DNA of 64,000 nt from Palleronia pelagia (GTDB taxonomy: Bacteria; Pseudomonadota; Alphaproteobacteria; Rhodobacterales; Rhodobacteraceae). This document shows positions 1 through 64,000 of this stretch, piece by piece (position 1 is the stretch's first letter; the number at the start of each line of letters is the position of its first letter). The notes under the pieces are model-generated. The model had not been told where the DNA came from, did no database searches, and saw nothing but the letters and a program-made list of their open reading frames with translations. The translations under genes were made by a program, and so were the position numbers. The stretch lies in NCBI RefSeq assembly GCF_900110115.1, contig NZ_FOCM01000008.1:62001-126000 (forward strand). The letters are read 5' to 3'.

Positions 1-479
1 CCCGCCCGGGCGATTCGATGGCGGTGGCCGCGGCGCAGGGCGCGTTGCGGCGGAATTTCCAGGGCTACACCGTGGATGCCGACCTGCCGCTGGTGGGGCT
101 GGGGCCCTCGGCGATCTCGCAGTTGCCGCAGGGCTTCGTCCAGAACGCGCCCGCAACGGCGCTGTGGGCGCAGATGGTGGAACAGGGGCAGCTTCCCGGC
201 GCACGCGGGATCGTCGTCGGCCCGGCCGCCCGCGCCATGGGGCGGGTGATCGCGGCGCTGATGTGCGACGGCCGGGCCGATCTTCCCGCGCTGACCGGTG
301 ATCTGGCCCCGGACATGATCGCGCGGGCGCACGCGGCGCTGGACGCGCTGCCCGGGGCCGGACGGCTGGACGAGGACGGCGTGCTGGAACTGGAGGACAT
401 CCGTTTCGCCCGGCTGGTGGCGCACCGGATCGACAGTACGGCCGACACCGGGCCGGGACGCTACAGCCAGGCCTGCTGA
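1..479 (+). CDS. hemN: Oxygen-independent coproporphyrinogen III oxidase, C-terminal part
   Basis: The open frame enters from the left edge (reading frame begins at base 3) and gives about 158 residues, the last third of a roughly 450-residue protein. The segment RRNFQGYT, followed by a G-L-G-x-S-A-I-S stretch and QNAPAT, is typical of the region after the radical SAM barrel of HemN, which decarboxylates coproporphyrinogen III to protoporphyrinogen IX in anaerobic heme synthesis. The radical SAM CxxxCxxC cluster motif lies outside the window, so activity cannot be judged. In this family of bacteria hemN is commonly under FnrL control, but the promoter is not in view. nth follows 42 bases later on the same strand. 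Confidence 0.88.
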   Translation, partial: RPGDSMAVAAAQGALRRNFQGYTVDADLPLVGLGPSAISQLPQGFVQNAPATALWAQMVEQGQLPGARGIVVGPAARAMGRVIAALMCDGRADLPALTGDLAPDMIARAHAALDALPGAGRLDEDGVLELEDIRFARLVAHRIDSTADTGPGRYSQAC

Positions 480-521
480 CGCGCCGCATATCGCCGGTTG
501 CGGCATCGGGGCGGGTGGGGC

Positions 522-1178
522 ATGAAACCCGCCATGCGCAAGCCGCTGCCATATCACGTGATCGACGAGATCTTCGCCCGTTTCCAGGCGGCCGAACCCA
601 CGCCCGAGGGCGAGTTGGAACACGTGAACGCCTATACCCTCGTCGTGGCCGTCGCGCTGAGCGCACAGGCCACCGACGCGGGCGTCAACAAGGCCACCCG
701 CGCGCTGTTCGCCAAGGTGACGACGCCGCAGCAGATGCTGGACCTGGGCGAGGACGGCCTGATCGAGCACATCAAGACCATCGGCCTCTATCGCAACAAG
801 GCCAAGAACGTCCTGAAGATGAGCCGCATCCTCGTGGACGAGTATGGCGGCGAGGTGCCGTGTTCGCGCGCCGCGCTGGAAAGCCTTCCGGGCGTGGGCC
901 GCAAGACCGCCAACGTGGTGCTGAACATGTGGTGGAAGCATCCCGCCCAGGCCGTCGACACCCATATCTTCCGCGTGGGCAACCGTACCGGCATCGCGCC
1001 GGGCAAGGATGTCGTCGCCGTCGAGCGCGCGATCGAGGACAACGTGCCCGCGCCCTATCAACTTCACGCCCATCACTGGATGATCCTGCACGGCCGGTAC
1101 GTCTGCGTGGCGCGCAAGCCCAAGTGCCCCGCCTGCCTGATCCGTGACCTGTGCCCCTTCGAGGAGAAGACCGAATGA
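522..1178 (+). CDS. nth: Endonuclease III (DNA glycosylase/AP lyase)
   Basis: 218-residue base-excision repair enzyme that removes oxidised pyrimidines and nicks AP sites. The helix-hairpin-helix LPGVGRKTA carries the catalytic lysine K128, the catalytic aspartate is D146 in AVDTHIF, and four cysteines at 195, 202, 205 and 211 have the C-x6-C-x2-C-x5-C spacing of the [4Fe-4S] loop. Length matches the family (about 210 residues). An upstream in-frame TTG at 498 would add eight unconserved residues; the ATG at 522 behind a GGTGGGG stretch is preferred. The stop overlaps the start of the following kinase gene (ATGA), so the two are probably translationally coupled. Confidence 0.95.
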   Translation: MKPAMRKPLPYHVIDEIFARFQAAEPTPEGELEHVNAYTLVVAVALSAQATDAGVNKATRALFAKVTTPQQMLDLGEDGLIEHIKTIGLYRNKAKNVLKMSRILVDEYGGEVPCSRAALESLPGVGRKTANVVLNMWWKHPAQAVDTHIFRVGNRTGIAPGKDVVAVERAIEDNVPAPYQLHAHHWMILHGRYVCVARKPKCPACLIRDLCPFEEKTE

Positions 1179-2167
1179 CCACCGACACCCCCCGCATCAT
1201 CGGCATCGGCAACGCCATCGTCGACGTCATCAGCCACGCCGACGACTCGTTCCTCGAGAACATGGGAATCGAGAAGGGCATCATGCAGCTGGTCGAGCGC
1301 GAGCGGGCCGAGCTGCTGTATGCCGCCATGTCCGACCGCATCCAGACGCCCGGCGGGTCGGTCGCGAACACCATCGCGGGGCTGGGGCGGCTGGGGATGG
1401 AGGCCGCCTTCATCGGCAAGGTGCGCGACGACGGGCTGGGCCGGTCCTACGCGAAGGGCATGCGCGACGATGGCATCGCCTTTCCGAACGCGCCGGTCGA
1501 GAACGCCAACCTGCCGACCTCGCGCAGCATGATCTTCGTGTCGCCCGATGGCGAGCGGTCGATGAATACCTACCTGGGCGCGGGCGCCGACCTGTCGCAG
1601 GACGACGTGCCCGAGGCGACCTTCGACGGCGGCGGCATCCTGTTCCTGGAGGGCTACCTGTTCGACAAGGACGAGGGGAAGACGGCCTTCCGGCGCGCCG
1701 CGCAGCTGATCCGCGCCGCCGGCGGCCGCGCGGGCCTGACCCTGAGCGACCCGTTCTGCGCCGACCGCCACCGGTCGGACTTCAAGGCGCTGATCTCGGG
1801 GGAGCTGGACTACGTCATCGGCAACGAGGCCGAGTGGACGACGCTTTACGAATGCGACCTTGGGCACGCGCTGGCGCAGGCCGCCGAGGCCTGCGATACC
1901 GTGGTCTGCACCCGCTCGGGCGATCCCGTCGTCGTGATCCGGAACGGCGAACGGGTCGAGGTGCCGGTGCATCGCGTGACGCCGGTGGACGCCACGGGCG
2001 CGGGCGACCAGTTCGCCGCCGGGTTCATCTACGGCTACGCGCTGGGCCTGCCGGCCGAAACCTGCGGTCGCATGGGCGTGATCGCGGCGGCCGAGGTGAT
2101 CGGCCACGTGGGCCCGCGCCCGCAGGCCAATGTCATGGCGCTGTTCCGCGAGGCGGGGCTGGTCTGA
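1175..2167 (+). CDS. PfkB-family kinase, adenosine kinase type
   Basis: 330-residue ribokinase-fold sugar or nucleoside kinase. The N-terminus IIGIGNAIVDV and the C-terminal PfkB signature DATGAGDQFAAGF (anion hole and catalytic Asp) are clear. A T-P-G-G-S-V-A-N-T segment near residue 60 is the substrate-side glycine motif found in adenosine kinase relatives, so phosphorylation of adenosine to AMP is the likeliest role. Inosine/guanosine or a sugar substrate cannot be excluded. Start is the ATG overlapping the nth stop; an upstream in-frame ATG at 1151 lies inside nth and would add eight residues without homology. Confidence 0.85.
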   Translation: MTTDTPRIIGIGNAIVDVISHADDSFLENMGIEKGIMQLVERERAELLYAAMSDRIQTPGGSVANTIAGLGRLGMEAAFIGKVRDDGLGRSYAKGMRDDGIAFPNAPVENANLPTSRSMIFVSPDGERSMNTYLGAGADLSQDDVPEATFDGGGILFLEGYLFDKDEGKTAFRRAAQLIRAAGGRAGLTLSDPFCADRHRSDFKALISGELDYVIGNEAEWTTLYECDLGHALAQAAEACDTVVCTRSGDPVVVIRNGERVEVPVHRVTPVDATGAGDQFAAGFIYGYALGLPAETCGRMGVIAAAEVIGHVGPRPQANVMALFREAGLV

Positions 2168-2262
2168 GACCGCTCGCGGTTGCCGTCGGGCGAGGTCATT
2201 CGGGGGGCTGTCGGAAGACTATCCCGGGTGAACCTGCCCCGGCGATCCGGGATCGTCCGCGG

Positions 2263-3060
2263 TCAGTCGCCCAGCTTGGCGTGGACCTCGTCCAGGTCGA
2301 TCTCGCCCACCGGCATCTTGTTGGCCGGGATGTCGAAATCATAGCGGAACAGCTTGAAGTCACGGTGGTAGATTTCCCACATCAGGTGCATCGACAGGTC
2401 GTCGAAATAGTCCTCGACCGGGTGCGCGCGCTTGGGGCCGTGGCCTTCGGATTCGTTGAACCGCGGGATCTGTGAAAGCTCGACCGGATGCGGCGTCTCG
2501 ACCGCGTCCAGCACCCGCTGCATGCCGGTGTTGAAATCCTCGGTCCAGAAGATCTGGTCGTAGCGGCCGCCATTGGCGACCAGTGTACCCACGTGGCCCG
2601 CTACGGCGGACCAGTGGATGTCGGGATCCATTGGCTTGCGGAACCGGATGGTGTCGCGCACGAACAGCAGGAACCGCCGGAACGACGCGATCTGGTCGAA
2701 CTCCTGCTTGCCGTCGTCGCCGCCGACCTCGATCCCGTATTTCTGGATCAGGAGCGGCACGAGGTTGCCCCGATAGCGGCGGCCGTTGCGCTGGATGCCG
2801 CAGATCTTGTCGAAGAAGCTGGACAGCACGCGGGTATAGGGGTTCCGCACGCAGGTGAAGCTCAGGCTGTCATGGGCCTTCACGTTTCGGGTGATCTCGG
2901 GCTGGCTTTCGTCGATGCCCCACTTGTGCATCCCAGACTTCGCGTCGTGGATGTCGCCGTCGTAGAATTCGCCGTGATCGGAATAGTACATGATCTGGCC
3001 GATGGTCGAGCAGGCGCATTTGGGCACGACCCGGTAGACCATGCTTTCACTGGAGGTCAT
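2263..3060 (-). CDS. Sulfotransferase family 2-like protein
   Basis: 265-residue cytoplasmic protein resembling carbohydrate sulfotransferases (HNK-1/chondroitin type), which move sulfate from PAPS to a sugar. The N-terminal VVPKCACSTIGQ matches the 5'-phosphosulfate loop (PKxxxTS-like), and CVRNPYTRVLSSFFDKI near residue 65 matches the 3'-phosphate-binding RNPxxRxxS motif. The start at 3060 has a GGGAG ribosome site five bases upstream; an in-frame ATG at 3081 is the alternative and would add seven residues. No signal peptide or membrane segment. It is divergent from a glycosyltransferase gene 160 bases away, which points to sulfation of a polysaccharide or glycolipid. The acceptor is unknown. 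Confidence 0.8.
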   Translation of the reverse strand: MTSSESMVYRVVPKCACSTIGQIMYYSDHGEFYDGDIHDAKSGMHKWGIDESQPEITRNVKAHDSLSFTCVRNPYTRVLSSFFDKICGIQRNGRRYRGNLVPLLIQKYGIEVGGDDGKQEFDQIASFRRFLLFVRDTIRFRKPMDPDIHWSAVAGHVGTLVANGGRYDQIFWTEDFNTGMQRVLDAVETPHPVELSQIPRFNESEGHGPKRAHPVEDYFDDLSMHLMWEIYHRDFKLFRYDFDIPANKMPVGEIDLDEVHAKLGD

Positions 3061-3220
3061 CCAGACTCCCGGAAATCCCATTCTTTCGTCATCCCCCGGG
3101 GCGCCTCGCGCGTTCAATCGCGAACGCGGCTGTCGATTGCGCCGTTCAAGACTGTTATCGCACCGCCCAACCGGGCTATCAAACCCAAAGGGAAGACCGA
3201 GACCAGATTGGGGCGGGCCG

Positions 3221-4798
3221 ATGGCGAATATCGCATATCTGCTACTTTGCCATAAGGATGCGCCCGCGATCGTGGCCCAGGCGCGACGGATCACCGCCGC
3301 GGGCGATTTCGTCGCCATCCATTTCGACGGTCGCGCCAATGATGCGGATCACGCCGTCATCGCCGCCGACTTGGCGGACAATCCCCGCGTCACGCTGACA
3401 CCGCGGCGGATCAAATGCGGCTGGGGCGAATGGAGCCTTGTGGCGGCAACGATCCTGGCGGCGCGGAGCGCGCTTGAGGCGTTTCCCCGGGCCACGCATT
3501 TCTACATGCTGTCGGGCGACTGCATGCCGATCAAGTCAGCCGAGTATTGCCGCGCCTTTCTCGACCGCGAGGATTGCGACTACATCGAGCATAACGACTT
3601 CTTCAGCTCGGACTGGATCAAGACGGGCTTCAAGGATGAAAGACTGGTCTATCGCCACCTCTTCAACGAACGCACCCAGAAGCGGCTGTTTTACGCGTCG
3701 CTTGCCGCGCAGCAAAGGCTGCGCCTGACACGGCGGATCCCCGAGGATCTTCGGATCATGATCGGGTCGCAATGGTGGTGCCTGCGCCGGTCGAGCCTGG
3801 AATGCGTGCTGGACTTTATCGGACAACGCCCGGATATCGTGCGGTTTTTCCGGACCACCTGGATCCCGGACGAGACCTTCTTCCAGACCCTGGTCTGCCA
3901 TCTGGTGCCCCGGGTCGAGCTGCGCAACCGCACGCCGACCTTCCTGATCTTTACCGATTACGGGATGCCGGTGTCGTTCTACAACGACCATTTCGACTTG
4001 CTCTGCGCGCAGGATTACCTGTTCGCGCGCAAGATCAGCCCCGGCGCGACCGATCTGAAATCCTTGTTGGGAAAGCTCTATATCAGTCGCGGGACTGAAT
4101 TCCATATCTCGAACGAAGGGCGGAGCCTGTTCCATTTCCTGACGAACCGGGGCAGGCACGGGCGCCGCTTCGCCCCGCGGTTCTGGGAGCGCGAGGCATC
4201 CATGGGGCGCGACCGGGAATTGCTGATCGTCGTGTGCAAGAAATGGCACGTGGCGAAACACCTTCTGGTCGCGATCCGCGAACGGACCGAAATTCCCTGC
4301 ATCGAGTATCTGTTCCACGAGGACAGCTGCCCGCTTCCCGACTTGGGCGGGATCGAGAACAGCATGCAGAAGCGCACGCGGCACCGCCGTGCGCTGATCC
4401 GGCTATTGTTCGATTATCATAAGTCCGACCGGTTGCTGATCTGTCTCGATCCCTCGGCGCTTGACCTCATGCGCGACTTCGAAAGCGACAGCGCCCGGAC
4501 CCGCATCCTCGAGATCGAATGCGACTTCTCCGATGAATACCTTGTGGGGCACGCCCGCCGCGTCGGGCTGGCCGGACCCTCCAGCCCCGAAGCCACATTG
4601 GCGCGCCTCCTGCCGACGATCCGCGCCGATTTCCAGTTCGAAAGCGACGCTATAAAAGGCGCCGGCTTCGGACACCTTTCGCGCCTGCGGGAGGATCATC
4701 CGACCACGTCGAACGCGGCTGCGCTAGCCGGTTTTCTGTCGGTGGACGAGGATACGGCCTGCGCACTGGCCGAGTCCGAACACCTGTTTGCCGATTGA
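3221..4798 (+). CDS. GT14-type glycosyltransferase with DUF5928-like C-terminal domain
   Basis: 525 residues. The first 300 resemble the core-2/I-branching beta-1,6-N-acetylglucosaminyltransferase fold: an N-terminal AYLLLCHKD, then KCGWGEWSLV and FYMLSGDCMPIKS, the usual conserved blocks of that family. The C-terminal 225 residues form a separate domain of unknown function (DUF5928/5927-like in Roseobacter relatives). No transmembrane segment is evident, so it is probably cytoplasmic. The ATG at 3221 is the start of the conserved sequence; open frame continues upstream without similarity. It faces away from the sulfotransferase gene, and both probably act on the same surface glycan. Confidence 0.78.
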   Translation: MANIAYLLLCHKDAPAIVAQARRITAAGDFVAIHFDGRANDADHAVIAADLADNPRVTLTPRRIKCGWGEWSLVAATILAARSALEAFPRATHFYMLSGDCMPIKSAEYCRAFLDREDCDYIEHNDFFSSDWIKTGFKDERLVYRHLFNERTQKRLFYASLAAQQRLRLTRRIPEDLRIMIGSQWWCLRRSSLECVLDFIGQRPDIVRFFRTTWIPDETFFQTLVCHLVPRVELRNRTPTFLIFTDYGMPVSFYNDHFDLLCAQDYLFARKISPGATDLKSLLGKLYISRGTEFHISNEGRSLFHFLTNRGRHGRRFAPRFWEREASMGRDRELLIVVCKKWHVAKHLLVAIRERTEIPCIEYLFHEDSCPLPDLGGIENSMQKRTRHRRALIRLLFDYHKSDRLLICLDPSALDLMRDFESDSARTRILEIECDFSDEYLVGHARRVGLAGPSSPEATLARLLPTIRADFQFESDAIKGAGFGHLSRLREDHPTTSNAAALAGFLSVDEDTACALAESEHLFAD

Positions 4799-4853
4799 TC
4801 CCCGCCCGAGGATCCGGAAAGCTGGGTGAAAGCTATTAACAACGGAGCCGCAG

Positions 4854-5234
4854 ATGCCCTTCGCCTACGACGACCAGAACATCTTCGCCAAGATCCTGCG
4901 CGGCGAGATCCCCAACGACACCGTGCTCGAAACCGAGCACACGCTGGCCTTCAACGACATCCAGCCCCAGGCACCGGTGCACGTGCTGGTGATCCCCAAG
5001 GGCGCCTATGTCTGCCATGATGACTTCGCCGCCAATGCCAGCGACGCCGAATTGGTCGATTTCATGCGGGTCTCGGCGCGCATCGTGGCCGAGGCGGGGA
5101 TCAGCCCGGGCGGAGCGGGCGAGGGGTATCGCACCATCTCGAACGCGGGCGCGCACGGGGTGCAGGAGGTGCCGCACTATCACCTGCACATCCTGGCGGG
5201 GCGGCCGTTGGGCCGGATGCTGGCAAAGGCCTGA
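4854..5234 (+). CDS. HIT-family nucleotide-binding protein (HinT-like)
   Basis: 126 residues, standard for the histidine triad family of purine nucleoside phosphoramidases. The catalytic triad motif is HYHLHIL near residue 108; the N-terminal IFAKILRGEIP is the family's other hallmark. Soluble and cytoplasmic. Start ATG has GGAG seven bases upstream. It stands alone, downstream of the glycosyltransferase gene and convergent with the next gene. Confidence 0.93.
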   Translation: MPFAYDDQNIFAKILRGEIPNDTVLETEHTLAFNDIQPQAPVHVLVIPKGAYVCHDDFAANASDAELVDFMRVSARIVAEAGISPGGAGEGYRTISNAGAHGVQEVPHYHLHILAGRPLGRMLAKA

Positions 5235-5293
5235 CGGCCGGTCATGCGCCCGCGAGAACTGCCGGGCGGAAGGCGCGGGCGCGGTTCAGCCTG

Positions 5294-5680
5294 TCAGGCC
5301 GGGCGAGCGCCCACGAACTGCCACGCCGCGTCCTCGTCGCCCCGGTCGAAGCTTTGCGCCTTCAGGGGCAGCACCTTGCCGAAGACCTCGACCAGGCGCG
5401 ACGGGGTCGAGGGCGCGCCGACAACGGCATAGCGGTCGACCTTGGCCACGGATTTGAGCTGCGCCTTCAGGCTTTCCCAGTTCAGGCCCGCGCCGGCCTC
5501 GGACCCTTCGAAGCGGTCGAAGATCAGCAGCATCGAAACGTTGTCGTGGTGCTCGAACTGTTCGTTCATGTAGGCACCCATGGCCTCCATCTCGTCGGAC
5601 GTGATTTCGCCCATGATGTGGAAGGCGAAGACGTGATCTTCGGTGGAGGGGGCCTGGCGGATCGAGGGGGTGACGAACAT
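5294..5680 (-). CDS. SpoIIAA-like (STAS/SpoIIAA-fold) protein
   Basis: 128-residue soluble protein with the alternating strand-helix pattern of the SpoIIAA-like family (formerly DUF3478): FAFHIMGEITSDEMEAM, then SMLLIFDRFEG and DRYAVVGAP. These proteins resemble lipid- or partner-binding STAS domains; the role in proteobacteria is not established. The ATG at 5680 has AGGA eight to nine bases upstream; an in-frame start at 5731 is less well placed. Convergent with the HIT gene and separated from the ABC ATPase gene by 94 bases on the same strand. Confidence 0.7.
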   Translation of the reverse strand: MFVTPSIRQAPSTEDHVFAFHIMGEITSDEMEAMGAYMNEQFEHHDNVSMLLIFDRFEGSEAGAGLNWESLKAQLKSVAKVDRYAVVGAPSTPSRLVEVFGKVLPLKAQSFDRGDEDAAWQFVGARPA

Positions 5681-5774
5681 CGGACAATTCCTGCGGCAGT
5701 GGTGGGCCTTTCCGGCCCTTGGCTGATCCAAACTGCGAAGGGCGGGCCGATGTTCCGTCGCCCGGTCCTCGTGC

Positions 5775-6722
5775 TCAGGCCGCGCGGGTCTGCGCGTTTC
5801 GCGTAAGGTCCAGGAACACGTCCTCGAGATGCGGCTCCTCGATCGACACGTCGGCGATGGTCACGCCCGCGTCGCGCAGCGCGGCCAGGATGTCGCCCGG
5901 CGATGTCTTGGTCTTGGCGTAGTTGATGGCCAGGATCCCGCCACTGCGCCGTTCGAGCTCGGCGTCCGGAGGCAGGGGGATGTCCGCGGGCGGCGTGTCG
6001 TCGGGCTTGATGACCAGGGTCTTGGTGTCGATGAGGCTGATGAGCCGGGCGGTGGTGTCGCGGATCAGCATCTCGCCCTGATTGATGATGGCGATCTCGT
6101 CGCACATCTCCTCGGCCTCTTCGAGGTAATGGGTGGTCAGGATGATCGTCATCCCGTCCTCGTTCAGCTTGCGCACGTTGCGCCACAGCATCTGGCGCAG
6201 CTCGATATCGACGCCGGCCGTGGGTTCATCCAGCACCAGGATGCGCGGCGAGTGGACCAGCGCCTTGCCCAGCAGCAGCCGGCGGCGCATGCCCCCCGAC
6301 AGGTTGCGGGCATAGGCTTCGCCCTTGTCGGCAAGCCCGATCATGTCGAGGATCTCGTCGGTCCGGCGTTCGGATCGGGGCACGCCGTAAAGGCCCGCCT
6401 GCACATCGAGTGAGGCGCGCGGGGTGAAGAACGGGTCGAGGTTCAGCTCCTGCGGCATGACGCCGATGGCGGCGCGGCTCTGACGGGGGTTCACGTCCTG
6501 GTCGAAGCCCCAGATCTTCACGCTGCCTTCCGATTTCACGACAAGACCGGCAAGGATGTTGATCAGGGTCGACTTGCCAGCGCCGTTCGGCCCCAGCAGC
6601 CCGAAGATGGATCCGCGCGGGATCGTCAGGTCGATGTTCTTCAGCGCCTGCTTCGGCGGCTCGGAGCCCGCACCGGCATAGGTCTTGGACAGCCCCGAAA
6701 TCTCGATGGCGTTGTCGGTCAT
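5775..6722 (-). CDS. ABC transporter ATP-binding protein (YadG/CcmA-like)
   Basis: 315-residue ATPase subunit of an ABC-2 type exporter. Walker A is GPNGAGKST near residue 43, the signature is [15 protein letters not shown], Walker B is [12 protein letters not shown], and the switch histidine is in [13 protein letters not shown]-terminal extension of about 90 residues after the ATPase core fits the DrrA/YadG group. No ABC-2 permease gene is adjacent on either side, which is unusual because the pair is normally contiguous; the membrane partner must lie elsewhere. The next gene upstream is divergent, so the promoter is in the 100 bases before 6824. Confidence 0.9.
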
Positions 6723-6823
6723 TGCAGTCCGGCTCCCCTTGTCGGCGGTGGCGCGATGTTTATCATCGGCACAGACCTAGGCCCCGCGACACGGCGGGGC
6801 AAGCTGCTTGCGCAAGGGGACCC

Positions 6824-7039
6824 ATGTCCGAGAAACCCGTCGACCTCGAAGGCGACCTGCCGCCCACCGGCGCATTCGACGCGCCCGAGACCGAAACCGT
6901 GACCACGCGCCGCGTCAGCTGCGACGGCGAGATGACCCATCCCCGGGTCTGGCTCCAGATCCCCGAGGAACGCGGCTGGGTCGAGTGCGGCTATTGCGAC
7001 AAGCGCTTCGTGCTGGCCGAGGGCGCGGACGACCATTGA
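6824..7039 (+). CDS. zf-CHCC protein, homologue of complex I subunit NDUFS6
   Basis: 71-residue protein with a single zinc site of CHCC type: C33, H39, C55 and C58. This is the domain of the mitochondrial complex I accessory subunit NDUFS6, whose alphaproteobacterial homologues are found in respiratory complex I of Paracoccus. By family it should stabilise NADH dehydrogenase, although no nuo genes are nearby. ATG start follows an AAGGGGA ribosome site. Its stop overlaps the TTG start of the next gene (TTGA). Confidence 0.82.
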
Positions 7040-7587
7040 TCCGTCTGGCCCTGCTGTGCCTGTGCCTGCTGGCACCGGCGGTGGCGGCCGAGCCGAAATA
7101 CGGGATCCTGCGCAACTACAGCGGCCTGCCGCTGGTTTTTCCGCTGGCGATCAAGTCTGACCCGGGGCGTGACCTGATGATCGCGCTGCGCGAACCCGAC
7201 AGCTGGGACGTGGCCTATACCGCGCGGGTCGAGGGCGGCGCCTTCTTCCGCGTGCTGGTTCCGGTCGGCACCTACGTTCTCGAAATCACGCCCGAGGGCG
7301 GGGCGCCGTACCTTTACCCGCAGCCGCTGACCTTCCGGATCGAGGGGTTGAGCCGCAAGGTCGGGCACAGCATCGACCTGCGCGGCGGCGACCTGGGCGC
7401 GCCCGAGCCGATCGCCTTCTGCCAGTCGCGCCGGATCGATCCCGACGACTGGCGGGATCTGCGCGACTACTGGCGGCTGCCCCCTGGGGACCCCGAACGG
7501 CCCGACCGTGTCCCCGGGCCACAGTTGCGCGAACGCCTGTGCGACGGCACCGATGCGCGCCGCAGTTTCGACCCAATCGACGGGTAA
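7036..7587 (+). CDS. Exported protein of unknown function
   Basis: 183 residues if the TTG at 7036 is the start; this codon overlaps the stop of the zinc-protein gene and places a signal peptide ([18 protein letters not shown], cleavage before EP) exactly at the N-terminus. The mature part is rich in beta-type segments ([24 protein letters not shown]) and contains two cysteines, so a small periplasmic domain is likely. I do not recognise a family. Coupling to the NDUFS6-like gene suggests co-expression but not necessarily a shared function. Confidence 0.6.
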
Positions 7588-7618
7588 TTTCGCCTCCGGA
7601 TTTTCGGAGGATGTGCGC

Positions 7619-8140
7619 ATGGCACAGGGTTTCAGGCCGGCGGGCGACATGCGCCTGGGGATGCTGGCGGTCTTGATGGGCGCCACGGCGTTGCTGGTCG
7701 CGATGATCCACATCTTCGGCGGACCATTCGCCCCGCAGCAGCCGGTGGGTGTGAGCATCGGTGAAATCGCGGGCGATATCCGCGCGTCGGCCTGGCGGGC
7801 CGTGACCGGTGCGCCGCAGCCCGCGCCCGTCCCGCGCGGCTGGGACATCGACCGGGTGCTGGGGCTGGCCGGGCCGGTGATCGGGGCGCTGGCCGTCGGG
7901 CTTGCGGCTATCTCGGTCTCGCGCAGAGGGTCGACGCGGCTGGCCGCCATGGCGACGGGGCTGGGCCTGTCGGCCATCACCTTCCAGTTCATCTGGTGGC
8001 TGGCGGTGCTCATGGCCTGCGTGGCGCTGCTGATCTCGATCGTCGAGGCGGTGGGCGACATCTTCGGACCGGTCGGCGATCTTCTCACGGGGATCGGCGG
8101 GTTCTTCTCGGGGCTGTTCGACGGTCTCTTCGGCGGCTGA
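7619..8140 (+). CDS. Small membrane protein of unknown function
   Basis: 173 residues with hydrophobic segments near residues 13-33, 80-100 and 112-140, separated by a proline-rich loop; the C-terminus is a glycine/phenylalanine-rich amphipathic stretch (GGFFSGLFDGLFGG). The ATG at 7619 has a GGAGG site eight bases upstream; the open frame extends back into the previous gene without similarity. No recognised family. It lies between the exported protein gene and polA on the same strand. Confidence 0.55.
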   Translation: MAQGFRPAGDMRLGMLAVLMGATALLVAMIHIFGGPFAPQQPVGVSIGEIAGDIRASAWRAVTGAPQPAPVPRGWDIDRVLGLAGPVIGALAVGLAAISVSRRGSTRLAAMATGLGLSAITFQFIWWLAVLMACVALLISIVEAVGDIFGPVGDLLTGIGGFFSGLFDGLFGG

Positions 8141-8198
8141 CGCTGGACTCCGCCGCGCGCCCGCGCGATGACACGGGCCAGCAGCGACGGAGAACGCC

Positions 8199-10994
8199 AT
8201 GGCCTTCGGCAAGGGACATCATCTGCATCTGGTCGACGGCTCGGCCTTCATCTTCCGCGCCTACCACGCGCTGCCGCCGCTGACGCGCAAGTCGGACGGG
8301 ATGCCCATCGGGGCCGTATCGGGCTTCGTGAACATGATCTGGAAGATGATCGAGGACAACAAGGGTCCCGACGCGCCCACCCACGCGGCGGTGGTGTTCG
8401 ACAAGGGCAGCCACACCTTCCGCAACGACCTTTACGACGCCTACAAGGCCAACCGGGACGAGATGCCCGAAGACCTGCGCCCGCAGATCCCGCTGACGCG
8501 CGAGGCCACGCGCGCCTTCAACCTCGCCTGTCTCGAGCAGGAGGGATTCGAGGCCGACGACATCATCGCGACCCTGGCTTGCCGTGCGCGCGAGGCCGGG
8601 GGGCGCTGCACCATCATCAGCTCGGACAAGGATCTGATGCAGCTGGTGGGCGGCGGGGTCGAGATGTTCGACGCCATGAAGAACACCCGCATCGACGACG
8701 AGGGCGTGCGCGCCAAGTTCGGCGTCGGCCCGGACCGGGTGGTCGACGTGCAGGCGCTGGCCGGTGACAGCACCGACAACGTGCCCGGCGCACCCGGGAT
8801 CGGCATCAAGACGGCTGCCACTTTGATCAATGAATTCGGTAGCCTGGACGAACTTCTTGAACGGGCGCATGAAGTGCCGCAGCCCAAGCGGCGCCAGACG
8901 CTGATCGAGAAGGCCGACCAGATCCGCCTGTCGAAACAGCTGGTCCAGCTCGATTGCGACATGGCGCTGGATTACGATCTCGACAGTCTCGAGGTGCGCG
9001 AGCCGGTGACGCAGGAGCTTCTCGATTTCCTGACGCAGATGGAATTCCGGACCATGACCAAGCGCGTGTCCGACGCGCTGGGCATCGAGGCGCCCGTGAT
9101 CCGCGACCAGACCGACGATGGCGCGGCCCCGCGCGAGGAGGCCGAGCAGGTCGCCTTTCCCGAAAGCTATTCCTGGGTGAAGGACACCGACGCGCTGAAG
9201 GACTGGATCGCGCGCGCCCATGCCCGCGGCTACGTCGCCATCGACACCGAGACCACGTCCCTGAACGAGATGCAGGCGCTGCTGGTGGGCGTGTCGCTGT
9301 GCATCAAGCCGGGCGAGGCGTGCTACATCCCCCTCGGCCACAAGGAAAACGCCGAAGCCGACCTCTTCGCGACCGACGCGCTGTCGGACGGACAGATCCC
9401 CTTCGACGAGGCCATGGGGCTGCTGAAGCCGCTGTTCGAGGATCCGTCGGTCCTGAAGATCCTCCAGAACGCCAAGTACGACTGCAAGGTGCTGGCGCGG
9501 CTGGGGGTGCAGGTGGCGCCGGTGGATGACACCATGCTCATGTCCTACGCCATGAACGCCGGCCTGCACGGCCACGGCATGGACACGCTGAGCGAACGCT
9601 ACCTCGGCCACAGCCCGATCCCGATCAAGGAACTGATCGGCACGGGCAAGAGCCAGGTCACCTTCGACAAGGTCGAGATCGCCAAGGCGGTGAATTACGC
9701 CGCCGAGGACGCCGATGTCACGCTGAGGCTGTGGCACCTGTTCAAGCCGCAGCTGCACCGCAGTCACGTGACCACGGTCTACGAGACGCTCGAGCGGCCG
9801 CTGATCCCCGTTCTGGCGCGGATGGAAATGGCCGGCGTGAAGGTCGACCGCAACGTGCTGAGCCGCATGTCGGGCGCGTTCGAGCAGAAGATGGCCGGGC
9901 TCGAGGACCAGATCCGCGAGCTGGCGGGCGAGGACTTCAAGGTGTCGAGCCCCAAGCAGCTGGGCGAGATCCTGTTCGACAAGCTGGGGTTGCCGGGCGG
10001 CAAGAAGACCAAGACCGGCGCCTACCAGACCGGCGCCGATATCCTGGAAGACCTGGCGACCGAGCACGAGCTGCCCGGGCTGGTGCTGGACTGGCGGCAG
10101 GTGAGCAAGCTGAAAAGCACCTACACCGACGCGCTGCAGGACCATATCGACCCGGAAACGGGCCGGGTACACACGTCCTATTCCATCGCGGGGGCGAATA
10201 CCGGGCGTCTCGCCTCGACCGAGCCGAACCTGCAGAACATTCCCATCCGCACCGAGGAAGGCCGCCGCATCCGCGAGGCCTTCGTCGCGCCCGAGGGGCG
10301 CACGCTGGTGGCGCTGGACTACAGCCAGATCGAGCTGCGCATCCTGGCCCACATCGCCGGGATCGGCGAACTGAAGCAGGCCTTCAAGGATGGGCAGGAT
10401 ATTCACGCGCTGACCGCGTCCGAGATGTTCAACGTGCCGCTGGACCAGATGACGCCCGAGATCCGCCGCCAGGCCAAGGCGATCAATTTCGGCGTGATCT
10501 ACGGCATTTCGGGCTTCGGCCTGGCACGCAATCTGCGCATCCCGCGTGACGAGGCGCAGGGCTTCATCGACCGCTATTTCGAGCGGTTCCCCGGCATCCG
10601 CGACTACATGGACGAGACGGTGAAGTTCGCCAAGGAACACGGCTTCGTCCAGACGCTGTTCGGTCGCCGGATCAACACGCCCGAGATCAACGCCAAGGGC
10701 CCCGGCGCGGGCTTCGCCAAGCGCGCGGCCATCAACGCGCCGATCCAGGGCACGGCCGCCGACGTGATCCGCCGCGCCATGATCCGCATGGAGGACGCGA
10801 TCGCGGACCTTCCGGCGACCATGCTGCTGCAGGTCCACGATGAACTGCTGTTCGAGGTGGACCAGGGCGCCGAGGACGACCTGGTGAAGGCCGCGCGCGA
10901 GGTGATGGAGGGCGCGTCTCTGCCCGCCGTGGACCTGTCCGTGCCGCTGGAGGTCGACGCGGGGCAGGGCGCCACCTGGGCCGCCGCCCACTAA
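8199..10994 (+). CDS. polA: DNA polymerase I
   Basis: 931-residue three-domain enzyme for Okazaki fragment maturation and excision repair. The N-terminal 5'-3' exonuclease domain begins HLVDGSAFIFRAYHAL and has the helix-3-turn motif VPGAPGIGIKTA. The 3'-5' proofreading domain appears intact: DTETTSL (Exo I), NAKYDCKVL (Exo II) and YAAEDADVT (Exo III). The polymerase domain shows DYSQIELR (motif A), the O-helix RRQAKAINFGVIYG (motif B) and QVHDELLFE (motif C). Length is typical of alphaproteobacterial PolA. Start ATG follows GGAGAACGCC. Confidence 0.97.
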   Translation: MAFGKGHHLHLVDGSAFIFRAYHALPPLTRKSDGMPIGAVSGFVNMIWKMIEDNKGPDAPTHAAVVFDKGSHTFRNDLYDAYKANRDEMPEDLRPQIPLTREATRAFNLACLEQEGFEADDIIATLACRAREAGGRCTIISSDKDLMQLVGGGVEMFDAMKNTRIDDEGVRAKFGVGPDRVVDVQALAGDSTDNVPGAPGIGIKTAATLINEFGSLDELLERAHEVPQPKRRQTLIEKADQIRLSKQLVQLDCDMALDYDLDSLEVREPVTQELLDFLTQMEFRTMTKRVSDALGIEAPVIRDQTDDGAAPREEAEQVAFPESYSWVKDTDALKDWIARAHARGYVAIDTETTSLNEMQALLVGVSLCIKPGEACYIPLGHKENAEADLFATDALSDGQIPFDEAMGLLKPLFEDPSVLKILQNAKYDCKVLARLGVQVAPVDDTMLMSYAMNAGLHGHGMDTLSERYLGHSPIPIKELIGTGKSQVTFDKVEIAKAVNYAAEDADVTLRLWHLFKPQLHRSHVTTVYETLERPLIPVLARMEMAGVKVDRNVLSRMSGAFEQKMAGLEDQIRELAGEDFKVSSPKQLGEILFDKLGLPGGKKTKTGAYQTGADILEDLATEHELPGLVLDWRQVSKLKSTYTDALQDHIDPETGRVHTSYSIAGANTGRLASTEPNLQNIPIRTEEGRRIREAFVAPEGRTLVALDYSQIELRILAHIAGIGELKQAFKDGQDIHALTASEMFNVPLDQMTPEIRRQAKAINFGVIYGISGFGLARNLRIPRDEAQGFIDRYFERFPGIRDYMDETVKFAKEHGFVQTLFGRRINTPEINAKGPGAGFAKRAAINAPIQGTAADVIRRAMIRMEDAIADLPATMLLQVHDELLFEVDQGAEDDLVKAAREVMEGASLPAVDLSVPLEVDAGQGATWAAAH

Positions 10995-11031
10995 TTTCCC
11001 CGATTGTCAAAGCGTGGAACTGTCGCAGGAG

Positions 11032-11064
11032 CCTCCGGTTGGGTACGGGCAACCCAACCGAAGG
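11032..11064 (+). promoter_or_regulatory. Hairpin overlapping the ribosome site of the manganese catalase gene
   Basis: CGGTTGGGT (11036-11044) and ACCCAACCG (11052-11060) are perfect 9-base inverted arms with a 7-base loop; beyond one mismatch, CCT (11032-11034) can pair with AGG (11062-11064). The right foot includes part of the AAGGA ribosome site of the catalase gene (ATG at 11072). It may end polA transcription, be an operator, or mask the ribosome site in RNA. There is no U-tract. Confidence 0.6.
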
Positions 11065-11071
11065 ACCTTTC

Positions 11072-11899
11072 ATGTTCCATCATTCAAGCAAGCTGCAATA
11101 CGAAGTGCGCGTCGACACGCCTGACCCGGTCTTCGCGAAATATCTTCAACAGGCGATTGGCGGCGTCGAAGGCGAAATCCGCGTCGCGATGCAGTATTTC
11201 TTTCAGGCCATGGGTGCGCGAGGCGACAAGCGCTTTCGCGACATGCTGATGATGACGGCCACCGAGGAACTCAGCCATATCGAGTTCCTGGGCCATGCCG
11301 TCGCGCTCAACCTCGAGAAGGCGCCGCTCGACGCCCAGGAAGCCGGGGCCGCCGACTCGGTGGTCGGTGCGATCATGGGCGGTATGAACCCGCGCCACGT
11401 TCTGTCCTCCGGCCTGTCGGCGATGCCGGTCAATGCCAACGGCGTCCCCTTCGACATGAGCCATATCTACGCGACGGGCAATATCGGGGCCGACATGCTG
11501 GCCAACGCGATGGCCGAGTCGTCCGGCCGGGTCCTGGCCTCGCGGCTTTACAACATGACCGACGATGCCGGCATGAAGGACATGCTGTCTTTCCTCATCG
11601 CCCGCGACACGATGCATCAGCAGCAATGGCTCGCCGCGATCGAGGAACTGGGCGGCATCGAGAAATGCATGCCGGTTCCGAATTCCACGCCCGAGGAACA
11701 CGAGGCGATGAAACACAGCTACTATTTCCTCAACACGTCGCTCGACGAGGAGACGCCGCAGGGCGTCTGGACCAATGGCGGTCCGTCCATGGACGGGCGC
11801 GGCACCTATACCGCGCGCGACAAGGCCGAACCCGAGGGCCAAGTGCCCGATCTCGGCAAGGCGCGTGAGAAATCCGCGGCGCAGACCGAACAGATGTGA
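11072..11899 (+). CDS. Manganese catalase (non-heme)
   Basis: 275-residue ferritin-like dimanganese catalase that disproportionates hydrogen peroxide in the cytoplasm. The dimetal ligands expected from the Lactobacillus enzyme are all present: E35 (GVEGEIRVAMQ), E66 and H69 (TATEELSHIEF), E149 (MAESSGR) and H182 (IARDTMHQQQW). The C-terminal charged tail is typical. The start follows an AAGGA site that is part of a strong hairpin. It is followed by an RNA-modifying enzyme and a peroxiredoxin-like gene on the same strand, so this stretch has an oxidative stress flavour. Confidence 0.93.
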   Translation: MFHHSSKLQYEVRVDTPDPVFAKYLQQAIGGVEGEIRVAMQYFFQAMGARGDKRFRDMLMMTATEELSHIEFLGHAVALNLEKAPLDAQEAGAADSVVGAIMGGMNPRHVLSSGLSAMPVNANGVPFDMSHIYATGNIGADMLANAMAESSGRVLASRLYNMTDDAGMKDMLSFLIARDTMHQQQWLAAIEELGGIEKCMPVPNSTPEEHEAMKHSYYFLNTSLDEETPQGVWTNGGPSMDGRGTYTARDKAEPEGQVPDLGKAREKSAAQTEQM

Positions 11900-11988
11900 C
11901 CCGCGGGGACCGGGGCGGCACGACCGCGCTGTCGCCCCGGCCCGTTTCACCCTATGGTTCGGTCCATGCCCGCGCCCCTGTTCGCCCC

Positions 11989-12576
11989 ATGCTGATCGCG
12001 CTCAACAAGCCCATGAACCGCCTGAGCCAGTTCACCGACGAGGGACGCTGGCAGGGGCTGTCGGGTCTGGACCTGCCCAAGGGCGTCTATGCCGCCGGGC
12101 GGCTGGACCGCGATAGCGAGGGGCTGCTTCTGCTGACCGATGACGGGCGGCTGCAGGCGCGCATCACCTCGGCCCGGGTCGAGAAAAGCTATCTCGCGCT
12201 TGTCGAGGGGCGCATCAGCGCCGGCGCGCTGGCCCAGCTGCGCGTCGGTGTGCAGCTGAAGGACGGGCCGACGCGCCCCGCGGGGGCCGAGGCCATCGAC
12301 CCGCCCGACCTGTGGGAGCGCGACCCGCCGGTGCGCGTGCGCAAGACGGTCCCCGACAGCTGGCTGCGGCTTGAACTGCGCGAGGGGCGCAACCGTCAGG
12401 TGCGCCGGATGTGCGCCGCGGTGGGCTTTCCCTGTCTGCGGCTGGTGCGCTGGCGCATCGGGAATGTCTCGGTGGACGGTCTCGAGCCGGGCCAATGGCG
12501 CGAGGTCGACCCGGCCGAACTTGGCCTCTCGGGACAGGGAGGCAATAGAGCGGGTCCGCGACCCCCGCGGCGCTGA
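11989..12576 (+). CDS. rluE: 23S rRNA pseudouridine synthase, RluE-like
   Basis: 195-residue RsuA-family pseudouridine synthase without an S4 domain, as in RluE, which modifies U2457 of 23S rRNA. The catalytic aspartate lies in YAAGRLDRDSEGLLLLTDDG (motif II), and REGRNRQVRRMCAAVG is motif III. The ATG at 11989 begins directly at the conserved LIALNKPMNRLSQFTDEGRW block; a GTG at 11896 overlapping the catalase stop would add 31 unconserved residues. Specificity for U2457 is inferred from the RluE-like N-terminus. Confidence 0.87.
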   Translation: MLIALNKPMNRLSQFTDEGRWQGLSGLDLPKGVYAAGRLDRDSEGLLLLTDDGRLQARITSARVEKSYLALVEGRISAGALAQLRVGVQLKDGPTRPAGAEAIDPPDLWERDPPVRVRKTVPDSWLRLELREGRNRQVRRMCAAVGFPCLRLVRWRIGNVSVDGLEPGQWREVDPAELGLSGQGGNRAGPRPPRR

Positions 12577-12665
12577 GCGGCACGGTGGGCGGAAACACCG
12601 CAGGAACCGCATCTCGGGCGCGGGCCTTGGTCGCACAAACACAGAGACGACCGAAAGGACACCCC

Positions 12666-13190
12666 ATGCCCCAGACACCCGAAGCCGCACAGAAGGCCCC
12701 CGCGCTCGACATTCCGCTGATCATCGGCACCCGCTGGAAGCTGGAAGACCAGTCGCCCAGGGCGTTCACCCAGATCATCGTCTATCGCGGGCTGCATTGC
12801 CCCATGTGCAAGAAGTACCTGTCGCAGGTGCGCGAGCTTTACGACGACTTCCTCGCCAAGGGCGTCGAGACGATCCACGTCTCGATGGACACGGAAGACC
12901 GCGCGCGCGAGGCGCACGAGAACTGGGGCCTCGACCCGATCCCCATGGGCTATGGCCTGACCGAGGCGCAGGCGGCTGACTGGGGGCTGTATGTCTCCAG
13001 GGCCATCAAGGACGCCGAGGCCGACGTCTTCGCCGAGCCGGCCGTCTTCTGGGTGCGCCCGGACGGCGAGCTATACCTCGCCTCGGTGTCGAATTCGCCC
13101 TTCGCGCGGCCCGACCTGGCCGAGTTGCTCGACAAGGTCGATTTCATCCGGGACGAGGACTACCCGGCGCGCGGCACCAAGGCGGCCTGA
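12666..13190 (+). CDS. Peroxiredoxin-like (AhpC/TSA fold) protein
   Basis: 174 residues with a thioredoxin fold. The active-site-like motif GLHCPMCKKYL (C-x2-C near residue 45) replaces the usual peroxiredoxin PxxxTxxC and is typical of the peroxiredoxin-like AhpC/TSA subfamily. VFWVRPDGELYLASVSNSPFARPDL near the C-terminus is also characteristic. A thiol-dependent peroxidase or reductase role is likely but the substrate is unknown. The ATG at 12666 has an AAAGGA site seven bases upstream; an in-frame start at 12585 is less likely. Confidence 0.82.
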   Translation: MPQTPEAAQKAPALDIPLIIGTRWKLEDQSPRAFTQIIVYRGLHCPMCKKYLSQVRELYDDFLAKGVETIHVSMDTEDRAREAHENWGLDPIPMGYGLTEAQAADWGLYVSRAIKDAEADVFAEPAVFWVRPDGELYLASVSNSPFARPDLAELLDKVDFIRDEDYPARGTKAA

Positions 13191-13243
13191 TCCTGGCGCG
13201 CGGCTGGTGGCGCTCGCCGCGCATTTCCTGCTAGGCCTGTGCC

Positions 13244-14107
13244 ATGCCCCATGACCACGTCCATCACGCGGGACCCGAGGGCGACCGGCGCGTCGCGCTG
13301 GCCGTCGGGGTCAACATCGTCCTGACGGTCGCGCAGGTAGTCGGGGGGCTTTTGTCCGGGTCGCTCGCGCTGATCGCGGACGCGCTGCACAACCTGTCGG
13401 ACGCGCTGAGCCTGATCATCGCGCTGGTGGCGCGCCGCATCGCCCAAAGGCCCGCCGACGACCAGATGACCTTCGGCTATGGCCGGGCCGAGGTGGTCGC
13501 GGCGCTGGTCAACCTGACCACGCTGATCGTGCTGGGTCTTTTCCTGATCTACGAGGGGATCGGACGCCTGTTCGACCCGCAGCCCATCGATGGCTGGATC
13601 GTGGTGATCCTCGCGGCGATCGCGCTGGTGGTCGACCTGGTCACGGCCTTCCTGACCTACGCCATGGCGAAAGGGTCGATGAATATCCGCGCGGCGTTCC
13701 TGCACAACCTGGCCGACGCGCTGGGGTCGGTCGGGGTGATCGTCGCGGGCACGCTCGTGCTGCTTTACGATTGGCGGCTGGTGGACCCGATCGTGACGCT
13801 GGGCATCGCCGCCTACATCCTGTGGCACGGCGTGGCCGAGATCGGCCCGGCCATTCGCCTGCTGATGCTGGGCACGCCGCCCGAGGTCGAGACCGGCGCG
13901 GTGCGCGAGGCCATCGACGGGGTCGAGGGGGTGGCGCGGATCAGTCACCTGCACCTGTGGCAGATCGACGAGGGCAAGACGAGCGTCGAGGCCCGCGTCG
14001 TGCTGATCGCGGGATCCGATCCGGTCGCGACCGCGCGGGCGGTGAAGGCGGCGCTGAACGACCGGTTCGGCATTGCCCACGCCACGGTCGAGCCGCAGCA
14101 GGACTGA
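13244..14107 (+). CDS. Cation diffusion facilitator (Zn2+/Co2+ efflux), CzcD/ZitB type
   Basis: 287 residues with six predicted membrane helices and a cytoplasmic C-terminal domain (about residues 205-287). The intramembrane zinc site is given by the paired HxxxD motifs ADALHNLSD (helix 2) and HNLADALG (helix 5), typical of zinc/proton antiporters. The N-terminus is His-rich (MPHDHVHHAG), another feature of zinc exporters. It sits alone behind the peroxiredoxin-like gene. Confidence 0.92.
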   Translation: MPHDHVHHAGPEGDRRVALAVGVNIVLTVAQVVGGLLSGSLALIADALHNLSDALSLIIALVARRIAQRPADDQMTFGYGRAEVVAALVNLTTLIVLGLFLIYEGIGRLFDPQPIDGWIVVILAAIALVVDLVTAFLTYAMAKGSMNIRAAFLHNLADALGSVGVIVAGTLVLLYDWRLVDPIVTLGIAAYILWHGVAEIGPAIRLLMLGTPPEVETGAVREAIDGVEGVARISHLHLWQIDEGKTSVEARVVLIAGSDPVATARAVKAALNDRFGIAHATVEPQQD

Positions 14108-14155
14108 CGCCGCGACCTGCGTGAAACCGTCGCGCCCCCGCCCGAGTTGGGCGGC

Positions 14156-14800
14156 ATGAACTGGATATCCGAAAACAGCGAGATCCTGAGCCTGGCGCTC
14201 TCGGCGCTCATGGCGCTTATCTGGATCGTCTACCTGCAGATCTTCGCCATGGGCTACCTGCGCCAGCGGCGGCCCATCGTCCTGATCAGCCGCACGGCGG
14301 GTACGGGGGACAGCGCGCGGTGCTTCGTGTCGAACATGGGCGCCGAGCCGATCTACCTGACGGCGCTGATCGCCGACGTGTGCATCGGCGATACCCTGAA
14401 CCGCAGCTTCGTGACCGACCGCGATGAGCTGGGTGCCGACGACATCGACAGTCCGGGGGATGCGACGAACCAGGGACCGCTGAGTTCGGGCAGCTACCTG
14501 GATGCGGGCAATTTCGGGACGATCCTGAAGCGGGCGCTGGATCACCTGGACCTGTCCGACCACGACGAACAGGTCTCGGAGTTGCGCCTGACGGTCCTGT
14601 GCAACTCGGGCCATTCGAACCTTCTGGTGGCGGCCAGCCGGTCCTTCCGCGTGGGCTGGGCCGACGGCACGCGCATGTTCATCCCGCGTCGCCCGCAGAC
14701 CGACCAGGCGTCGTCGTATTTCAGGCGGCTGCACTATCACCGGGTGCTTCAGCAGGCCATCGACGACGAGGCCGCGCGGCTGACCGGCCACGACAGCTGA
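14156..14800 (+). CDS. Single-pass membrane protein of unknown function
   Basis: 214 residues with one N-terminal membrane helix (about residues 10-32, ILSLALSALMALIWIVYL) followed by a soluble domain of mixed strands and a basic C-terminal segment (FRRLHYHRVLQQAIDDEAARLTG). Start chosen at the ATG at 14156; a TTG at 14147 is possible. Relatives of this layout occur in Roseobacter genomes without a known role. It is convergent with the DUF1285 gene, with 9 bases between stops. Confidence 0.6.
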   Translation: MNWISENSEILSLALSALMALIWIVYLQIFAMGYLRQRRPIVLISRTAGTGDSARCFVSNMGAEPIYLTALIADVCIGDTLNRSFVTDRDELGADDIDSPGDATNQGPLSSGSYLDAGNFGTILKRALDHLDLSDHDEQVSELRLTVLCNSGHSNLLVAASRSFRVGWADGTRMFIPRRPQTDQASSYFRRLHYHRVLQQAIDDEAARLTGHDS

Positions 14801-14809
14801 ACGTGCGGC

Positions 14810-15394
14810 TCAGGGCAGCTCGGCCGCCGGGATGATCGGGAAGAACACACCGGCCGAATGCACGCCGAACCATTCCTCGCCCTCGTGCGTGGCGGTCTCG
14901 CCCATGTCGACCAGTCGGTAGAAGCTCTTGCGGTCGATCAGCGCCTCGAGGTTGCGACGGATCAGCACATAGGGCGAAGGCTCGCCCGTGTCGGGGTCGC
15001 GGGTCACGCGGATCGGATGATCGGCGTCCGCGCACACCGTGTCGCCCACGTTGGTCGTGAAGTGCAGCCCGCCGTCGACCTCGGCCACGTCGACTGCGAC
15101 GAAGGGCGCGTCCTCGACCTTGATGCCCAGTTTTTCCACCGGCGTGACAAGGAAATAGTCGTCGCCCTCGCGCTTGAGGATGGTCGAGAAGAGCCGCACC
15201 AGTTTTGACCGCCCGATCGGCGTGCCTTCGTGCATCCATGTGCCGTCGCGCTGGATCACCAGGTCCATTTCGCCGCAATAGGGCGGATCCCACTTGTCGA
15301 CCGGCGGTAAGCCACGCGCGCCCGCTTTTCGGGCAGCGTCGGCCAGCGCGCCGGTATCCGCACTCACATTTCCATCAGGGGAGCCTTTTGACAT
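14810..15394 (-). CDS. DUF1285 protein
   Basis: 194 residues. The conserved core begins PPVDKWDPPYCGEMDLVIQRDGTWMHEGTPIGR and continues through LVRLFSTILKREGDDYFLVTPVEK, the signature of the DUF1285 family, cytoplasmic proteins of unknown function. The start at 15394 gives a normal-length N-terminus. The gene is divergent from moxR with 61 bases between starts, and it precedes MoxR modules in several related genomes, so it may be functionally tied to them. Confidence 0.8.
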   Translation of the reverse strand: MSKGSPDGNVSADTGALADAARKAGARGLPPVDKWDPPYCGEMDLVIQRDGTWMHEGTPIGRSKLVRLFSTILKREGDDYFLVTPVEKLGIKVEDAPFVAVDVAEVDGGLHFTTNVGDTVCADADHPIRVTRDPDTGEPSPYVLIRRNLEALIDRKSFYRLVDMGETATHEGEEWFGVHSAGVFFPIIPAAELP

Positions 15395-15455
15395 TTGTGC
15401 CTGCCGCGTTCGATCTACATCATGGGGTGAGCATAGCGGGCGAGGTAGGATTGTC

Positions 15456-16450
<995 letters not shown>

Positions 16451-16454
<4 letters not shown>

Positions 16455-17332
16455 GCGATCCCGCCGCCCTCAGATCCCGCGCCGAGACGCTGGCCGGCCC
16501 GCTGCCGGCGCTGCTTGCGGGTGCCCAGCACCTGGCACGGACGGTCATGCTGGGCAGCCACGGGCGGCGGCGCCCGGGGCAGGGCGACGAGTTCTGGCAA
16601 TACCGCCCCGCCATTCCCGGCGACGCGGCGCGCAGCGTGGACTGGCGCCGCTCGGCCCGGTCGGACGGGCATTTCGTGCGCGAGAAGGAATGGCAGGCCG
16701 CGCAGTCGGTGATGCTGTGGGTGGACCAGTCGGCGTCCATGAGCTTCGCCTCGAAGGGCCAGGCCCCCAAGTCCGACCGCGCGGCCGAACTGGCGCTGGC
16801 CACCGCGATCCTGCTGGGCCACGGGGGCGAGCGGGTGGGGCTCTGCGACCACGACCTGCCGCCGCGCACTGGGTCGCTGCAACTGCTGCGGCTGGCCCAG
16901 GCGCTGGGCGCGGGCGACGCGGCGGCCCAACCGCCCGATTACGGTGCGCCGCTGGCGCGCGAGATGCCGTCGCGGTCGCGCGCGCTGTTCCTGTCGGACT
17001 TCCTGGGCGACGTGACCCCGGTCGAGGGCGCGCTGCTCGAGGCCGCGGATCGCGGGATCTCGGGCGTGCTGGTGCAGGTGCTCGACCCGCAGGAAGAGGC
17101 GTTCCCGTTCGACGGACGCACGATCTTCGAATCCATGGGCGGCACGCTCAGCCACGAGACCCTGAAGGCGGGCGAGCTGCGCAATCGCTACCTCGACCGG
17201 CTGGCCGAGCGGAAGGACCGCCTTTTGCAGCTGTGCCGGACCACGGGCTGGCAATACACGGTCCATCACACGGACACGCCGCCGCAATCCGCCCTTCTGT
17301 GGATCTACGGCGCGCTGGAGCGTGATCACTGA
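16451..17332 (+). CDS. DUF58/VWA-like protein
   Basis: 293 residues, GTG start overlapping the moxR stop. The DUF58 core is RRRPGQGDEFWQYRPAIPGDAARSVDWRRSARSD, followed by a VWA-type metal site LWVDQSASMSF (DxSxS). Family proteins bind metal through this site and are partners of MoxR. The stop overlaps the ATG of the next gene (TGATG). Confidence 0.9.
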
Positions 17333-20109
17333 TGTGGATCGTGGGGCCCATAGGGTTCAACGCGCCCTGGCTGCTGCTGGGGCTGGTGGCGCTGCCGATC
17401 CTGTGGCTGCTGCTGCGCGCGGTGCCGCCCGCGCCGGTGCGCCGGCGGTTCCCGGGGGTCGCGCTGCTGCTGGGCCTGCGCGACGACAAACACCAGGCCG
17501 ACAAGACGCCGTGGTGGCTGCTTCTGCTGCGCGCGCTCGCGGTGGCCGCCCTGATCGTCGGCTTCGCCGGCCCCGTGCTGAACCCCGAGGATCGCAGCGG
17601 CGGCAGTGGCCCGCTTCTGGTGCTGATGGACGGGAGCTGGGCCGACGCGCGCGACTGGCCGCGCCGGGTGGCGCGGGTCGAACGCGCGCTGGACGAGGCC
17701 GGACGCGACAACCGCCCCGTGGCACTGGTCACGCTGACCGACCGGCCCGAGGGCGACCTGCCGTTCCGCGCGGCATCGGACTGGGCGCAGACCCTTCCGG
17801 GGCTCGCGCCGCAACCGTGGCAGGCCGAGGGCGCCGCCGACTGGGCCGCGACACTCGACGGTGCGTTTGACGCCATCTGGCTGTCGGACGGGACCGCGCA
17901 GCCGTGGCGGGGCGACGTTCTGGAGGCGTTGCAGGATCGCGGGGATGTCCGCGTCTTCGAATCGCCGTCCCCGATCTACGGGCTGGCGCCGCCGGCCTTC
18001 GAGGATGGCGCCATCGCCGTCACGGCGCGCCGGGCGGCCACCGGTCGCGGGGCCGAGGTGACGATCACCGCGCGCGGGCTGGATCCCAGCGGGATCGAGC
18101 GCGAGCTGGCGCGCGAACCGCTGGCCTTCGGCCCGGGCGAGGACGAGGCCACCCTGGCGCTGAGCCTGCCGCCCGAGCTGCGCAACCGCGTGACGCAATT
18201 CGCCATCGACGGCGTGCGCTCGGCCGGGGCGGTGGCGCTGACCGATGACAGCCTGAAACGGCGCGAGGTGGCGCTGATCGCCGGGGGCGACGACCGCGAG
18301 GGGCTGCAATTGCTGTCGCCGACCCACTACCTCGAACAGGCGCTGGAGCCGGTGGCCGACCTGGTGGATGGCACCCTGTCGGATATCCTGCTGGCCAATC
18401 CCGACGTGATCGTGCTGGCCGACGTGGCCACCCTGCCGCAGGCGCAGGCCGACGAGATGCGTGACTGGGTCGAGGGCGGCGGGCTGCTGCTGCGGTTCGC
18501 CGGGCCGCGCGTGGCCGGCAGCGACCTGAGCCGCGAAACCGAGGATCCCCTGATGCCGGTGCGCCTGCGCGCGGGCGGGCGCAGCGTCGGCGGCGCCATG
18601 AGCTGGGGCGAGCCCAAATCCCTGCGCCCCTTCGGCGAGGACTCGCCCTTCAACGGGCTCGAGATCCCCGGGGACGTCACCGTGACGGCGCAGGTCGTGG
18701 CCCAGCCCGACCCGGACCTGAGCGAACGCACCATCGCGTCGCTGACCGACGGCACGCCGCTGGTCACCCGCAAGCGGGTGGGCGACGGGCAGGTCGTGCT
18801 GTTCCACGTCACCGCCAATGCCGAGTGGTCGAGCCTGCCTCTGTCCGGGCTGTTCGTCTCGATGCTGGAGCGTCTGGCCGTCAGCACCCGCGCCGCGCGG
18901 CCCGATGCCAGCGCGCTGGAGGGCACGGTCTGGAGCCTGAGCGAAGCGGTCACCGCCTTCGGACAGGTGGACGAGGCGGGCACGATGCCGGGCGTCGCCG
19001 GCGCCGACCTGGCCCGCGGCGTGCCGGGGCCCGCGACGCCGCCCGGCCTTTACGCGGGCGAGGATCGCCGTGTCGCGCTGAACGTCATCGGCCCCGAGAC
19101 CGAACTGGCCGCCGCCAGCTGGCCCGCGAACGTGCCCGTGGAAGGGCTGGCCGTGGCGCAGGAGCGGGACCTGTCGGGCTGGTTGCTGGCCGCCGCGCTG
19201 GGCCTGTTGGCGCTGGACGTCCTGGCCGCGCTGTGGCTGGCCGGACGGCTGGTCGGCCCGCGGGCGAGCGCCGCGGCCGTGGTCCTGGCGCTGTTGCTAC
19301 CCGTGGGCGAGGCGCGCGCGCAAGACGGCACGGCCCCCGAGCGCGAACCGCTGGGGGACTTTGCCATCGAAGCGACCTCCGAAGTCGTGCTGGCCCACGT
19401 GCTGACCGGCAATTCCGACCTGGACGAACTGGCGCGCGCGGGCCTGACGGGTCTGTCGCGCACGCTGTTCGCCCGCACCTCGATCGAGCCGGCGGAGCCC
19501 ATGGGCGTGAACCTCGAGACCGACGAGCTGGCCTTCTTCCCGTTCCTCTACTGGCCGGTGACGGCCGACCAGCCGCAGCCCTCGGACGCGGCCTATGCCA
19601 AGCTGAACACTTACCTGCGGGGCGGCGGGCTGATCCTGTTCGACACGCGCGACGCTAACGTGGCGGGCTTCGGCGCGGCGACGCCGGCGGGCCGCAAGCT
19701 GCAGGAACTGGCCCGGCCGCTGGATATCCCGCCGCTGGAGCCGGTGCCGGACGACCACGTGCTGACGCGCACCTTCTACCTGCTGCAGGATTTCCCGGGC
19801 CGCTACGCCGGGCGCGACATCTGGGTCGAGGCATCGCCGCCCGACGCGCAGGCGGTCGAGGGGATGCCGTTCCGCAACCTAAACGACAACGTGACACCGG
19901 TGGTGATCGGCGGGAACGACTGGGCGGCGGCCTGGGCCATCGACGACAGCGGCCAGCGCCTGTTCCCGGTGGGCCGTGGCTTTGCCGGCGAACGCCAGCG
20001 CGAGATCGCCCTGCGCTTCGGCGTGAACCTGATCATGCACGTGCTGACCGGCAACTATAAATCCGACCAGGTCCACGTGCCCGCGCTGCTGGACCGGCTG
20101 GGTCAGTAG
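17332..20109 (+). CDS. BatA-like membrane protein with C-terminal DUF4159 domain
   Basis: 925 residues. The N-terminus has two membrane helices around residues 12-30 and 62-82 separated by RRRFPGVALLLGL, the BatA/aerotolerance-regulator N-terminal layout. A VWA-like segment LLVLMDGSWADA follows, but the MIDAS is degenerate (DGSWA). A third membrane region lies near residues 620-660, and the last 220 residues are a DUF4159 domain (TDELAFFPFLYWPVTADQ, LRGGGLILFDTRD), a glutamine-amidotransferase-like fold facing the periplasm. It is the third member of the MoxR module. Confidence 0.88.
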   Translation: MWIVGPIGFNAPWLLLGLVALPILWLLLRAVPPAPVRRRFPGVALLLGLRDDKHQADKTPWWLLLLRALAVAALIVGFAGPVLNPEDRSGGSGPLLVLMDGSWADARDWPRRVARVERALDEAGRDNRPVALVTLTDRPEGDLPFRAASDWAQTLPGLAPQPWQAEGAADWAATLDGAFDAIWLSDGTAQPWRGDVLEALQDRGDVRVFESPSPIYGLAPPAFEDGAIAVTARRAATGRGAEVTITARGLDPSGIERELAREPLAFGPGEDEATLALSLPPELRNRVTQFAIDGVRSAGAVALTDDSLKRREVALIAGGDDREGLQLLSPTHYLEQALEPVADLVDGTLSDILLANPDVIVLADVATLPQAQADEMRDWVEGGGLLLRFAGPRVAGSDLSRETEDPLMPVRLRAGGRSVGGAMSWGEPKSLRPFGEDSPFNGLEIPGDVTVTAQVVAQPDPDLSERTIASLTDGTPLVTRKRVGDGQVVLFHVTANAEWSSLPLSGLFVSMLERLAVSTRAARPDASALEGTVWSLSEAVTAFGQVDEAGTMPGVAGADLARGVPGPATPPGLYAGEDRRVALNVIGPETELAAASWPANVPVEGLAVAQERDLSGWLLAAALGLLALDVLAALWLAGRLVGPRASAAAVVLALLLPVGEARAQDGTAPEREPLGDFAIEATSEVVLAHVLTGNSDLDELARAGLTGLSRTLFARTSIEPAEPMGVNLETDELAFFPFLYWPVTADQPQPSDAAYAKLNTYLRGGGLILFDTRDANVAGFGAATPAGRKLQELARPLDIPPLEPVPDDHVLTRTFYLLQDFPGRYAGRDIWVEASPPDAQAVEGMPFRNLNDNVTPVVIGGNDWAAAWAIDDSGQRLFPVGRGFAGERQREIALRFGVNLIMHVLTGNYKSDQVHVPALLDRLGQ

Positions 20110-20114
20110 TCACG

Positions 20115-20167
20115 CCCGGGGGCTGTCTGCCCCCGGACCCCCGAAAGGTATTTTTGGAAAGATGAAG
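20115..20167 (+). repeat. Rhodobacteraceae-type intergenic repeat with hairpin
   Basis: CCGGGGGC (20116-20123) and GCCCCCGG (20129-20136) form an 8-base stem with loop TGTCT, followed by ACCCCCGAAAGG, TATTTTTGG and AAAGATGAAG. Sequences of this pattern recur between genes in many Roseobacter-group genomes. Here it separates the third and fourth genes of the MoxR module and could attenuate transcription between them. Only one copy is in the window. Confidence 0.6.
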
Positions 20168-20178
20168 GGCAGGCGGAA

Positions 20179-22233
20179 TTGAGCGGAGAGATCGTATTCG
20201 ACCCCATGGTGCCCTGGGTGGTGCTGGCGGTGCTGGGCGGGCTGGTCGCGGTGCTGGTGGCCCTGTCGCTGTGGCGCGGGCTGTCGGGCTGGTGGCTGCG
20301 CGGGCTGGCCGGTCTTGCCGTGCTGGCCGCGCTGGCGGGCCCGTCGTTTCAACGCGAGGATCGCCGGCCGCTGAGCGACATCATCGTGGCCGTGGTGGAT
20401 GAAAGCGCGTCGCAGGACTTGTCGGACCGCCCCGACCAGAGAGCCGCGGCGCTGGACCGGATCGAGGCCGAGGTCGCCGCGCTGCCCGATACCGAGCTGC
20501 GCGTGGTGCGGCTGGGCGACGGGCCGGGCGACAGCGGCACGCTGCTCATGACCGCGCTGTCCGAGGCCGTGGCCGAGGAGCCGCGCGCGCGGCTGGCGGG
20601 CGCCATCCTGATCAGCGACGGACGGCTGCACGACATCGACCGCGCGCCGGACCTGCCCGCGCCGCTGCACCTGCTGCTGACGGGGCAGGAGGACGACTGG
20701 GACCGGCGGCTGGCCGTGCTGTCGGCGCCGGCCTTCGCCATCCTCGACGAAGAGGTCCTGCTGCGCCTTCGGGTCGAGAACCAGGGCGCGGTGCCCGCCG
20801 GCGAAGAGGGTCTCGTCCCGCTCGAGATCGCGATCGACGGGGGCGAGCCGGTGGAATTCACCGTGCCCACCGGCGAGGACCTGGAGCTGCCGGTGACGCT
20901 GCCCCATGGCGGGCGCAACGTGATCCAGTTCCGCGTGGCCACCGGGGACGGCGAGCTCACCGACCGCAACAACGAAGCGGTGGTGCAGATCAACGGCGTG
21001 CGTGACCGGCTGCGCGTGCTCTTGGTGTCGGGCGAGCCGCATCCGGGCGAGCGGACCTGGCGCAACCTGCTGAAATCCGACAGCAGCGTGGACCTCGTGC
21101 ATTTCACCATCCTGCGCCCGCCCGAGAAGCAGGACGGCGTGCCGGTGGACGAGCTGTCGCTGATCGCCTTCCCGACCCGCGAGCTGTTCCTGGACAAGGT
21201 GGACGAGTTCGACCTGATCATCTTCGACCGCTACCAGCGGCGCGGGATCCTGCCCGCGCTCTACCTCGACAACATCCGCCGCTATGTCGAGGACGGGGGC
21301 GCCGTGCTGATCGCGGCGGGGCCGGACTTCGCCACCGCCGCGTCGCTCTATCGTTCGCCGCTGGGCGAGATCCTGCCCGCCGCGCCGACCTCGCGCGTGA
21401 TCGAGGAGCCGTTCCTGCCCGAACTGACCGAGCTGGGCCGCCGTCACCCGGTGACCCAGGGCCTGACCGGCGGCGGGGCCGAGCCCGAATGGGGCCGCTG
21501 GCTGCGCCAGATCGAGCTGGATCCCACGGGCGGGCAGGTGGCCATGACCGGCATGGATGGCGGGCCGCTCCTGGTGCTCGACCGCGTGGGCGAGGGGCGC
21601 GTGGCGCTTCTGGGTTCGGACCACGCGTGGCTCTGGTCGCGCGGCTTCGACGGCGGCGGCCCCCAGCTGGAGCTGCTGCGGCGGCTGGCGCACTGGATGA
21701 TGAAGGAGCCCGAGCTGGACGAGGAGGCGCTGGACGCCACCGCCGAAGGGCTGTCGATGACGGTGACACGGCGCACCCTGGGCGACAGCGTGGGCGACCT
21801 GGAGGTGACGGCGCCGGACGGGACCGTGACCACCCTGCCCATGGAAGAGGTCGCACCGGGCCGGTTCCAGGCCGATGTCACCGGGCCCGAGATGGGGCTG
21901 TATCGCCTCGCCGAAGGGGACCAGGAGGCGGTGATCGCGCTGGGCCCCTCGGCCCCGCGCGAGTTCGAGCAGACCGTCGCCACCGGCGCCGCGCTCGAAG
22001 AGGCGGTGGCCGCGCGGCGCGGCGGGATCCGCAACATCGCCGAGGGCGTGCCGGACCTGCGCCAGGTGCGCGAGGGGCGGCCGGCGGCCGGGCGCGGCTG
22101 GCTGGGTATCACGCCGCGCGGCGCCTACCTGACCGCCGACGTCACGACGCGGCCGGTCCTTCCGGCCTGGGCCTGGCTGCTGCTGGCCGCGATGCTGAGC
22201 CTCGGGGCCTGGCTGCGCGAGGGACGCCGCTAG
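20179..22233 (+). CDS. VWA/glutamine-amidotransferase-like membrane protein of the MoxR module
   Basis: 684 residues from a TTG start (GGAG-poor, AGGCGG six bases upstream). Two N-terminal helices (about 8-32 and 40-55) precede a VWA-like segment with an intact MIDAS pattern VDESASQDL. The middle (about residues 270-500) resembles a class I glutamine amidotransferase-like domain without an obvious catalytic cysteine (DGGAVLIAAGPDF, MTGMDGGPLLVL). A final helix (WAWLLLAAMLSLGAWL) ends the protein. With the two preceding genes it provides the VWA partners of MoxR. Confidence 0.8.
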   Translation: MSGEIVFDPMVPWVVLAVLGGLVAVLVALSLWRGLSGWWLRGLAGLAVLAALAGPSFQREDRRPLSDIIVAVVDESASQDLSDRPDQRAAALDRIEAEVAALPDTELRVVRLGDGPGDSGTLLMTALSEAVAEEPRARLAGAILISDGRLHDIDRAPDLPAPLHLLLTGQEDDWDRRLAVLSAPAFAILDEEVLLRLRVENQGAVPAGEEGLVPLEIAIDGGEPVEFTVPTGEDLELPVTLPHGGRNVIQFRVATGDGELTDRNNEAVVQINGVRDRLRVLLVSGEPHPGERTWRNLLKSDSSVDLVHFTILRPPEKQDGVPVDELSLIAFPTRELFLDKVDEFDLIIFDRYQRRGILPALYLDNIRRYVEDGGAVLIAAGPDFATAASLYRSPLGEILPAAPTSRVIEEPFLPELTELGRRHPVTQGLTGGGAEPEWGRWLRQIELDPTGGQVAMTGMDGGPLLVLDRVGEGRVALLGSDHAWLWSRGFDGGGPQLELLRRLAHWMMKEPELDEEALDATAEGLSMTVTRRTLGDSVGDLEVTAPDGTVTTLPMEEVAPGRFQADVTGPEMGLYRLAEGDQEAVIALGPSAPREFEQTVATGAALEEAVAARRGGIRNIAEGVPDLRQVREGRPAAGRGWLGITPRGAYLTADVTTRPVLPAWAWLLLAAMLSLGAWLREGRR

Positions 22234-22313
22234 CGCGCCCGGCCCGCATCCCGCGCGCGATCGCCAGAAATCTGCTAGTCTTCCTGTCGGAGCTGGACGG
22301 ACAGGAGAGCAGG

Positions 22314-23063
22314 ATGGATCTGACCGGAACGAGCGCCCTGGTGACGGGCGGCAGCGGCGGGTTGGGCCGCCTTGTGTGCAGCGCGCTGGCGGGCGCGGGG
22401 GCCCGGGTGGCCGTGGGCTATCTCGAGGGTCGCGACCGGGCCGAGAGGGTGTGCGACGACATTGCGGGACAGGGCGGTCGGGCGATCGCCGTGCGGCTGG
22501 ACCAGGGCGACCAGGCCTCGATCGATGACGCTTTGGGAACGGTGGTCGGGTCGTTCGGCGAGCTGGACATCCTGGTTAACAACGCCGCGATGGCGAAGGC
22601 CGTGCCGTTCCCCGATCTCGACGCGCTGTCGACCGAGCTTTGGGACCGCACCATGGCGATCAACCTGCGCGGGCCCTGGTTGGTCTCTCGTGCCGCCGCG
22701 CGGCACCTGAAGGCGTCGGGGCGCGGGCGAATCGTCAACGTGTCGGCCATGGCCGGGATGAGACCCATGGGCGCCAGCATCGCGCAGTCGGTCGGCAAGG
22801 CCGGCGTGATCCAGCTGACCCGCTGCCTTGCCGTGGCGATGGCGCCCGATGTCACCGTGAACTGCGTGGCGCCGGGCCTGATGGAGGGAACCGAGCTGAC
22901 CAAGGGCATACCCGACGCGTTCGTCGACGGTTTCAGGTCGCAATCGGTGCTGGGCCGGACCACGTCGCTGGACGATGTCGCGGCGCAGGTCGTGCAGTTC
23001 TGCCGCGCGGACAGCGTCACCGGCCAGACGCTGGTGGTGGATGGCGGGGTGTTCTTCCACTGA
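22314..23063 (+). CDS. SDR-fold protein lacking the catalytic tyrosine
   Basis: 249 residues with the classical short-chain dehydrogenase fold. The NAD(P) motif TGGSGGLG (residues 11-18), NNAA (89-92), S144 and K162 are all present. The catalytic YxxxK, however, reads Q158-S-V-G-K162: tyrosine is replaced by glutamine. The C-terminal nucleotide end VVDGGVFFH is normal. Without the tyrosine general acid/base, ordinary ketoreductase activity is unlikely; it may bind cofactor or a partner, or use different chemistry. ATG follows AGGAGAGCAGG. Confidence 0.85.
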   Translation: MDLTGTSALVTGGSGGLGRLVCSALAGAGARVAVGYLEGRDRAERVCDDIAGQGGRAIAVRLDQGDQASIDDALGTVVGSFGELDILVNNAAMAKAVPFPDLDALSTELWDRTMAINLRGPWLVSRAAARHLKASGRGRIVNVSAMAGMRPMGASIAQSVGKAGVIQLTRCLAVAMAPDVTVNCVAPGLMEGTELTKGIPDAFVDGFRSQSVLGRTTSLDDVAAQVVQFCRADSVTGQTLVVDGGVFFH

Positions 23064-23084
23064 CGCGACCGCTGCGGGGTCGCG
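23064..23084. terminator. Hairpin between convergent genes
   Basis: CGCGACC (23064-23070) and GGTCGCG (23078-23084) form a 7-base stem directly after the SDR stop and before the stop of the facing gene. No T-run follows on either strand, so termination is only inferred from position. Confidence 0.4.
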
Positions 23085-23090
23085 CCGGGC

Positions 23091-23444
23091 CTAGTCCAGT
23101 GTCATCTCGTGGGTGCTGTCGCCCCAGCCTTCCGTCTTGGTGCGCGCGCGGATGATCAGACGGTCCGTCCCCTCGGGCACGGCGATGCCGGTTTTCGACC
23201 GGGTGAAGGGCTGTTCGGTCACGTGGGGATGGGCCAGCACGCGGGTCGCCAGAACAGTGCCGTCGGGCAGCTCGACCCGCCAGCCGTCGGCGTAATCCTC
23301 CCAGCCCGTGTCGGCGTGGCGCAGGGTGACCGAGACTGTCCAGCCTTCATTACCGGGCTTGGCCTTTGCCCCTTCGATCCGGGCGGGATCTGCGGTGGCG
23401 GCGAGCGGGGCAAGCAGGGCGAGGGCGGCAAGGATTCTTGGCAT
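23091..23444 (-). CDS. Small exported protein of unknown function
   Basis: 117 residues with a signal peptide MPRILAALALLAPLAATA (cleavage before DP). The mature part, with TVSVTLRHADTGWEDYADGWRV and RLIIRARTKTEGWGD, suggests a single beta-sandwich domain in the periplasm. Similar short exported proteins occur in Roseobacter relatives; function unknown. It is convergent with the SDR gene and divergent from glcD. Confidence 0.65.
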   Translation of the reverse strand: MPRILAALALLAPLAATADPARIEGAKAKPGNEGWTVSVTLRHADTGWEDYADGWRVELPDGTVLATRVLAHPHVTEQPFTRSKTGIAVPEGTDRLIIRARTKTEGWGDSTHEMTLD

Positions 23445-23579
23445 GAACCGGAAGATAGCACCCCCCGTGACACGCGACACGGTTCGAAGTGACACAATGA
23501 CGCGAGGGATGCCGCGCGGCCACGTCGCCTTGCGGATCGGGCCGCACCACGCCATCTTAGTGCATCAGGAGGACCCGCC

Positions 23580-25019
23580 ATGGAAATGCCCACACCCGAC
23601 GCCGCCATCGTGTCGCGCAAGGCCCGCATCGTGCGTCGCCTGTTGCAGGTTCTGCCCGAGGACGCCGTCATCCACGAGCCGCACGAGACGCGCGCCTATG
23701 AATGCGACGCGCTGACCGCCTACAAGTGCCCGCCGCTGGCCGCCGTGCTGCCTGCCTCGACCGACGAGGTCGCCGCGGTGCTGCGCGTCTGCCACGAGGA
23801 GGGGATCCCCGTGGTGCCGCGCGGATCCGGCACGTCGCTGGCGGGCGGGGCGTTGCCCACCGCCGATTGCGTGATCCTTGGCGTGGCGCGGCTGAACGAG
23901 GTGATCGAGACCAATTACGACGACCGTTACATCCGCGTGCAGACCGGGCGCACCAATCTCAGCGTCACCGGCGCGGTGGAAGAGGACGGCTGGTTCTATG
24001 CCCCCGACCCGTCATCGCAGCTGGCCTGCGCGATCGCGGGCAATATCGGCATGAACTCGGGCGGGGCGCATTGCCTGAAATACGGGGTGACCACCAACAA
24101 CCTGCTGGGCGTGACCATGGTGCTGATGGACGGCACCGTGACCGAGATCGGCGGCGCGCACCTGGACGCGGCGGGCTATGACCTGCTGGGCGTGATCTGC
24201 GGCAGCGAGGGGCAGCTGGGCGTGGTGACCGAGGCGACCCTGCGCATCCTGCCCAAGCCCGAGGGCGCGCGCCCCGTTCTGATCGGGTTCGATTCGAACG
24301 AGGTCGCGGGCCAGTGCGTCAGCGACATCATCAAGGCGGGCGTGCTGCCCGTGGCGATCGAGTTCATGGACCGGCCCTGCATTCGCGCGACCGAGGCCTT
24401 CGCCGGCGCGGGTTACCCCGATTGCGAGGCGCTGCTCATCGTCGAGGTCGAGGGCTCGGACGCCGAGATCGACAACCAGCTGGGGCTCATCGGCCAGATC
24501 GCGCGCGGCCATGACCCCGTCGAGCTGCGCGAAAGCAAGTCGGGCGAGGAATCGGCGCGCATCTGGCTGGGCCGCAAGTCGGCCTTCGGGGCGATGGGGC
24601 AGATCAACGATTACATCTGCCTCGACGGCACCATCCCGGTCAGCGAGCTTCCCAAGGTCCTGGGCAAGATCCGCGAACTGTCGCAGGGATACGGCCTGGA
24701 CGTGGCAAACGTGTTCCACGCGGGCGACGGCAACATGCACCCGCTGATTCTGTTCGATGCGAACAAGCCGGGCGACCTGGACAAGGCCGAGGCGCTGGGC
24801 GCCGACATCCTGCGCCTGTGCGTTGAGGTGGGCGGCTGCCTGACCGGCGAACATGGCGTGGGCGTGGAAAAGCGCGACCTGATGGAAGCGCAGTTCGCCC
24901 CCGAGGATCTCGAGGCGCAGTTGCGCGTGAAGGACGTGTTCGACCCCGCCTGGCTGCTGAACCCCGCCAAGGTGTTCCCGCTGTCGGTGACCGCGTCGCG
25001 GCGCGTGGCGGCCGAGTAG
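23580..25019 (+). CDS. glcD: Glycolate oxidase subunit GlcD (FAD-linked)
   Basis: 479 residues, the catalytic FAD subunit that oxidises glycolate to glyoxylate. The FAD-binding PP-loop is VVPRGSGTSLAGGALP, the C-terminal conserved blocks are NVFHAGDGNMHPLILFD and GGCLTGEHGVGVEKRD. ATG start follows AGGAGGACCCGCC. Its normal partners glcE and glcF are present but lie 5.2 kb downstream on the same strand, separated by an unrelated cassette. Confidence 0.95.
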   Translation: MEMPTPDAAIVSRKARIVRRLLQVLPEDAVIHEPHETRAYECDALTAYKCPPLAAVLPASTDEVAAVLRVCHEEGIPVVPRGSGTSLAGGALPTADCVILGVARLNEVIETNYDDRYIRVQTGRTNLSVTGAVEEDGWFYAPDPSSQLACAIAGNIGMNSGGAHCLKYGVTTNNLLGVTMVLMDGTVTEIGGAHLDAAGYDLLGVICGSEGQLGVVTEATLRILPKPEGARPVLIGFDSNEVAGQCVSDIIKAGVLPVAIEFMDRPCIRATEAFAGAGYPDCEALLIVEVEGSDAEIDNQLGLIGQIARGHDPVELRESKSGEESARIWLGRKSAFGAMGQINDYICLDGTIPVSELPKVLGKIRELSQGYGLDVANVFHAGDGNMHPLILFDANKPGDLDKAEALGADILRLCVEVGGCLTGEHGVGVEKRDLMEAQFAPEDLEAQLRVKDVFDPAWLLNPAKVFPLSVTASRRVAAE

Positions 25020-25153
25020 GGCTGGGCTCAGAAGCCACGGCCCGGGGTGGTTGTCGGCGCCAGGCGGTGAAACGCGAAGACGCGGCGCATTGATTTTCCC
25101 GCGGGGCTGACCCCATGCTGGGTTGAGCCTGTCCGTTCGTCCGAGGTATGCCC

Positions 25154-26008
25154 ATGTCGCGCTGGTCCGACGAGATCGAGTGGCTGGATCCCACGCGGGA
25201 CTTCGAGCGAATCGTCTTCCTGCTGGGAACCTGCGAGTTCGCCTGGGATATCGAGAAGGCGCTCGAATTCGCGCTGTTCCGGACCTACGCCGTGCCCTCG
25301 ATTTCCGGCCTGCTGTCCCGCACGGGCGCCTTCCGCCGGGACACCCGGAAACGCTACGACGACACCGAGCTTCTGCTGTCGGAAATCAGCGAAAACGGCC
25401 AGCACAGCGCGCGTGGACGGGCGGCGCTGGACCGGATCAACGAGATGCACGGGCACTACCGCATCTCAAACGCCGATATGCTGTACGTGCTGACGACCTT
25501 CGTGGTCGAGCCGCCCAGATGGCTCGACCGCTTCGGGCGCCGGTCGATGACGCCAAAGGAGCGCGAGGCCTGGGCGGCCTATCATCGCGCACTCGGGCGG
25601 CAGATGGGGATCGAGGACATCCCAGAGGATTTCGAAGCGTTCGACACCTACGGCCGCGCCTACGAAAATGCGCAGTTCCGCTACGCCGACAGCAACGCCG
25701 AGATCGGTAAGGCCACCCGGGATCTTCTGCTTTCCTTCTACCTGCCCAGATGGCTGGTGCCGCTGGGGCGTCCGGCGGTCCACGCGATGTGCGATCCGCC
25801 GCTGCGGGCTGCCATGGGCTTCCCAAGCCCGCCGCCGTGGCTTCAGCGGCTGGTCATCGCGGGACTTGGTGCGCGGGCGACGCTTCTGCGCCGGTTGCCC
25901 GGCCGCAGGCGACCGCGCCTCATCACGGCCCGCAAGCGCCCGACCTATCCGGGCGGGTATCGCATTTCCGAGCTCGGGACATTCCCGAAAGGATCAAGGT
26001 CGGATTGA
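25154..26008 (+). CDS. MpaB/DUF2236-family oxygenase
   Basis: 284 residues resembling the oxygenase MpaB/latex-clearing (Lcp) family (DUF2236), heme-dependent enzymes in characterised cases. Typical blocks are an early ALEFALFRTYAVPSISGLL, R-x-T-x-K-R-Y-DDT, then HGHYRISNADMLYVLTTFVVEP and WAAYHRALGRQMGIEDIP. The C-terminus is very basic (LLRRLPGRRRPRLITARKRP). The ATG at 25154 has GAGG seven bases upstream; one at 25148 is in frame. It is the first gene of the segment that separates glcD from glcE and is convergent with the ATP-grasp gene. Substrate unknown. Confidence 0.75.
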   Translation: MSRWSDEIEWLDPTRDFERIVFLLGTCEFAWDIEKALEFALFRTYAVPSISGLLSRTGAFRRDTRKRYDDTELLLSEISENGQHSARGRAALDRINEMHGHYRISNADMLYVLTTFVVEPPRWLDRFGRRSMTPKEREAWAAYHRALGRQMGIEDIPEDFEAFDTYGRAYENAQFRYADSNAEIGKATRDLLLSFYLPRWLVPLGRPAVHAMCDPPLRAAMGFPSPPPWLQRLVIAGLGARATLLRRLPGRRRPRLITARKRPTYPGGYRISELGTFPKGSRSD

Positions 26009-26083
26009 GGGCGGGAGACAGCGACCCGAATCCGACCGAGTGAGGTCGGGGGACGGGACGCCGATCTCACCTTCCGCCCGTGA

Positions 26084-27016
26084 TCATCCCTGTCCGCCCG
26101 CGCCTTGGCCGCCGGCTGCAAGCTGCGCGGCAACCTCGTCGGAGATGGGCTGGCCCGTCGCCTCCTGATACGCGGAGAAGGCAGGGCTGGGGTTGACCTC
26201 GAAGCAGAAGACCCGCCCGTCGTCGCAGTACCGCAGATCGATTCCGGCCAACACCAACCCAAGCTTCCGGGTCAGGGCGATTGCTGCGGCGGCGACCTCG
26301 TCACTTACAGTGGCAGCACGCCAGTCGGCCTCGCCATCATAGCGATAGTCCGCCTTGTCCGAGCGCACCTCGGTCGCGAAGATCGACTCTCCCACCACGT
26401 GAACCCGCATGTCGCGACCCTCGACACGTTCCTGGAATTGCACGGGGCAGGCGGTCAGCATCTCGCGCCGCGCTTCGAGCTGACCGGGTTCAAGCTCGGT
26501 CACGATCGATCGCTCGCCGCTGCAGGACTTGTAGATCACGCGCCCCATGCGAGCGCAGAACTCGGCCGCGATGTCGTAGTCGTTGGTGATACAGGTGCGC
26601 GGCACGAAAAAATGCTCGGCGATCAGCAGCGACTGCAACGGCTTGCTGGAGTTGGATGCGTTGGGCGCGCTGCGGTTCATGACCAGACAGGGGGCGAGGT
26701 CGCAGAACTCGCTGGCCCGTCCCGAGGCGGCAAGCGCATGGTCGGCCAGGCGGTCGTCGGCGTCGAGCGCGCGGAATTCCGGCGTCAGCTCGACATTGGA
26801 CTGGCGGTTGAAGATCCCGCTGATCTCGTCGATCCCGATTATCCGGTCGCCGATCATGGCCGCCCCATCGACGCCCCCGGGTCCGACGCGAAGGTCGCAA
26901 TCGTTCATCAGGTCGCGCGGAGACCAGAGCGCCACGTCAGCGCCCATGGTGTCCAGCGCGGTCGAGACCGCCTTTACCATCGGATCATGGGCGTATCCGA
27001 ACAGCAGCGCGGTCAT
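26084..27016 (-). CDS. RimK/MvdD-like ATP-grasp peptide ligase (graspetide type)
   Basis: 310 residues. The N-terminal part (GIFNRQSNVE near 67-76) resembles the pre-ATP-grasp domain of MvdC/MvdD. The ATP-grasp core has K163 (RVIYKSCSGERSIV), the FQERVEGRDMRVHVVG block (194-209) typical of graspetide ligases, D260 in LAGIDLR, and the metal pair E273 and N275 in CFEVNPSPAF, then ATGQPISDEVAAQL near the end. These ligases phosphorylate Glu/Asp side-chain carboxylates of a peptide and join them to Lys, Ser or Thr side chains. The ATG overlaps the stop of the preceding gene (ATGA). The likely substrate is the Lys-Glu tail of the tyrosinase two genes upstream; that link is inference. Confidence 0.85.
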   Translation of the reverse strand: MTALLFGYAHDPMVKAVSTALDTMGADVALWSPRDLMNDCDLRVGPGGVDGAAMIGDRIIGIDEISGIFNRQSNVELTPEFRALDADDRLADHALAASGRASEFCDLAPCLVMNRSAPNASNSSKPLQSLLIAEHFFVPRTCITNDYDIAAEFCARMGRVIYKSCSGERSIVTELEPGQLEARREMLTACPVQFQERVEGRDMRVHVVGESIFATEVRSDKADYRYDGEADWRAATVSDEVAAAAIALTRKLGLVLAGIDLRYCDDGRVFCFEVNPSPAFSAYQEATGQPISDEVAAQLAAGGQGAGGQG

Positions 27017-27711
27017 GGCGATGTCAGATCGGCCAGCATGTCCGGCACGACCGGTCCGAATGCGCCGAAATCGACCATCGGGACCGGGCCATCGAAAAGA
27101 GGCCCGTCCGGTCCCTCGACAAAGCGGAACACCGCCGCAATGTCATTCTGGAGCGGGAGGAGACGGCTTGCCGGATCGGCAAGTTCGGACGGGGCTGCCT
27201 CTCCTCCGGCGACGAAACAGCCGCCGGACGTAGCCAAGACGTCCGTTCGAGCGTTGTCCGGCGTCTCGGCCAGGTGATCTGCCGCGACCGGCAGGCCCAA
27301 GCTGGCCGCCATGACCCGCCATTCCCGGGGCGAGGCGTCGTCGCCCCAAGGCGTGTAAGGGGCGGGACGGCCGATCATGGGGCACGCCCATGCGGCAAAC
27401 CAGCCGACGAGGGACGCGCGGCATTCCTCGGCGGCATAGACGAGGTCGGCATCGCTGCCGTTCTCCAAGGGCGGCACCGGGAAGGAGGTGAGGCGCGCGA
27501 CGATGGCGTTCACGTTTCCGGTCGAGAGCGAAACGCCCGACGCGGTCGTCAGCCTTGGCTCGGGAGCATCGCCGCCGAGTTCCAACGCGAAACGCGATCC
27601 GACGAGCAATTCTTCCGGCAGCGATACCTCGACCGGAACGTCGCGCTCGGACAACGCCCCGGCCAGCCAGAGCGCCGGGCCGTCGTCCGGTTCACAGAAG
27701 ATGTGGATCAC
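27013..27711 (-). CDS. Unknown protein resembling a stand-alone pre-ATP-grasp domain
   Basis: 232 residues, soluble, no signal peptide. The segment VNAIVARLTSFPVPPL, DLVYAAEECRASLVGWFAAWACPMIGRP and EWRVMAASLGLPVAADHLAET follows the order seen in N-terminal domains of RimK-like and graspetide ligases (a strand with Arg, a Y-A-x-E-E helix, then N/GRP and a substrate-side helix). The ATP-grasp core itself is missing: no Lys or E-x-N metal motif follows. It starts 15 bases after the tyrosinase stop and its stop overlaps the ligase start, so it is probably a dedicated partner, perhaps for substrate recognition. The assignment is tentative. Confidence 0.55.
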   Translation of the reverse strand: MIHIFCEPDDGPALWLAGALSERDVPVEVSLPEELLVGSRFALELGGDAPEPRLTTASGVSLSTGNVNAIVARLTSFPVPPLENGSDADLVYAAEECRASLVGWFAAWACPMIGRPAPYTPWGDDASPREWRVMAASLGLPVAADHLAETPDNARTDVLATSGGCFVAGGEAAPSELADPASRLLPLQNDIAAVFRFVEGPDGPLFDGPVPMVDFGAFGPVVPDMLADLTSP

Positions 27712-27726
27712 CTCGGTCTCCGCCGC

Positions 27727-29004
27727 TTACCGCCGCCGCAGAAGGTCGGCACGGCGCGCCAGCAGATCGTTGCGAAGCCGCGACACGTCTCCGGTGGATA
27801 CCCCCGGTTCGAAGGCAAGATCCGCGCCGGTCAGGTCGGGCCGCAAGCCGGGATCGATGAACACGCCGCCTTCGGTGAAGCTCTTCGTGTCGTTCTCGAA
27901 GATCTCCTTGGGCCCACCTTCCTTGAACTCTTTCGGGCCGCCCTCCTTGATTTCCTTGGGGCCGCCTTCCTTGAATTCCTTCGGTCCCCCCTCCTTCAGT
28001 TCCTTTGGCAGCCGTTCCTTGAACTCCTTGGGGCCGCGCTCCTTCAGTTCTTTCGGGCCAAGCTCCTTTGGAAGGCGTTCCTTCGGTGACAGCTCCTTTG
28101 GAAGGCGTTCTTTCAACTCCTTCGGGATCCGTTCCTTTGGCAGGAATTCCTTGGGAATACGCTCTTTCAGCGGCTTGATGTCGATGCAGCCGTCCACGGT
28201 GTCGTAGCGATAGCCGAGAGCGAGGTGGTCGATCATGTCGGCCGGGGTGACGATCTCGGGCGAATTGACCCAAGGTTGAACCCCAAAAGGCACCTGCGTG
28301 CCGTTCCAGGGCCACATGGAATCGTTCAGGCTGTGCCCGGTCGGCCCGCCGCTTACCGGCTTGTAGGGCTCGAAGCCCGGCGCCCCTTCGTGGTCCTTGA
28401 TCCATTGGGCCCAAAGCCGGTCGACGTTGCAGTGGATCAGCCAGAAGTCCGGGGTGCGGCAGGTCTCGGTGAATGCCTGCACGTCGCCGCCGCAGAACAC
28501 GTGCGCCGAGCCGTGCGGCCCCTCGATCCCGCGAAACACGTTGAAATCCGGGCTTGCCATGTCGGCTGCGATGTCCCCGCCCGTGCCGGGGAACGTGAAG
28601 ATATCGAAGGGCTTGCGGGTGAACCGACCGGCGAAGGGGCCCGTGGTAACGGGAAAGCCGCCGAAACTGCCGGCCGAGCCGGATGAGTTGTCACCCGGGC
28701 CGCCGAGGAAGTCGTCGCGCCAGATCAGAGACTGGGTCCCGCTGGAATTCAGATTGGCCTGCGTCCAGTCCCAGTAGGGCAGGGAAACGTTCGGGTCGAT
28801 ATTCTGGAGATCCAGTTCGAAGCGGCGCACGAATTCCCGGTGCCACGCCACGAAAGCCGGTCCGCCATGTCCGTGCGCGCCGGCGCCGGCGTGGATGTCG
28901 GCGTAGCCTTGGGCAGTTCCGTCGTCCATGAGCGTCAGAAAAGCGTTTACGAAAGCGCTGCGCTCAGACGCCGTGAGAGTGGTCAGATTCTTACGACAAC
29001 CCAT
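27727..29004 (-). CDS. Tyrosinase with a Lys-Glu repeat tail
   Basis: 425 residues. The catalytic domain (about 1-275) is a type 3 copper tyrosinase: CuA ligands H38, H46 and H55 (AWHREF), CuB ligands H164, H168 and H191 (FWLIHCNVDRLW). It oxidises phenols to quinones in characterised relatives. Residues 277-370 are a low-complexity tail with 21 Lys-Glu dipeptides, first as PKExx five-residue units, then as four perfect-length eight-residue units GGPKE(F/I)KE. A short non-repeat C-terminus (371-425, DPGLRPDLTGADLAFEPG and a basic helix) ends the protein. No signal peptide. Second gene of the four-gene operon; the tail is the proposed substrate of the ATP-grasp ligase. Confidence 0.88.
   Translation of the reverse strand: MGCRKNLTTLTASERSAFVNAFLTLMDDGTAQGYADIHAGAGAHGHGGPAFVAWHREFVRRFELDLQNIDPNVSLPYWDWTQANLNSSGTQSLIWRDDFLGGPGDNSSGSAGSFGGFPVTTGPFAGRFTRKPFDIFTFPGTGGDIAADMASPDFNVFRGIEGPHGSAHVFCGGDVQAFTETCRTPDFWLIHCNVDRLWAQWIKDHEGAPGFEPYKPVSGGPTGHSLNDSMWPWNGTQVPFGVQPWVNSPEIVTPADMIDHLALGYRYDTVDGCIDIKPLKERIPKEFLPKERIPKELKERLPKELSPKERLPKELGPKELKERGPKEFKERLPKELKEGGPKEFKEGGPKEIKEGGPKEFKEGGPKEIFENDTKSFTEGGVFIDPGLRPDLTGADLAFEPGVSTGDVSRLRNDLLARRADLLRRR
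27895..28176 (-). repeat. Tandem repeat coding for the Lys-Glu tail
   Basis: Within the tyrosinase gene, tandem 24-base units (and earlier 15-base units) each centred on CCT-TTC/CTT-type anticodon-strand runs encode PKE repeats. At least four consecutive 24-base copies lie at about 27895-27990 and keep frame. Silent differences between copies are visible, so the array is not a very recent exact duplication. Confidence 0.85.
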
Positions 29005-29062
29005 GTCGCGTCCTCCTGTCTATAGAATTGAGTGCTTGAAATGCGAGGTCGTCCGCCCGGAC

Positions 29063-29296
29063 TCAGGCGAACTGGTGCCAGTATCGAATGATATGCTTGG
29101 CCATCTTTTCGGGGGTTTCGGTCATCGTGTAGGCGTCGTGACACATCCACAGCTTGATGAAGTTGTCTTCCGGCTTGCCGACGGAATGGACATGAATATC
29201 GAACTTCTTCCCGTCGATGGTGATGGTCGCCTTGTCACCGGACTTGTCGATGTCGATCTTCGCCGTTTTCCCCATGTAATCGAGTTGTTTGGCCAT
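29063..29296 (-). CDS. 77-residue protein leading the tyrosinase operon
   Basis: 77 residues, charged and soluble. It has an N-terminal beta-hairpin-like part (TAKIDIDKSGDKATITIDGKK) and a His-rich second half: H35, H37, H53, H68 and H74 with C52 in LWMCHDAYTMT and RYWHQFA. A GGGAGG ribosome site lies seven bases before ATG. It is the first gene behind the operon promoter and 58 bases upstream of the tyrosinase gene. I do not recognise a family. A copper-delivery (caddie-like) role for the tyrosinase, or a peptide substrate, would fit the position; neither is shown. Confidence 0.7.
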   Translation of the reverse strand: MAKQLDYMGKTAKIDIDKSGDKATITIDGKKFDIHVHSVGKPEDNFIKLWMCHDAYTMTETPEKMAKHIIRYWHQFA

Positions 29297-29355
29297 AATG
29301 GCGCCTCCCGTGGAAAATTCTGCGGAACAAATCTTTCGAAATAAAAACAAGCATA

Positions 29356-29384
29356 AGTATAGCGAAGAGATCGCGATTCGTCTA
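29356..29384 (-). promoter_or_regulatory. Sigma70-like promoter of the tyrosinase operon
   Basis: On the minus strand TAGACG (29384-29379) and TATACT (29361-29356) are 17 bases apart, close to the TTGACA/TATAAT consensus. The leader to the 77-residue gene would be about 55 bases. The region is the most AT-rich in this part of the window, and an ATCGCGAT palindrome (29368-29375) lies in the spacer. Confidence 0.55.
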
Positions 29385-29430
29385 CGATTGTCCCAATATG
29401 ACACGGGGCGAGATGAATGAGAGGCGTGCG

Positions 29431-29940
29431 ATGTTCCACCGCCGGCATGTGCTGGAGCGGTGTGCCGCCGCGCTGTCCATCGCGCTGGTCGTGACTCCCG
29501 CCATGGCCCAGGAGGATCGCCCGATGCTCTCCGGAAACCTCGAGGCGATCCTGCCCCAGGCGGATGATTTACCCGGCCCGATGACGTCGCTGATTGGAAA
29601 TTGGGCGCTGTCCGTCGAGGATGACAGGCCTGTGATCGAGCTCACGCTCGAATGGTCCGGTGACGTGGATGAAAACACGTTGGCCACCCTGGGAATGGTC
29701 GCCGTGGTCCAGACCCCGTCGATCTATGTCGCGTTTCTGGACATCCCGATGATTGAGGGCCTCGCCGCCAATACCCATGGGACCGTCAGCGCGACTTACG
29801 AGTGGGGCGAATTGCTGAGCACGGATCTGTCCACCGGGCCAGCGACTTACCTGAGTGCCGATGACGCGCGGGAAGCCCTGAACGGCGGCGCGCGTGTATC
29901 GCAAATGATCATCACGTCCGCTGATTTCGCAGAGCGGTAA
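29431..29940 (+). CDS. Exported protein of unknown function
   Basis: 169 residues with a signal peptide beginning MFHRRHVLERCAAALSIALVV and a likely cut after AMA. The mature domain alternates strands (WALSVEDDRPVIELTLEWSG, SIYVAFLDIP, HGTVSATYEWGEL), suggesting a beta-rich periplasmic protein. The ATG at 29431 has GAGAGG seven bases upstream; in-frame ATGs at 29398 and 29413 are alternatives. It is divergent from the tyrosinase operon and shares its control region, but a functional link is not shown. Confidence 0.6.
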   Translation: MFHRRHVLERCAAALSIALVVTPAMAQEDRPMLSGNLEAILPQADDLPGPMTSLIGNWALSVEDDRPVIELTLEWSGDVDENTLATLGMVAVVQTPSIYVAFLDIPMIEGLAANTHGTVSATYEWGELLSTDLSTGPATYLSADDAREALNGGARVSQMIITSADFAER

Positions 29941-30184
29941 CACCCCTTGGGAATGATCTTCTGATCACTGCACTTTTCGCGGTCGAGCCGTCCGCCTGTT
30001 GCCGCGACTTCCCCAAGCAGGACGAGTCAGCTCTTCGACAGGCCACGGGTCTTTCATCGTCGACATATGAAGGTCTGCCATCCCCTGATCGGCGCAGCGG
30101 CTACACGCGCAGCGCACCGCGGGGGGCGTGGCATCCCACGCGCCTCTGTGGCATTGGGGGAGAGTGACGAGGGAGGAGCCGTTG

Positions 30185-31303
30185 GTGATACGACCCGAAA
30201 GCGAGGCCGACCTGGCCGAAGCCGTGCGCGCCGCGACAGGCGCTCTGCACCTGCGGGGCGGCGGTACCCGTGCGGCGGGGCCGGCAACGGGCGAGGTGCT
30301 GGAAACAACCGGGCTGACCGGCATCACGCTCTATGAGCCGGGCGCGCTGACCCTGGTCGCCCGTGCCGGCACGCCGCTGTCCGACATCGAAGAGGCGCTG
30401 GCCGGCGAGAACCAGCGGCTGGCTTTCGAGCCCATGGATCACCGTGCGCTGCTGGGCACCGAGGGCACGCCGACCATCGGCGGCGCGGTTGCGGTCAACG
30501 CCTCTGGTCCGCGCCGCGTGGTCGCCGGTGCCTGCCGCGACAGCCTGATCGGCGTGCGCTTCGTCGACGGCAGCGGCACGATCATCAAGAACGGCGGCCG
30601 GGTGATGAAGAACGTCACCGGCTACGACCTGGTCAAGCTGCTCGCGGGCAGCCACGGCACGCTGGGCGTGCTGAGCGAGGTCAGCTTCAAGGTCCTGCCG
30701 GGGGTCGAGGCGACGACGACGCTGACGCTGGAGGGGCTCGACGTCGACACCGCCATCAAGGCCATGGCCGCCGCGATGGGATCGCCCTTCGAGGTCTCGG
30801 CCGCCGCGCACCTGCCGGGCGAGACGCCGAAGACCCACCTGCGCGTGGAAGGCTTCGCGGCCTCGGTCGCGTATCGCGCCGGACGCCTGCGCGATCTGCT
30901 GGCGTCCTATGGCGATATCGTGGTGGACGAGGGACCCGGCCCCTGGGCCGATATCCGCGACGCGCGCGCGCTGGCCGACGCGCCGGGCGATGTCTGGCGC
31001 GTGTCGGTCAAACCTTCGGACGGCGCGCGGGTCGCCGCCGCGCTGCCCGACGCGCGGCTGGTCATGGACTGGGCCGGCGGGCTGGTCTGGGCTGCCGTCG
31101 CGCCCGGCACCGACCTGCGCGCGGCGCTAAAGGACATCCCCGGCCACGCCACCCTGCTGCGCGCCGCGCCCGAGACCCACGCCCGGCTGGGCCGTTTCGC
31201 GCCCGAACCCGCGCCGCTGGCCGCCATCGCCGCCGGGCTGCGCGCCAAGTTCGACCCGCGCGGGATCCTCAATCCCGGCCTCATGACCCAATCGACGAGC
31301 TGA
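30185..31303 (+). CDS. glcE: Glycolate oxidase subunit GlcE (FAD-binding)
   Basis: 372 residues, the second flavin-fold subunit of glycolate oxidase. The FAD-binding N-terminus shows ALHLRGGGTRAAGP and IGGAVAVNASGPRRVVAGACRDSLIG, then GGRVMKNVTGYDLVKLLAGSHGTLGVL, all diagnostic of GlcE. The GTG at 30185 has GGGAGGAG six bases upstream; other in-frame starts (GTG 30164, TTG 30182) are less well placed. glcF follows after one base. Confidence 0.93.
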   Translation: MIRPESEADLAEAVRAATGALHLRGGGTRAAGPATGEVLETTGLTGITLYEPGALTLVARAGTPLSDIEEALAGENQRLAFEPMDHRALLGTEGTPTIGGAVAVNASGPRRVVAGACRDSLIGVRFVDGSGTIIKNGGRVMKNVTGYDLVKLLAGSHGTLGVLSEVSFKVLPGVEATTTLTLEGLDVDTAIKAMAAAMGSPFEVSAAAHLPGETPKTHLRVEGFAASVAYRAGRLRDLLASYGDIVVDEGPGPWADIRDARALADAPGDVWRVSVKPSDGARVAAALPDARLVMDWAGGLVWAAVAPGTDLRAALKDIPGHATLLRAAPETHARLGRFAPEPAPLAAIAAGLRAKFDPRGILNPGLMTQSTS

Positions 31304-31304
31304 A

Positions 31305-32717
31305 ATGCAGACCACCTTCACCCCCGAACAACTGGCCGACCCCGCCACCGCGCGCAGCAACGAGATCCTGCGCGCCTGCGTGCATTGCGGGTTCTGCACG
31401 GCGACGTGCCCGACCTACCAGGTGCTGGGAGACGAGCTCGATTCCCCGCGCGGGCGGATCTACCTGATCAAGGACATGCTGGAGTCGGGCCGCCCCGCGG
31501 ACGAGAAGACCGTGAAGCATATTGACCGCTGCCTGTCCTGCCTGGCCTGCATGACCACCTGCCCGTCGGGCGTGCACTACATGCACCTGGTCGACCACGC
31601 CCGCGCCCATATCGAGGAAACCTACAAGAGGCCCTGGCGCGATCGGGCGTTGCGGCGGCTGCTGGCGGCGGTGCTGCCCTATCCGGGCCGGTTCCGTCTG
31701 GCGCTGCTGGGTGCGAAAATCGGGCGGCCGTTCGCGCGGTGGATGCCGGATGTGCGGCTGCGTGCCATGCTGGACATGGCGCCGAAGCGCATCCCGTCGC
31801 CCAGCCGCAACGACGATCCGCAGACGTTCCCGGCGAAGGGCGAGACGAAGATGCGCGTGGCGCTGCTGACCGGCTGCGCGCAGAAGGCGCTGGACACCGA
31901 CATCAACGACGCGACCATCCGCCTGCTGACCCGCCTGGGCTGCGAGGTCGTGGTGGCCAAGGGCATGGGCTGCTGCGGCGCGCTGGTTCACCACATGGGC
32001 CGCGAGCACGACAGCCACGCCGCCGCCAAGCGCAACATCGCGGCCTGGATGGACGTGAAAGACGCGGGCGGCCTGGACGCGGTGGTGATCAACACCTCGG
32101 GCTGCGGCACCACGGTGAAGGATTACGGCCACATGCTGCGCAATGATCCCGTGGCCGAAGAGGCCGCCGAGATCAGCGCCAAGGCCATGGATGTGAGCGA
32201 GATCCTGATGAAGCTGCTGCCGGACGAGGCCGCCTTCGACGCCGCGTTCTCGGTCAACGAGGCGCGCATGGACATCGCCGGCACCGATGCGACGGACCCG
32301 CGCCCGGCTGGCAATGGTCCGATCCGCGTGGCCTATCACGCGGCTTGTTCGCTCCAGCACGGCCAGCAGATCAAGACCCACCCGAAGACCCTGTTGAAGC
32401 GCGCCGGGTTCGAGGTGGTCGAGCCGCGCGACAGCCACCTGTGCTGCGGCTCGGCCGGCACCTACAACCTGATGCAGCCCGAGATCTCGAAAGAGCTGAA
32501 GACCCGGAAGCTGAAGACACTGCACGACAAGGATCCGCAGGTCATCGCGGCGGGCAATATCGGTTGCATGATGCAGCTGGCGGGTGGGGCCGATGTGCCG
32601 GTGGTGCACACGGTCGAGTTGATCGACTGGGCGCTGGGTGGTCCGCGCCCCGCCAAGCTGGGCGACGGGCTGCCGGCCCAGGCGAAATCGGGCGAAAGCG
32701 CGGCGGCGCTGCCCTGA
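31305..32717 (+). CDS. glcF: Glycolate oxidase iron-sulfur subunit GlcF
   Basis: 470 residues with two ferredoxin-type [4Fe-4S] motifs, CVHCGFCTATCPTY and CLSCLACMTTCPSG, and two cysteine-rich CCG domains (GMGCCGALVHHMG, HLCCGSAGTYNLMQPE), which pass electrons from GlcD/E to the quinone pool. Slightly longer than Escherichia coli GlcF because of an insertion near residues 300-340. Co-transcribed with glcE; glcD is 5.2 kb upstream. Confidence 0.95.
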   Translation: MQTTFTPEQLADPATARSNEILRACVHCGFCTATCPTYQVLGDELDSPRGRIYLIKDMLESGRPADEKTVKHIDRCLSCLACMTTCPSGVHYMHLVDHARAHIEETYKRPWRDRALRRLLAAVLPYPGRFRLALLGAKIGRPFARWMPDVRLRAMLDMAPKRIPSPSRNDDPQTFPAKGETKMRVALLTGCAQKALDTDINDATIRLLTRLGCEVVVAKGMGCCGALVHHMGREHDSHAAAKRNIAAWMDVKDAGGLDAVVINTSGCGTTVKDYGHMLRNDPVAEEAAEISAKAMDVSEILMKLLPDEAAFDAAFSVNEARMDIAGTDATDPRPAGNGPIRVAYHAACSLQHGQQIKTHPKTLLKRAGFEVVEPRDSHLCCGSAGTYNLMQPEISKELKTRKLKTLHDKDPQVIAAGNIGCMMQLAGGADVPVVHTVELIDWALGGPRPAKLGDGLPAQAKSGESAAALP

Positions 32718-32797
32718 AACGGGTGCGGTTCAACCATAATGGCGCCGCCGCGGCGGCCTAGCTTCGGGCTGGTATGACCCCAGCCGGAGCCGCCCCC

Positions 32798-33643
32798 ATG
32801 CGCCGCCTTCTGAAATCCGCCCTTGCCGCCGCCGCGATCTGCCTTGCCGGGCAGGGGGCCCTGGCGCTGGACGATGACGCGCTGCGCGAGCTGGCCAGCC
32901 GCGACGATGCCGGGGCCTTCGCCGCCATCGGTCGGCTGGAGCTGGGCAACGGCAAGTTCTGCACCGCCACGCTGGTGACGCCGCAGATCGTGCTGACGGC
33001 GGGACATTGTCTCTACGACGTCCATACGGGGGCCCGCCACGACATCGCCGATATCGTGTTCCAGGCCGGCCTGCGCGACGGTCGGCCCGAGGCGCATCGC
33101 CGGGCCCGCCGGGCGGTTGTGCATCCCAAGTATGCCTACGGTGAAACATCCCTTGTTGACTTGGCCCACGACCTGGCCCTTGTCGAGCTGGATCACGCCG
33201 TGGCGCCCGAGGTCGTGGTCCCGCTGCCCCTTGGTCAGGATCCGCGCATGGGCGGACGTATCGGGGTGGTGAGCTACCAGTTCGACCGCTCGGAACGGCC
33301 CAGCCTGCAAGAGGTCTGCCACGTGCTGAACCGGCAGGACGGGGCGCTCATCACCAGCTGCAACGTGGATTTCGGCGCCTCCGGCGCGCCGATCCTGACC
33401 TTCGACGACCAGGCGCGGCCCGCGCTTGTCTCGGTCGTCAGCGCCAAGGCCGAGCTGGGCGAGCAGAAGGTCTCGATCGGCACCGACCTGGCCCAGCCCT
33501 TCCGCGTCATGCAGGCCGAGCTCGAACGCGGCGACGGCGTGTTCCACAAGCCCGCGCCGAAGGTGCTGCGCATGGGCGCGGCCGAGGCGCGGTCGATGGG
33601 CTCGGCCAAGTTCCTCAAGCCCGGATCGGGCCTGTCGAACTAG
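32798..33643 (+). CDS. Secreted trypsin-like serine protease
   Basis: 281 residues with a signal peptide ending ALA (near residue 24). The chymotrypsin triad is complete: H70 in VLTAGHC, D125 in AHDLALVEL and S195 in DFGASGAP (a GxSG variant rather than GDSGG). One domain, so probably a periplasmic or secreted endopeptidase of the V8/glutamyl-type subgroup. The ATG at 32798 has GGAG nine bases upstream; an in-frame ATG at 32774 is possible. Confidence 0.83.
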   Translation: MRRLLKSALAAAAICLAGQGALALDDDALRELASRDDAGAFAAIGRLELGNGKFCTATLVTPQIVLTAGHCLYDVHTGARHDIADIVFQAGLRDGRPEAHRRARRAVVHPKYAYGETSLVDLAHDLALVELDHAVAPEVVVPLPLGQDPRMGGRIGVVSYQFDRSERPSLQEVCHVLNRQDGALITSCNVDFGASGAPILTFDDQARPALVSVVSAKAELGEQKVSIGTDLAQPFRVMQAELERGDGVFHKPAPKVLRMGAAEARSMGSAKFLKPGSGLSN

Positions 33644-33666
33644 CGCGTCCTTGCGCATCGAGAGGT

Positions 33667-33697
33667 CTTGAACGGGCCGAATCCGCTTCCCAAATAT
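33667..33697 (+). promoter_or_regulatory. Possible sigma32 (heat-shock) promoter
   Basis: CTTGAA (33667-33672) and TCCCAAATAT (33688-33697) resemble the RpoH pattern CTTGAA/CCCATAT with a 15-16 base spacer. It lies about 100 bases upstream of the small heat-shock gene, the kind of gene expected to use it. Match in the -10 part is imperfect. Confidence 0.35.
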
Positions 33698-33794
33698 GCG
33701 GTACCGGATGCCGAAAACGGGTCCGGATCTTCCGCCAGTCCCGCCGCAATGGGATGGCATTCAATTGTTATCGCTTGAGAAAAGGATGACCCAG

Positions 33795-34259
33795 ATGCGT
33801 AACTTCGACCTTGCCCCGCTGCACCGCGCCACCGTCGGCTTCGACCAGATGGCCGACCTGATGAACCGTGTCATGTCCGACACCAGCGGCCCGCAGACCT
33901 ATCCCCCCTACAACATCGAGAAGACCGCCGACGACGCCTGGCAGATCCAGATCGCCGTGGCCGGGTTCACCGATGCCGAACTGTCGGTCGAGCAGCGTGA
34001 GAACGCCCTGATCGTGTCGGCCAAGAAGGCCCAGGAAGACGCTGGCCGCACCTACCTGCACCGTGGCATCGCCACCCGTGCGTTCGAGCGTCGCTTCGCC
34101 CTGGCCGACCACGTCCGCGTCACCGGCGCGACCCACGTGAACGGCATGCTGCATATCGACCTGGTGCGCGAAGTACCCGAGGCGCTGAAGCCCCGCCAGA
34201 TCGAGATCTCGCGCGGCGACACCGTGAACGGCCGCGCGGTCGAGACTACCGAGGTCTGA
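33795..34259 (+). CDS. Hsp20 family small heat-shock protein (IbpA-like)
   Basis: 154-residue holdase chaperone. The N-terminus MRNFDLAPLHRATVGFDQMADLM and the alpha-crystallin core (YPPYNIEKTADDAWQIQIAVAGF through YLHRGIATRAFERRFALADHV) are typical of alphaproteobacterial IbpA-type proteins. The ATG at 33795 has AAGGA eight bases upstream; an in-frame ATG at 33786 is less likely. A strong terminator follows. Confidence 0.95.
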   Translation: MRNFDLAPLHRATVGFDQMADLMNRVMSDTSGPQTYPPYNIEKTADDAWQIQIAVAGFTDAELSVEQRENALIVSAKKAQEDAGRTYLHRGIATRAFERRFALADHVRVTGATHVNGMLHIDLVREVPEALKPRQIEISRGDTVNGRAVETTEV

Positions 34260-34282
34260 TCGCGGCAATATCGCCGAGACTG

Positions 34283-34309
34283 AAGGCCGCCCCACCCGGG
34301 CGGCCTTTT
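34283..34309 (+). terminator. Rho-independent terminator of the Hsp20 gene
   Basis: AAGGCCGCCC (34283-34292) pairs with GGGCGGCCTT (34298-34307), a 10-base GC-rich stem with a five-base loop, followed by TTC; four T in a row close the right arm. Located 24 bases after the stop. Confidence 0.8.
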
Positions 34310-34370
34310 CGCATTGGCAAGTGACACATGATGCGCGCAGGGTGGGGCGAACCATCCCAGCGGAGCGCGC

Positions 34371-35174
34371 ATGACCAACGACGATGCCTACGACAACAGC
34401 GGACACATCCCGGGCGCCGAGGCCTATCCCCCACGTTGGGCGGCCGAGGCCGAGGCGTTCCGCCTTGCGCTGGGGGCCCGGGCCTTGGTCAATTTCTCGT
34501 ACGGGGACAACACGCGGCAGGTCTTCGACCTGTTCATGCCCGAGGATCCGCCCAAGGGCTGCATCGTGTTCGTGCACGGGGGCTACTGGCGCCGCTTCGA
34601 TCCGCGGACCTGGTCTGCCTTCGCCTCGGGCGGGCTGGACGCGGGCTGGGCCGTTGCGATGCCCGGCTACACCCTTGCGCCCGAGGCACGGATTTCGCAG
34701 ATCACCCGCGAGATCGCCCAGGCGTTGGGCGTGATCGGGGACGCGGTGCCCGGACCCCTGCGGCTGGTGGGCCACTCGGCGGGGGGGCACCTGGTGTCGC
34801 GGATGCTGTGCGGCGACGCCATGCTGCCCAGCGCCATCGCCGATCGGATCGAGGGCTGCGTGCCGATCTCGCCCGTGTCGGACCTGCGGCCGCTGATCGA
34901 CACCACCATGAACGACGATCTCGGCCTGACCGAGCGCGAAGCGCATAGCGAAAGCCCGGCCCTGCTGTCGCGGGGGCTGGACGTGCCGATGACCGTCTGG
35001 GTCGGCGGCGACGAACGCCCGGCCTTCCTCGACCAGGCGCGGTGGCTGGCCGCGGCCTGGGGCGTCGGGCTGCATGTCGACGAGGGGCGGCACCATTTCG
35101 ACGTGATCGACGGGCTGCGCGACGCTGAAAGCCCGCTCATGCGTGCCATTCTGGGCGATCCGTCGGACGAGTGA
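34371..35174 (+). CDS. Alpha/beta hydrolase, kynurenine formamidase-like
   Basis: 267 residues. The oxyanion motif VFVHGGYWRRF and the nucleophile elbow GHSAGG match the animal-type arylformamidase/kynurenine formamidase group; the HGGYW motif is distinctive. The C-terminal His of the triad is in GRHHFDVIDG. N-formylkynurenine hydrolysis is the best guess, but no other tryptophan catabolic gene is adjacent, so another ester or amide substrate is possible. Confidence 0.8.
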   Translation: MTNDDAYDNSGHIPGAEAYPPRWAAEAEAFRLALGARALVNFSYGDNTRQVFDLFMPEDPPKGCIVFVHGGYWRRFDPRTWSAFASGGLDAGWAVAMPGYTLAPEARISQITREIAQALGVIGDAVPGPLRLVGHSAGGHLVSRMLCGDAMLPSAIADRIEGCVPISPVSDLRPLIDTTMNDDLGLTEREAHSESPALLSRGLDVPMTVWVGGDERPAFLDQARWLAAAWGVGLHVDEGRHHFDVIDGLRDAESPLMRAILGDPSDE

Positions 35175-35203
35175 CCGCGGCGGGGATCAGCCCGCCGCGC
35201 GCG

Positions 35204-37012
35204 TCATTTCCAGCAGCCCACCAGCACCGTCATGTCGGTCGCGCGCCGCTCGAGCTGGCCGCGGGGCAGGGTGGCCGTGGACGTGGCGGATGTCGGCGTG
35301 ACATCCGCGCCCTCGAGGAAGGCCAGGATCGTGTCCACGTCGGCGGCCAGCGCCACGTCGTCGGGCAGCGACCGGTCCTCGGCGCCGGCACTGGCGCGCA
35401 GCAGGCCCAGCACCGCGCCGCTTTCGTCCATGACCGGGCCGCCCGCGTCGCCGGGCCGGTTGGGCAGGCGGAATCGCTTCACGTCCTCTTCGCCGTCCAG
35501 GCCGCGCATATCGGCCAGCTCGCCATAGCTGATCGAGGGCGCGCCCAGCGCGCCGTCGAAGCTGTAGCCGGCAAGCACGGCGCGCGAGTTTAGCCGCGGG
35601 ACCGAGGATTGAAGCGCGGCGTGGGCGCGGGGGGCGAGGGGCTGCGACGGCTCCAGCAGCGCCAGGCCCAGTTCCTCGTCCACCGCCACGGGGGTCGCGC
35701 CCACGTCGTTGTTCAGCGTGATCTCGCTACAGCCCTGCGCCACGTCTGACGTGGTCAGGACCTCGCCCCGGCGGCTGACGTAGAAGCCCGAGCGCACGAT
35801 TTCGGGGCGGCGGATTTCCAGGCCGGCCAGCAGGTCGACGCTCTGGTTCTCGCCCGGCTCGCCCACGATGTCGTCCATGACCACGGCGGCGTTGGTCTCG
35901 AAGCTGTCGATCATCTCGTCCAGCACGCGGCGGCGGCGTTCCTCGTCGCCGGTGGGCCAGATCAGGGTGAAGCCCTTCACGTTGCCGTTCTCCAGCCGCG
36001 CCTCGGTCTGCGAGATGAAATCGTCGCCCTCGCCGGTCAGGCTGAAGCCGCGATCGCGCTTCTCGCGAGGGCCGTCGGTGGGCACGATCTCGAGCGTCTG
36101 CATGATGTCGAACAGGCCGTGCAACTCGGCGCGGTCGCCGCGCTGGCTGATCAGCAGGACCTTGTGGGTGCCGTCCGGATCCGTCGGGCCGTAATGGGCG
36201 AAGGGCGGTTCGTAGCTGTCGAACTCCACCAGCGCGGTCGGCATCTTCACGGTGATCCCGGCGGTGCCATCGGTCACCGCGCGGAAGTCGAGCCCGTCCA
36301 GCACGGCGTTGTATTCGGCGATCAGCGCGGCGCGCTGGCGCGTGGTCAGCACGCCCGTGTCGGGATAGCCGCGCGCCGCCTGCCATTCGGCCATGGCGCT
36401 GCGGGTGCCGCGCCCGAAGGCGCCGTCGATGCCCGCATCGTAGAACCCGGCCCATTGCAGGGCGATTTGCAGGTCACGCCGGGCCTGTCCGTCCAGATCA
36501 CGCTCGGATTGCAGGGCCTCGGCCCGCGTCTCGTCCGGCTCGGGCGGGGCGGTGATCTCGAGGCTCTCGGGCTCGGCCCGGGGGTCCGGGACAGCTTCGG
36601 GCGCGGCGGCGAGATCTTCGGTCGTGACGGGCTCGGGGAAGGCGGGCTCGGGCGTGCCGGTCCCGGCCTGGTCCTCGGCCTCGGGCGGCCAGTATTGCGC
36701 CCGGAAGGCGGCGCCGTCGGTCACGAAACTGTCGGCGGGGATGGCGCGGGCGGCCCGCAGTTCCCGCCGCAGACTGTCGGCCCGCTGCTCGGAGAAGGGG
36801 CCCAGCACGATGGCGTACCAGTTGGTCGCGCCCAGCCGGTATCCCGCGACCTGGTCCAGCTCCTGCGCGTATCCCGCCGCGGCGCGTTCGGCGGCGGTCG
36901 GGCCCGACTGCGCCTCGATCTGGATCCAGGCGTCCTGGGCCTGGGCGGCGGTTCCATGGGTCAGGATGATGGACAGGGCGGCGGCCCAGCTGGCACGGGT
37001 CAAGAACGTCAT
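35204..37012 (-). CDS. Periplasmic SPOR-like/peptidoglycan-binding protein with an inactive trypsin-like domain
   Basis: 602 residues with a signal peptide (cut near residue 25). An N-terminal SPOR-like segment (about 28-105), a peptidoglycan-binding type 1 domain (about 172-235, LQIALQWAGFYDAGIDGAFG) and a C-terminal chymotrypsin-fold domain (about 390-590). The catalytic residues are lost: the His position reads D423 in GEVLTTSDVAQGC, the expected Asp region reads EELGLALLE, and the Ser loop GDSGGP reads GDAGGP with A523. It is therefore probably a pseudoprotease that binds peptidoglycan and a partner protein. Divergent from glyQ. Confidence 0.8.
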   Translation of the reverse strand: MTFLTRASWAAALSIILTHGTAAQAQDAWIQIEAQSGPTAAERAAAGYAQELDQVAGYRLGATNWYAIVLGPFSEQRADSLRRELRAARAIPADSFVTDGAAFRAQYWPPEAEDQAGTGTPEPAFPEPVTTEDLAAAPEAVPDPRAEPESLEITAPPEPDETRAEALQSERDLDGQARRDLQIALQWAGFYDAGIDGAFGRGTRSAMAEWQAARGYPDTGVLTTRQRAALIAEYNAVLDGLDFRAVTDGTAGITVKMPTALVEFDSYEPPFAHYGPTDPDGTHKVLLISQRGDRAELHGLFDIMQTLEIVPTDGPREKRDRGFSLTGEGDDFISQTEARLENGNVKGFTLIWPTGDEERRRRVLDEMIDSFETNAAVVMDDIVGEPGENQSVDLLAGLEIRRPEIVRSGFYVSRRGEVLTTSDVAQGCSEITLNNDVGATPVAVDEELGLALLEPSQPLAPRAHAALQSSVPRLNSRAVLAGYSFDGALGAPSISYGELADMRGLDGEEDVKRFRLPNRPGDAGGPVMDESGAVLGLLRASAGAEDRSLPDDVALAADVDTILAFLEGADVTPTSATSTATLPRGQLERRATDMTVLVGCWK

Positions 37013-37119
37013 CGGTCTTCCAAATTTCTGGTCTGGCCCCGCGGCCGGGGACGGTTGTTGATAGCAATTGCGATTGCGTGCGGAAGGTCAAGAAAACGGA
37101 GACGCGTCAAGGGGCGTGA

Positions 37120-37148
37120 TTGACCCTTGTTGCCCATCTGCCTATGCA
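37120..37148 (+). promoter_or_regulatory. Sigma70-like promoter of glyQ
   Basis: TTGACC (37120-37125) and TATGCA (37143-37148) are separated by 17 bases; transcription would start about 30 bases before the glyQ ATG. Confidence 0.5.
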
Positions 37149-37187
37149 AGGCGCGCTTTCCGACCCCATCCGCGAAGGACCGCGAAG

Positions 37188-38105
37188 ATGAGCCAGCCGC
37201 GCTGCTTTCAGGACATCATCCTGGCCCTGCAATCCTACTGGGCCGAGGCCGGCTGTGCCGTGCTTCAGCCTTACGACATGGAGGTCGGCGCGGGCACCTT
37301 CCACCCGGCGACCACCCTGCGCGCGCTGGGGCCGACGCGGTGGTCGGCGGCCTACGTGCAGCCGTCGCGCCGTCCCACCGACGGACGCTATGGCGACAGC
37401 CCCAACCGCTGGCAGCACTATTATCAATTCCAGGTGATCATCAAACCGTCGCCCCCCGACCTGCAGGAATTGTACCTCGGTTCGCTGAAGGCCATCGGCA
37501 TCGACACCGACCTGCACGACATCCGTTTCGTCGAGGATGACTGGGAAAGCCCGACCCTGGGCGCCTGGGGCCTGGGCTGGGAAGTCTGGTGCGATGGCAT
37601 GGAAGTCAGCCAGTTCACCTACTTCCAGCAGGTGGGCGGCCACGACTGCCACCCCGTCTCTGGCGAGCTGACCTACGGGCTGGAGCGTCTGGCGATGTAC
37701 GTGCTGGGCTACGATGACGGCAACGCCATGCCGTTCAACCCGCCCGACAGCCCGATCCCGCTGACCTATGGCGACGTCTTCCGCGAGGCCGAGGCGCAAT
37801 ACGCCCGCTGGAACTTCGACGTGGCCGACACCGAGACGCTGTTGCAGCATTTTAAGGATGCCGAGGCCGAGTGCGCCCGCATCCTGGCCGCGCCCGCCGA
37901 TGACCCCAAGACGGGCCGCCACATCGTCATGGCGCAGCCCGCCTACGACCAGGCGATCAAGGCCAGCCACGTCTTCAACCTGCTGGATGCGCGCGGCGTG
38001 ATCTCGGTCACCGAGCGGCAGGCCTATATCGGCCGGGTGCGCGCGCTGACCAAGATGTGCGCCGATGCCTTCCTGCAAACGGCGGCGGGTGGTCACGCGG
38101 CATGA
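37188..38105 (+). CDS. glyQ: Glycyl-tRNA synthetase alpha subunit
   Basis: 305-residue class II synthetase subunit carrying the active site that activates glycine. Conserved blocks [38 protein letters not shown] and [13 protein letters not shown] (motif 3) are present. ATG with AAGGA upstream. Its stop overlaps the start of a small membrane protein gene that is inserted between glyQ and glyS. Confidence 0.98.
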
Positions 38106-38623
38106 TCGGAAAGATCCTGACCGTGGCCATCGTGCTGACCGGCATCGTGGTGGCCGCGTCGGTCTATTACTTGCAGGTCTATCATTTCTACGACGAGGTC
38201 GACCTGCCTGCGTCGCAGATCGCGCTGGTCCCCCGGGGCGGCGACAGCGCCGAGCCGATCCCGGCCGACGGAATCCAGGCCATCGACGCCAATTCCTCGC
38301 CCATCCGGTTCCGCGCGTGCTTCGATACCACCCTGTCGGTGGATGAGGCGCGCGCCCGGTTCGAGCGCGTGGATGCCCCGCCGCTGAACGCGCCCGGCTG
38401 GTTCGATTGCTTCGACGCCGACGCCATCGGCGCGGCCCTGGCGGACGGGCAGGGCGACACGTTCCTGGCGCAGAAGAACATCGCCTACGGCGCCGACCGG
38501 GTCGTGGCGATCCTGCCGGACGGGCGCGGCTTCGTCTGGCACCAGCTGAACAATTGCGGCGAAAAGGCCTATGACGGCACGGTGATCGGCGAGGAATGCC
38601 CGCCGCTGGAGCAGTTCCAGTGA
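38102..38623 (+). CDS. DUF6446 membrane-anchored protein between glyQ and glyS
   Basis: 173 residues with one N-terminal membrane helix (about 4-25, [20 protein letters not shown]) and a periplasmic domain with three to four cysteines ([31 protein letters not shown]). This is the DUF6446 family, known mainly from Rhodobacterales. The start overlaps the glyQ stop (ATGA), so it is translationally coupled to a tRNA synthetase gene although it is an envelope protein; why is unknown. Confidence 0.85.
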
Positions 38624-38674
38624 TGGACGCAGCCGTCCAACCCTCACTTGCGCCGCGTCCGGGCCGCGCCCGAC

Positions 38675-38692
38675 CCGCCCCCCTCGGGGCGG
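38675..38692 (+). other. GC-rich hairpin between the DUF6446 gene and glyS
   Basis: CCGCCCC (38675-38681) pairs with GGGGCGG (38686-38692) across a four-base loop, followed by CCGTTTCG. It may be an attenuator or processing site that sets glyS level relative to glyQ. No long T-run. Confidence 0.4.
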
Positions 38693-38762
38693 CCGTTTCG
38701 CACCTTTCCCGCCGGGCCCGACGCACGCCCCGGCCGATCCAAACTTGCAAGCAAGAGTCCCC

Positions 38763-40814
38763 ATGCCCGACCTTCTGATCGAACTCTTCTCCGAAGAGAT
38801 CCCCGCCCGGATGCAGGCCCGTGCGGCCCAGGATCTGCGCCAGCGCGTCACCGACGGGCTGGTCGAGGCGGGGCTGACCTATTCCCATGCGGGCGCCTTC
38901 GCGACGCCGCGCCGCCTGACCCTGGCCCTGGAAGGCGTGCTGGACCGCTCGCCCGACACCCGCGAAGAGCGGAAGGGCCCCAAGGTGGGCGCGCCCGACA
39001 AGGCGATCGAGGGCTTCCTGCGCGGCGCGGGCGTGGCGCGCGAGGATCTGGAAGTGCGCGACGACAAGAAGGGACAGGTCTATTTCGCCGTGATCGACCG
39101 GCCGGGCCGCCCGGCGGCCGAGATCGTGGCCGAGGTGCTGGAAGACACGATCCGCAACTTCCCCTGGCCCAAGTCCATGCGCTGGGGCGCGGGGACCCTG
39201 CGCTGGGTGCGGCCGCTGCACCGGATCCTGTGCATCCTGCCGCGTGAGGACGGGGCCGAGGTCGTGCCGCTCACCGTCGACGGCATCACCGCCGGCGACG
39301 TGACCGAGGGCCACCGCTTCATGGCGCCGGGCGAGATCCGCGTCACCGGGTTCGAGGACTACGCCGCCAAGCTGAAGCGCGCCAAGGTCGTGCTGGACCC
39401 GGAAGAGCGCGCGGACGCGATCTGGAACGACGCCACCAACATGGCCTTCGCCGCCGGGCTCGAGGTGGTCGAGGACCGGGGCCTTCTGTCCGAGGTCGCG
39501 GGGTTGGTGGAATGGCCCGTCGTGCTCATGGGCAAGATCGACGAGGCCTACCTGGACCTGCCGCCCGAGGTGCTCCAGACCTCGATGCGCGAGCATCAGA
39601 AGTTCTTCTCGGTCCGCGATCCGAAGTCCGGGCAGATCACCCGGTTCATCACCGTGGCCAACCGCGAGACCGCCGATGACGGCGCGACGATCCTGTCGGG
39701 CAACCGCCGGGTGCTGTCCGCGCGGCTCGCCGACGGGGCGTTCTTCTGGCAGAACGACCTGCGCGTGGCGCGCGATGCGAAGATGCAGCCCTGGATCGAC
39801 GCGCTGGCCGACGTGACCTTCCACGCGAAGCTGGGGACCGAGGCAGACCGCGTGGCGCGCATCGCCGCGCTGGCGCGCGAACTGGCGCCCAGCGTCGGCG
39901 CCGATCCGGACGCGGCCGAGCAGGCGGCGCGCATCGCCAAGGCCGACCTCGTGTCCGAGATGGTCTACGAGTTCCCCGAATTGCAGGGCGTGATGGGCCG
40001 CTACTACGCGCTCGAGGCGGGGTTCTCCGCCGCCATCGCCGATGCGGTGGCCGAGCACTATGCCCCCCTGGGCCCGTCCGACACCGTGCCCACGGCGCCC
40101 GTGTCGGTCGCCGTGTCGCTGGCCGAGAAGATCGACAAGCTGACGGGGTTCTGGGCCATCGACGAGAAGCCCACCGGGTCGAAGGACCCCTTCGCCCTGC
40201 GCCGCGCCGCGCTGGGGGTGATCCGCTTGGTGCTGAGCAATGATCTTCGGTTGCCGCTGTCACGATATTTTGCCGAACCCGCGGAAGCGTCCGACCTCCT
40301 CGCCTTCTTCCACGACCGTCTGAAGGTCCACCTGCGCGACGAGGGGATCCGCCACGACGTGATCGACGCCTGCCTCGCCATGCCGGGCAATGACGACCTG
40401 ACGCTGCTGGTCAAGCGGGCCCGGGCGCTGGCGGACTTCCTGAAGACCGACGACGGCGAGAACCTGTTGCAGGGGTTCAAACGGGCCAACAACATCCTGA
40501 CCCAGGCCGAGGAGAAGGACGGCGTCGAGTACAGCTTCGGCGCGGACGTGAAATTCGCCGAGACCGACGAGGAGCGCGCCCTGTTCGCCGCGCTGGACGC
40601 GGAAGGCCCGCGGATCGAGGCGGCGATGCAGGCCGAGGATTTCGGCGCGGCCATGGGGGCGCTGGCCCAGCTGCGCGCGCCCATCGACGCGTTTTTCGAG
40701 GCGGTGCAGGTCAATGCCGACGCGCAGGTGGTCCGGCGCAACCGGCTGAACCTGCTCAGCCGGATCCGGCGCCTCTGCCTCGACGTGGCCGACCTGACCC
40801 GGATCGAGGGGTAG
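38763..40814 (+). CDS. glyS: Glycyl-tRNA synthetase beta subunit
   Basis: 683 residues, the tRNA-binding subunit of the tetrameric (alpha2beta2) enzyme. The N-terminus [16 protein letters not shown] and the central [24 protein letters not shown] blocks are diagnostic. The ATG at 38763 begins the conserved sequence. The upstream 139 bases after the DUF6446 gene contain a hairpin. Confidence 0.98.
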
Positions 40815-40928
40815 GGCGGCACCGTCGCGCCTGGCCGACAGGCACTGTCCAAAAACTGTTACAGTCGTGATCGGCGGCTTGATCGGGTGCGGGCACCGGC
40901 CTAGGTTCAGGCTTCAAGGAGTGCCGCA

Positions 40929-43487
40929 GTGCAGCAAGATCACCGCTTCCCGGGCGTGACCGAGATCACGCCCACCGCGAATATTCGCGTGAATGCCCAC
41001 GGGGGGCGGGCCAAATGCTTGCAGCGCCTGGTGCGGCTGGGCCTGCCGGTGCCGCGGACCGAGGCCATCGACTTCCGCAGCGTCTCGGCCCTGAAATCCG
41101 GTCAAACCCTCGATTTCGATGCGATTTTCGACCGGATGGACCCGGACTTGCCGCTGGTGTCCGTGCGGCCCTCGACGGCGCAGCCCGATTGGGGCGGCCC
41201 CAGCACCGTCCTGAACATCGGGATGACCGACCGTGTCCACGCAATGCTGCGCGGCAGCATCGGCGCGGCGGCGGCGGACGCGGTCTACGCCCGGTTCATC
41301 CAGTCCTACGCGCTGCACGTCGCCCGGCTCGACCCCGGTATCTTCACCGGGCGGGCCAGCGTCGCGGATCTGCTGCGCGCCTACGAAGACGCCATGGACG
41401 AGCCGTTCCCGCAGGATCCGGGCACCCAGCTGCGCGCGGTGCTGGGCGCCATGGCGCTGGCGTGGGACGGGGCGACCGCGCGGCTTCTGCGCGAGGCGCG
41501 GGGCGCGCCCGCCGACGCGGGGCTGGGGCTTGTCGTGCAGCAGATGGTGCTGGGCGTGGGCGATTGCGAGCGGGGCGAATCCGGTTCGGGCGTCATCCAG
41601 TTCGTCAGCTCGTCCGAAGGGCAGCCGCAAGTCACCGGCCGCTACCTGAACCAGAGCCAGGGGCGCGAGGCGCTGCTGGAAAACGTGCCCGCGCTTTACC
41701 TCACCCGCGATCCGCGCGGCCCGTCGCTGGAAGATCGCGCACCGGAAATCTTCGCCGCCCTGCAGGACCACGGGGCGCTCTGCCGGGCCCGCCTGCGCGA
41801 GGAGATGCAGATCGAGTTCACGGTGTCGCACGGACGTCTGAACATCCTCGATGCGGTGCGTGTGAAACGCAGCGCCCGGGCCGCCGTGCGCATTGCCGTG
41901 GCGCTGGCCACCGACGGCATCATCCCCGAACCCGAGGCCGTGCTGCGCGTCACGCCGCGCAGCCTGCTGGACGTGCTGCACCGGCAGATCGATCCCGAGG
42001 CACGGGTCACGCCCGTGACGACCGCGATCCCCGCGTCCCCCGGCGCGGCCACCGGGCGGCTGGTCTTCACCGCGGCCGCCGCGCAAGCCGCCGCCGCGCG
42101 GGACGAGCCTTGCATCCTCGTGCGGCGCGAGACGACGCCGGGCGATGTGCTTGGCATGCATGCCTCGGTCGGCATCCTGACCAAGCGGGGCGGGGTCACC
42201 AGCCACGCCGCCGTCATCGCGCGCGGCTTGGGGCTGCCCTGCGTCGTCGGGGCCAGCGACCTCGTGATGGACCGCAAGGCCGGCACCCTGACCGCGCCGA
42301 CCGGCGTGGTCCTGCGCGAGGGCGAGGAGGTGACGCTCGACGGCTCGACCGGGCAGCTGATCGCGGGCGCAGTGCCGCTGTTGCAGCCATCGCTGGATCC
42401 GGCGCTGGGCACGCTGCTGGCCTGGGCGGACGAGCGGCGGGATATCGGCATCCGCGCGAATTGCGACACGCCCGCCGAGGCGCGACTGGCCGACCGGTTC
42501 GAAGCCGAGGGCATCGGGCTCTGCCGGACCGAGCACATGTTCTTCGAGGACGACCGCCTGACCCTCATGCGCGAGATGATCTTCGCCGAGCGCGAGCAGG
42601 ACAGGCGGGCGGCGCTGGACCGGTTGCTGCCGGTGCAGCGGGGCGATTTCCGCGAGATCTTCCAGATCATGGCGGGCCGCCCGGTCTGCATCCGCCTGCT
42701 GGACCCGCCGCTGCACGAATTCCTGCCGACCGACAGGGCGGGCATGGCACAGCTGGCCACCGCGCTGGACCTGCCGCTGAGCGACGTTCAGGACCGCATC
42801 CAGTCGCTGAGCGAGGTGAACCCCATGCTGGGCATGCGTGGCGTGCGGCTGGGGCTGTCGGTGCCCGAAATCTACGAGATGCAGGCCCGCGCCATTTTCG
42901 AGGCCGCGCTGGCGACCGAACCGCGCGTGACGCCCGAGATCATGATTCCGCTGGTCTCGGCCCGGCGCGAAGTCGAATTGGTCCGCGCCCGAATCGCCGC
43001 CGTCGCCGACGCGGTCCAGGCTGAAACGGGCGAGACGCTGGAATACCGGTTGGGCGTCATGGTCGAGACCCCGCGCGCCGCCCTGCGCGCGCACGAGATC
43101 GGGGAGCATGCGAGCTTTCTCAGCTTCGGGACGAACGACCTGACGCAGATGACCTACGGGCTCAGCCGCGACGACGCGGGACGGTTCATGTCGACCTACG
43201 TGTCGCAAGGCGTGTTCGAGGAGGACCCGTTCCTGCAACTCGACACCACGGGGGTCGGCGAACTTCTTGAAATCGGGGCAGAACGCGGGCGCACGGCCTC
43301 ACCCGACATGGTGCTGTCGCTGTGTGGCGAGCATGGCGGCGACCCCGAATCGATCGCCTTCTGCCGCAAGCTGGGCTTCAGCTACGTCTCGTGCTCGCCC
43401 TTCCGCGTGCCCGTGGCGCGCATGGCCGCGGCGCATCTGGCGATCCGAGAAAGCAGCGATCTGGGGGCGTCGCCGCTGCTGCGATAG
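40929..43487 (+). CDS. Pyruvate phosphate dikinase-like protein with a degenerate ATP-binding domain
   Basis: 852 residues from GTG (AAGGAG eight bases upstream). The phosphohistidine domain is intact, with H426 in KRGGVTSHAAVIARG. The C-terminal PEP/pyruvate barrel is intact, including EGIGLCRTEHMFFE, FGTNDLTQMTYGLSRDD and C799 in CGEHGGDP. The N-terminal ATP-grasp part is altered: the usual SGAxxSMPGMMDT block reads VRPSTAQPDWGGPSTVLNIG, and the segment normally reading SGTGVAFTRNP reads GSGVIQFVSSS. Interconversion of PEP and pyruvate is expected from the C-terminal half, but the ATP-dependent step may differ or be lost. A second, canonical ppdK would be expected elsewhere. Confidence 0.78.
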   Translation: MQQDHRFPGVTEITPTANIRVNAHGGRAKCLQRLVRLGLPVPRTEAIDFRSVSALKSGQTLDFDAIFDRMDPDLPLVSVRPSTAQPDWGGPSTVLNIGMTDRVHAMLRGSIGAAAADAVYARFIQSYALHVARLDPGIFTGRASVADLLRAYEDAMDEPFPQDPGTQLRAVLGAMALAWDGATARLLREARGAPADAGLGLVVQQMVLGVGDCERGESGSGVIQFVSSSEGQPQVTGRYLNQSQGREALLENVPALYLTRDPRGPSLEDRAPEIFAALQDHGALCRARLREEMQIEFTVSHGRLNILDAVRVKRSARAAVRIAVALATDGIIPEPEAVLRVTPRSLLDVLHRQIDPEARVTPVTTAIPASPGAATGRLVFTAAAAQAAAARDEPCILVRRETTPGDVLGMHASVGILTKRGGVTSHAAVIARGLGLPCVVGASDLVMDRKAGTLTAPTGVVLREGEEVTLDGSTGQLIAGAVPLLQPSLDPALGTLLAWADERRDIGIRANCDTPAEARLADRFEAEGIGLCRTEHMFFEDDRLTLMREMIFAEREQDRRAALDRLLPVQRGDFREIFQIMAGRPVCIRLLDPPLHEFLPTDRAGMAQLATALDLPLSDVQDRIQSLSEVNPMLGMRGVRLGLSVPEIYEMQARAIFEAALATEPRVTPEIMIPLVSARREVELVRARIAAVADAVQAETGETLEYRLGVMVETPRAALRAHEIGEHASFLSFGTNDLTQMTYGLSRDDAGRFMSTYVSQGVFEEDPFLQLDTTGVGELLEIGAERGRTASPDMVLSLCGEHGGDPESIAFCRKLGFSYVSCSPFRVPVARMAAAHLAIRESSDLGASPLLR

Positions 43488-43509
43488 CGGACGCGTGCGC
43501 CGGTCGGCA

Positions 43510-43524
43510 TTAATCATGAATTAA
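43510..43524. promoter_or_regulatory. CtrA box TTAA-N7-TTAA
   Basis: TTAA (43510-43513), seven bases, TTAA (43521-43524) followed by C: a perfect match to the full CtrA recognition sequence of alphaproteobacteria. It lies 143 bases before the start of the cell wall hydrolase gene, in the only AT-rich patch of that intergenic region. Confidence 0.7.
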
Positions 43525-43667
43525 CATAATCGGCAGGTTTCCGCTGCGACAGGATGACGGGTGTTGCCGCGTCGCGGCATTTTGTTAGGAACCGCGCGAA
43601 CCAAGGGTAAGCACCGCGGGCCGAGTGGGGACTCGGAAGGCACGCGGTCGCAACAAGGGGTTACGAC

Positions 43668-44336
43668 ATGACTATCAAAACCTTCGGGGCGCTGGCCATC
43701 GCGGCCGCCGCCACCATCTTTTCCGCGCCGAACGCCGACGCCGAGATCACGCTGTCGTCCAAAAGCGAAGTCCCGGCCGATTTGGGCCAGAACCTCAGCA
43801 CCTTGCTGGGCACCGATGCGCCGCAGGTTACCACCGCGCGTGCGTCGGCACTGGATGGTCTGTTCAGCAAACGCAAACCCGCGGCGGCGGTTCCGAGCAT
43901 TGAATATTCCGATGCCTTCCTGGCGCAGCTTCCGGCGGTCAAGGGTGACGAGCAGTGGCAATGCCTGACCGAGGCGCTGTATTTCGAAGCGCGGGGCGAA
44001 TCGGTGCGCGGTCTTTTCGCGGTGGCCGAAGTGATCCTGAACCGCGTCGACAGCTCGGCCTTTCCGGGCACGGTCTGCGGTGTTGTGAATCAGGGCACGG
44101 GCCGCAAGTACCAGTGCCAGTTCACCTACACCTGCGACGGGCTGAGCGAGGTCGTTCACGAGCCGCGGGCCTACGAGCGCGTGGGCAAGGTCGCCCGGCT
44201 GATGCTGGACGGGGCCGAGCGGACGCTGACCGACGGGGCCGAGTTCTATCACACCAAGGCCGTCAGCCCCCGCTGGTCGCGGATCTTCGACCGCACCACG
44301 ACCATCGGCGCGCACCACTTCTACGCCCAGGGCTGA
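43668..44336 (+). CDS. SleB-type cell wall hydrolase (Hydrolase_2)
   Basis: 222 residues with a signal peptide MTIKTFGALAIAAAATIFSA (cut near residue 25), a linker, and a Hydrolase_2 domain from about residue 98. The lytic-transglycosylase glutamate is in LYFEARGESVRG (E108), and the C-terminal block GAEFYHTKAVSPRWS is typical. Two cysteine pairs (C100, and Cys in GTVCGVV, YQCQFTYTC) may form disulfides. It cuts peptidoglycan glycan strands. A CtrA box upstream suggests cell-cycle control. Confidence 0.9.
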   Translation: MTIKTFGALAIAAAATIFSAPNADAEITLSSKSEVPADLGQNLSTLLGTDAPQVTTARASALDGLFSKRKPAAAVPSIEYSDAFLAQLPAVKGDEQWQCLTEALYFEARGESVRGLFAVAEVILNRVDSSAFPGTVCGVVNQGTGRKYQCQFTYTCDGLSEVVHEPRAYERVGKVARLMLDGAERTLTDGAEFYHTKAVSPRWSRIFDRTTTIGAHHFYAQG

Positions 44337-44355
44337 GCCGGGCCGCCGGTCGCGG

Positions 44356-44372
44356 GCGGGGGTTTCCCCCGC
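44356..44372 (+). terminator. Hairpin after the cell wall hydrolase gene
   Basis: GCGGGGG (44356-44362) and CCCCCGC (44366-44372) with a TTT loop, 19 bases after the stop. No T-run. Two direct copies of ATCGCGAAA (44373-44381 and 44387-44395) follow. Confidence 0.45.
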
Positions 44373-44434
44373 ATCGCGAAACCGCTATCGCGAAATCGAA
44401 ACAGCCCCGGCGGGGCGCAGCGGTGTTGCGGACC

Positions 44435-45334
44435 ATGACCAGCGACCTGAGACTGGCTTTCGAGCATCCCGAGGCCCGCGCGGCGGCCACCGGACCGGAC
44501 CGGCCCCACGATCGCATCTCGCTGCGCGACCACGTGGTCGAGGTCGAGATCGGTGCCTTCCAGCCCGAGCGCGGCACCACCCAGCGGCTGTGTTTCAACG
44601 TGGTGGTCGAGGTGCGGCCCCACGCGGCCGACCTGGGCGATGACGTGGACCGGATCCTGTCCTACGACCGCATCACCGAGGCGATCGCGTCCGAGCTGGA
44701 TGCCGAACGCCTGAACCTCCTGGAAACCCTGGCCGAGCGGGTGGCCGAGCGTATCCTGACCGAGCCGCTGGCGCTGCGCTGCTTCGTGCGGATCGAGAAG
44801 CTCGATCGCGGGCCGGGCGCGCTGGGTGTCGAGATCGTCCGCTCTTCCGAGGGCGTGCCGCGCCTGGCCGAGGAGTCGTCGGCCCCGCGCCCGCTGGTCG
44901 TGCACCTGTCCAATACGGCGCTCGGGGCGCCGGAACTCACCGCCTGGATCGACCATATCGCCGCCCGGGGGCCTGCGGTCCTGACCGTGGGGCTGCCGGA
45001 TGAGCGGCCGATCCAGGCGGCGAACCCCGCCGTGCAGCGCCGCATCGACCTTCTGTCCATCGAGCAGAACGCCTGGGCGCTGGCCGGGCGCGATCCGCGC
45101 TGCGTGGTGGTCGACACGCGGACCGAGCTGGACTGGGCCATGCGGCACGACCAGCTTACGGTCTGGGCGCCCTCCAAGCTGGTGCTCGACGCCACCCACC
45201 CGCCCACGGCGCCGCTGACGGACGGCCCGGCGCTCAGCCGCTGGTTCGCCGAGCTCATGCGCGCGCGCCAGGTGCTGGAGCTTGGAACCGAACGGCCCAG
45301 CGCGGTGGGGCTGGACGCGGACGACCTGCCATGA
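44435..45334 (+). CDS. folB: Dihydroneopterin aldolase with a C-terminal extension
   Basis: 299 residues, more than twice the length of ordinary FolB. Residues about 25-145 are the aldolase domain (ISLRDHVVEVEIGAFQPERGTTQRLCFNVVVEV, SYDRITEAIASE, NLLETLAERVAERIL), which cleaves dihydroneopterin in folate synthesis. The remaining 150 residues (PLVVHLSNTALGAPELTAWIDH, WALAGRDPRCVVVDTRTELDWAMRHDQLTVW) form a second domain without a recognised family; related Roseobacter proteins share it. The stop overlaps folP (ATGA), so folB, folP and glmM form one coupled unit. Confidence 0.85.
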   Translation: MTSDLRLAFEHPEARAAATGPDRPHDRISLRDHVVEVEIGAFQPERGTTQRLCFNVVVEVRPHAADLGDDVDRILSYDRITEAIASELDAERLNLLETLAERVAERILTEPLALRCFVRIEKLDRGPGALGVEIVRSSEGVPRLAEESSAPRPLVVHLSNTALGAPELTAWIDHIAARGPAVLTVGLPDERPIQAANPAVQRRIDLLSIEQNAWALAGRDPRCVVVDTRTELDWAMRHDQLTVWAPSKLVLDATHPPTAPLTDGPALSRWFAELMRARQVLELGTERPSAVGLDADDLP

Positions 45335-46334
45335 GCTACCTGCGGCCACTGGCGCAGACAGGGCCGATGCGCCCGGCCGAGGCGTTGCCACTGGCTGGCG
45401 GGTGGTCTTGGTTTACCCATGTGGAACGCCTGTCACGCGACTCCGCGCCCGAGATCGTGCCAGTTGCCGAATTGTCCGACGACGAACGGGCACCCCTGAC
45501 CGCACCGCGTGCGGCCGTCGCGGGCCTGTCGATGGACACGCCCCGCATCATGGCGATCCTGAACGTGACGCCCGACAGCTTTTCGGACGGTGGTCTCCAC
45601 GCCACCGGGGCGGCCGCTCGGGAGGGCGCTACTCGTCTGATCGCAGCGGGCGCCGACGTCCTGGACGTGGGCGGCGAAAGCACCCGGCCCGGTGCGGCCG
45701 AGGTGCCGATCGATGACGAGATCGCCCGCGTGGCCCCCGCCATCCGCGCGGCGCGGGCGGAGTGGGGCGGCGCGATTTCCATCGACACCCGCAAGGCGCC
45801 CGTGGCGCGCGCGGCTGTCGAGGCGGGCGCGACCCTGCTGAACGATGTCTCGGCCCTGGATTTCGACCCGGCCATGGCACCGCTGGCCGCCGAGACCGGC
45901 CTGCCTATCTGCCTGATGCACGCGCAAGGCGGGCCAGAGACCATGCAGGCCGACCCGCGTTACGACGACGTGCTGCTGGATGTCTACGACACCCTCGCGG
46001 CCAGGCGCGACGCGGCCATTGCCGCCGGCATCGCGGCGGATCGCATCGTGCTGGATCCCGGAATCGGCTTCGGCAAGACGCTGGAGCACAACCTTGCGCT
46101 GCTGAACGGGCTGTCGCTGTTCCACGGTCTGGGCTGCCCGATCCTGCTTGGCGCATCGCGCAAGCGTTTCATCGGTACCCTCTCGGGCGTGGATGACGCC
46201 GCGGCGCGGATGCCGGGGTCGCTGGCCGTGGCCCTTGCAGCCGTGGCGCAGGGCGTGCAGATCTTGCGGGTGCATGACATGGCCGAGACGCGGCAGGCGC
46301 TGACCGTCTGGCGCGCCGTCGAGAAAGGACACAG

Positions 46335-46338
<4 letters not shown>
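45331..46338 (+). CDS. folP: Dihydropteroate synthase
   Basis: 335 residues; makes dihydropteroate from 4-aminobenzoate and the pterin pyrophosphate. The pterin-binding signature is [17 protein letters not shown], followed by [22 protein letters not shown] and [14 protein letters not shown]. An N-terminal extension of about 65 residues precedes the barrel, longer than in Escherichia coli. Start and stop overlap the neighbouring genes (ATGA on both sides). Confidence 0.96.
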
Positions 46339-47678
<1,340 letters not shown>

Positions 47679-47688
47679 CGCCCGAAGC

Positions 47689-48588
47689 TCAGGCCCGGAG
47701 CAACGCGCCCACCTGCCGGACCTGGCTTATCGCCAGCCCCAGCAGGATCAGCGCCAGCGCCGCGAAGAACCGCAGCGGAAGCTCCTCGCCCAGCAGGGCG
47801 GCGCCGAAGACCATGGACCAGACCGGTACCTGGTAATTCACCAGCGTCATGAAGACCGATCCGGCCGTCTGCACCACGCGCACGCGGATCAGCGCGGCCA
47901 GCGCCGTGGGGATCAGGCCCAGGAAGATGATCGACAGGTCCGGCAGCCCGCCCACCGGGCGGGGAAGGCCCTCGAAGATCAGCATCAGCGGCACCAGGAT
48001 CACGGCCCCGACGCCCAGGGTGATGGTGGCCAGCGTGATGGCATCCACCGGCGGGCAGCGGCGGGTCAGGATCGACCCCGTGGCGTAGGAGAACGCGGCC
48101 AGCACGCAGGCGATCTGTCCCAGCGCCTCGAACCGGTCCTCGGCGATCTGGAGCACGCCCGGCCCGATGAGCACCAGCGCGCCAATGAAACCCAGCGTGA
48201 CACCCAGCGCCTTGCGCGCCGACAGCGGCTCGTCCGAGAAAAGGTGCGCCAGCGGCAGCACGAAAAGCGGCAGTGCGGCCATCGAGATGCCGGCGAAGGC
48301 CGATGGCACGTATTGCTGGCCCCAGCTCAGCAGGAAGAAGGGCAGGGCGGACGTGGTGATCCCCGTCAGCACGCCATAGACCCACACCATCCGGTCGCGC
48401 GGCCAGCGGCGGCGCAGCAGCAGCATCAGCGACAGCATGGCGAGCGCGCCCAGCCCGGTCCGCGCGGCGGCCACCGTGACGGGCCCGTATCCCCGCAGCG
48501 CGACGCTTACGACCATGAAGGTGCCGCCCCAGATGAACCCCAGCGCGAGGATCGACATCCAGTTCTCAAGCGTGGGCCGGGCGGTCAT
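47689..48588 (-). CDS. EamA/DMT-family transporter
   Basis: 299 residues with about ten membrane helices in two EamA repeats (for example ILALGFIWGGTFMVVSVAL at the start and a second repeat from ALGQIACVLAAFSYATGSIL). These drug/metabolite transporters export amino acids or other small solutes; the substrate is unknown. It is convergent with glmM (10 bases between stops) and lies downstream of ilvC, but a strong terminator separates them. Confidence 0.9.
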   Translation of the reverse strand: MTARPTLENWMSILALGFIWGGTFMVVSVALRGYGPVTVAAARTGLGALAMLSLMLLLRRRWPRDRMVWVYGVLTGITTSALPFFLLSWGQQYVPSAFAGISMAALPLFVLPLAHLFSDEPLSARKALGVTLGFIGALVLIGPGVLQIAEDRFEALGQIACVLAAFSYATGSILTRRCPPVDAITLATITLGVGAVILVPLMLIFEGLPRPVGGLPDLSIIFLGLIPTALAALIRVRVVQTAGSVFMTLVNYQVPVWSMVFGAALLGEELPLRFFAALALILLGLAISQVRQVGALLRA

Positions 48589-48610
48589 GACGGTCCTTCA
48601 TGTCTGACGG

Positions 48611-48639
48611 AAAAAGGCCCCGGCGGTCACCGGGGCCTT
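48611..48639 (-). terminator. Rho-independent terminator of ilvC
   Basis: AAGGCCCCGG (48614-48623) pairs perfectly with CCGGGGCCTT (48630-48639) over a six-base loop. On the minus strand the stem is followed by a run of T (the A-run 48611-48615), 20 bases after the ilvC stop. Confidence 0.85.
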
Positions 48640-48660
48640 CGTTGCAAGCACGTATATGGC

Positions 48661-49822
<1,162 letters not shown>

Positions 49823-49823
49823 C

Positions 49824-50279
49824 ATGCTAGACGATACCGACCGTCGGCTGCTGCGGCAGTTGCAGAACGACCCCACGGCGTCGACCGCCGCGCTGGCGGC
49901 GCGGTCGGGGGTCAGCGCGCAACTGGCCACGCGGCGGCTGGACCGGCTGCGCCGCGACGGCGTGCTGCGCGGCCAGCGCGCGCGGATCGACTGGCGTGCG
50001 CTGGGCTACAGCGTCGAGGTCAGCCTGCGGTTCACCCTGGACAAGGCCGCCCCCCGCGCCTTCGACGAGTTCATCGCCGCCGCGCGCGAGGTGCCCGAGG
50101 TGATCGAGATCCAGACCTTCCTGGGCCGCGTGGACGTGCGCCTGTCCGTCATCGCGCGGGATCTCGAGCATTATCATCGCCTGTACCGGCAGCGGATCGT
50201 GACGCTGCCGCATATCTCGGATGTCGAGGCGCTGATGCAGATCGCCACGCTGAAGACCGACGAACGGCTGCCACTTTGA
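49824..50279 (+). CDS. Lrp/AsnC-family transcriptional regulator, first of a tandem pair
   Basis: 151 residues. N-terminal winged helix (LDDTDRRLLRQLQNDPTASTAALAARSGVSAQLATRRLDRL) and C-terminal RAM effector domain (EVSLRFTLDKAAPRAFDEF, VPEVIEIQTFLGRVDVRLSVIARD). Such proteins sense amino acids and control their metabolism. Its stop overlaps the TTG start of the second regulator (TTGA). Divergent from ilvC, so branched-chain amino acid control is a reasonable inference. Confidence 0.9.
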   Translation: MLDDTDRRLLRQLQNDPTASTAALAARSGVSAQLATRRLDRLRRDGVLRGQRARIDWRALGYSVEVSLRFTLDKAAPRAFDEFIAAAREVPEVIEIQTFLGRVDVRLSVIARDLEHYHRLYRQRIVTLPHISDVEALMQIATLKTDERLPL

Positions 50280-50731
50280 CCGAGATCGACGACACCGACC
50301 GCGCGCTGCTGCGCGCGATGCAGGAGGATGCCACCCGAAGTTCGGCCGCGCTGGCCGCGCTGGTGGGGCTGAGCCAGCCGGTGGCGTGGCGCCGCATCCG
50401 GCGGCTGGAAGACGCCGGCATCATCGCCGGGCGGCGGCTGGACCTGGACCTCGACGCGTTGGGCTTCGGCGTCACGGTGTTCCTGGGCGTGAAGCTGGCC
50501 ACCAAGGGCCGGGTGGCGCTGCCCGATTTCGAACGCGCGCTGGGCGCAATCCCCGAGATCCAGACGGTCGAGCATGTCCTGGGCCTGTACGACTATCGCC
50601 TGCGCGTGGTCGCCCGCGACCTGGCCGATTTCGAGCGCCTGCTGCGCCGCCGGATCATGACCCTGCCCGGCGTGGGCGAGGTCGAGGCCAACGTCCTGCT
50701 GAGCGAGGAACGTCGGCCCGGCCCGCTGTGA
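50276..50731 (+). CDS. Lrp/AsnC-family transcriptional regulator, second of a tandem pair
   Basis: 151 residues from a TTG overlapping the first regulator's stop. It has its own intact helix-turn-helix (IDDTDRALLRAMQEDATRSSAALAALVGLSQPVAWRRIRRL) and RAM domain (GVTVFLGVKLATKG, IPEIQTVEHVLGLYDYRLRVVARD). The two share the same length and order but are clearly diverged, an old duplication. Tight coupling suggests they may form hetero-oligomers. Confidence 0.9.
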   Translation: MTEIDDTDRALLRAMQEDATRSSAALAALVGLSQPVAWRRIRRLEDAGIIAGRRLDLDLDALGFGVTVFLGVKLATKGRVALPDFERALGAIPEIQTVEHVLGLYDYRLRVVARDLADFERLLRRRIMTLPGVGEVEANVLLSEERRPGPL

Positions 50732-50814
50732 CACCGTGGCCCCGGCGCCGGTCCAGATAGGCTTTGCGTGGCCTGCGCGCGGCGCTTACCAAGAACAAAA
50801 CGAAAGGACATCCC

Positions 50815-51942
50815 ATGCCCGCGCTGCTGCCCGATATCGATCCCGATGGCCTGATGGAGTACTCGGTGGTCTTCACCGACCGGTCCCTGAACTCCATGTC
50901 CGGCGCGTTCCAGCAGGTGATGCGCGACCTCTCGGAGATGCTGAAGGGCGTCTACAATGCCGATGCGGTGGCGCTGGTCCCCGGCGGCGGCACCTTCGGG
51001 ATGGAGGCGGTGGCCCGCCAGCTGGCCAAGGACGAGACCGTGATGGTCATCCGCAACGGCTGGTTCTCGTATCGCTGGACGCAGATCTTCGAGATGGGCC
51101 GCCTCCCGTCGGACGAGATCGTGATGACCGCGCGCCGGCAGGGCAACAGTCCGCAATCGCCCTTCGCGCCGCCGCCCATCGACGAGGTCGAAGCACGGAT
51201 CGCCGAGGCGCGGCCGTCGGTCGTGTTCGCACCCCACGTGGAGACCAGCGCGGGCATGATCCTGCCCGACGACTATATCGCCCGCCTGGCCAAGGCCGTT
51301 CATGACGTGGGCGGGCTGATGGTGCTGGACTGCATCGCCTCGGGCTGCGTCTGGGTCGACATGAAGGCCACCGGCGTCGACGTGCTGATCTCGGCGCCGC
51401 AAAAGGGGTGGTCGGCCTCGCCCGCCGCGGGCTGCGTGATGATGTCGGACCGCGCGGTGCAGGTCGTGAAGGCGCGCCAGTCCGACAGTTTCGCCGTGGA
51501 CCTGGGCAAGTGGTTGCAGATCATGGAGGCCTACGAGGGCGGCGGCCACGCCTACCACGCCACCATGCCCACCGACGCGCTGAAGCGGTTCCGTGACACC
51601 ATGCGCGAAACCGAAAGCCTTGGCTTCGAGCAGGTGAAGGCGGCGCAGTGGGACCTGGGCCGGAAGGTGCGCCGCACCTTGTCTGATCGCGGCATCCCGT
51701 CCGTCGCCGCGGCCGAGTTCGGCGCGCCGGGCGTGGTGGTCAGCTATACCGACCGCGACGACGTGAAGTCCGGCAAGGCCTTCGCCGAGCAGGGGATGCA
51801 GATCGCCGCCGGCGTGCCGCTGATGGTGGGCGAAGGCGACGACTACAAGGCGTTCCGCATCGGGCTTTTCGGTCTCGACAAGCTGGCAGACCCGGACGCG
51901 GCTGTGGCGCGGCTGGACCAGGTGCTCGACCGCGTCTTCTAG
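50815..51942 (+). CDS. Class V aminotransferase (alanine-glyoxylate/serine-pyruvate type)
   Basis: 375 residues, PLP fold type I. The PLP lysine is K197 in LISAPQKGWSASPAAG, the PLP-phosphate glycine-rich segment is VPGGGTFGMEAVARQ, and the Asp that pairs with the pyridine nitrogen is in GLMVLDCIASG. Likely transaminates small amino acids with glyoxylate or pyruvate; exact substrates are unclear. The ATG at 50815 has AAAGGA seven bases upstream. The stop shares the CTAG with the convergent ubiH-type gene. Confidence 0.85.
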   Translation: MPALLPDIDPDGLMEYSVVFTDRSLNSMSGAFQQVMRDLSEMLKGVYNADAVALVPGGGTFGMEAVARQLAKDETVMVIRNGWFSYRWTQIFEMGRLPSDEIVMTARRQGNSPQSPFAPPPIDEVEARIAEARPSVVFAPHVETSAGMILPDDYIARLAKAVHDVGGLMVLDCIASGCVWVDMKATGVDVLISAPQKGWSASPAAGCVMMSDRAVQVVKARQSDSFAVDLGKWLQIMEAYEGGGHAYHATMPTDALKRFRDTMRETESLGFEQVKAAQWDLGRKVRRTLSDRGIPSVAAAEFGAPGVVVSYTDRDDVKSGKAFAEQGMQIAAGVPLMVGEGDDYKAFRIGLFGLDKLADPDAAVARLDQVLDRVF

Positions 51943-53129
51943 GCCGCGCCGCCCATGCCTGCCATCATGATGCGCTGGCGCAGCGGGGCTATGTCGTGCA
52001 CCGCCGCCAGACCCGCGCGGCGGGTGGCCTGCACGGCCGGGTTGCCCGACTGGCAGACCCGGTTGAAAAGGTCGATCGCCCCCGCGCGCAGCCTCATGTC
52101 CCGCAGCCGGCCCCGCGCGTAGCGGTCGAGCGTCGCCGCGTCGCCGGGATCGTCGCCCAGCACCTCGCTCAGCGCGGCGATATCGGCGATCGAGGTGTTC
52201 AGCCCCTGCGCGCCGATGGGCGGCAGCACGTGGGCGGCCTCGGCCAGGATCACCGTGCGCCTGGCTGTCACGCGGTGGGCGGTCTGGGTGATGATCGGCC
52301 AGCTGCGGATGGGCGAGACCGGGGTCATCCGCCCGAGGATGCCCAGCGACCGGTCGTTCAGGACCTGCGCGAAGTCCTCGGCCGGTGCGGCCGCCAGCGC
52401 GCGCGACCGCTCGGCCGCGTTCATCCATACGATGGCCGAGGCCGGCTGTCCCTCGTGATCCACCAGCGGCACGGTCGTGAAGGCGCCGCCGGAATTGTAG
52501 ATCTCGGTCGAGACGTCGTCATGCGGCAGATCGTGCGTCACGGCGAAGGCGAAGGCCTTCTGGCCATAGCGTCGCGTGGTCACGTCGATTTCCGCCGCCG
52601 CGCGGACGGGTGAATTGCGGCCGTCGGCCCCGATGACCAGCCGGGCCCGCAGCCGGGTGCCGTCGGTCAGGGTCACGAAGGCCGCGTCGTCGCGCGTCAC
52701 CAGGTCCGAAAATCCCACGCCCAGCCGCAGGTCCACGTTTTCGCGGGCCTTCAGCACGTCCATCAGCGACAGGTGCGCGCGCCAGTTGGGAATGTTGCGC
52801 CCGAAGGTGTCGAGCCCCAGGTCACCGGGCTGGAACGTCCGCCGCGCGCGCTCGGTGGGGGGCCAGCCGTCGCTGTCGATGACCTGCAACGCGGCGAGGG
52901 GGGTTGCATGGGGCGCCAACGCGTCCCAGACGCCCGCCTGTTCCAGCACGCGGCAGGACGGCTCGAGATAGGCGGTCGAGCGCAGGTCGGAGCCTTCGAC
53001 CGTCGCGCCCTCGGGCGGGGTCGACGGGTCGCAGACGATCACGCGGAACCCCCGGGCCGACAGCCGCGCGGCCAGCATCATGCCGGCCAGCCCGGCGCCC
53101 GAGATGAAGATGTCGGTGTCGAAGGTCAT
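51939..53129 (-). CDS. UbiH/COQ6-family FAD monooxygenase
   Basis: 396 residues. Dinucleotide fold ISGAGLAGMMLAARLS at the N-terminus, the DG motif VIGADGRNSPVR, and the FAD ribityl motif AEAAHVLPPIGAQGLN (usually GDAAH). These hydroxylases act on the ubiquinone ring with O2 and NADPH. Which ring position cannot be told from sequence, so no symbol is given. Followed on the same strand direction by nothing coupled; upstream is the HAD gene, 30 bases away, also minus strand. Confidence 0.88.
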   Translation of the reverse strand: MTFDTDIFISGAGLAGMMLAARLSARGFRVIVCDPSTPPEGATVEGSDLRSTAYLEPSCRVLEQAGVWDALAPHATPLAALQVIDSDGWPPTERARRTFQPGDLGLDTFGRNIPNWRAHLSLMDVLKARENVDLRLGVGFSDLVTRDDAAFVTLTDGTRLRARLVIGADGRNSPVRAAAEIDVTTRRYGQKAFAFAVTHDLPHDDVSTEIYNSGGAFTTVPLVDHEGQPASAIVWMNAAERSRALAAAPAEDFAQVLNDRSLGILGRMTPVSPIRSWPIITQTAHRVTARRTVILAEAAHVLPPIGAQGLNTSIADIAALSEVLGDDPGDAATLDRYARGRLRDMRLRAGAIDLFNRVCQSGNPAVQATRRAGLAAVHDIAPLRQRIMMAGMGGAA

Positions 53130-53159
53130 GGATGTGGATCTAGGCGCACGGGGGCGAAA

Positions 53160-53801
53160 TCACACCAGCCGCGACAGAAAAGCCGCAAGGTCGTCGGTGT
53201 GGTGGTGGATATGCGGCGCGGGCTCGGGCGCGGGCGCCACGTGCACCGTGCGCATGCCCATGGCGTGGGGCGCTTCGAGATTGCGGGCCATGTCCTCGAA
53301 CATCGCGGCGGTGGTCGCCTCGCTGCCGTCTCGGGCCAGCACCGCGGTGAAGGCGGCGGGTTCGGGCTTGGGCCGGAAATCCGCATGTTCGACCCCGTAA
53401 ACCGCATCGAACAGCCCATCGCTCAGGCCGCGCGCGGCAAGGACACGTTCGGCATAGGGCCCGGATCCGTTGGTGAAGACGATCTTGCGGCCCGGCAGCG
53501 CCATGATGGCGGCGGCCAAGGGCGCATCGCGCACAAGATGGTCGAGCGAGATGTCGTGCACCTCGTGCAGGTAGGGGCCGGGATCGACCCCGTGCTCGTC
53601 CATGAGCCCCGCCAGCGTGGTGCCATGGCTTTGCCAGTACTGGTGACGCAGCGCGTCGGCCCGCGCGCGGTCCAGCTTCAGCGCGGTCATCACCCAATCG
53701 GTCATCCGCGTCTCGATCTGCGCGAACAGGTCGGCCTCGGGCGGGTAGAGGGTGTTGTCGAGATCGAAGATCCAGGTACGGACGTGGCTGAAATCCTGCA
53801 T
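53160..53801 (-). CDS. HAD-family pyrimidine 5'-nucleotidase (SDT1-like)
   Basis: 213 residues, HAD superfamily subfamily I. Motif I is WIFDLDNTLYPPEADLF with the nucleophile and acid/base Asp pair, motif II is IVFTNGSGPYAERVL, motif III K is in RPKPEPAAF, and motif IV is MFEDMARNL. The overall pattern matches the pyrimidine 5'-nucleotidase group. Upstream of, and same strand as, the UbiH-type gene (30 bases apart), so possibly co-transcribed. Confidence 0.88.
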   Translation of the reverse strand: MQDFSHVRTWIFDLDNTLYPPEADLFAQIETRMTDWVMTALKLDRARADALRHQYWQSHGTTLAGLMDEHGVDPGPYLHEVHDISLDHLVRDAPLAAAIMALPGRKIVFTNGSGPYAERVLAARGLSDGLFDAVYGVEHADFRPKPEPAAFTAVLARDGSEATTAAMFEDMARNLEAPHAMGMRTVHVAPAPEPAPHIHHHTDDLAAFLSRLV

Positions 53802-53890
53802 GAGCCTGCGCTACCCCGACGCAGACCCGTCCGCAATCGTTTACACGGCCCGGCACGCGTGCGCAGAATGAAACGGGGCGGGAGGACACG

Positions 53891-54556
53891 ATGAAGGACA
53901 TGAAGCTCAAGGACATGAAACTGAGCCAGAGGGACGCCTACGGCATGATCCTCGAGGCGATCGACACCGGCCAGTACAAGCCCGGCGACCGGCTTGTGGA
54001 GAACGAGTTGGCCGAGCGCTTCGGCGTGTCGCGCACGCCCATCCGCGAGGCGTTGCAGCGGTTGGAGACCCAGTCGCTCCTGACCCGCGACGGGCGCAGC
54101 CTGATCGTGGCGTCGCTGGATCACAACCAGCTGGCCGAGCTTTATATCGTGCGCGCCGAGCTCGAGGGGCTGGCCGCGCGGCTCGCGGCCAAGCACGCCA
54201 CCGACGAAGAGGTGCGCGTGCTGCGCCAGATGGTCGAGGAAGACCGCGCGCTGATCGGGGACCCCGACGCGCTTGCGCGGGCGAACCGGCGGTTTCACAA
54301 GCAGATCCACCTGGCGTCGCATAACCGCTACCTCGTGCAGCAGCTGGACCTTGTGCACCGGTCCATGGCGTTGCTGGCGACCACGTCGCTGGCCGTGGAC
54401 GGGCGCGGCCAGGATGCGCTGGCCGAGCATGCGCGCATCGTCGAAGCCATCGCGGCGGGCGACGGGGGTGCAGCCTACGAAGCGCTGCGGGCCCATATCT
54501 CCAAGGCGTTCGAGACGCGGCTCAAGCACGACTCGGGTCGTGAGGCGCGTCAATAG
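53891..54556 (+). CDS. GntR-family transcriptional regulator (FadR subgroup, FCD domain)
   Basis: 221 residues. N-terminal GntR winged helix (YGMILEAIDTGQYKPGDRLVENELAERFGVSRTPIREALQRL) and C-terminal FCD ligand domain with metal-site residues in DALARANRRFHKQIHLASHN and ALAEHARIVEAI. The start has GGAGG six bases upstream; the first 12 residues carry a small duplication MKDMKLKDMKLS, so starts at 53900 or 53912 are alternatives. The last 35 bases overlap the 3' end of the convergent glycosyltransferase gene. Confidence 0.92.
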   Translation: MKDMKLKDMKLSQRDAYGMILEAIDTGQYKPGDRLVENELAERFGVSRTPIREALQRLETQSLLTRDGRSLIVASLDHNQLAELYIVRAELEGLAARLAAKHATDEEVRVLRQMVEEDRALIGDPDALARANRRFHKQIHLASHNRYLVQQLDLVHRSMALLATTSLAVDGRGQDALAEHARIVEAIAAGDGGAAYEALRAHISKAFETRLKHDSGREARQ

Positions 54557-56432
54557 TGGGTGTCGTCGGCGGACTGATCCCGTGCTCGGTCTTGTCCCAG
54601 AAGAAGGGGCGCGCGGCGACCTCGTAAAGTGCCTTGGTGATCGAGACGGTCGATAGCGCGGCGTAGACCGGCATCAGGCCGATGGACGCCCACAACCCGC
54701 GACGCCCGGTGATCGACAGGCCGACCCAGTGGCCGAGCGCCTGGATCACAGCGCCAAGGAACAGCAGGACCATCAGGGCAAGGCCCTGGCCACTTGTCAA
54801 GTGACCCGAAAGCGGGTGCGGTAACCCGAGCCAGAGCAGCCCGAATGACCACAGCACGGGCGCAGTCAGTGCGCCGCCAAGTGATCCGAGCAGCAGGGTC
54901 TGCACGCCCATGAACCGCCACGGGCCAAGGTCCTGCCAAAGCCTGCGGGGCGCGCGCATGTGCACGGCCCAGGTCATCGCGTAGCCCTTCTGCCAGCGTG
55001 ACCTCTGCCGGATCCACGCGTGCGTGCGAAATGGCGCCTCTTCCATGGTCGTCGACGTCAGAAGCCCGACCCGATATCCATAGCGGGCCAGGCGCAGGCC
55101 CAGGTCGGCATCCTCCGTCACGTTATGGGCATCCCACGCGCCGACCCGCTCAAGCACGTCACGGCGAAAAAACACCGATGTCCCGCCCAGGGGGATCGGC
55201 CAGCCCAGCCGCCGCAGGCCGGGGAGGACCAGCGCGAACCAGGTCGCGTAGTCCACGCAAAAGCAACGCGAAAGCCACGAGGCCTGCGGGTTGTAGAAGT
55301 TCAACCGGGCCTGGAGACAGCCCACGTCGGGCGGGGAGGCTGCGAAGCCCCGCACCACGCGGTGAAGCTGATCAGCCGGGGGCGCGTCTTCGGCATCGTA
55401 GATACCGATGATGTCCCCGCTGCAGAACGGAAGCGCGAAGTTCATCGCACGCGGCTTGGTCTTCACCGTGCCGTCCGGCACCACGAAAACACGCATTTGG
55501 TCTGGCAGGGTCGTTTGGGCAATGGCGTCTGCCGTGACCGAATCGCTGGCCTCGGTCACGAGGCAGATCTCGGTCAGCTCGCGCGGGTAGTCGAGCTGTG
55601 ACAGCCGCCGGACCAGCATTTCGGCGATCCGGCATTCGTGGAACAACGGGACGAGCACGGATATGCGTGGAAGGCGGGCGATCGCTGGTGCGGTGGGCGA
55701 CGTCCCTGCGGGCTTTGCAGCACCGATCAATCCGACGCCCAGCAGACCGATATTAACCAAAAGCAGCAGGATGGCGACCGATGCAATCGCGACGAAGAAC
55801 GTGACCGGCGCCACGACGGCGAGGAGTGCGAGCAGCATGAGCAGCCCAGCCAGTCCGGCCAGAACAGCCTGACGGCGAACGGGCGCTGTTCCGAAACTGC
55901 GGCAGGACATGTGCGGCGGTGGGACGGCCTCGGCAGCGCGCACGAGGGCCTGGCGCCGTGTGCCCAGCAGGCCCGCGTCGATCTCGCCGCGGCTCGCCAT
56001 CACCATGGCCACCGGGCCGAGCGTCTTTTCGATCCTTGCGCGCCAAGCGTCGAACGTCTGCGGATTGCAGGTGGCGACGGGCGTAATGGCCCCCGCGGTT
56101 GCCAAGGGCAGGCAGCCGTCGCGCGCGCACGCGGCGGCGCCAAGCCGGTCAATCAGGTCGGGCGCGGCGGGTGCCGTCGCCGGGTCCCATCGCGGCACGC
56201 CGGCCTGCCGGGCCAGTGCGTCATAGACGTCATCCTCGGTGGCGAGTCCGCGGCGGATCAGCAACTCGCCCAACCGGCACAAGCTGCGCCGTTGTTGGAC
56301 CAGCGCCGTTTCGAGTGCCTCGGCCGAAAGGACACCGGCTTCTACCAGGATCGTCCCCAGCCGCGTCTCATCACGGGGCGCGGCCCAGACCGGGCGGACC
56401 CCGCTGGGCAGTGGTATCGAGAGGTAGTTCAA
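54522..56432 (-). CDS. Family 2 membrane glycosyltransferase with N-terminal MshEN (c-di-GMP-binding type) domain
   Basis: 636 residues from a TTG start (the best in-frame choice). Residues 24-47 and 53-76 are two 24-residue motifs, each R-L-G-x-x-(L)-x-x-x-G...L-x-x-Q, separated by exactly five residues: the MshEN pattern that binds cyclic di-GMP. Two helices follow (about 187-237). The GT2 core has DAED (346-349), TEDAD (439-443) and Q476RSRW480, the processive Q-x-x-R-W signature. Further helices lie at 500-600. The product is probably an exopolysaccharide chain with direct c-di-GMP activation, as in XagB/BgsA-like systems. A CtrA box lies 49 bases upstream of the start. Confidence 0.87.
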   Translation of the reverse strand: MNYLSIPLPSGVRPVWAAPRDETRLGTILVEAGVLSAEALETALVQQRRSLCRLGELLIRRGLATEDDVYDALARQAGVPRWDPATAPAAPDLIDRLGAAACARDGCLPLATAGAITPVATCNPQTFDAWRARIEKTLGPVAMVMASRGEIDAGLLGTRRQALVRAAEAVPPPHMSCRSFGTAPVRRQAVLAGLAGLLMLLALLAVVAPVTFFVAIASVAILLLLVNIGLLGVGLIGAAKPAGTSPTAPAIARLPRISVLVPLFHECRIAEMLVRRLSQLDYPRELTEICLVTEASDSVTADAIAQTTLPDQMRVFVVPDGTVKTKPRAMNFALPFCSGDIIGIYDAEDAPPADQLHRVVRGFAASPPDVGCLQARLNFYNPQASWLSRCFCVDYATWFALVLPGLRRLGWPIPLGGTSVFFRRDVLERVGAWDAHNVTEDADLGLRLARYGYRVGLLTSTTMEEAPFRTHAWIRQRSRWQKGYAMTWAVHMRAPRRLWQDLGPWRFMGVQTLLLGSLGGALTAPVLWSFGLLWLGLPHPLSGHLTSGQGLALMVLLFLGAVIQALGHWVGLSITGRRGLWASIGLMPVYAALSTVSITKALYEVAARPFFWDKTEHGISPPTTPTIDAPHDPSRA

Positions 56433-56480
56433 CGGCGACCGACCCTCTGCATCGAGGGGGTCAGGCTAAGCCCGTGAGGG

Positions 56481-56495
56481 TTAATCGAAAGTTAA
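56481..56495. promoter_or_regulatory. CtrA box TTAA-N7-TTAA
   Basis: TTAA (56481-56484), seven bases, TTAA (56492-56495): a perfect full CtrA box between the carA stop and the start of the glycosyltransferase gene. On the minus strand the right-hand half reads TTAACC, as in many alphaproteobacterial CtrA sites. Confidence 0.7.
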
Positions 56496-56514
56496 GACCG
56501 GACCGTGGCCCGGG

Positions 56515-57675
56515 TCAGGCCGGGGCGGCGGCGCGATCCTTCATGGCCTGGGCGAAGCGTTCGAACAGGTAGAAGCTGTCCTGCGGTCCGGGGCTGGCCT
56601 CTGGATGCTGCTGCACCGAGTAAACCGGGCGGTCCTTCAGACGGATGCCGCAATTCGACCCGTCGAACAGCGAGGTATGCGTCTCGACCACACCCTCGGG
56701 CAGGGTCTGGCTGTCCACGGTAAAGCCATGGTTCATCGACGTGATCTCGACCTTGCCGGTCTCGTGGTCCTTCACCGGGTGGTTCGCGCCGTGGTGGCCG
56801 TGGTTCATCTTGACCGTGCGCCCGCCCAGGGCCAGCGCCAGCAGCTGGTGGCCGAGGCAGATGCCGAACACCGGAATGTCGGTGGTGTTCAGGACCTTCT
56901 GGATCATCGGCACGGCGTAGATGCCGGTGGCCGCCGGGTCGCCGGGACCGTTGGACAGGAACAGCCCCTCGGGGTTGTGGGCCAGGACCTCTTCCGCGGT
57001 GGCCGACGCAGGCAGGACGGTCACGTCGCAGCCGGCGCTGGCCAGGCAGCGCAGGATGTTGCGCTTGGCGCCGTAGTCGATGGCCACGACCTTGTGGCCC
57101 GGCCCCTCGCGCTTGGTATAGCCGTCCGGCCAGGCCCAGCGCATTTCGTCCCAACGGTAGGATTGCGCGCAGGTCACGTCGCGCGCCAGGTCCAGGCCCT
57201 CGAGCCCCTTGAAGCCACGGGCCTTGGCGACCAGCGCCTCGATGTCGAACTTGCCCTCGGGGTCATGGGCCAGCGCCACATGGGGGGCGCCCTGCTGCCG
57301 GATCGCCCGGGTCAGCCGCCGCGTGTCGACGCCGCCGATCCCGATGCGTCCCATCCGCCGGAGCCAGTCCTGCAGCGTGCCGGTCGCGCGCCAGTTGCTG
57401 GGCTCGGTCGGGTCCCACTTCACCACCATGCCCGCCGCGTGGGGCTGCATGGCCTCGTCATCCTCGGGCGTGGTGCCGGTGTTGCCGATATGGGGGAAGG
57501 TGAAGGTCACGATCTGCCCGGCGTAGGACGGGTCTGTCATGATCTCCTGGTATCCGGTCATGGCGGTGTTGAAGCACAGCTCGGCCGTGGTGTCGCCGGT
57601 GGCGCCGAAGCCGTGCCCGTAGAACAACGTGCCGTCGGCCAGGGCGAGGCAGGCGGTGGGCTTGGGGCGGGGCAT
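56515..57675 (-). CDS. carA: Carbamoyl phosphate synthase small subunit
   Basis: 386 residues; supplies ammonia from glutamine to CarB for arginine and pyrimidine synthesis. N-terminal domain with the conserved LCFNTAMTGYQEIMTDPSYAGQIV, C-terminal class I glutaminase with Cys in FGICLGHQLL and His-Glu in QQHPEASPGP. The ATG at 57675 has AGGAG seven bases upstream. carB is not adjacent. Divergent from yqeY across a 194-base AT-rich region. Confidence 0.98.
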   Translation of the reverse strand: MPRPKPTACLALADGTLFYGHGFGATGDTTAELCFNTAMTGYQEIMTDPSYAGQIVTFTFPHIGNTGTTPEDDEAMQPHAAGMVVKWDPTEPSNWRATGTLQDWLRRMGRIGIGGVDTRRLTRAIRQQGAPHVALAHDPEGKFDIEALVAKARGFKGLEGLDLARDVTCAQSYRWDEMRWAWPDGYTKREGPGHKVVAIDYGAKRNILRCLASAGCDVTVLPASATAEEVLAHNPEGLFLSNGPGDPAATGIYAVPMIQKVLNTTDIPVFGICLGHQLLALALGGRTVKMNHGHHGANHPVKDHETGKVEITSMNHGFTVDSQTLPEGVVETHTSLFDGSNCGIRLKDRPVYSVQQHPEASPGPQDSFYLFERFAQAMKDRAAAPA

Positions 57676-57869
57676 GGGCGGTCTCCTGGGACGGGCTGCG
57701 GCCAAATCTGCGGCAAATTATGGATTCGGCCCCGAAGGGTCAAGGCAGCGCGGGTGCAAATTAAAACGTATATATTACAATGACATGCAGCTCCACGGGT
57801 GCTGTTGCTGCGCCCGTTGGCATAAGATAGGTGTGACCGGGTCAATCAACACCACTTCAAGGGGTGCCC

Positions 57870-58331
57870 ATGGACATTCGATCCCGGCTGAACACCGCGC
57901 TCAAGACCGCCATGAAGGAACGGCAGTCCGACCGGCTGAGCACGCTGCGGCTGATCAACGCCGCCATCAAGGACCGCGATATCGCCGCGCGCGGCAGCGA
58001 CGACGCCCCCGGCGAGATGTCCGAGGCCGACCTGCTCCAGATCCTCGGGCGCATGGTGAAACAGCGCCAGGAAAGCGTCCGCGCCTACGAGGAGGGCGGC
58101 CGGCTGGAACTGGCCGATGCCGAGCGCGAGGAAATCGCGGTGATCGAGGAATTCCTGCCCCGCCAGCTGAGCGACGACGAGGTCGACCGTGCTGTCGACG
58201 AGGCCATCGCCGAGACCAATGCCAGCTCGATCCGCGACATGGGCAAGGTGATCGGCCTGCTGAAGTCGCGCTACACTGGCCAGATGGATTTCGGGAAGGT
58301 CGGCCCGCGCGTGAAGACGCGCCTGAGCTGA
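57870..58331 (+). CDS. GatB/YqeY domain protein
   Basis: 153 residues, the stand-alone tRNA-binding-like YqeY fold (DLLQILGRMVKQRQESVRAYEEGGR, EFLPRQLSDDEVDRAVDEAIAE, MGKVIGLLKSRYTGQMDFGKV). Role unclear; possibly tRNA-related. Its pairing with divergent carA is common in alphaproteobacteria. AAGGGG ribosome site upstream. Confidence 0.93.
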   Translation: MDIRSRLNTALKTAMKERQSDRLSTLRLINAAIKDRDIAARGSDDAPGEMSEADLLQILGRMVKQRQESVRAYEEGGRLELADAEREEIAVIEEFLPRQLSDDEVDRAVDEAIAETNASSIRDMGKVIGLLKSRYTGQMDFGKVGPRVKTRLS

Positions 58332-58380
58332 TCCCGCGAGCGGCGGGGGGCTCGTCGCCCTCTCAGTTTCACAAATGGCT

Positions 58381-58406
58381 AGCCGCGCCTTAGCCTAGGC
58401 GCGGCT
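58381..58406. terminator. Hairpin between convergent yqeY and DUF2244 genes
   Basis: AGCCGCGCC (58381-58389) and GGCGCGGCT (58398-58406) form a 9-base stem (10 with the T-A closing pair). A second small inverted repeat CGCGA/TCGCG follows. No clear T-run, so a Rho-independent function is only possible. Confidence 0.45.
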
Positions 58407-58480
58407 GTCCGCGAGATTTTCGCGAGTTCGTGGCGTTGCTTTGATGGCAGCCGCATGGCGGCGCGATGGGACGTACCGAT

Positions 58481-59008
58481 TCAGACCTGCTTCAGCACCC
58501 GCGACAGGTCGTCGTAGAGCGACTGGCGCTCTTCGGCCGACAGGAAGGCGCCGACTTCCACCTCGCGGCCCGCGCCAGACAGGGTCAGGTAGAACGGCAC
58601 CGGGCCGGCCCGCTCGATCAGGTTCACCTTCACCCAGAACGGGTTCGCCTCCCACAGGCGGGGCGGGCGATTGCGATCCTCGCGCCGAAGCGCCAGGTGG
58701 TCGGACCAGAGGCACAGTTCTTCGGTCGTCTCGCCGTCGCGGTAATTGCGCTGGATCGCGGCGTAGATCCCCCACAGCGCCAGCATCATGAAGGGCAGGA
58801 GCCCCCACAGGACCGGCGTGCCGAGCACCCCGAGCAGGGGCAGCAGGATCATCACGTAGGTGAATCCGATGAAAGCGACGAAGCCGCTTCGGGGCAGGGA
58901 CCGGTTGGGCCAGAGCCGGACCCGGGCCAGCGGCTGGTCACCCGCCGCATGCGAGAAGGCCCCGGACGATGCCGGGGCCTTTTCGGATTTCGTCCAAACC
59001 ACCGGCAT
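58481..59008 (-). CDS. DUF2244 membrane protein
   Basis: 175 residues with two membrane helices (about residues 45-62 and 64-82) between RLWPNRSLPRSGF and the C-terminal domain (LWSDHLALRREDRNRPPRLWEANPFWVKVNL), the DUF2244 layout. The start is two bases downstream of the ctaD stop, so it is coupled to cytochrome oxidase subunit I. A strong hairpin is embedded in codons 9-18. Function unknown; the ctaD link suggests a role with the oxidase. Confidence 0.85.
   Translation of the reverse strand: MPVVWTKSEKAPASSGAFSHAAGDQPLARVRLWPNRSLPRSGFVAFIGFTYVMILLPLLGVLGTPVLWGLLPFMMLALWGIYAAIQRNYRDGETTEELCLWSDHLALRREDRNRPPRLWEANPFWVKVNLIERAGPVPFYLTLSGAGREVEVGAFLSAEERQSLYDDLSRVLKQV
58956..58983. other. Terminator-like hairpin inside the 5' end of the DUF2244 gene
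   Basis: AAGGCCCCGG (58956-58965) pairs with CCGGGGCCTT (58972-58981), the same ten-base stem sequence as the ilvC terminator, and TTC follows on the plus strand. It lies within the first codons of the DUF2244 gene, just after ctaD. Confidence 0.6.
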
Positions 59009-59010
59009 GG

Positions 59011-60684
59011 TCAGTGCGCGGCGCCCTTATCCCACTCTTCCTGCTTGGGCAGGATCTCGAACGTGTGCTCGGGCGGGGGCGAGGGCAGGGTCCACTCCAG
59101 CGTGTCCGCATGCTCGTTCCAAGGGTTGGCACCGGCGGTCTTCGGCACCTTGATCAGCACCCAGAAGATGGCGCCGATGAAGAACAGGAACGACGCGAAG
59201 CTCAGGAACGCGCCCCAGGACGACACCGAGTGCCACAGCGCGAACGCGTCGGGGTAGTCGATGTAGCGGCGCGGCATGCCCTGGCGGCCCAGGAAGTGCT
59301 GGGGGAAGAACGTCAGGTTCGAGCCGATGAACATCGCCCAGAAGTGCGTGTGGCCGATCCACTCGGGGATGATCTTGCCGGTGAATTTCGGGAAGTAGAA
59401 ATAGATCCCGGCAAAGATGGCGAAGACGGCCCCGAGGCTCATCACGTAGTGGAAGTGCGCCACGACGTAGTAGGTGTCGTGATAGACGCGGTCCACGGCG
59501 GCCTGGCTCAGCACGATGCCGGTAACGCCACCGGCGGTGAACAACACCAGGAAACCGAAGGCCCAGAGCATCGGGGTCTTCAGCTGGACCGAGCCGCCCC
59601 ACATGGTCGCGATCCACGAGAAGATCTTGATGCCCGTGGGCACCGCGATGACCATGGTCGCCAGCATGAAGTAGCTCTGCTGGGTCAGCGACATGCCGAC
59701 GGTGTACATGTGGTGAGCCCAGACGACGAAGCCCAGCACGCCGATGGCGATCAGCGCCCAGACCATCGGCAGGTAGCCGAAGATCGGCTTGCGCGAGAAG
59801 GTGCTGATCACGTGGCTGATGATGCCGAAGCCCGGCAGGATCACGATGTAGACCTCGGGGTGTCCGAAGAACCACAGGATGTGCTGGTAAAGAACCGGGT
59901 CACCGCCGCCGGCCGGATCGAAGAACGTCGTGCCGAAGTTCCGGTCGGTCAGCAGCATGGTGATGGCGCCCGCCAGAACCGGCAGCGACAGCAGGATGAG
60001 CCACGCGGTCACGAAGATCGACCACGAGAACAGCGGCACCTTGAACAGGCTCATGCCCGGGGCCCGCATGTTCAGGAAGGTGGTGATGATGTTGATCGCA
60101 CCCAGGATCGACGAGGCGCCCGAGACGTGCACCGCGAAGATCGCGAGGTCGGTGGAATAGCCGCCTTCGGTCGTCGAAAGCGGTGGGTAAAGCACCCAGC
60201 CGATGCCCGATCCGAGCTGGCCATTCCCGCCCGGTGCGAAGACCGAGCTGACCGCGAGGGTCGAACCGGCGACGAACAGCCAGTAGCTGAGGTTGTTCAG
60301 ACGCGGGAACGCCATGTCGGGCGCGCCGATCTGCAACGGCATCAGGTAGTTGCCGAAACCGCCGAACAGGGCCGGGATAACCACGAAGAACATCATCAGG
60401 ATGCCGTGGGCCGTGATCATCACGTTCCACAAGTGGCCGTTGGGCGTACAATTCTCGACGGCGGCGGGCAGCAGGCGCGCGCCTTCCATGCACATGTACT
60501 GCACGCCGGGGCTCATCAGCTCCATGCGCATGTACACGGTGAAGGCCACCGAGATGAAACCGGTCAGGCCGGCCGTGAACAGGTACAGAATACCGATGTC
60601 TTTGTGATTGGTGGACATGAACCAGCGGGTGAAGAATCCCCGCTCGTCGTGCCCGTCGTGGCCGTGAACGGCTGCGTCAGCCAT
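59011..60684 (-). CDS. ctaD: Cytochrome c oxidase subunit I (aa3 type)
   Basis: 557 residues with twelve membrane helices. Heme a and a3/CuB ligands are visible: H in [13 protein letters not shown] and cross-linked Y in [19 protein letters not shown] in [10 protein letters not shown], and H/H in [11 protein letters not shown]. The D-channel residues N-x-N-x-x-D region are intact. The ATG at 60684 has GAGGAGG seven bases upstream. Other oxidase subunits (ctaC, ctaG, ctaE) are not in the window; a separate ctaD is known in Paracoccus and Rhodobacter. Confidence 0.97.
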
Positions 60685-60957
60685 GTCGTGCCTCCTCAAG
60701 GTTCCCGTTAGCTTCGCGCCGGGCGGCGGCCGACACGTTTACGCGCTCGTGTTTACTGGCGCGCGCCCAAGGGGGCAATGACGCAAAAGGCCTGCATTCG
60801 GGAAAAAGTGACGCGGGCAGGGATGCTTGTCGGGCCCCGGAATCCCGGAATCCGCTGCGTTTCGTCGCGATTCCGGCCGAAACCGGGGTTATCAATTCAA
60901 ATTTTCGCATATGTGGTCGCCCTTGTGCGGGCGCGGGCCGCGCCGCAATGTCGCGGC

Positions 60958-62169
60958 ATGGAAGAACGCTTCACCGGCAACTTCACGCAGCAGGAACCGA
61001 TCTCCGAGGCGGGAATCGCGGCGGTGGGCGACATCCTGCGGTCGGGGCGCCTGCACCGCTACAACCTCGCCGGGGGCGAGCGGGGGGCCGTGGCGGCATT
61101 GGAAGAGGAATACGCCGCTTGGCAGGGCGCGCGCCATTGTCTCGCCGTGACGTCGGGCGGGCAGGGGATGCAGATCGCCCTGCGCGCGGCGGGCGTACGG
61201 CCCGGCGACCCGGTGCTGACCAACGCCTTCACGCTGGCCCCGGTGCCGGGCGCCATCGCGGCCATCGGGGCGCGGCCGGTCCTGGTCGAGGTGGACGACA
61301 CGCTGTGCATCGACCTGGACGACTTGCGGCGGAAGTGGGAAATCTGCAAGGCACCCTGCCTTTTGCTGTCCCATATGCGGGGCCATTTGTGCGATATGGA
61401 CAAGCTGGTGGCGCTTGCGTCCACGCTTGGACTGACCGTGATCGAGGATTGCGCCCACACGATGGGGGCGGAATGGAACGGGGTGAAGTCCGGCAATTTC
61501 GGCCACGCCGCGTGCTTCTCGACCCAGACCTACAAGCACATGAACTCGGGCGAGGGCGGGCTGGTGACCTCGGACGACGCGGGGTTCATGGCCCGGGCGA
61601 TCATCCTGTCAGGCAGCTACATGAACCACGCCACCCACGGCACAAGGCCCGACGATCCCGATTTCGCCGACGCCCGGCTGGACATGCCCAATTGCAGCGC
61701 GCGGATGGACATGATGCGCGCGGCCCTGCTGCGCACGCAGTTGCCGGACCTGCCGCGGAATATCGACCGCTGGGCCCGGCGATTCGAGGCCGCTGCGGCC
61801 CCGCTGGCCGCCAATCCGGCGGTTTCGCTGCCCGCGATGCGGCCCGAGATGCGGCGCGTGGGCTCGTCGATCCAGTTCCGGGTGCCGTCGCTCGACGCCG
61901 GCGGCTGTGACGCCCTGGTGCAGGGCTGTGCCGCGCGGGGCGTCGTGCTGAAATGGTTCGGCCGCGACGTGCCCGAGGGGTTTACCTCGGCCCATCCCAG
62001 CTGGCGCTATGTCGACCGGCAGGATCTGCCGCAGACCGACCGGATCCTCGCGACGCTGTTCGACATGCGCCTGCCGCTGACCTTCTCGGTCGAGGATTGC
62101 GACCTGATCGGCCGCATCATCGCGCAGGAGGTGGCGAAGCTGACCCCGGCACAGGGCGCATCCCTTTGA
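60958..62169 (+). CDS. DegT/DnrJ/EryC1-family aminotransferase
   Basis: 403 residues, PLP fold type I sugar aminotransferase family. The PLP lysine is K193 in [14 protein letters not shown], and the cofactor Asp lies in [13 protein letters not shown]. Such enzymes aminate keto-sugars for surface polysaccharides or antibiotics; no sugar genes are adjacent, so the substrate is unknown. The ATG at 60958 has a weak ribosome site. The 273 bases upstream, divergent from ctaD, hold only its promoter region. Confidence 0.85.
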
Positions 62170-62227
62170 TTGCAAAGCAGCGGCCCGGGCGGTAGCTCAA
62201 CCCGGCGTAGCAGCGAAAGGACGCGCG

Positions 62228-62845
62228 ATGGGATGGGGCCCCGGTTGGCCAATGGCCCGGCCCGGCATGGCCGTGGGGCTTCTGGGCGGATCGTTCGATC
62301 CGGCGCACGCGGGCCACGCGCACCTGACCCGCGCGGCGCTGGCGCGCTTCGGGCTGGATGCCGTGTGGTGGCTGGTCAGCCCGGGCAATCCGCTGAAGCC
62401 CAGCGGTCCCGCCCCGATGGCGCAACGGATGGACCGTGCGCGAAAGGTCATGGACCATCCGCATGTCGAAATCACGGACATCGAGGCGCATATGGGCGTG
62501 CGGCACACGGCGCGCACGCTCGGCGCGCTGGTGGCACGTTATCCGGGCGTTCGCTTCGTCTGGCTTATGGGCGCGGACAACATGGCGACCCTGCACAAGT
62601 GGGAGGACTGGAAGCAGATCCTGCACACCATGCCCGTGGGAGTGGTGGCGCGGCCCGGCGACCGGCTGGCGGCGCTGACCTCGCCCGCGGCGCGGGCTTT
62701 TCGCGCGGCCCGTGTGACACCGGACACCGCGCGCGGGCTTGCCCACCGGCCGATACCCGCCTGGGCCTTCGTGAACCTTCCCTTGCGGCCCGAAAGCTCG
62801 ACGGCCTTGCGCGAAAGCGGGGCCTGGCCCCAAAACGATCCGTGA
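62228..62845 (+). CDS. nadD: Nicotinate-mononucleotide adenylyltransferase
   Basis: 205 residues; adds AMP to nicotinate mononucleotide in NAD synthesis. The nucleotidyltransferase motif [14 protein letters not shown] is at the N-terminus, [11 protein letters not shown] and the C-terminal S-S-T-A-L-R are conserved. The usual downstream rsfS/rlmH genes are absent; a dacB-type gene follows after 73 bases. Confidence 0.95.
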
Positions 62846-62918
62846 GCGACGCGATTTTGCCGTTGATCCGTCTCAACCTCTGACCATATCGAGGCAGGGC
62901 TGTAACAGGAGCGCCGAT

Positions 62919-64000
62919 TTGCGGCTGACACGACGTACGATTTTGACCGGTCTGCTGGCCAGCGCGGCGGGCGGGGCATTGGCCGAGGCGCCGGCCACGT
63001 CGCTGCGGCCGCGGGCGCGCGCCGCCGATTTCTTCAAGCGCGCCCTGCCCACCGGCGACGACCTGGTGGCCCGCGCGGGCCTTGGCGCCGGCAAGGTCGC
63101 CTTCGTGGTGGCCGACGCCACGACCGGCGAGATTCTGGAATCGCGCGCGCCGCTGTTGCCGCAACCGCCCGCCAGCACCGCCAAGGCCCTTACCACGCTT
63201 TACCACCTGGACCGGCTCGGTCCCACTCACCGCTTCTCGACCCGGCTGCTGGCGACCGGCCCGGTCGTCAACGGGCGCATCGACGGCGACCTGATCCTCG
63301 CCGGCGGAGGGGACCCCACGCTCGACACCGACGGCCTGGCGAGGCTGGCGTCGCAACTGAAGGATGCGGGCGTGCGCGAGGTCGCAGGCAACCTGCGGAT
63401 CTGGACGGGCGCGCTGCCGAACCTGCACGAGATCGACGTCGAGCAACCCGACCACGTGGGCTACAACCCGGCGGTGGGCGGGCTGAACCTGAACTTCAAC
63501 CGGGTGCATTTCGGATGGGAGCGCAAGGGCGGCGACTACCAGGTCAGCATGGATGCCCGCTCGGCCACGCGAATTCCCGGCGTCGCCATGGCGCGGATGC
63601 AGGTCGTCGACCGAAGCGGCCCCGTCTATACATACGCCCGCGGCGAGGCGCGCGATGACTGGACCGTGGCGCGCGGTGCGCTGGGCAGCAACGGGTCGCG
63701 CTGGCTGCCGGTCCGGTTTCCGGGCCTCTACGCGGGCGAGGTGTTCCAGACGCTCGCACGGTCGAACGGCCTGATGATCGGCGGCCCGGTCCTGCGCGCC
63801 GACGCGCCCGAGGGCGATGAGCTGGCCCGCGTCGACAGCGCCGAAAGCCGCGTGATCCTTGAGGACATGCTGGAATATTCCACCAACCTCACCGCCGAGA
63901 TCATGGGCCTGTCGGCCAGCAAGTCCGACGGCGATGTCGAGACGCTGGCCGGCTCGGCCGCGCGGATGAACGAATGGCTGAAATCGGAGATGGGGCTGCG
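62919..64000 (+). CDS. dacB: PBP4-type D-alanyl-D-alanine carboxypeptidase/endopeptidase, 5' part
   Basis: 360 codons in view, cut by the window end (full length about 480). A TTG start with AGGAG seven bases upstream gives an N-terminus RLTRRTILTGLLASAAGG with a twin-arginine-like signal peptide. The active-site SxxK is STAK in PPASTAKALTTLYHLD, and SxN is STN in LEYSTNLTAEIM; the KTG motif lies outside. The enzyme trims and cuts peptidoglycan cross-links in the periplasm. Confidence 0.92.
   Translation, partial: MRLTRRTILTGLLASAAGGALAEAPATSLRPRARAADFFKRALPTGDDLVARAGLGAGKVAFVVADATTGEILESRAPLLPQPPASTAKALTTLYHLDRLGPTHRFSTRLLATGPVVNGRIDGDLILAGGGDPTLDTDGLARLASQLKDAGVREVAGNLRIWTGALPNLHEIDVEQPDHVGYNPAVGGLNLNFNRVHFGWERKGGDYQVSMDARSATRIPGVAMARMQVVDRSGPVYTYARGEARDDWTVARGALGSNGSRWLPVRFPGLYAGEVFQTLARSNGLMIGGPVLRADAPEGDELARVDSAESRVILEDMLEYSTNLTAEIMGLSASKSDGDVETLAGSAARMNEWLKSEMGL

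Follow-up and report, generated by a model that had tools for sequence, protein, structure and literature searches.

We propose, with a probability that we put at roughly two in three, that the C-terminal tail of a tyrosinase from Palleronia pelagia is itself the substrate of a graspetide-type ATP-grasp ligase encoded in the same operon, and that this tail is a portable two-part module which the ligase would turn into a stapled stalk. The DNA analyzed here (the window) is a 64,000-nucleotide stretch in which four co-directional genes on the minus strand, to which all coordinates below refer, encode in order a 77-aa protein (29063..29296), a 425-aa type-3 copper tyrosinase with a C-terminal tail (27727..29004), a 232-aa protein with a GTG start (27013..27711) and a 310-aa ATP-grasp ligase (26084..27016). 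Gaps of 58 bases (77-aa gene to tyrosinase) and 15 bases (tyrosinase to 232-aa gene) and an ATGA at which the 232-aa and ligase genes overlap bear out the four-gene operon described in a first-pass annotation of this DNA. The minus-strand orientation of the genes was missing from that annotation.

The tyrosinase tail and the ligase pair

Judged by its sequence, the 425-aa protein is a tyrosinase: it matches Pfam PF00264 at 4.1e-27 (96.4 bits against a gathering score of 22.6) and carries His 38, 46, and 55 and His 164, 168, and 191, the spacing of which we take to be that of the six copper ligands. It also matches the NCBIfam model MelC2 at 2.9e-37, under that model's cut-off. Residues 280 to 367 (27904..28167) form a Lys-Glu tail, the proposed modified (core) region, with 21 Lys and 21 Glu and every Lys directly followed by Glu; K-[ED] counterparts occur in other loci. 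None of 5000 shuffles of the tail reached 21 KE dipeptides (mean 5.0, maximum 12), and the 21 Lys-Glu dipeptides counted previously are confirmed. The best-conserved part of the tail across loci is the motif FIDPGLRPDL at residues 382 to 391 (27832..27861), overlooked previously, which we propose as the recognition sequence, and as a follower rather than a leader because its usual place is C-terminal of the core.

The window ligase matches the Pfam RimK-like family at 1e-9. A profile of its family searched against the PDB was closer to characterized macrocyclases (PsnB 1.8e-45, MdnC 3.6e-33, CdnC 7.7e-33, PruB 9.1e-33) than to RimK or LysX, with MdnB and AMdnB likewise ranking ahead of the first RimK (2.2e-12). 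Residues D223, Y224, and R225 form a D-Y-R motif present in 54/54 ligases of the family and aligned to the D-F-R of PsnB, and the DFR motif is critical in graspetide synthetases (PMC13097080). F-E-V-N is likewise present in all 54, including E273 and N275, and K125 and K163 are conserved in 53/54. The ligase family with its D-[FY]-R and F-E-V-N-type motifs is thus common to this system and to known graspetides (microviridin, plesiocin, corallotide), and the earlier reading of the protein as a graspetide-type ligase holds. Among NCBIfam models the best match was TIGR04187, but at 111.7 bits, where the curated cut-off is 350, the window ligase falls outside that subfamily. Its placement in the ligase tree is unsure.

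The ligase and the 232-aa protein are kin. Though no Pfam model matched the latter at E up to 1, a partner profile built from 23 short frames aligned with the ligase family by hhalign over 234 columns (probability 98.8, E 4.4e-17), with a gap at the central lobe, and its positions conserved in at least 80% hold no equivalent of F-E-V-N. The best 32 Foldseek matches of its AF2 model (pLDDT 91.2) were peptide macrocyclases of the graspetide kind, PruB being counted as one. On these alignments the partner is an ATP-grasp relative that is probably catalytically inactive, homologous over its full span but with the catalytic residues lost. The first-pass annotation had called it pre-ATP-grasp-like, which was right as to ATP-grasp kinship but not as to extent, since the homology runs the full length with the central lobe missing. 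The partner is present in 53/54 ligase loci.

Distribution of the tag

The tail belongs to a tag module that recurs on unrelated cargo and is linked to the ligase pair. In a set of 54 ligase loci from nine phyla, the window counted (L059, which has no ligase by profile, was left out), 49 have a neighbor with F-[IV]-x4-R-P-x-[LV], mostly together with a K-[E/D]-rich stretch. The five tagless loci are L012, L032, L040, and two at contig ends, one of which has a tail-profile match at that very end; in L032 and L040 the partner is strongly shortened. Each of the 46 matches that the tail profile gave at E<=1e-3 across 50 genomes lies next to a ligase, and all 48 strict motif matches in 954,532 translated residues fall in tag genes. 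Among the 390 genomes sampled from the order, only three gave a tail-profile match (E<=1e-3), the same three that have the ligase/partner pair; the other 387 gave none. A fourth match in the partner search (G062/L005, E 4.5e-4) reads as a frame within a gene that by eye resembles an arginase, and we discarded it as a chance hit. Within the motif R-P is invariant and F-I nearly so. Lys followed by Glu or Asp occurs 622 times against 192 by shuffling and against 294 for the reverse order. The core varies more than the motif does, as 6 of 42 nonredundant tails are without a K/E/D core of at least 20 aa, five of them on DUF6519 fibers.

Tagged proteins fall into at least seven unrelated classes, among them subtilases, trypsin-like, M6, and astacin peptidases, eCIS-type tail fibers, kelch proteins, TIG proteins, and K/E peptides; S8, NAL1/trypsin-like, M6, and astacin peptidases make up 25/49. 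The window holds the sole tagged tyrosinase found, so the system is not tied to tyrosinases, which corrects the earlier reading. Four loci encode proteins consisting mostly of K/E and motif (L006, 188 aa; L053, 175 aa; L007, 465 aa; L042, ~175 aa), and in that of L042 the motif is N-terminal, the arrangement of ordinary precursors. A precursor-like combination of proposed recognition motif and core occurs as a fused tail in most loci and nearly standalone in these four. Comparison thus lends good support to the suggestion that a core peptide is fused to the tyrosinase as ligase substrate, the tag tracking the ligase over at least seven cargo classes and four near-standalone K/E loci.

In 5/6 DUF6519 genomes tested, the contig that carries the tag also has a gene of the phage-sheath family, ~19-25 kb away. 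Across the set, 31/50 genomes have a sheath-family match, and it lies within 30 kb of the tag only at those five DUF6519 loci, so the tagged proteins are not all eCIS components; other same-contig sheath genes lie 59 kb (Yoonia) and, in one more genome, 230 kb from the tag, and the remainder lie on separate contigs, of which some are short. The genome of the window itself has no sheath-family match.

Among 385 genomes of the class, 8 besides that of the window encode a tyrosinase at E<=1e-10, and these have neither the strict motif nor a ligase nearby (8-13 kb read for five, short flanks for three). A KE-tailed tyrosinase without a ligase, the counterexample envisaged in the first-pass annotation, was not seen in this small sample. 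Searches of plasmid records with the ligase (E 1e-20), the 77-aa protein (0.01), and the tyrosinase (1e-25) gave no matches, nor did a search of phage records with the ligase (1e-10). In 398 genomes of the phylum the ligase profile at E 1e-60 found only the window, among the best five or fewer candidates per genome, suggesting that the ligase is rare in the phylum.

A proposed fused substrate and its alternatives

We infer cross-linking of the tail from the kinship of the ligase with graspetide synthetases. The ligase and its dead partner would bind the motif F-[IV]-x4-R-P-x-[LV], generally C-terminal of the core; the ligase would activate Glu/Asp side chains with ATP and join them to Lys of the same tail within the K-[E/D] repeat, the site of bond formation, with 18 Da lost per isopeptide bond. 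An otherwise ordinary enzyme would thereby gain a stalk that is covalently stapled and resists proteases. Recognition of the tail, the type of bond, and bonding within one molecule are likewise what we infer, as is a biological use, which may be to protect or stiffen the tail or to anchor the enzyme.

Since the ligase is in the same ATP-grasp superfamily as RimK, it might instead join the tail elsewhere, either conjugating tagged enzymes with one another, with different proteins, or with the cell surface, or extending the tail by amino acids as RimK does; K/E-rich tails would provide many attachment points, most tagged proteins have no obvious signal peptide by a crude measure, and assembled protein chains have been crosslinked by a graspetide synthetase (PMC12291112). 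We consider this unlikely, given a family profile far nearer to macrocyclases (1.8e-45) than to RimK (2.2e-12) and K/E-peptide loci that resemble ordinary precursors. K/E-rich stretches are common protein spacers, and some tails contain little K/E, which would suit a charged, helical or disordered spacer or solubility tag beside a ligase whose product is an unrelated small molecule. Against such a spacer, to which we give only an outside chance, stand a linkage of tag and ligase as neighbors across nine phyla, the preference for Lys-then-acid order (622 versus 294), the invariant R-P and near-invariant F-I of the motif, and the lack of a tail-profile match (E<=1e-3) in any of the 387 remaining genomes sampled from the order. 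The frequency of peptidases among tagged proteins (25/49) would agree with a proposal of Makarova et al. 2022 (PMC8939145), under which they cut other cell proteins into peptides for the ligase, the K/E tail being a mere linker. This is very improbable, as the tyrosinase, DUF6519 fibers, kelch and TIG proteins, and K/E peptides are not known as peptidases, and it is the cargo that bears the motif and K/E region, both of which go with the ligase.

The fused-substrate reading also bears on what that study described. Branches 7 and 8 of its ATP-grasp classification are associated with peptidases of several unrelated families, branch 8 including a truncated ATP-grasp with the N-terminal domains only, and its authors report no precursor (PMC8939145). 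These are probably the same loci as ours, matched by description rather than by accession, and we propose that the precursor missing from them is the tail in which the peptidase or other cargo protein ends. Such an assignment may answer the recorded puzzle of why ATP-grasp loci contain peptidases and a dead ligase copy yet lack a precursor. The first-pass annotation knew of no described system of this arrangement; the loci themselves had apparently been described, with the precursor unfound, and an enzyme-fused precursor was not apparent in the titles and abstract openings of most of the graspetide papers in the nonsubscription literature searched. Nothing in that literature brings together graspetide and tyrosinase, or ATP-grasp with a contractile injection system and tail fiber; earlier mention in subscription papers is possible. 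eCIS fibers with DUF6519 (eBAP5) have been described (PMC12923769) in a paper whose main text does not contain the terms ATP-grasp or tyrosinase; here, the fiber bears the motif and adjoins the ligase pair.

As in the proposed tail, the recognition motif of graspetide precursors is separate from an acceptor/donor-rich region, and in corallotide, whose enzyme is assigned to TIGR04187, Lys-Asp isopeptides recur along a repeat precursor (PMC13097080). In contrast to graspetides, the proposed substrate is a tail on full-size enzymes or fibers, the motif is usually C-terminal, and an inactive ATP-grasp relative accompanies the ligase in 53/54 loci. A graspetide synthetase remains functional when the leader is relocated to the C terminus and can cyclize proteins (PMC13003496, PMC12291112). 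The rosaritide synthetase MirB depends on and copurifies with a partner, MirC (PMC13097080), which is SurA/PPIase-like, whereas the partner in the window is an ATP-grasp relative.

With somewhat less than an even chance, these loci represent a general bacterial protein-modification system. In it, a ligase/pseudo-ligase pair would recognize a portable tag, C-terminal in most cases, on contractile-injection fibers and enzymes of unrelated kinds, and would build a Lys-Glu/Asp isopeptide ladder, within the tail or between tagged molecules and other proteins, that armors, stiffens, polymerizes, or anchors the cargo. If so, RiPP machinery would be used to shape proteins and not to make a natural product, and graspetide ligases would act beyond small peptides on full-size enzymes and injection-system fibers. 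The C-terminal tag with its ligase pair, which already occurs in nature with at least seven protein classes, would then also offer a ready means of stapling protein tails.

The 77-aa protein and upstream signals

Neither Pfam nor NCBIfam has a model that matches the 77-aa protein at E up to 1, and sequence comparison with the PDB gave nothing informative. The top Foldseek match of its single-sequence model (pLDDT 57) among 350,542 chains was the Streptomyces tyrosinase caddie 1wx5_D, at low confidence (probability 0.96, TM 0.58, E 0.24), and the protein may be a tyrosinase caddie, that is, a MelC1-like copper chaperone. As in Streptomyces MelC1/MelC2, the small gene lies directly 5' of the tyrosinase; the structural likeness is weak and no sequence match between the two was found. 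We know of no K/E tail in Streptomyces MelC1/MelC2. The promoter annotated previously corresponds to a promoter-like site (TAGACG, 17 nt, TATACT; 29356..29384) ~60 bases upstream of the 77-aa gene, which is present but weak, as it matches 9/12 positions in a consensus scan that found two such sites in a 5-kb region against 0.7 expected. Shine-Dalgarno-like sequences lie 5' of the 77-aa gene and the tyrosinase gene.

The tyrosinase operon and its genomic setting

Four minus-strand genes follow one another in the window: a 77-residue protein (29063-29296), a 425-residue tyrosinase (27727-29004), a 232-residue protein (27013-27711) and a 310-residue ATP-grasp ligase (26084-27016). The coordinates bear out the co-directional arrangement described in the first-pass annotation, including its intergenic gaps (58 and 15 bases) and one ATGA overlap, and its count of 21 Lys-Glu dipeptides in the tyrosinase tail also holds, as residues 280-367 contain 21 K and 21 E, every one within a KE, a number reached by none of 5,000 shuffles. 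After the repeats the C-terminus continues with FIDPGLRPDL (residues 382-391) and 34 more residues. Sequence searches with the 77-residue protein gave nothing telling; the top fold match of its single-sequence model, which is of low confidence, was a Streptomyces tyrosinase caddie protein, and its place in the gene order is compatible with such a role, making a tyrosinase caddie a good guess for this candidate.

The operon and two plus-strand genes occupy positions 25020-30127, between genes that we take to be glcD (ending at 25019) and glcE (starting at 30128, on the glcE/glcF side). Besides the operon, this interval holds a gene resembling an MPAB/Lcp-type oxygenase (25148-26008) and another, unnamed, that encodes 180 residues (29398-29940). 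The end of glcD directly precedes glcE in 8 of 11 family relatives with the glcF region (the other three flanks end too early), and G+C falls to 0.57-0.63 over 27.5-30 kb of the window, which together suggest that the region is a gained island.

A two-part tag found beside the ligase

The 232-residue protein, used as query against 390 genomes from the order, found two true relatives besides the window; a fourth hit was discounted as a chance match. In both relatives, the gene before the pair (partner and ligase) encodes a subtilase with a K/E-rich tail, not a tyrosinase. Scanning genome contigs with an alignment of the ligase then gave 123 stretches that fit a pattern and 54 loci that encoded a relative; one (L059) was dropped for want of a ligase by profile, leaving 53 loci and the window, or 54 ligases. 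Tagged loci occur in Pseudomonadota, Actinomycetota, Acidobacteriota, Verrucomicrobiota, Myxococcota, Chloroflexota, Cyanobacteriota, Armatimonadota and Bacteroidota.

The motif F-[IV]-x4-R-P-x-[LV] was found on a gene adjoining the pair in 49/54 loci, in L056 as a variant with P in place of F. The tagged gene lies directly upstream of the pair in 47 of these and downstream in two (L042 and L057, the latter with its ligase split between two frames), both entered among the tagged loci by hand. Two of the five untagged loci, L034 and L050, are cut by a contig end, and the L034 genome has a tail match at that contig end, directly before the partner; in L012, L032 and L040 a tag gene was looked for beside the pair and none was found, the partner of the last two being just ~85 residues long. 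Across 954,532 residues in 4,118 translated segments of the loci, the strict motif occurred 48 times, always in tag genes; these were chosen with that motif, and the informative part of this control is its absence from other segments.

The 49 tails contain 622 instances of K followed by E or D, versus 192 by shuffling, and 294 of the reverse order. After removal of seven near-copies, 36 of 42 tails carried a K/E/D core of at least 20 residues, the exceptions being L030 and five DUF6519 fibers. Judged from sequence, the tag has the anatomy of a two-part RiPP precursor, a putative recognition motif plus a repetitive core, set on the end of other proteins. Locus L042 holds the sole leader-first arrangement among the loci seen, a small K/E-rich protein (L042:8866-9393) with the motif N-terminal, downstream of the ligase and beside a longer partner; this order, with the K/E region after the motif, is an argument for treating them as separable modules.

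The profile A3, built from ~50 C-terminal residues of 38 tails, was searched against 50 genomes, comprising the window's own and the genomes of 49/53 loci (four near-copies excluded); at E ≤ 1e-3 it gave 46 matches in 45 genomes. The frame lengths of 44 equal those of tag genes, one lies at the L034 contig end, and one is a second tagged gene in an Amycolatopsis genome (L119) with its own adjoining ligase. No match other than ligase-adjoining tails appeared in the 50 genomes at this threshold, which is the informative part, most matched tails being rows of A3. By eye, L119 resembles the Kutzneria locus L058. When A3 was applied to the order-wide set of 390 genomes, in which no more than 18 first-look candidates were scored per listed genome, it matched three, identical to those with the partner; the informative part is that the other 387 gave no match.

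The ligase pair and the reaction proposed

The assignment to graspetide-type ligases was upheld by profile search, in which solved macrocyclases match the family first and RimK follows far behind. A D-Y-R in the family aligns with the D-F-R of PsnB, a motif described as critical for synthetases in the portion of Carter et al. 2026 covered (PMC13097080), and F-E-V-N is retained in 54/54 ligases. The window ligase scores well below the TIGR04187 cut-off, and all 49 members scanned matched TIGR04187 at E ≤ 0.001. The partner, detected by profile in 53/54 loci (partial in L040, L052 and L055), had been called pre-ATP-grasp-like; the ATP-grasp kinship stands, but the whole length of its family can be aligned to that of the ligases, the central lobe falling in a gap. 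The partner's structure model is confident and has macrocyclases (PruB, MdnB, MdnC, AMdnB, PsnB and CdnC) as its top 32 fold matches, and in L055 ligase and partner share a single frame. Given this alignment, these folds and this shared frame, the modeled 232-residue protein is best read as a putative pseudo-ligase.

Judging from the parts of the reports covered, a graspetide synthetase tolerates in the laboratory a leader moved to the C-terminus (PMC13003496), such a synthetase is able to cyclize proteins (PMC12291112), and corallotide carries Lys-Asp isopeptides in repeats (PMC13097080). By analogy with these examples, the simplest guess is that the ligase would form Lys-Glu amide bonds within one tail. 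We speculate that these serve as armor against proteolysis, which would suit Lys-rich tails on peptidases, and that on the tyrosinase modification could also shield Lys from the enzyme's own quinones.

The earlier claim that no such system has been described stands insofar as the literature, in the portion covered, yielded no statement identifying the precursor with the tail of a neighboring enzyme, but branches 7 and 8 of Makarova et al. 2022 (PMC8939145) fit the present loci, as compared by description only. Within the part of that paper covered, no precursor was predictable for either branch, both contain peptidases of several unrelated families, proposed to cut other proteins, and branch 8 has a truncated inactive ATP-grasp. 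Groups with neighboring proteases are also mentioned in the covered part of Carter et al. 2026 (PMC13097080).

Cargo of the tag

Classed by Pfam and pairwise comparison, the 49 tagged proteins comprise 11 S8 subtilases, nine NAL1/trypsin-like proteins (several on weak matches, with L010 and L014 placed by similarity), seven DUF6519 fibers (L041 by similarity), four M6 peptidases, three kelch proteins (L056 below cut-off), one tyrosinase, one astacin, one TIG protein, four that are mostly K/E peptide (L006, L007, L042 and L053) and eight with no informative match. In the 53-ligase tree, DUF6519 cargo requires four changes, all forced by starred branches, and S8 and kelch three each (two forced in both), which points to the same kind of cargo having been paired repeatedly with different ligase lineages, gains and losses being indistinguishable. 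We give no weight to the total of 17 changes, which counts 15 unnamed rows as one mixed group, with L010 and L014 still unnamed. The window ligase sits on a long branch of unsure placement.

DUF6519 is described, in the part of the source covered, as an eCIS tail-fiber anchor domain (PMC12923769). In five of six DUF6519 genomes tested (L038, L045, L046, L037 and L023), the contig that holds the tag also carries a sheath-family gene ~19-25 kb away; none was found in the sixth (L055). In these five, eCIS-type fibers bear the same C-terminal motif beside a ligase pair.

By a crude hydrophobicity measure, with start codons uncertain, only 4/49 tagged frames have a 12-residue stretch scoring at least 2.0 within the first 150 residues, and most tagged proteins would therefore have no obvious signal peptide. 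Similar proteins of ~92-131 residues directly precede the tagged subtilase at L027:5032-5310 and in L015, L018, L019, L026, L028 and L031; the one scanned had no match in Pfam, and they may act as a separate propeptide or as an inhibitor. In a Verrucomicrobia MAG, the tagged astacin (L013:2039-3397) scores above the cut-off for LegP, an NCBIfam model whose name comes from an effector family.
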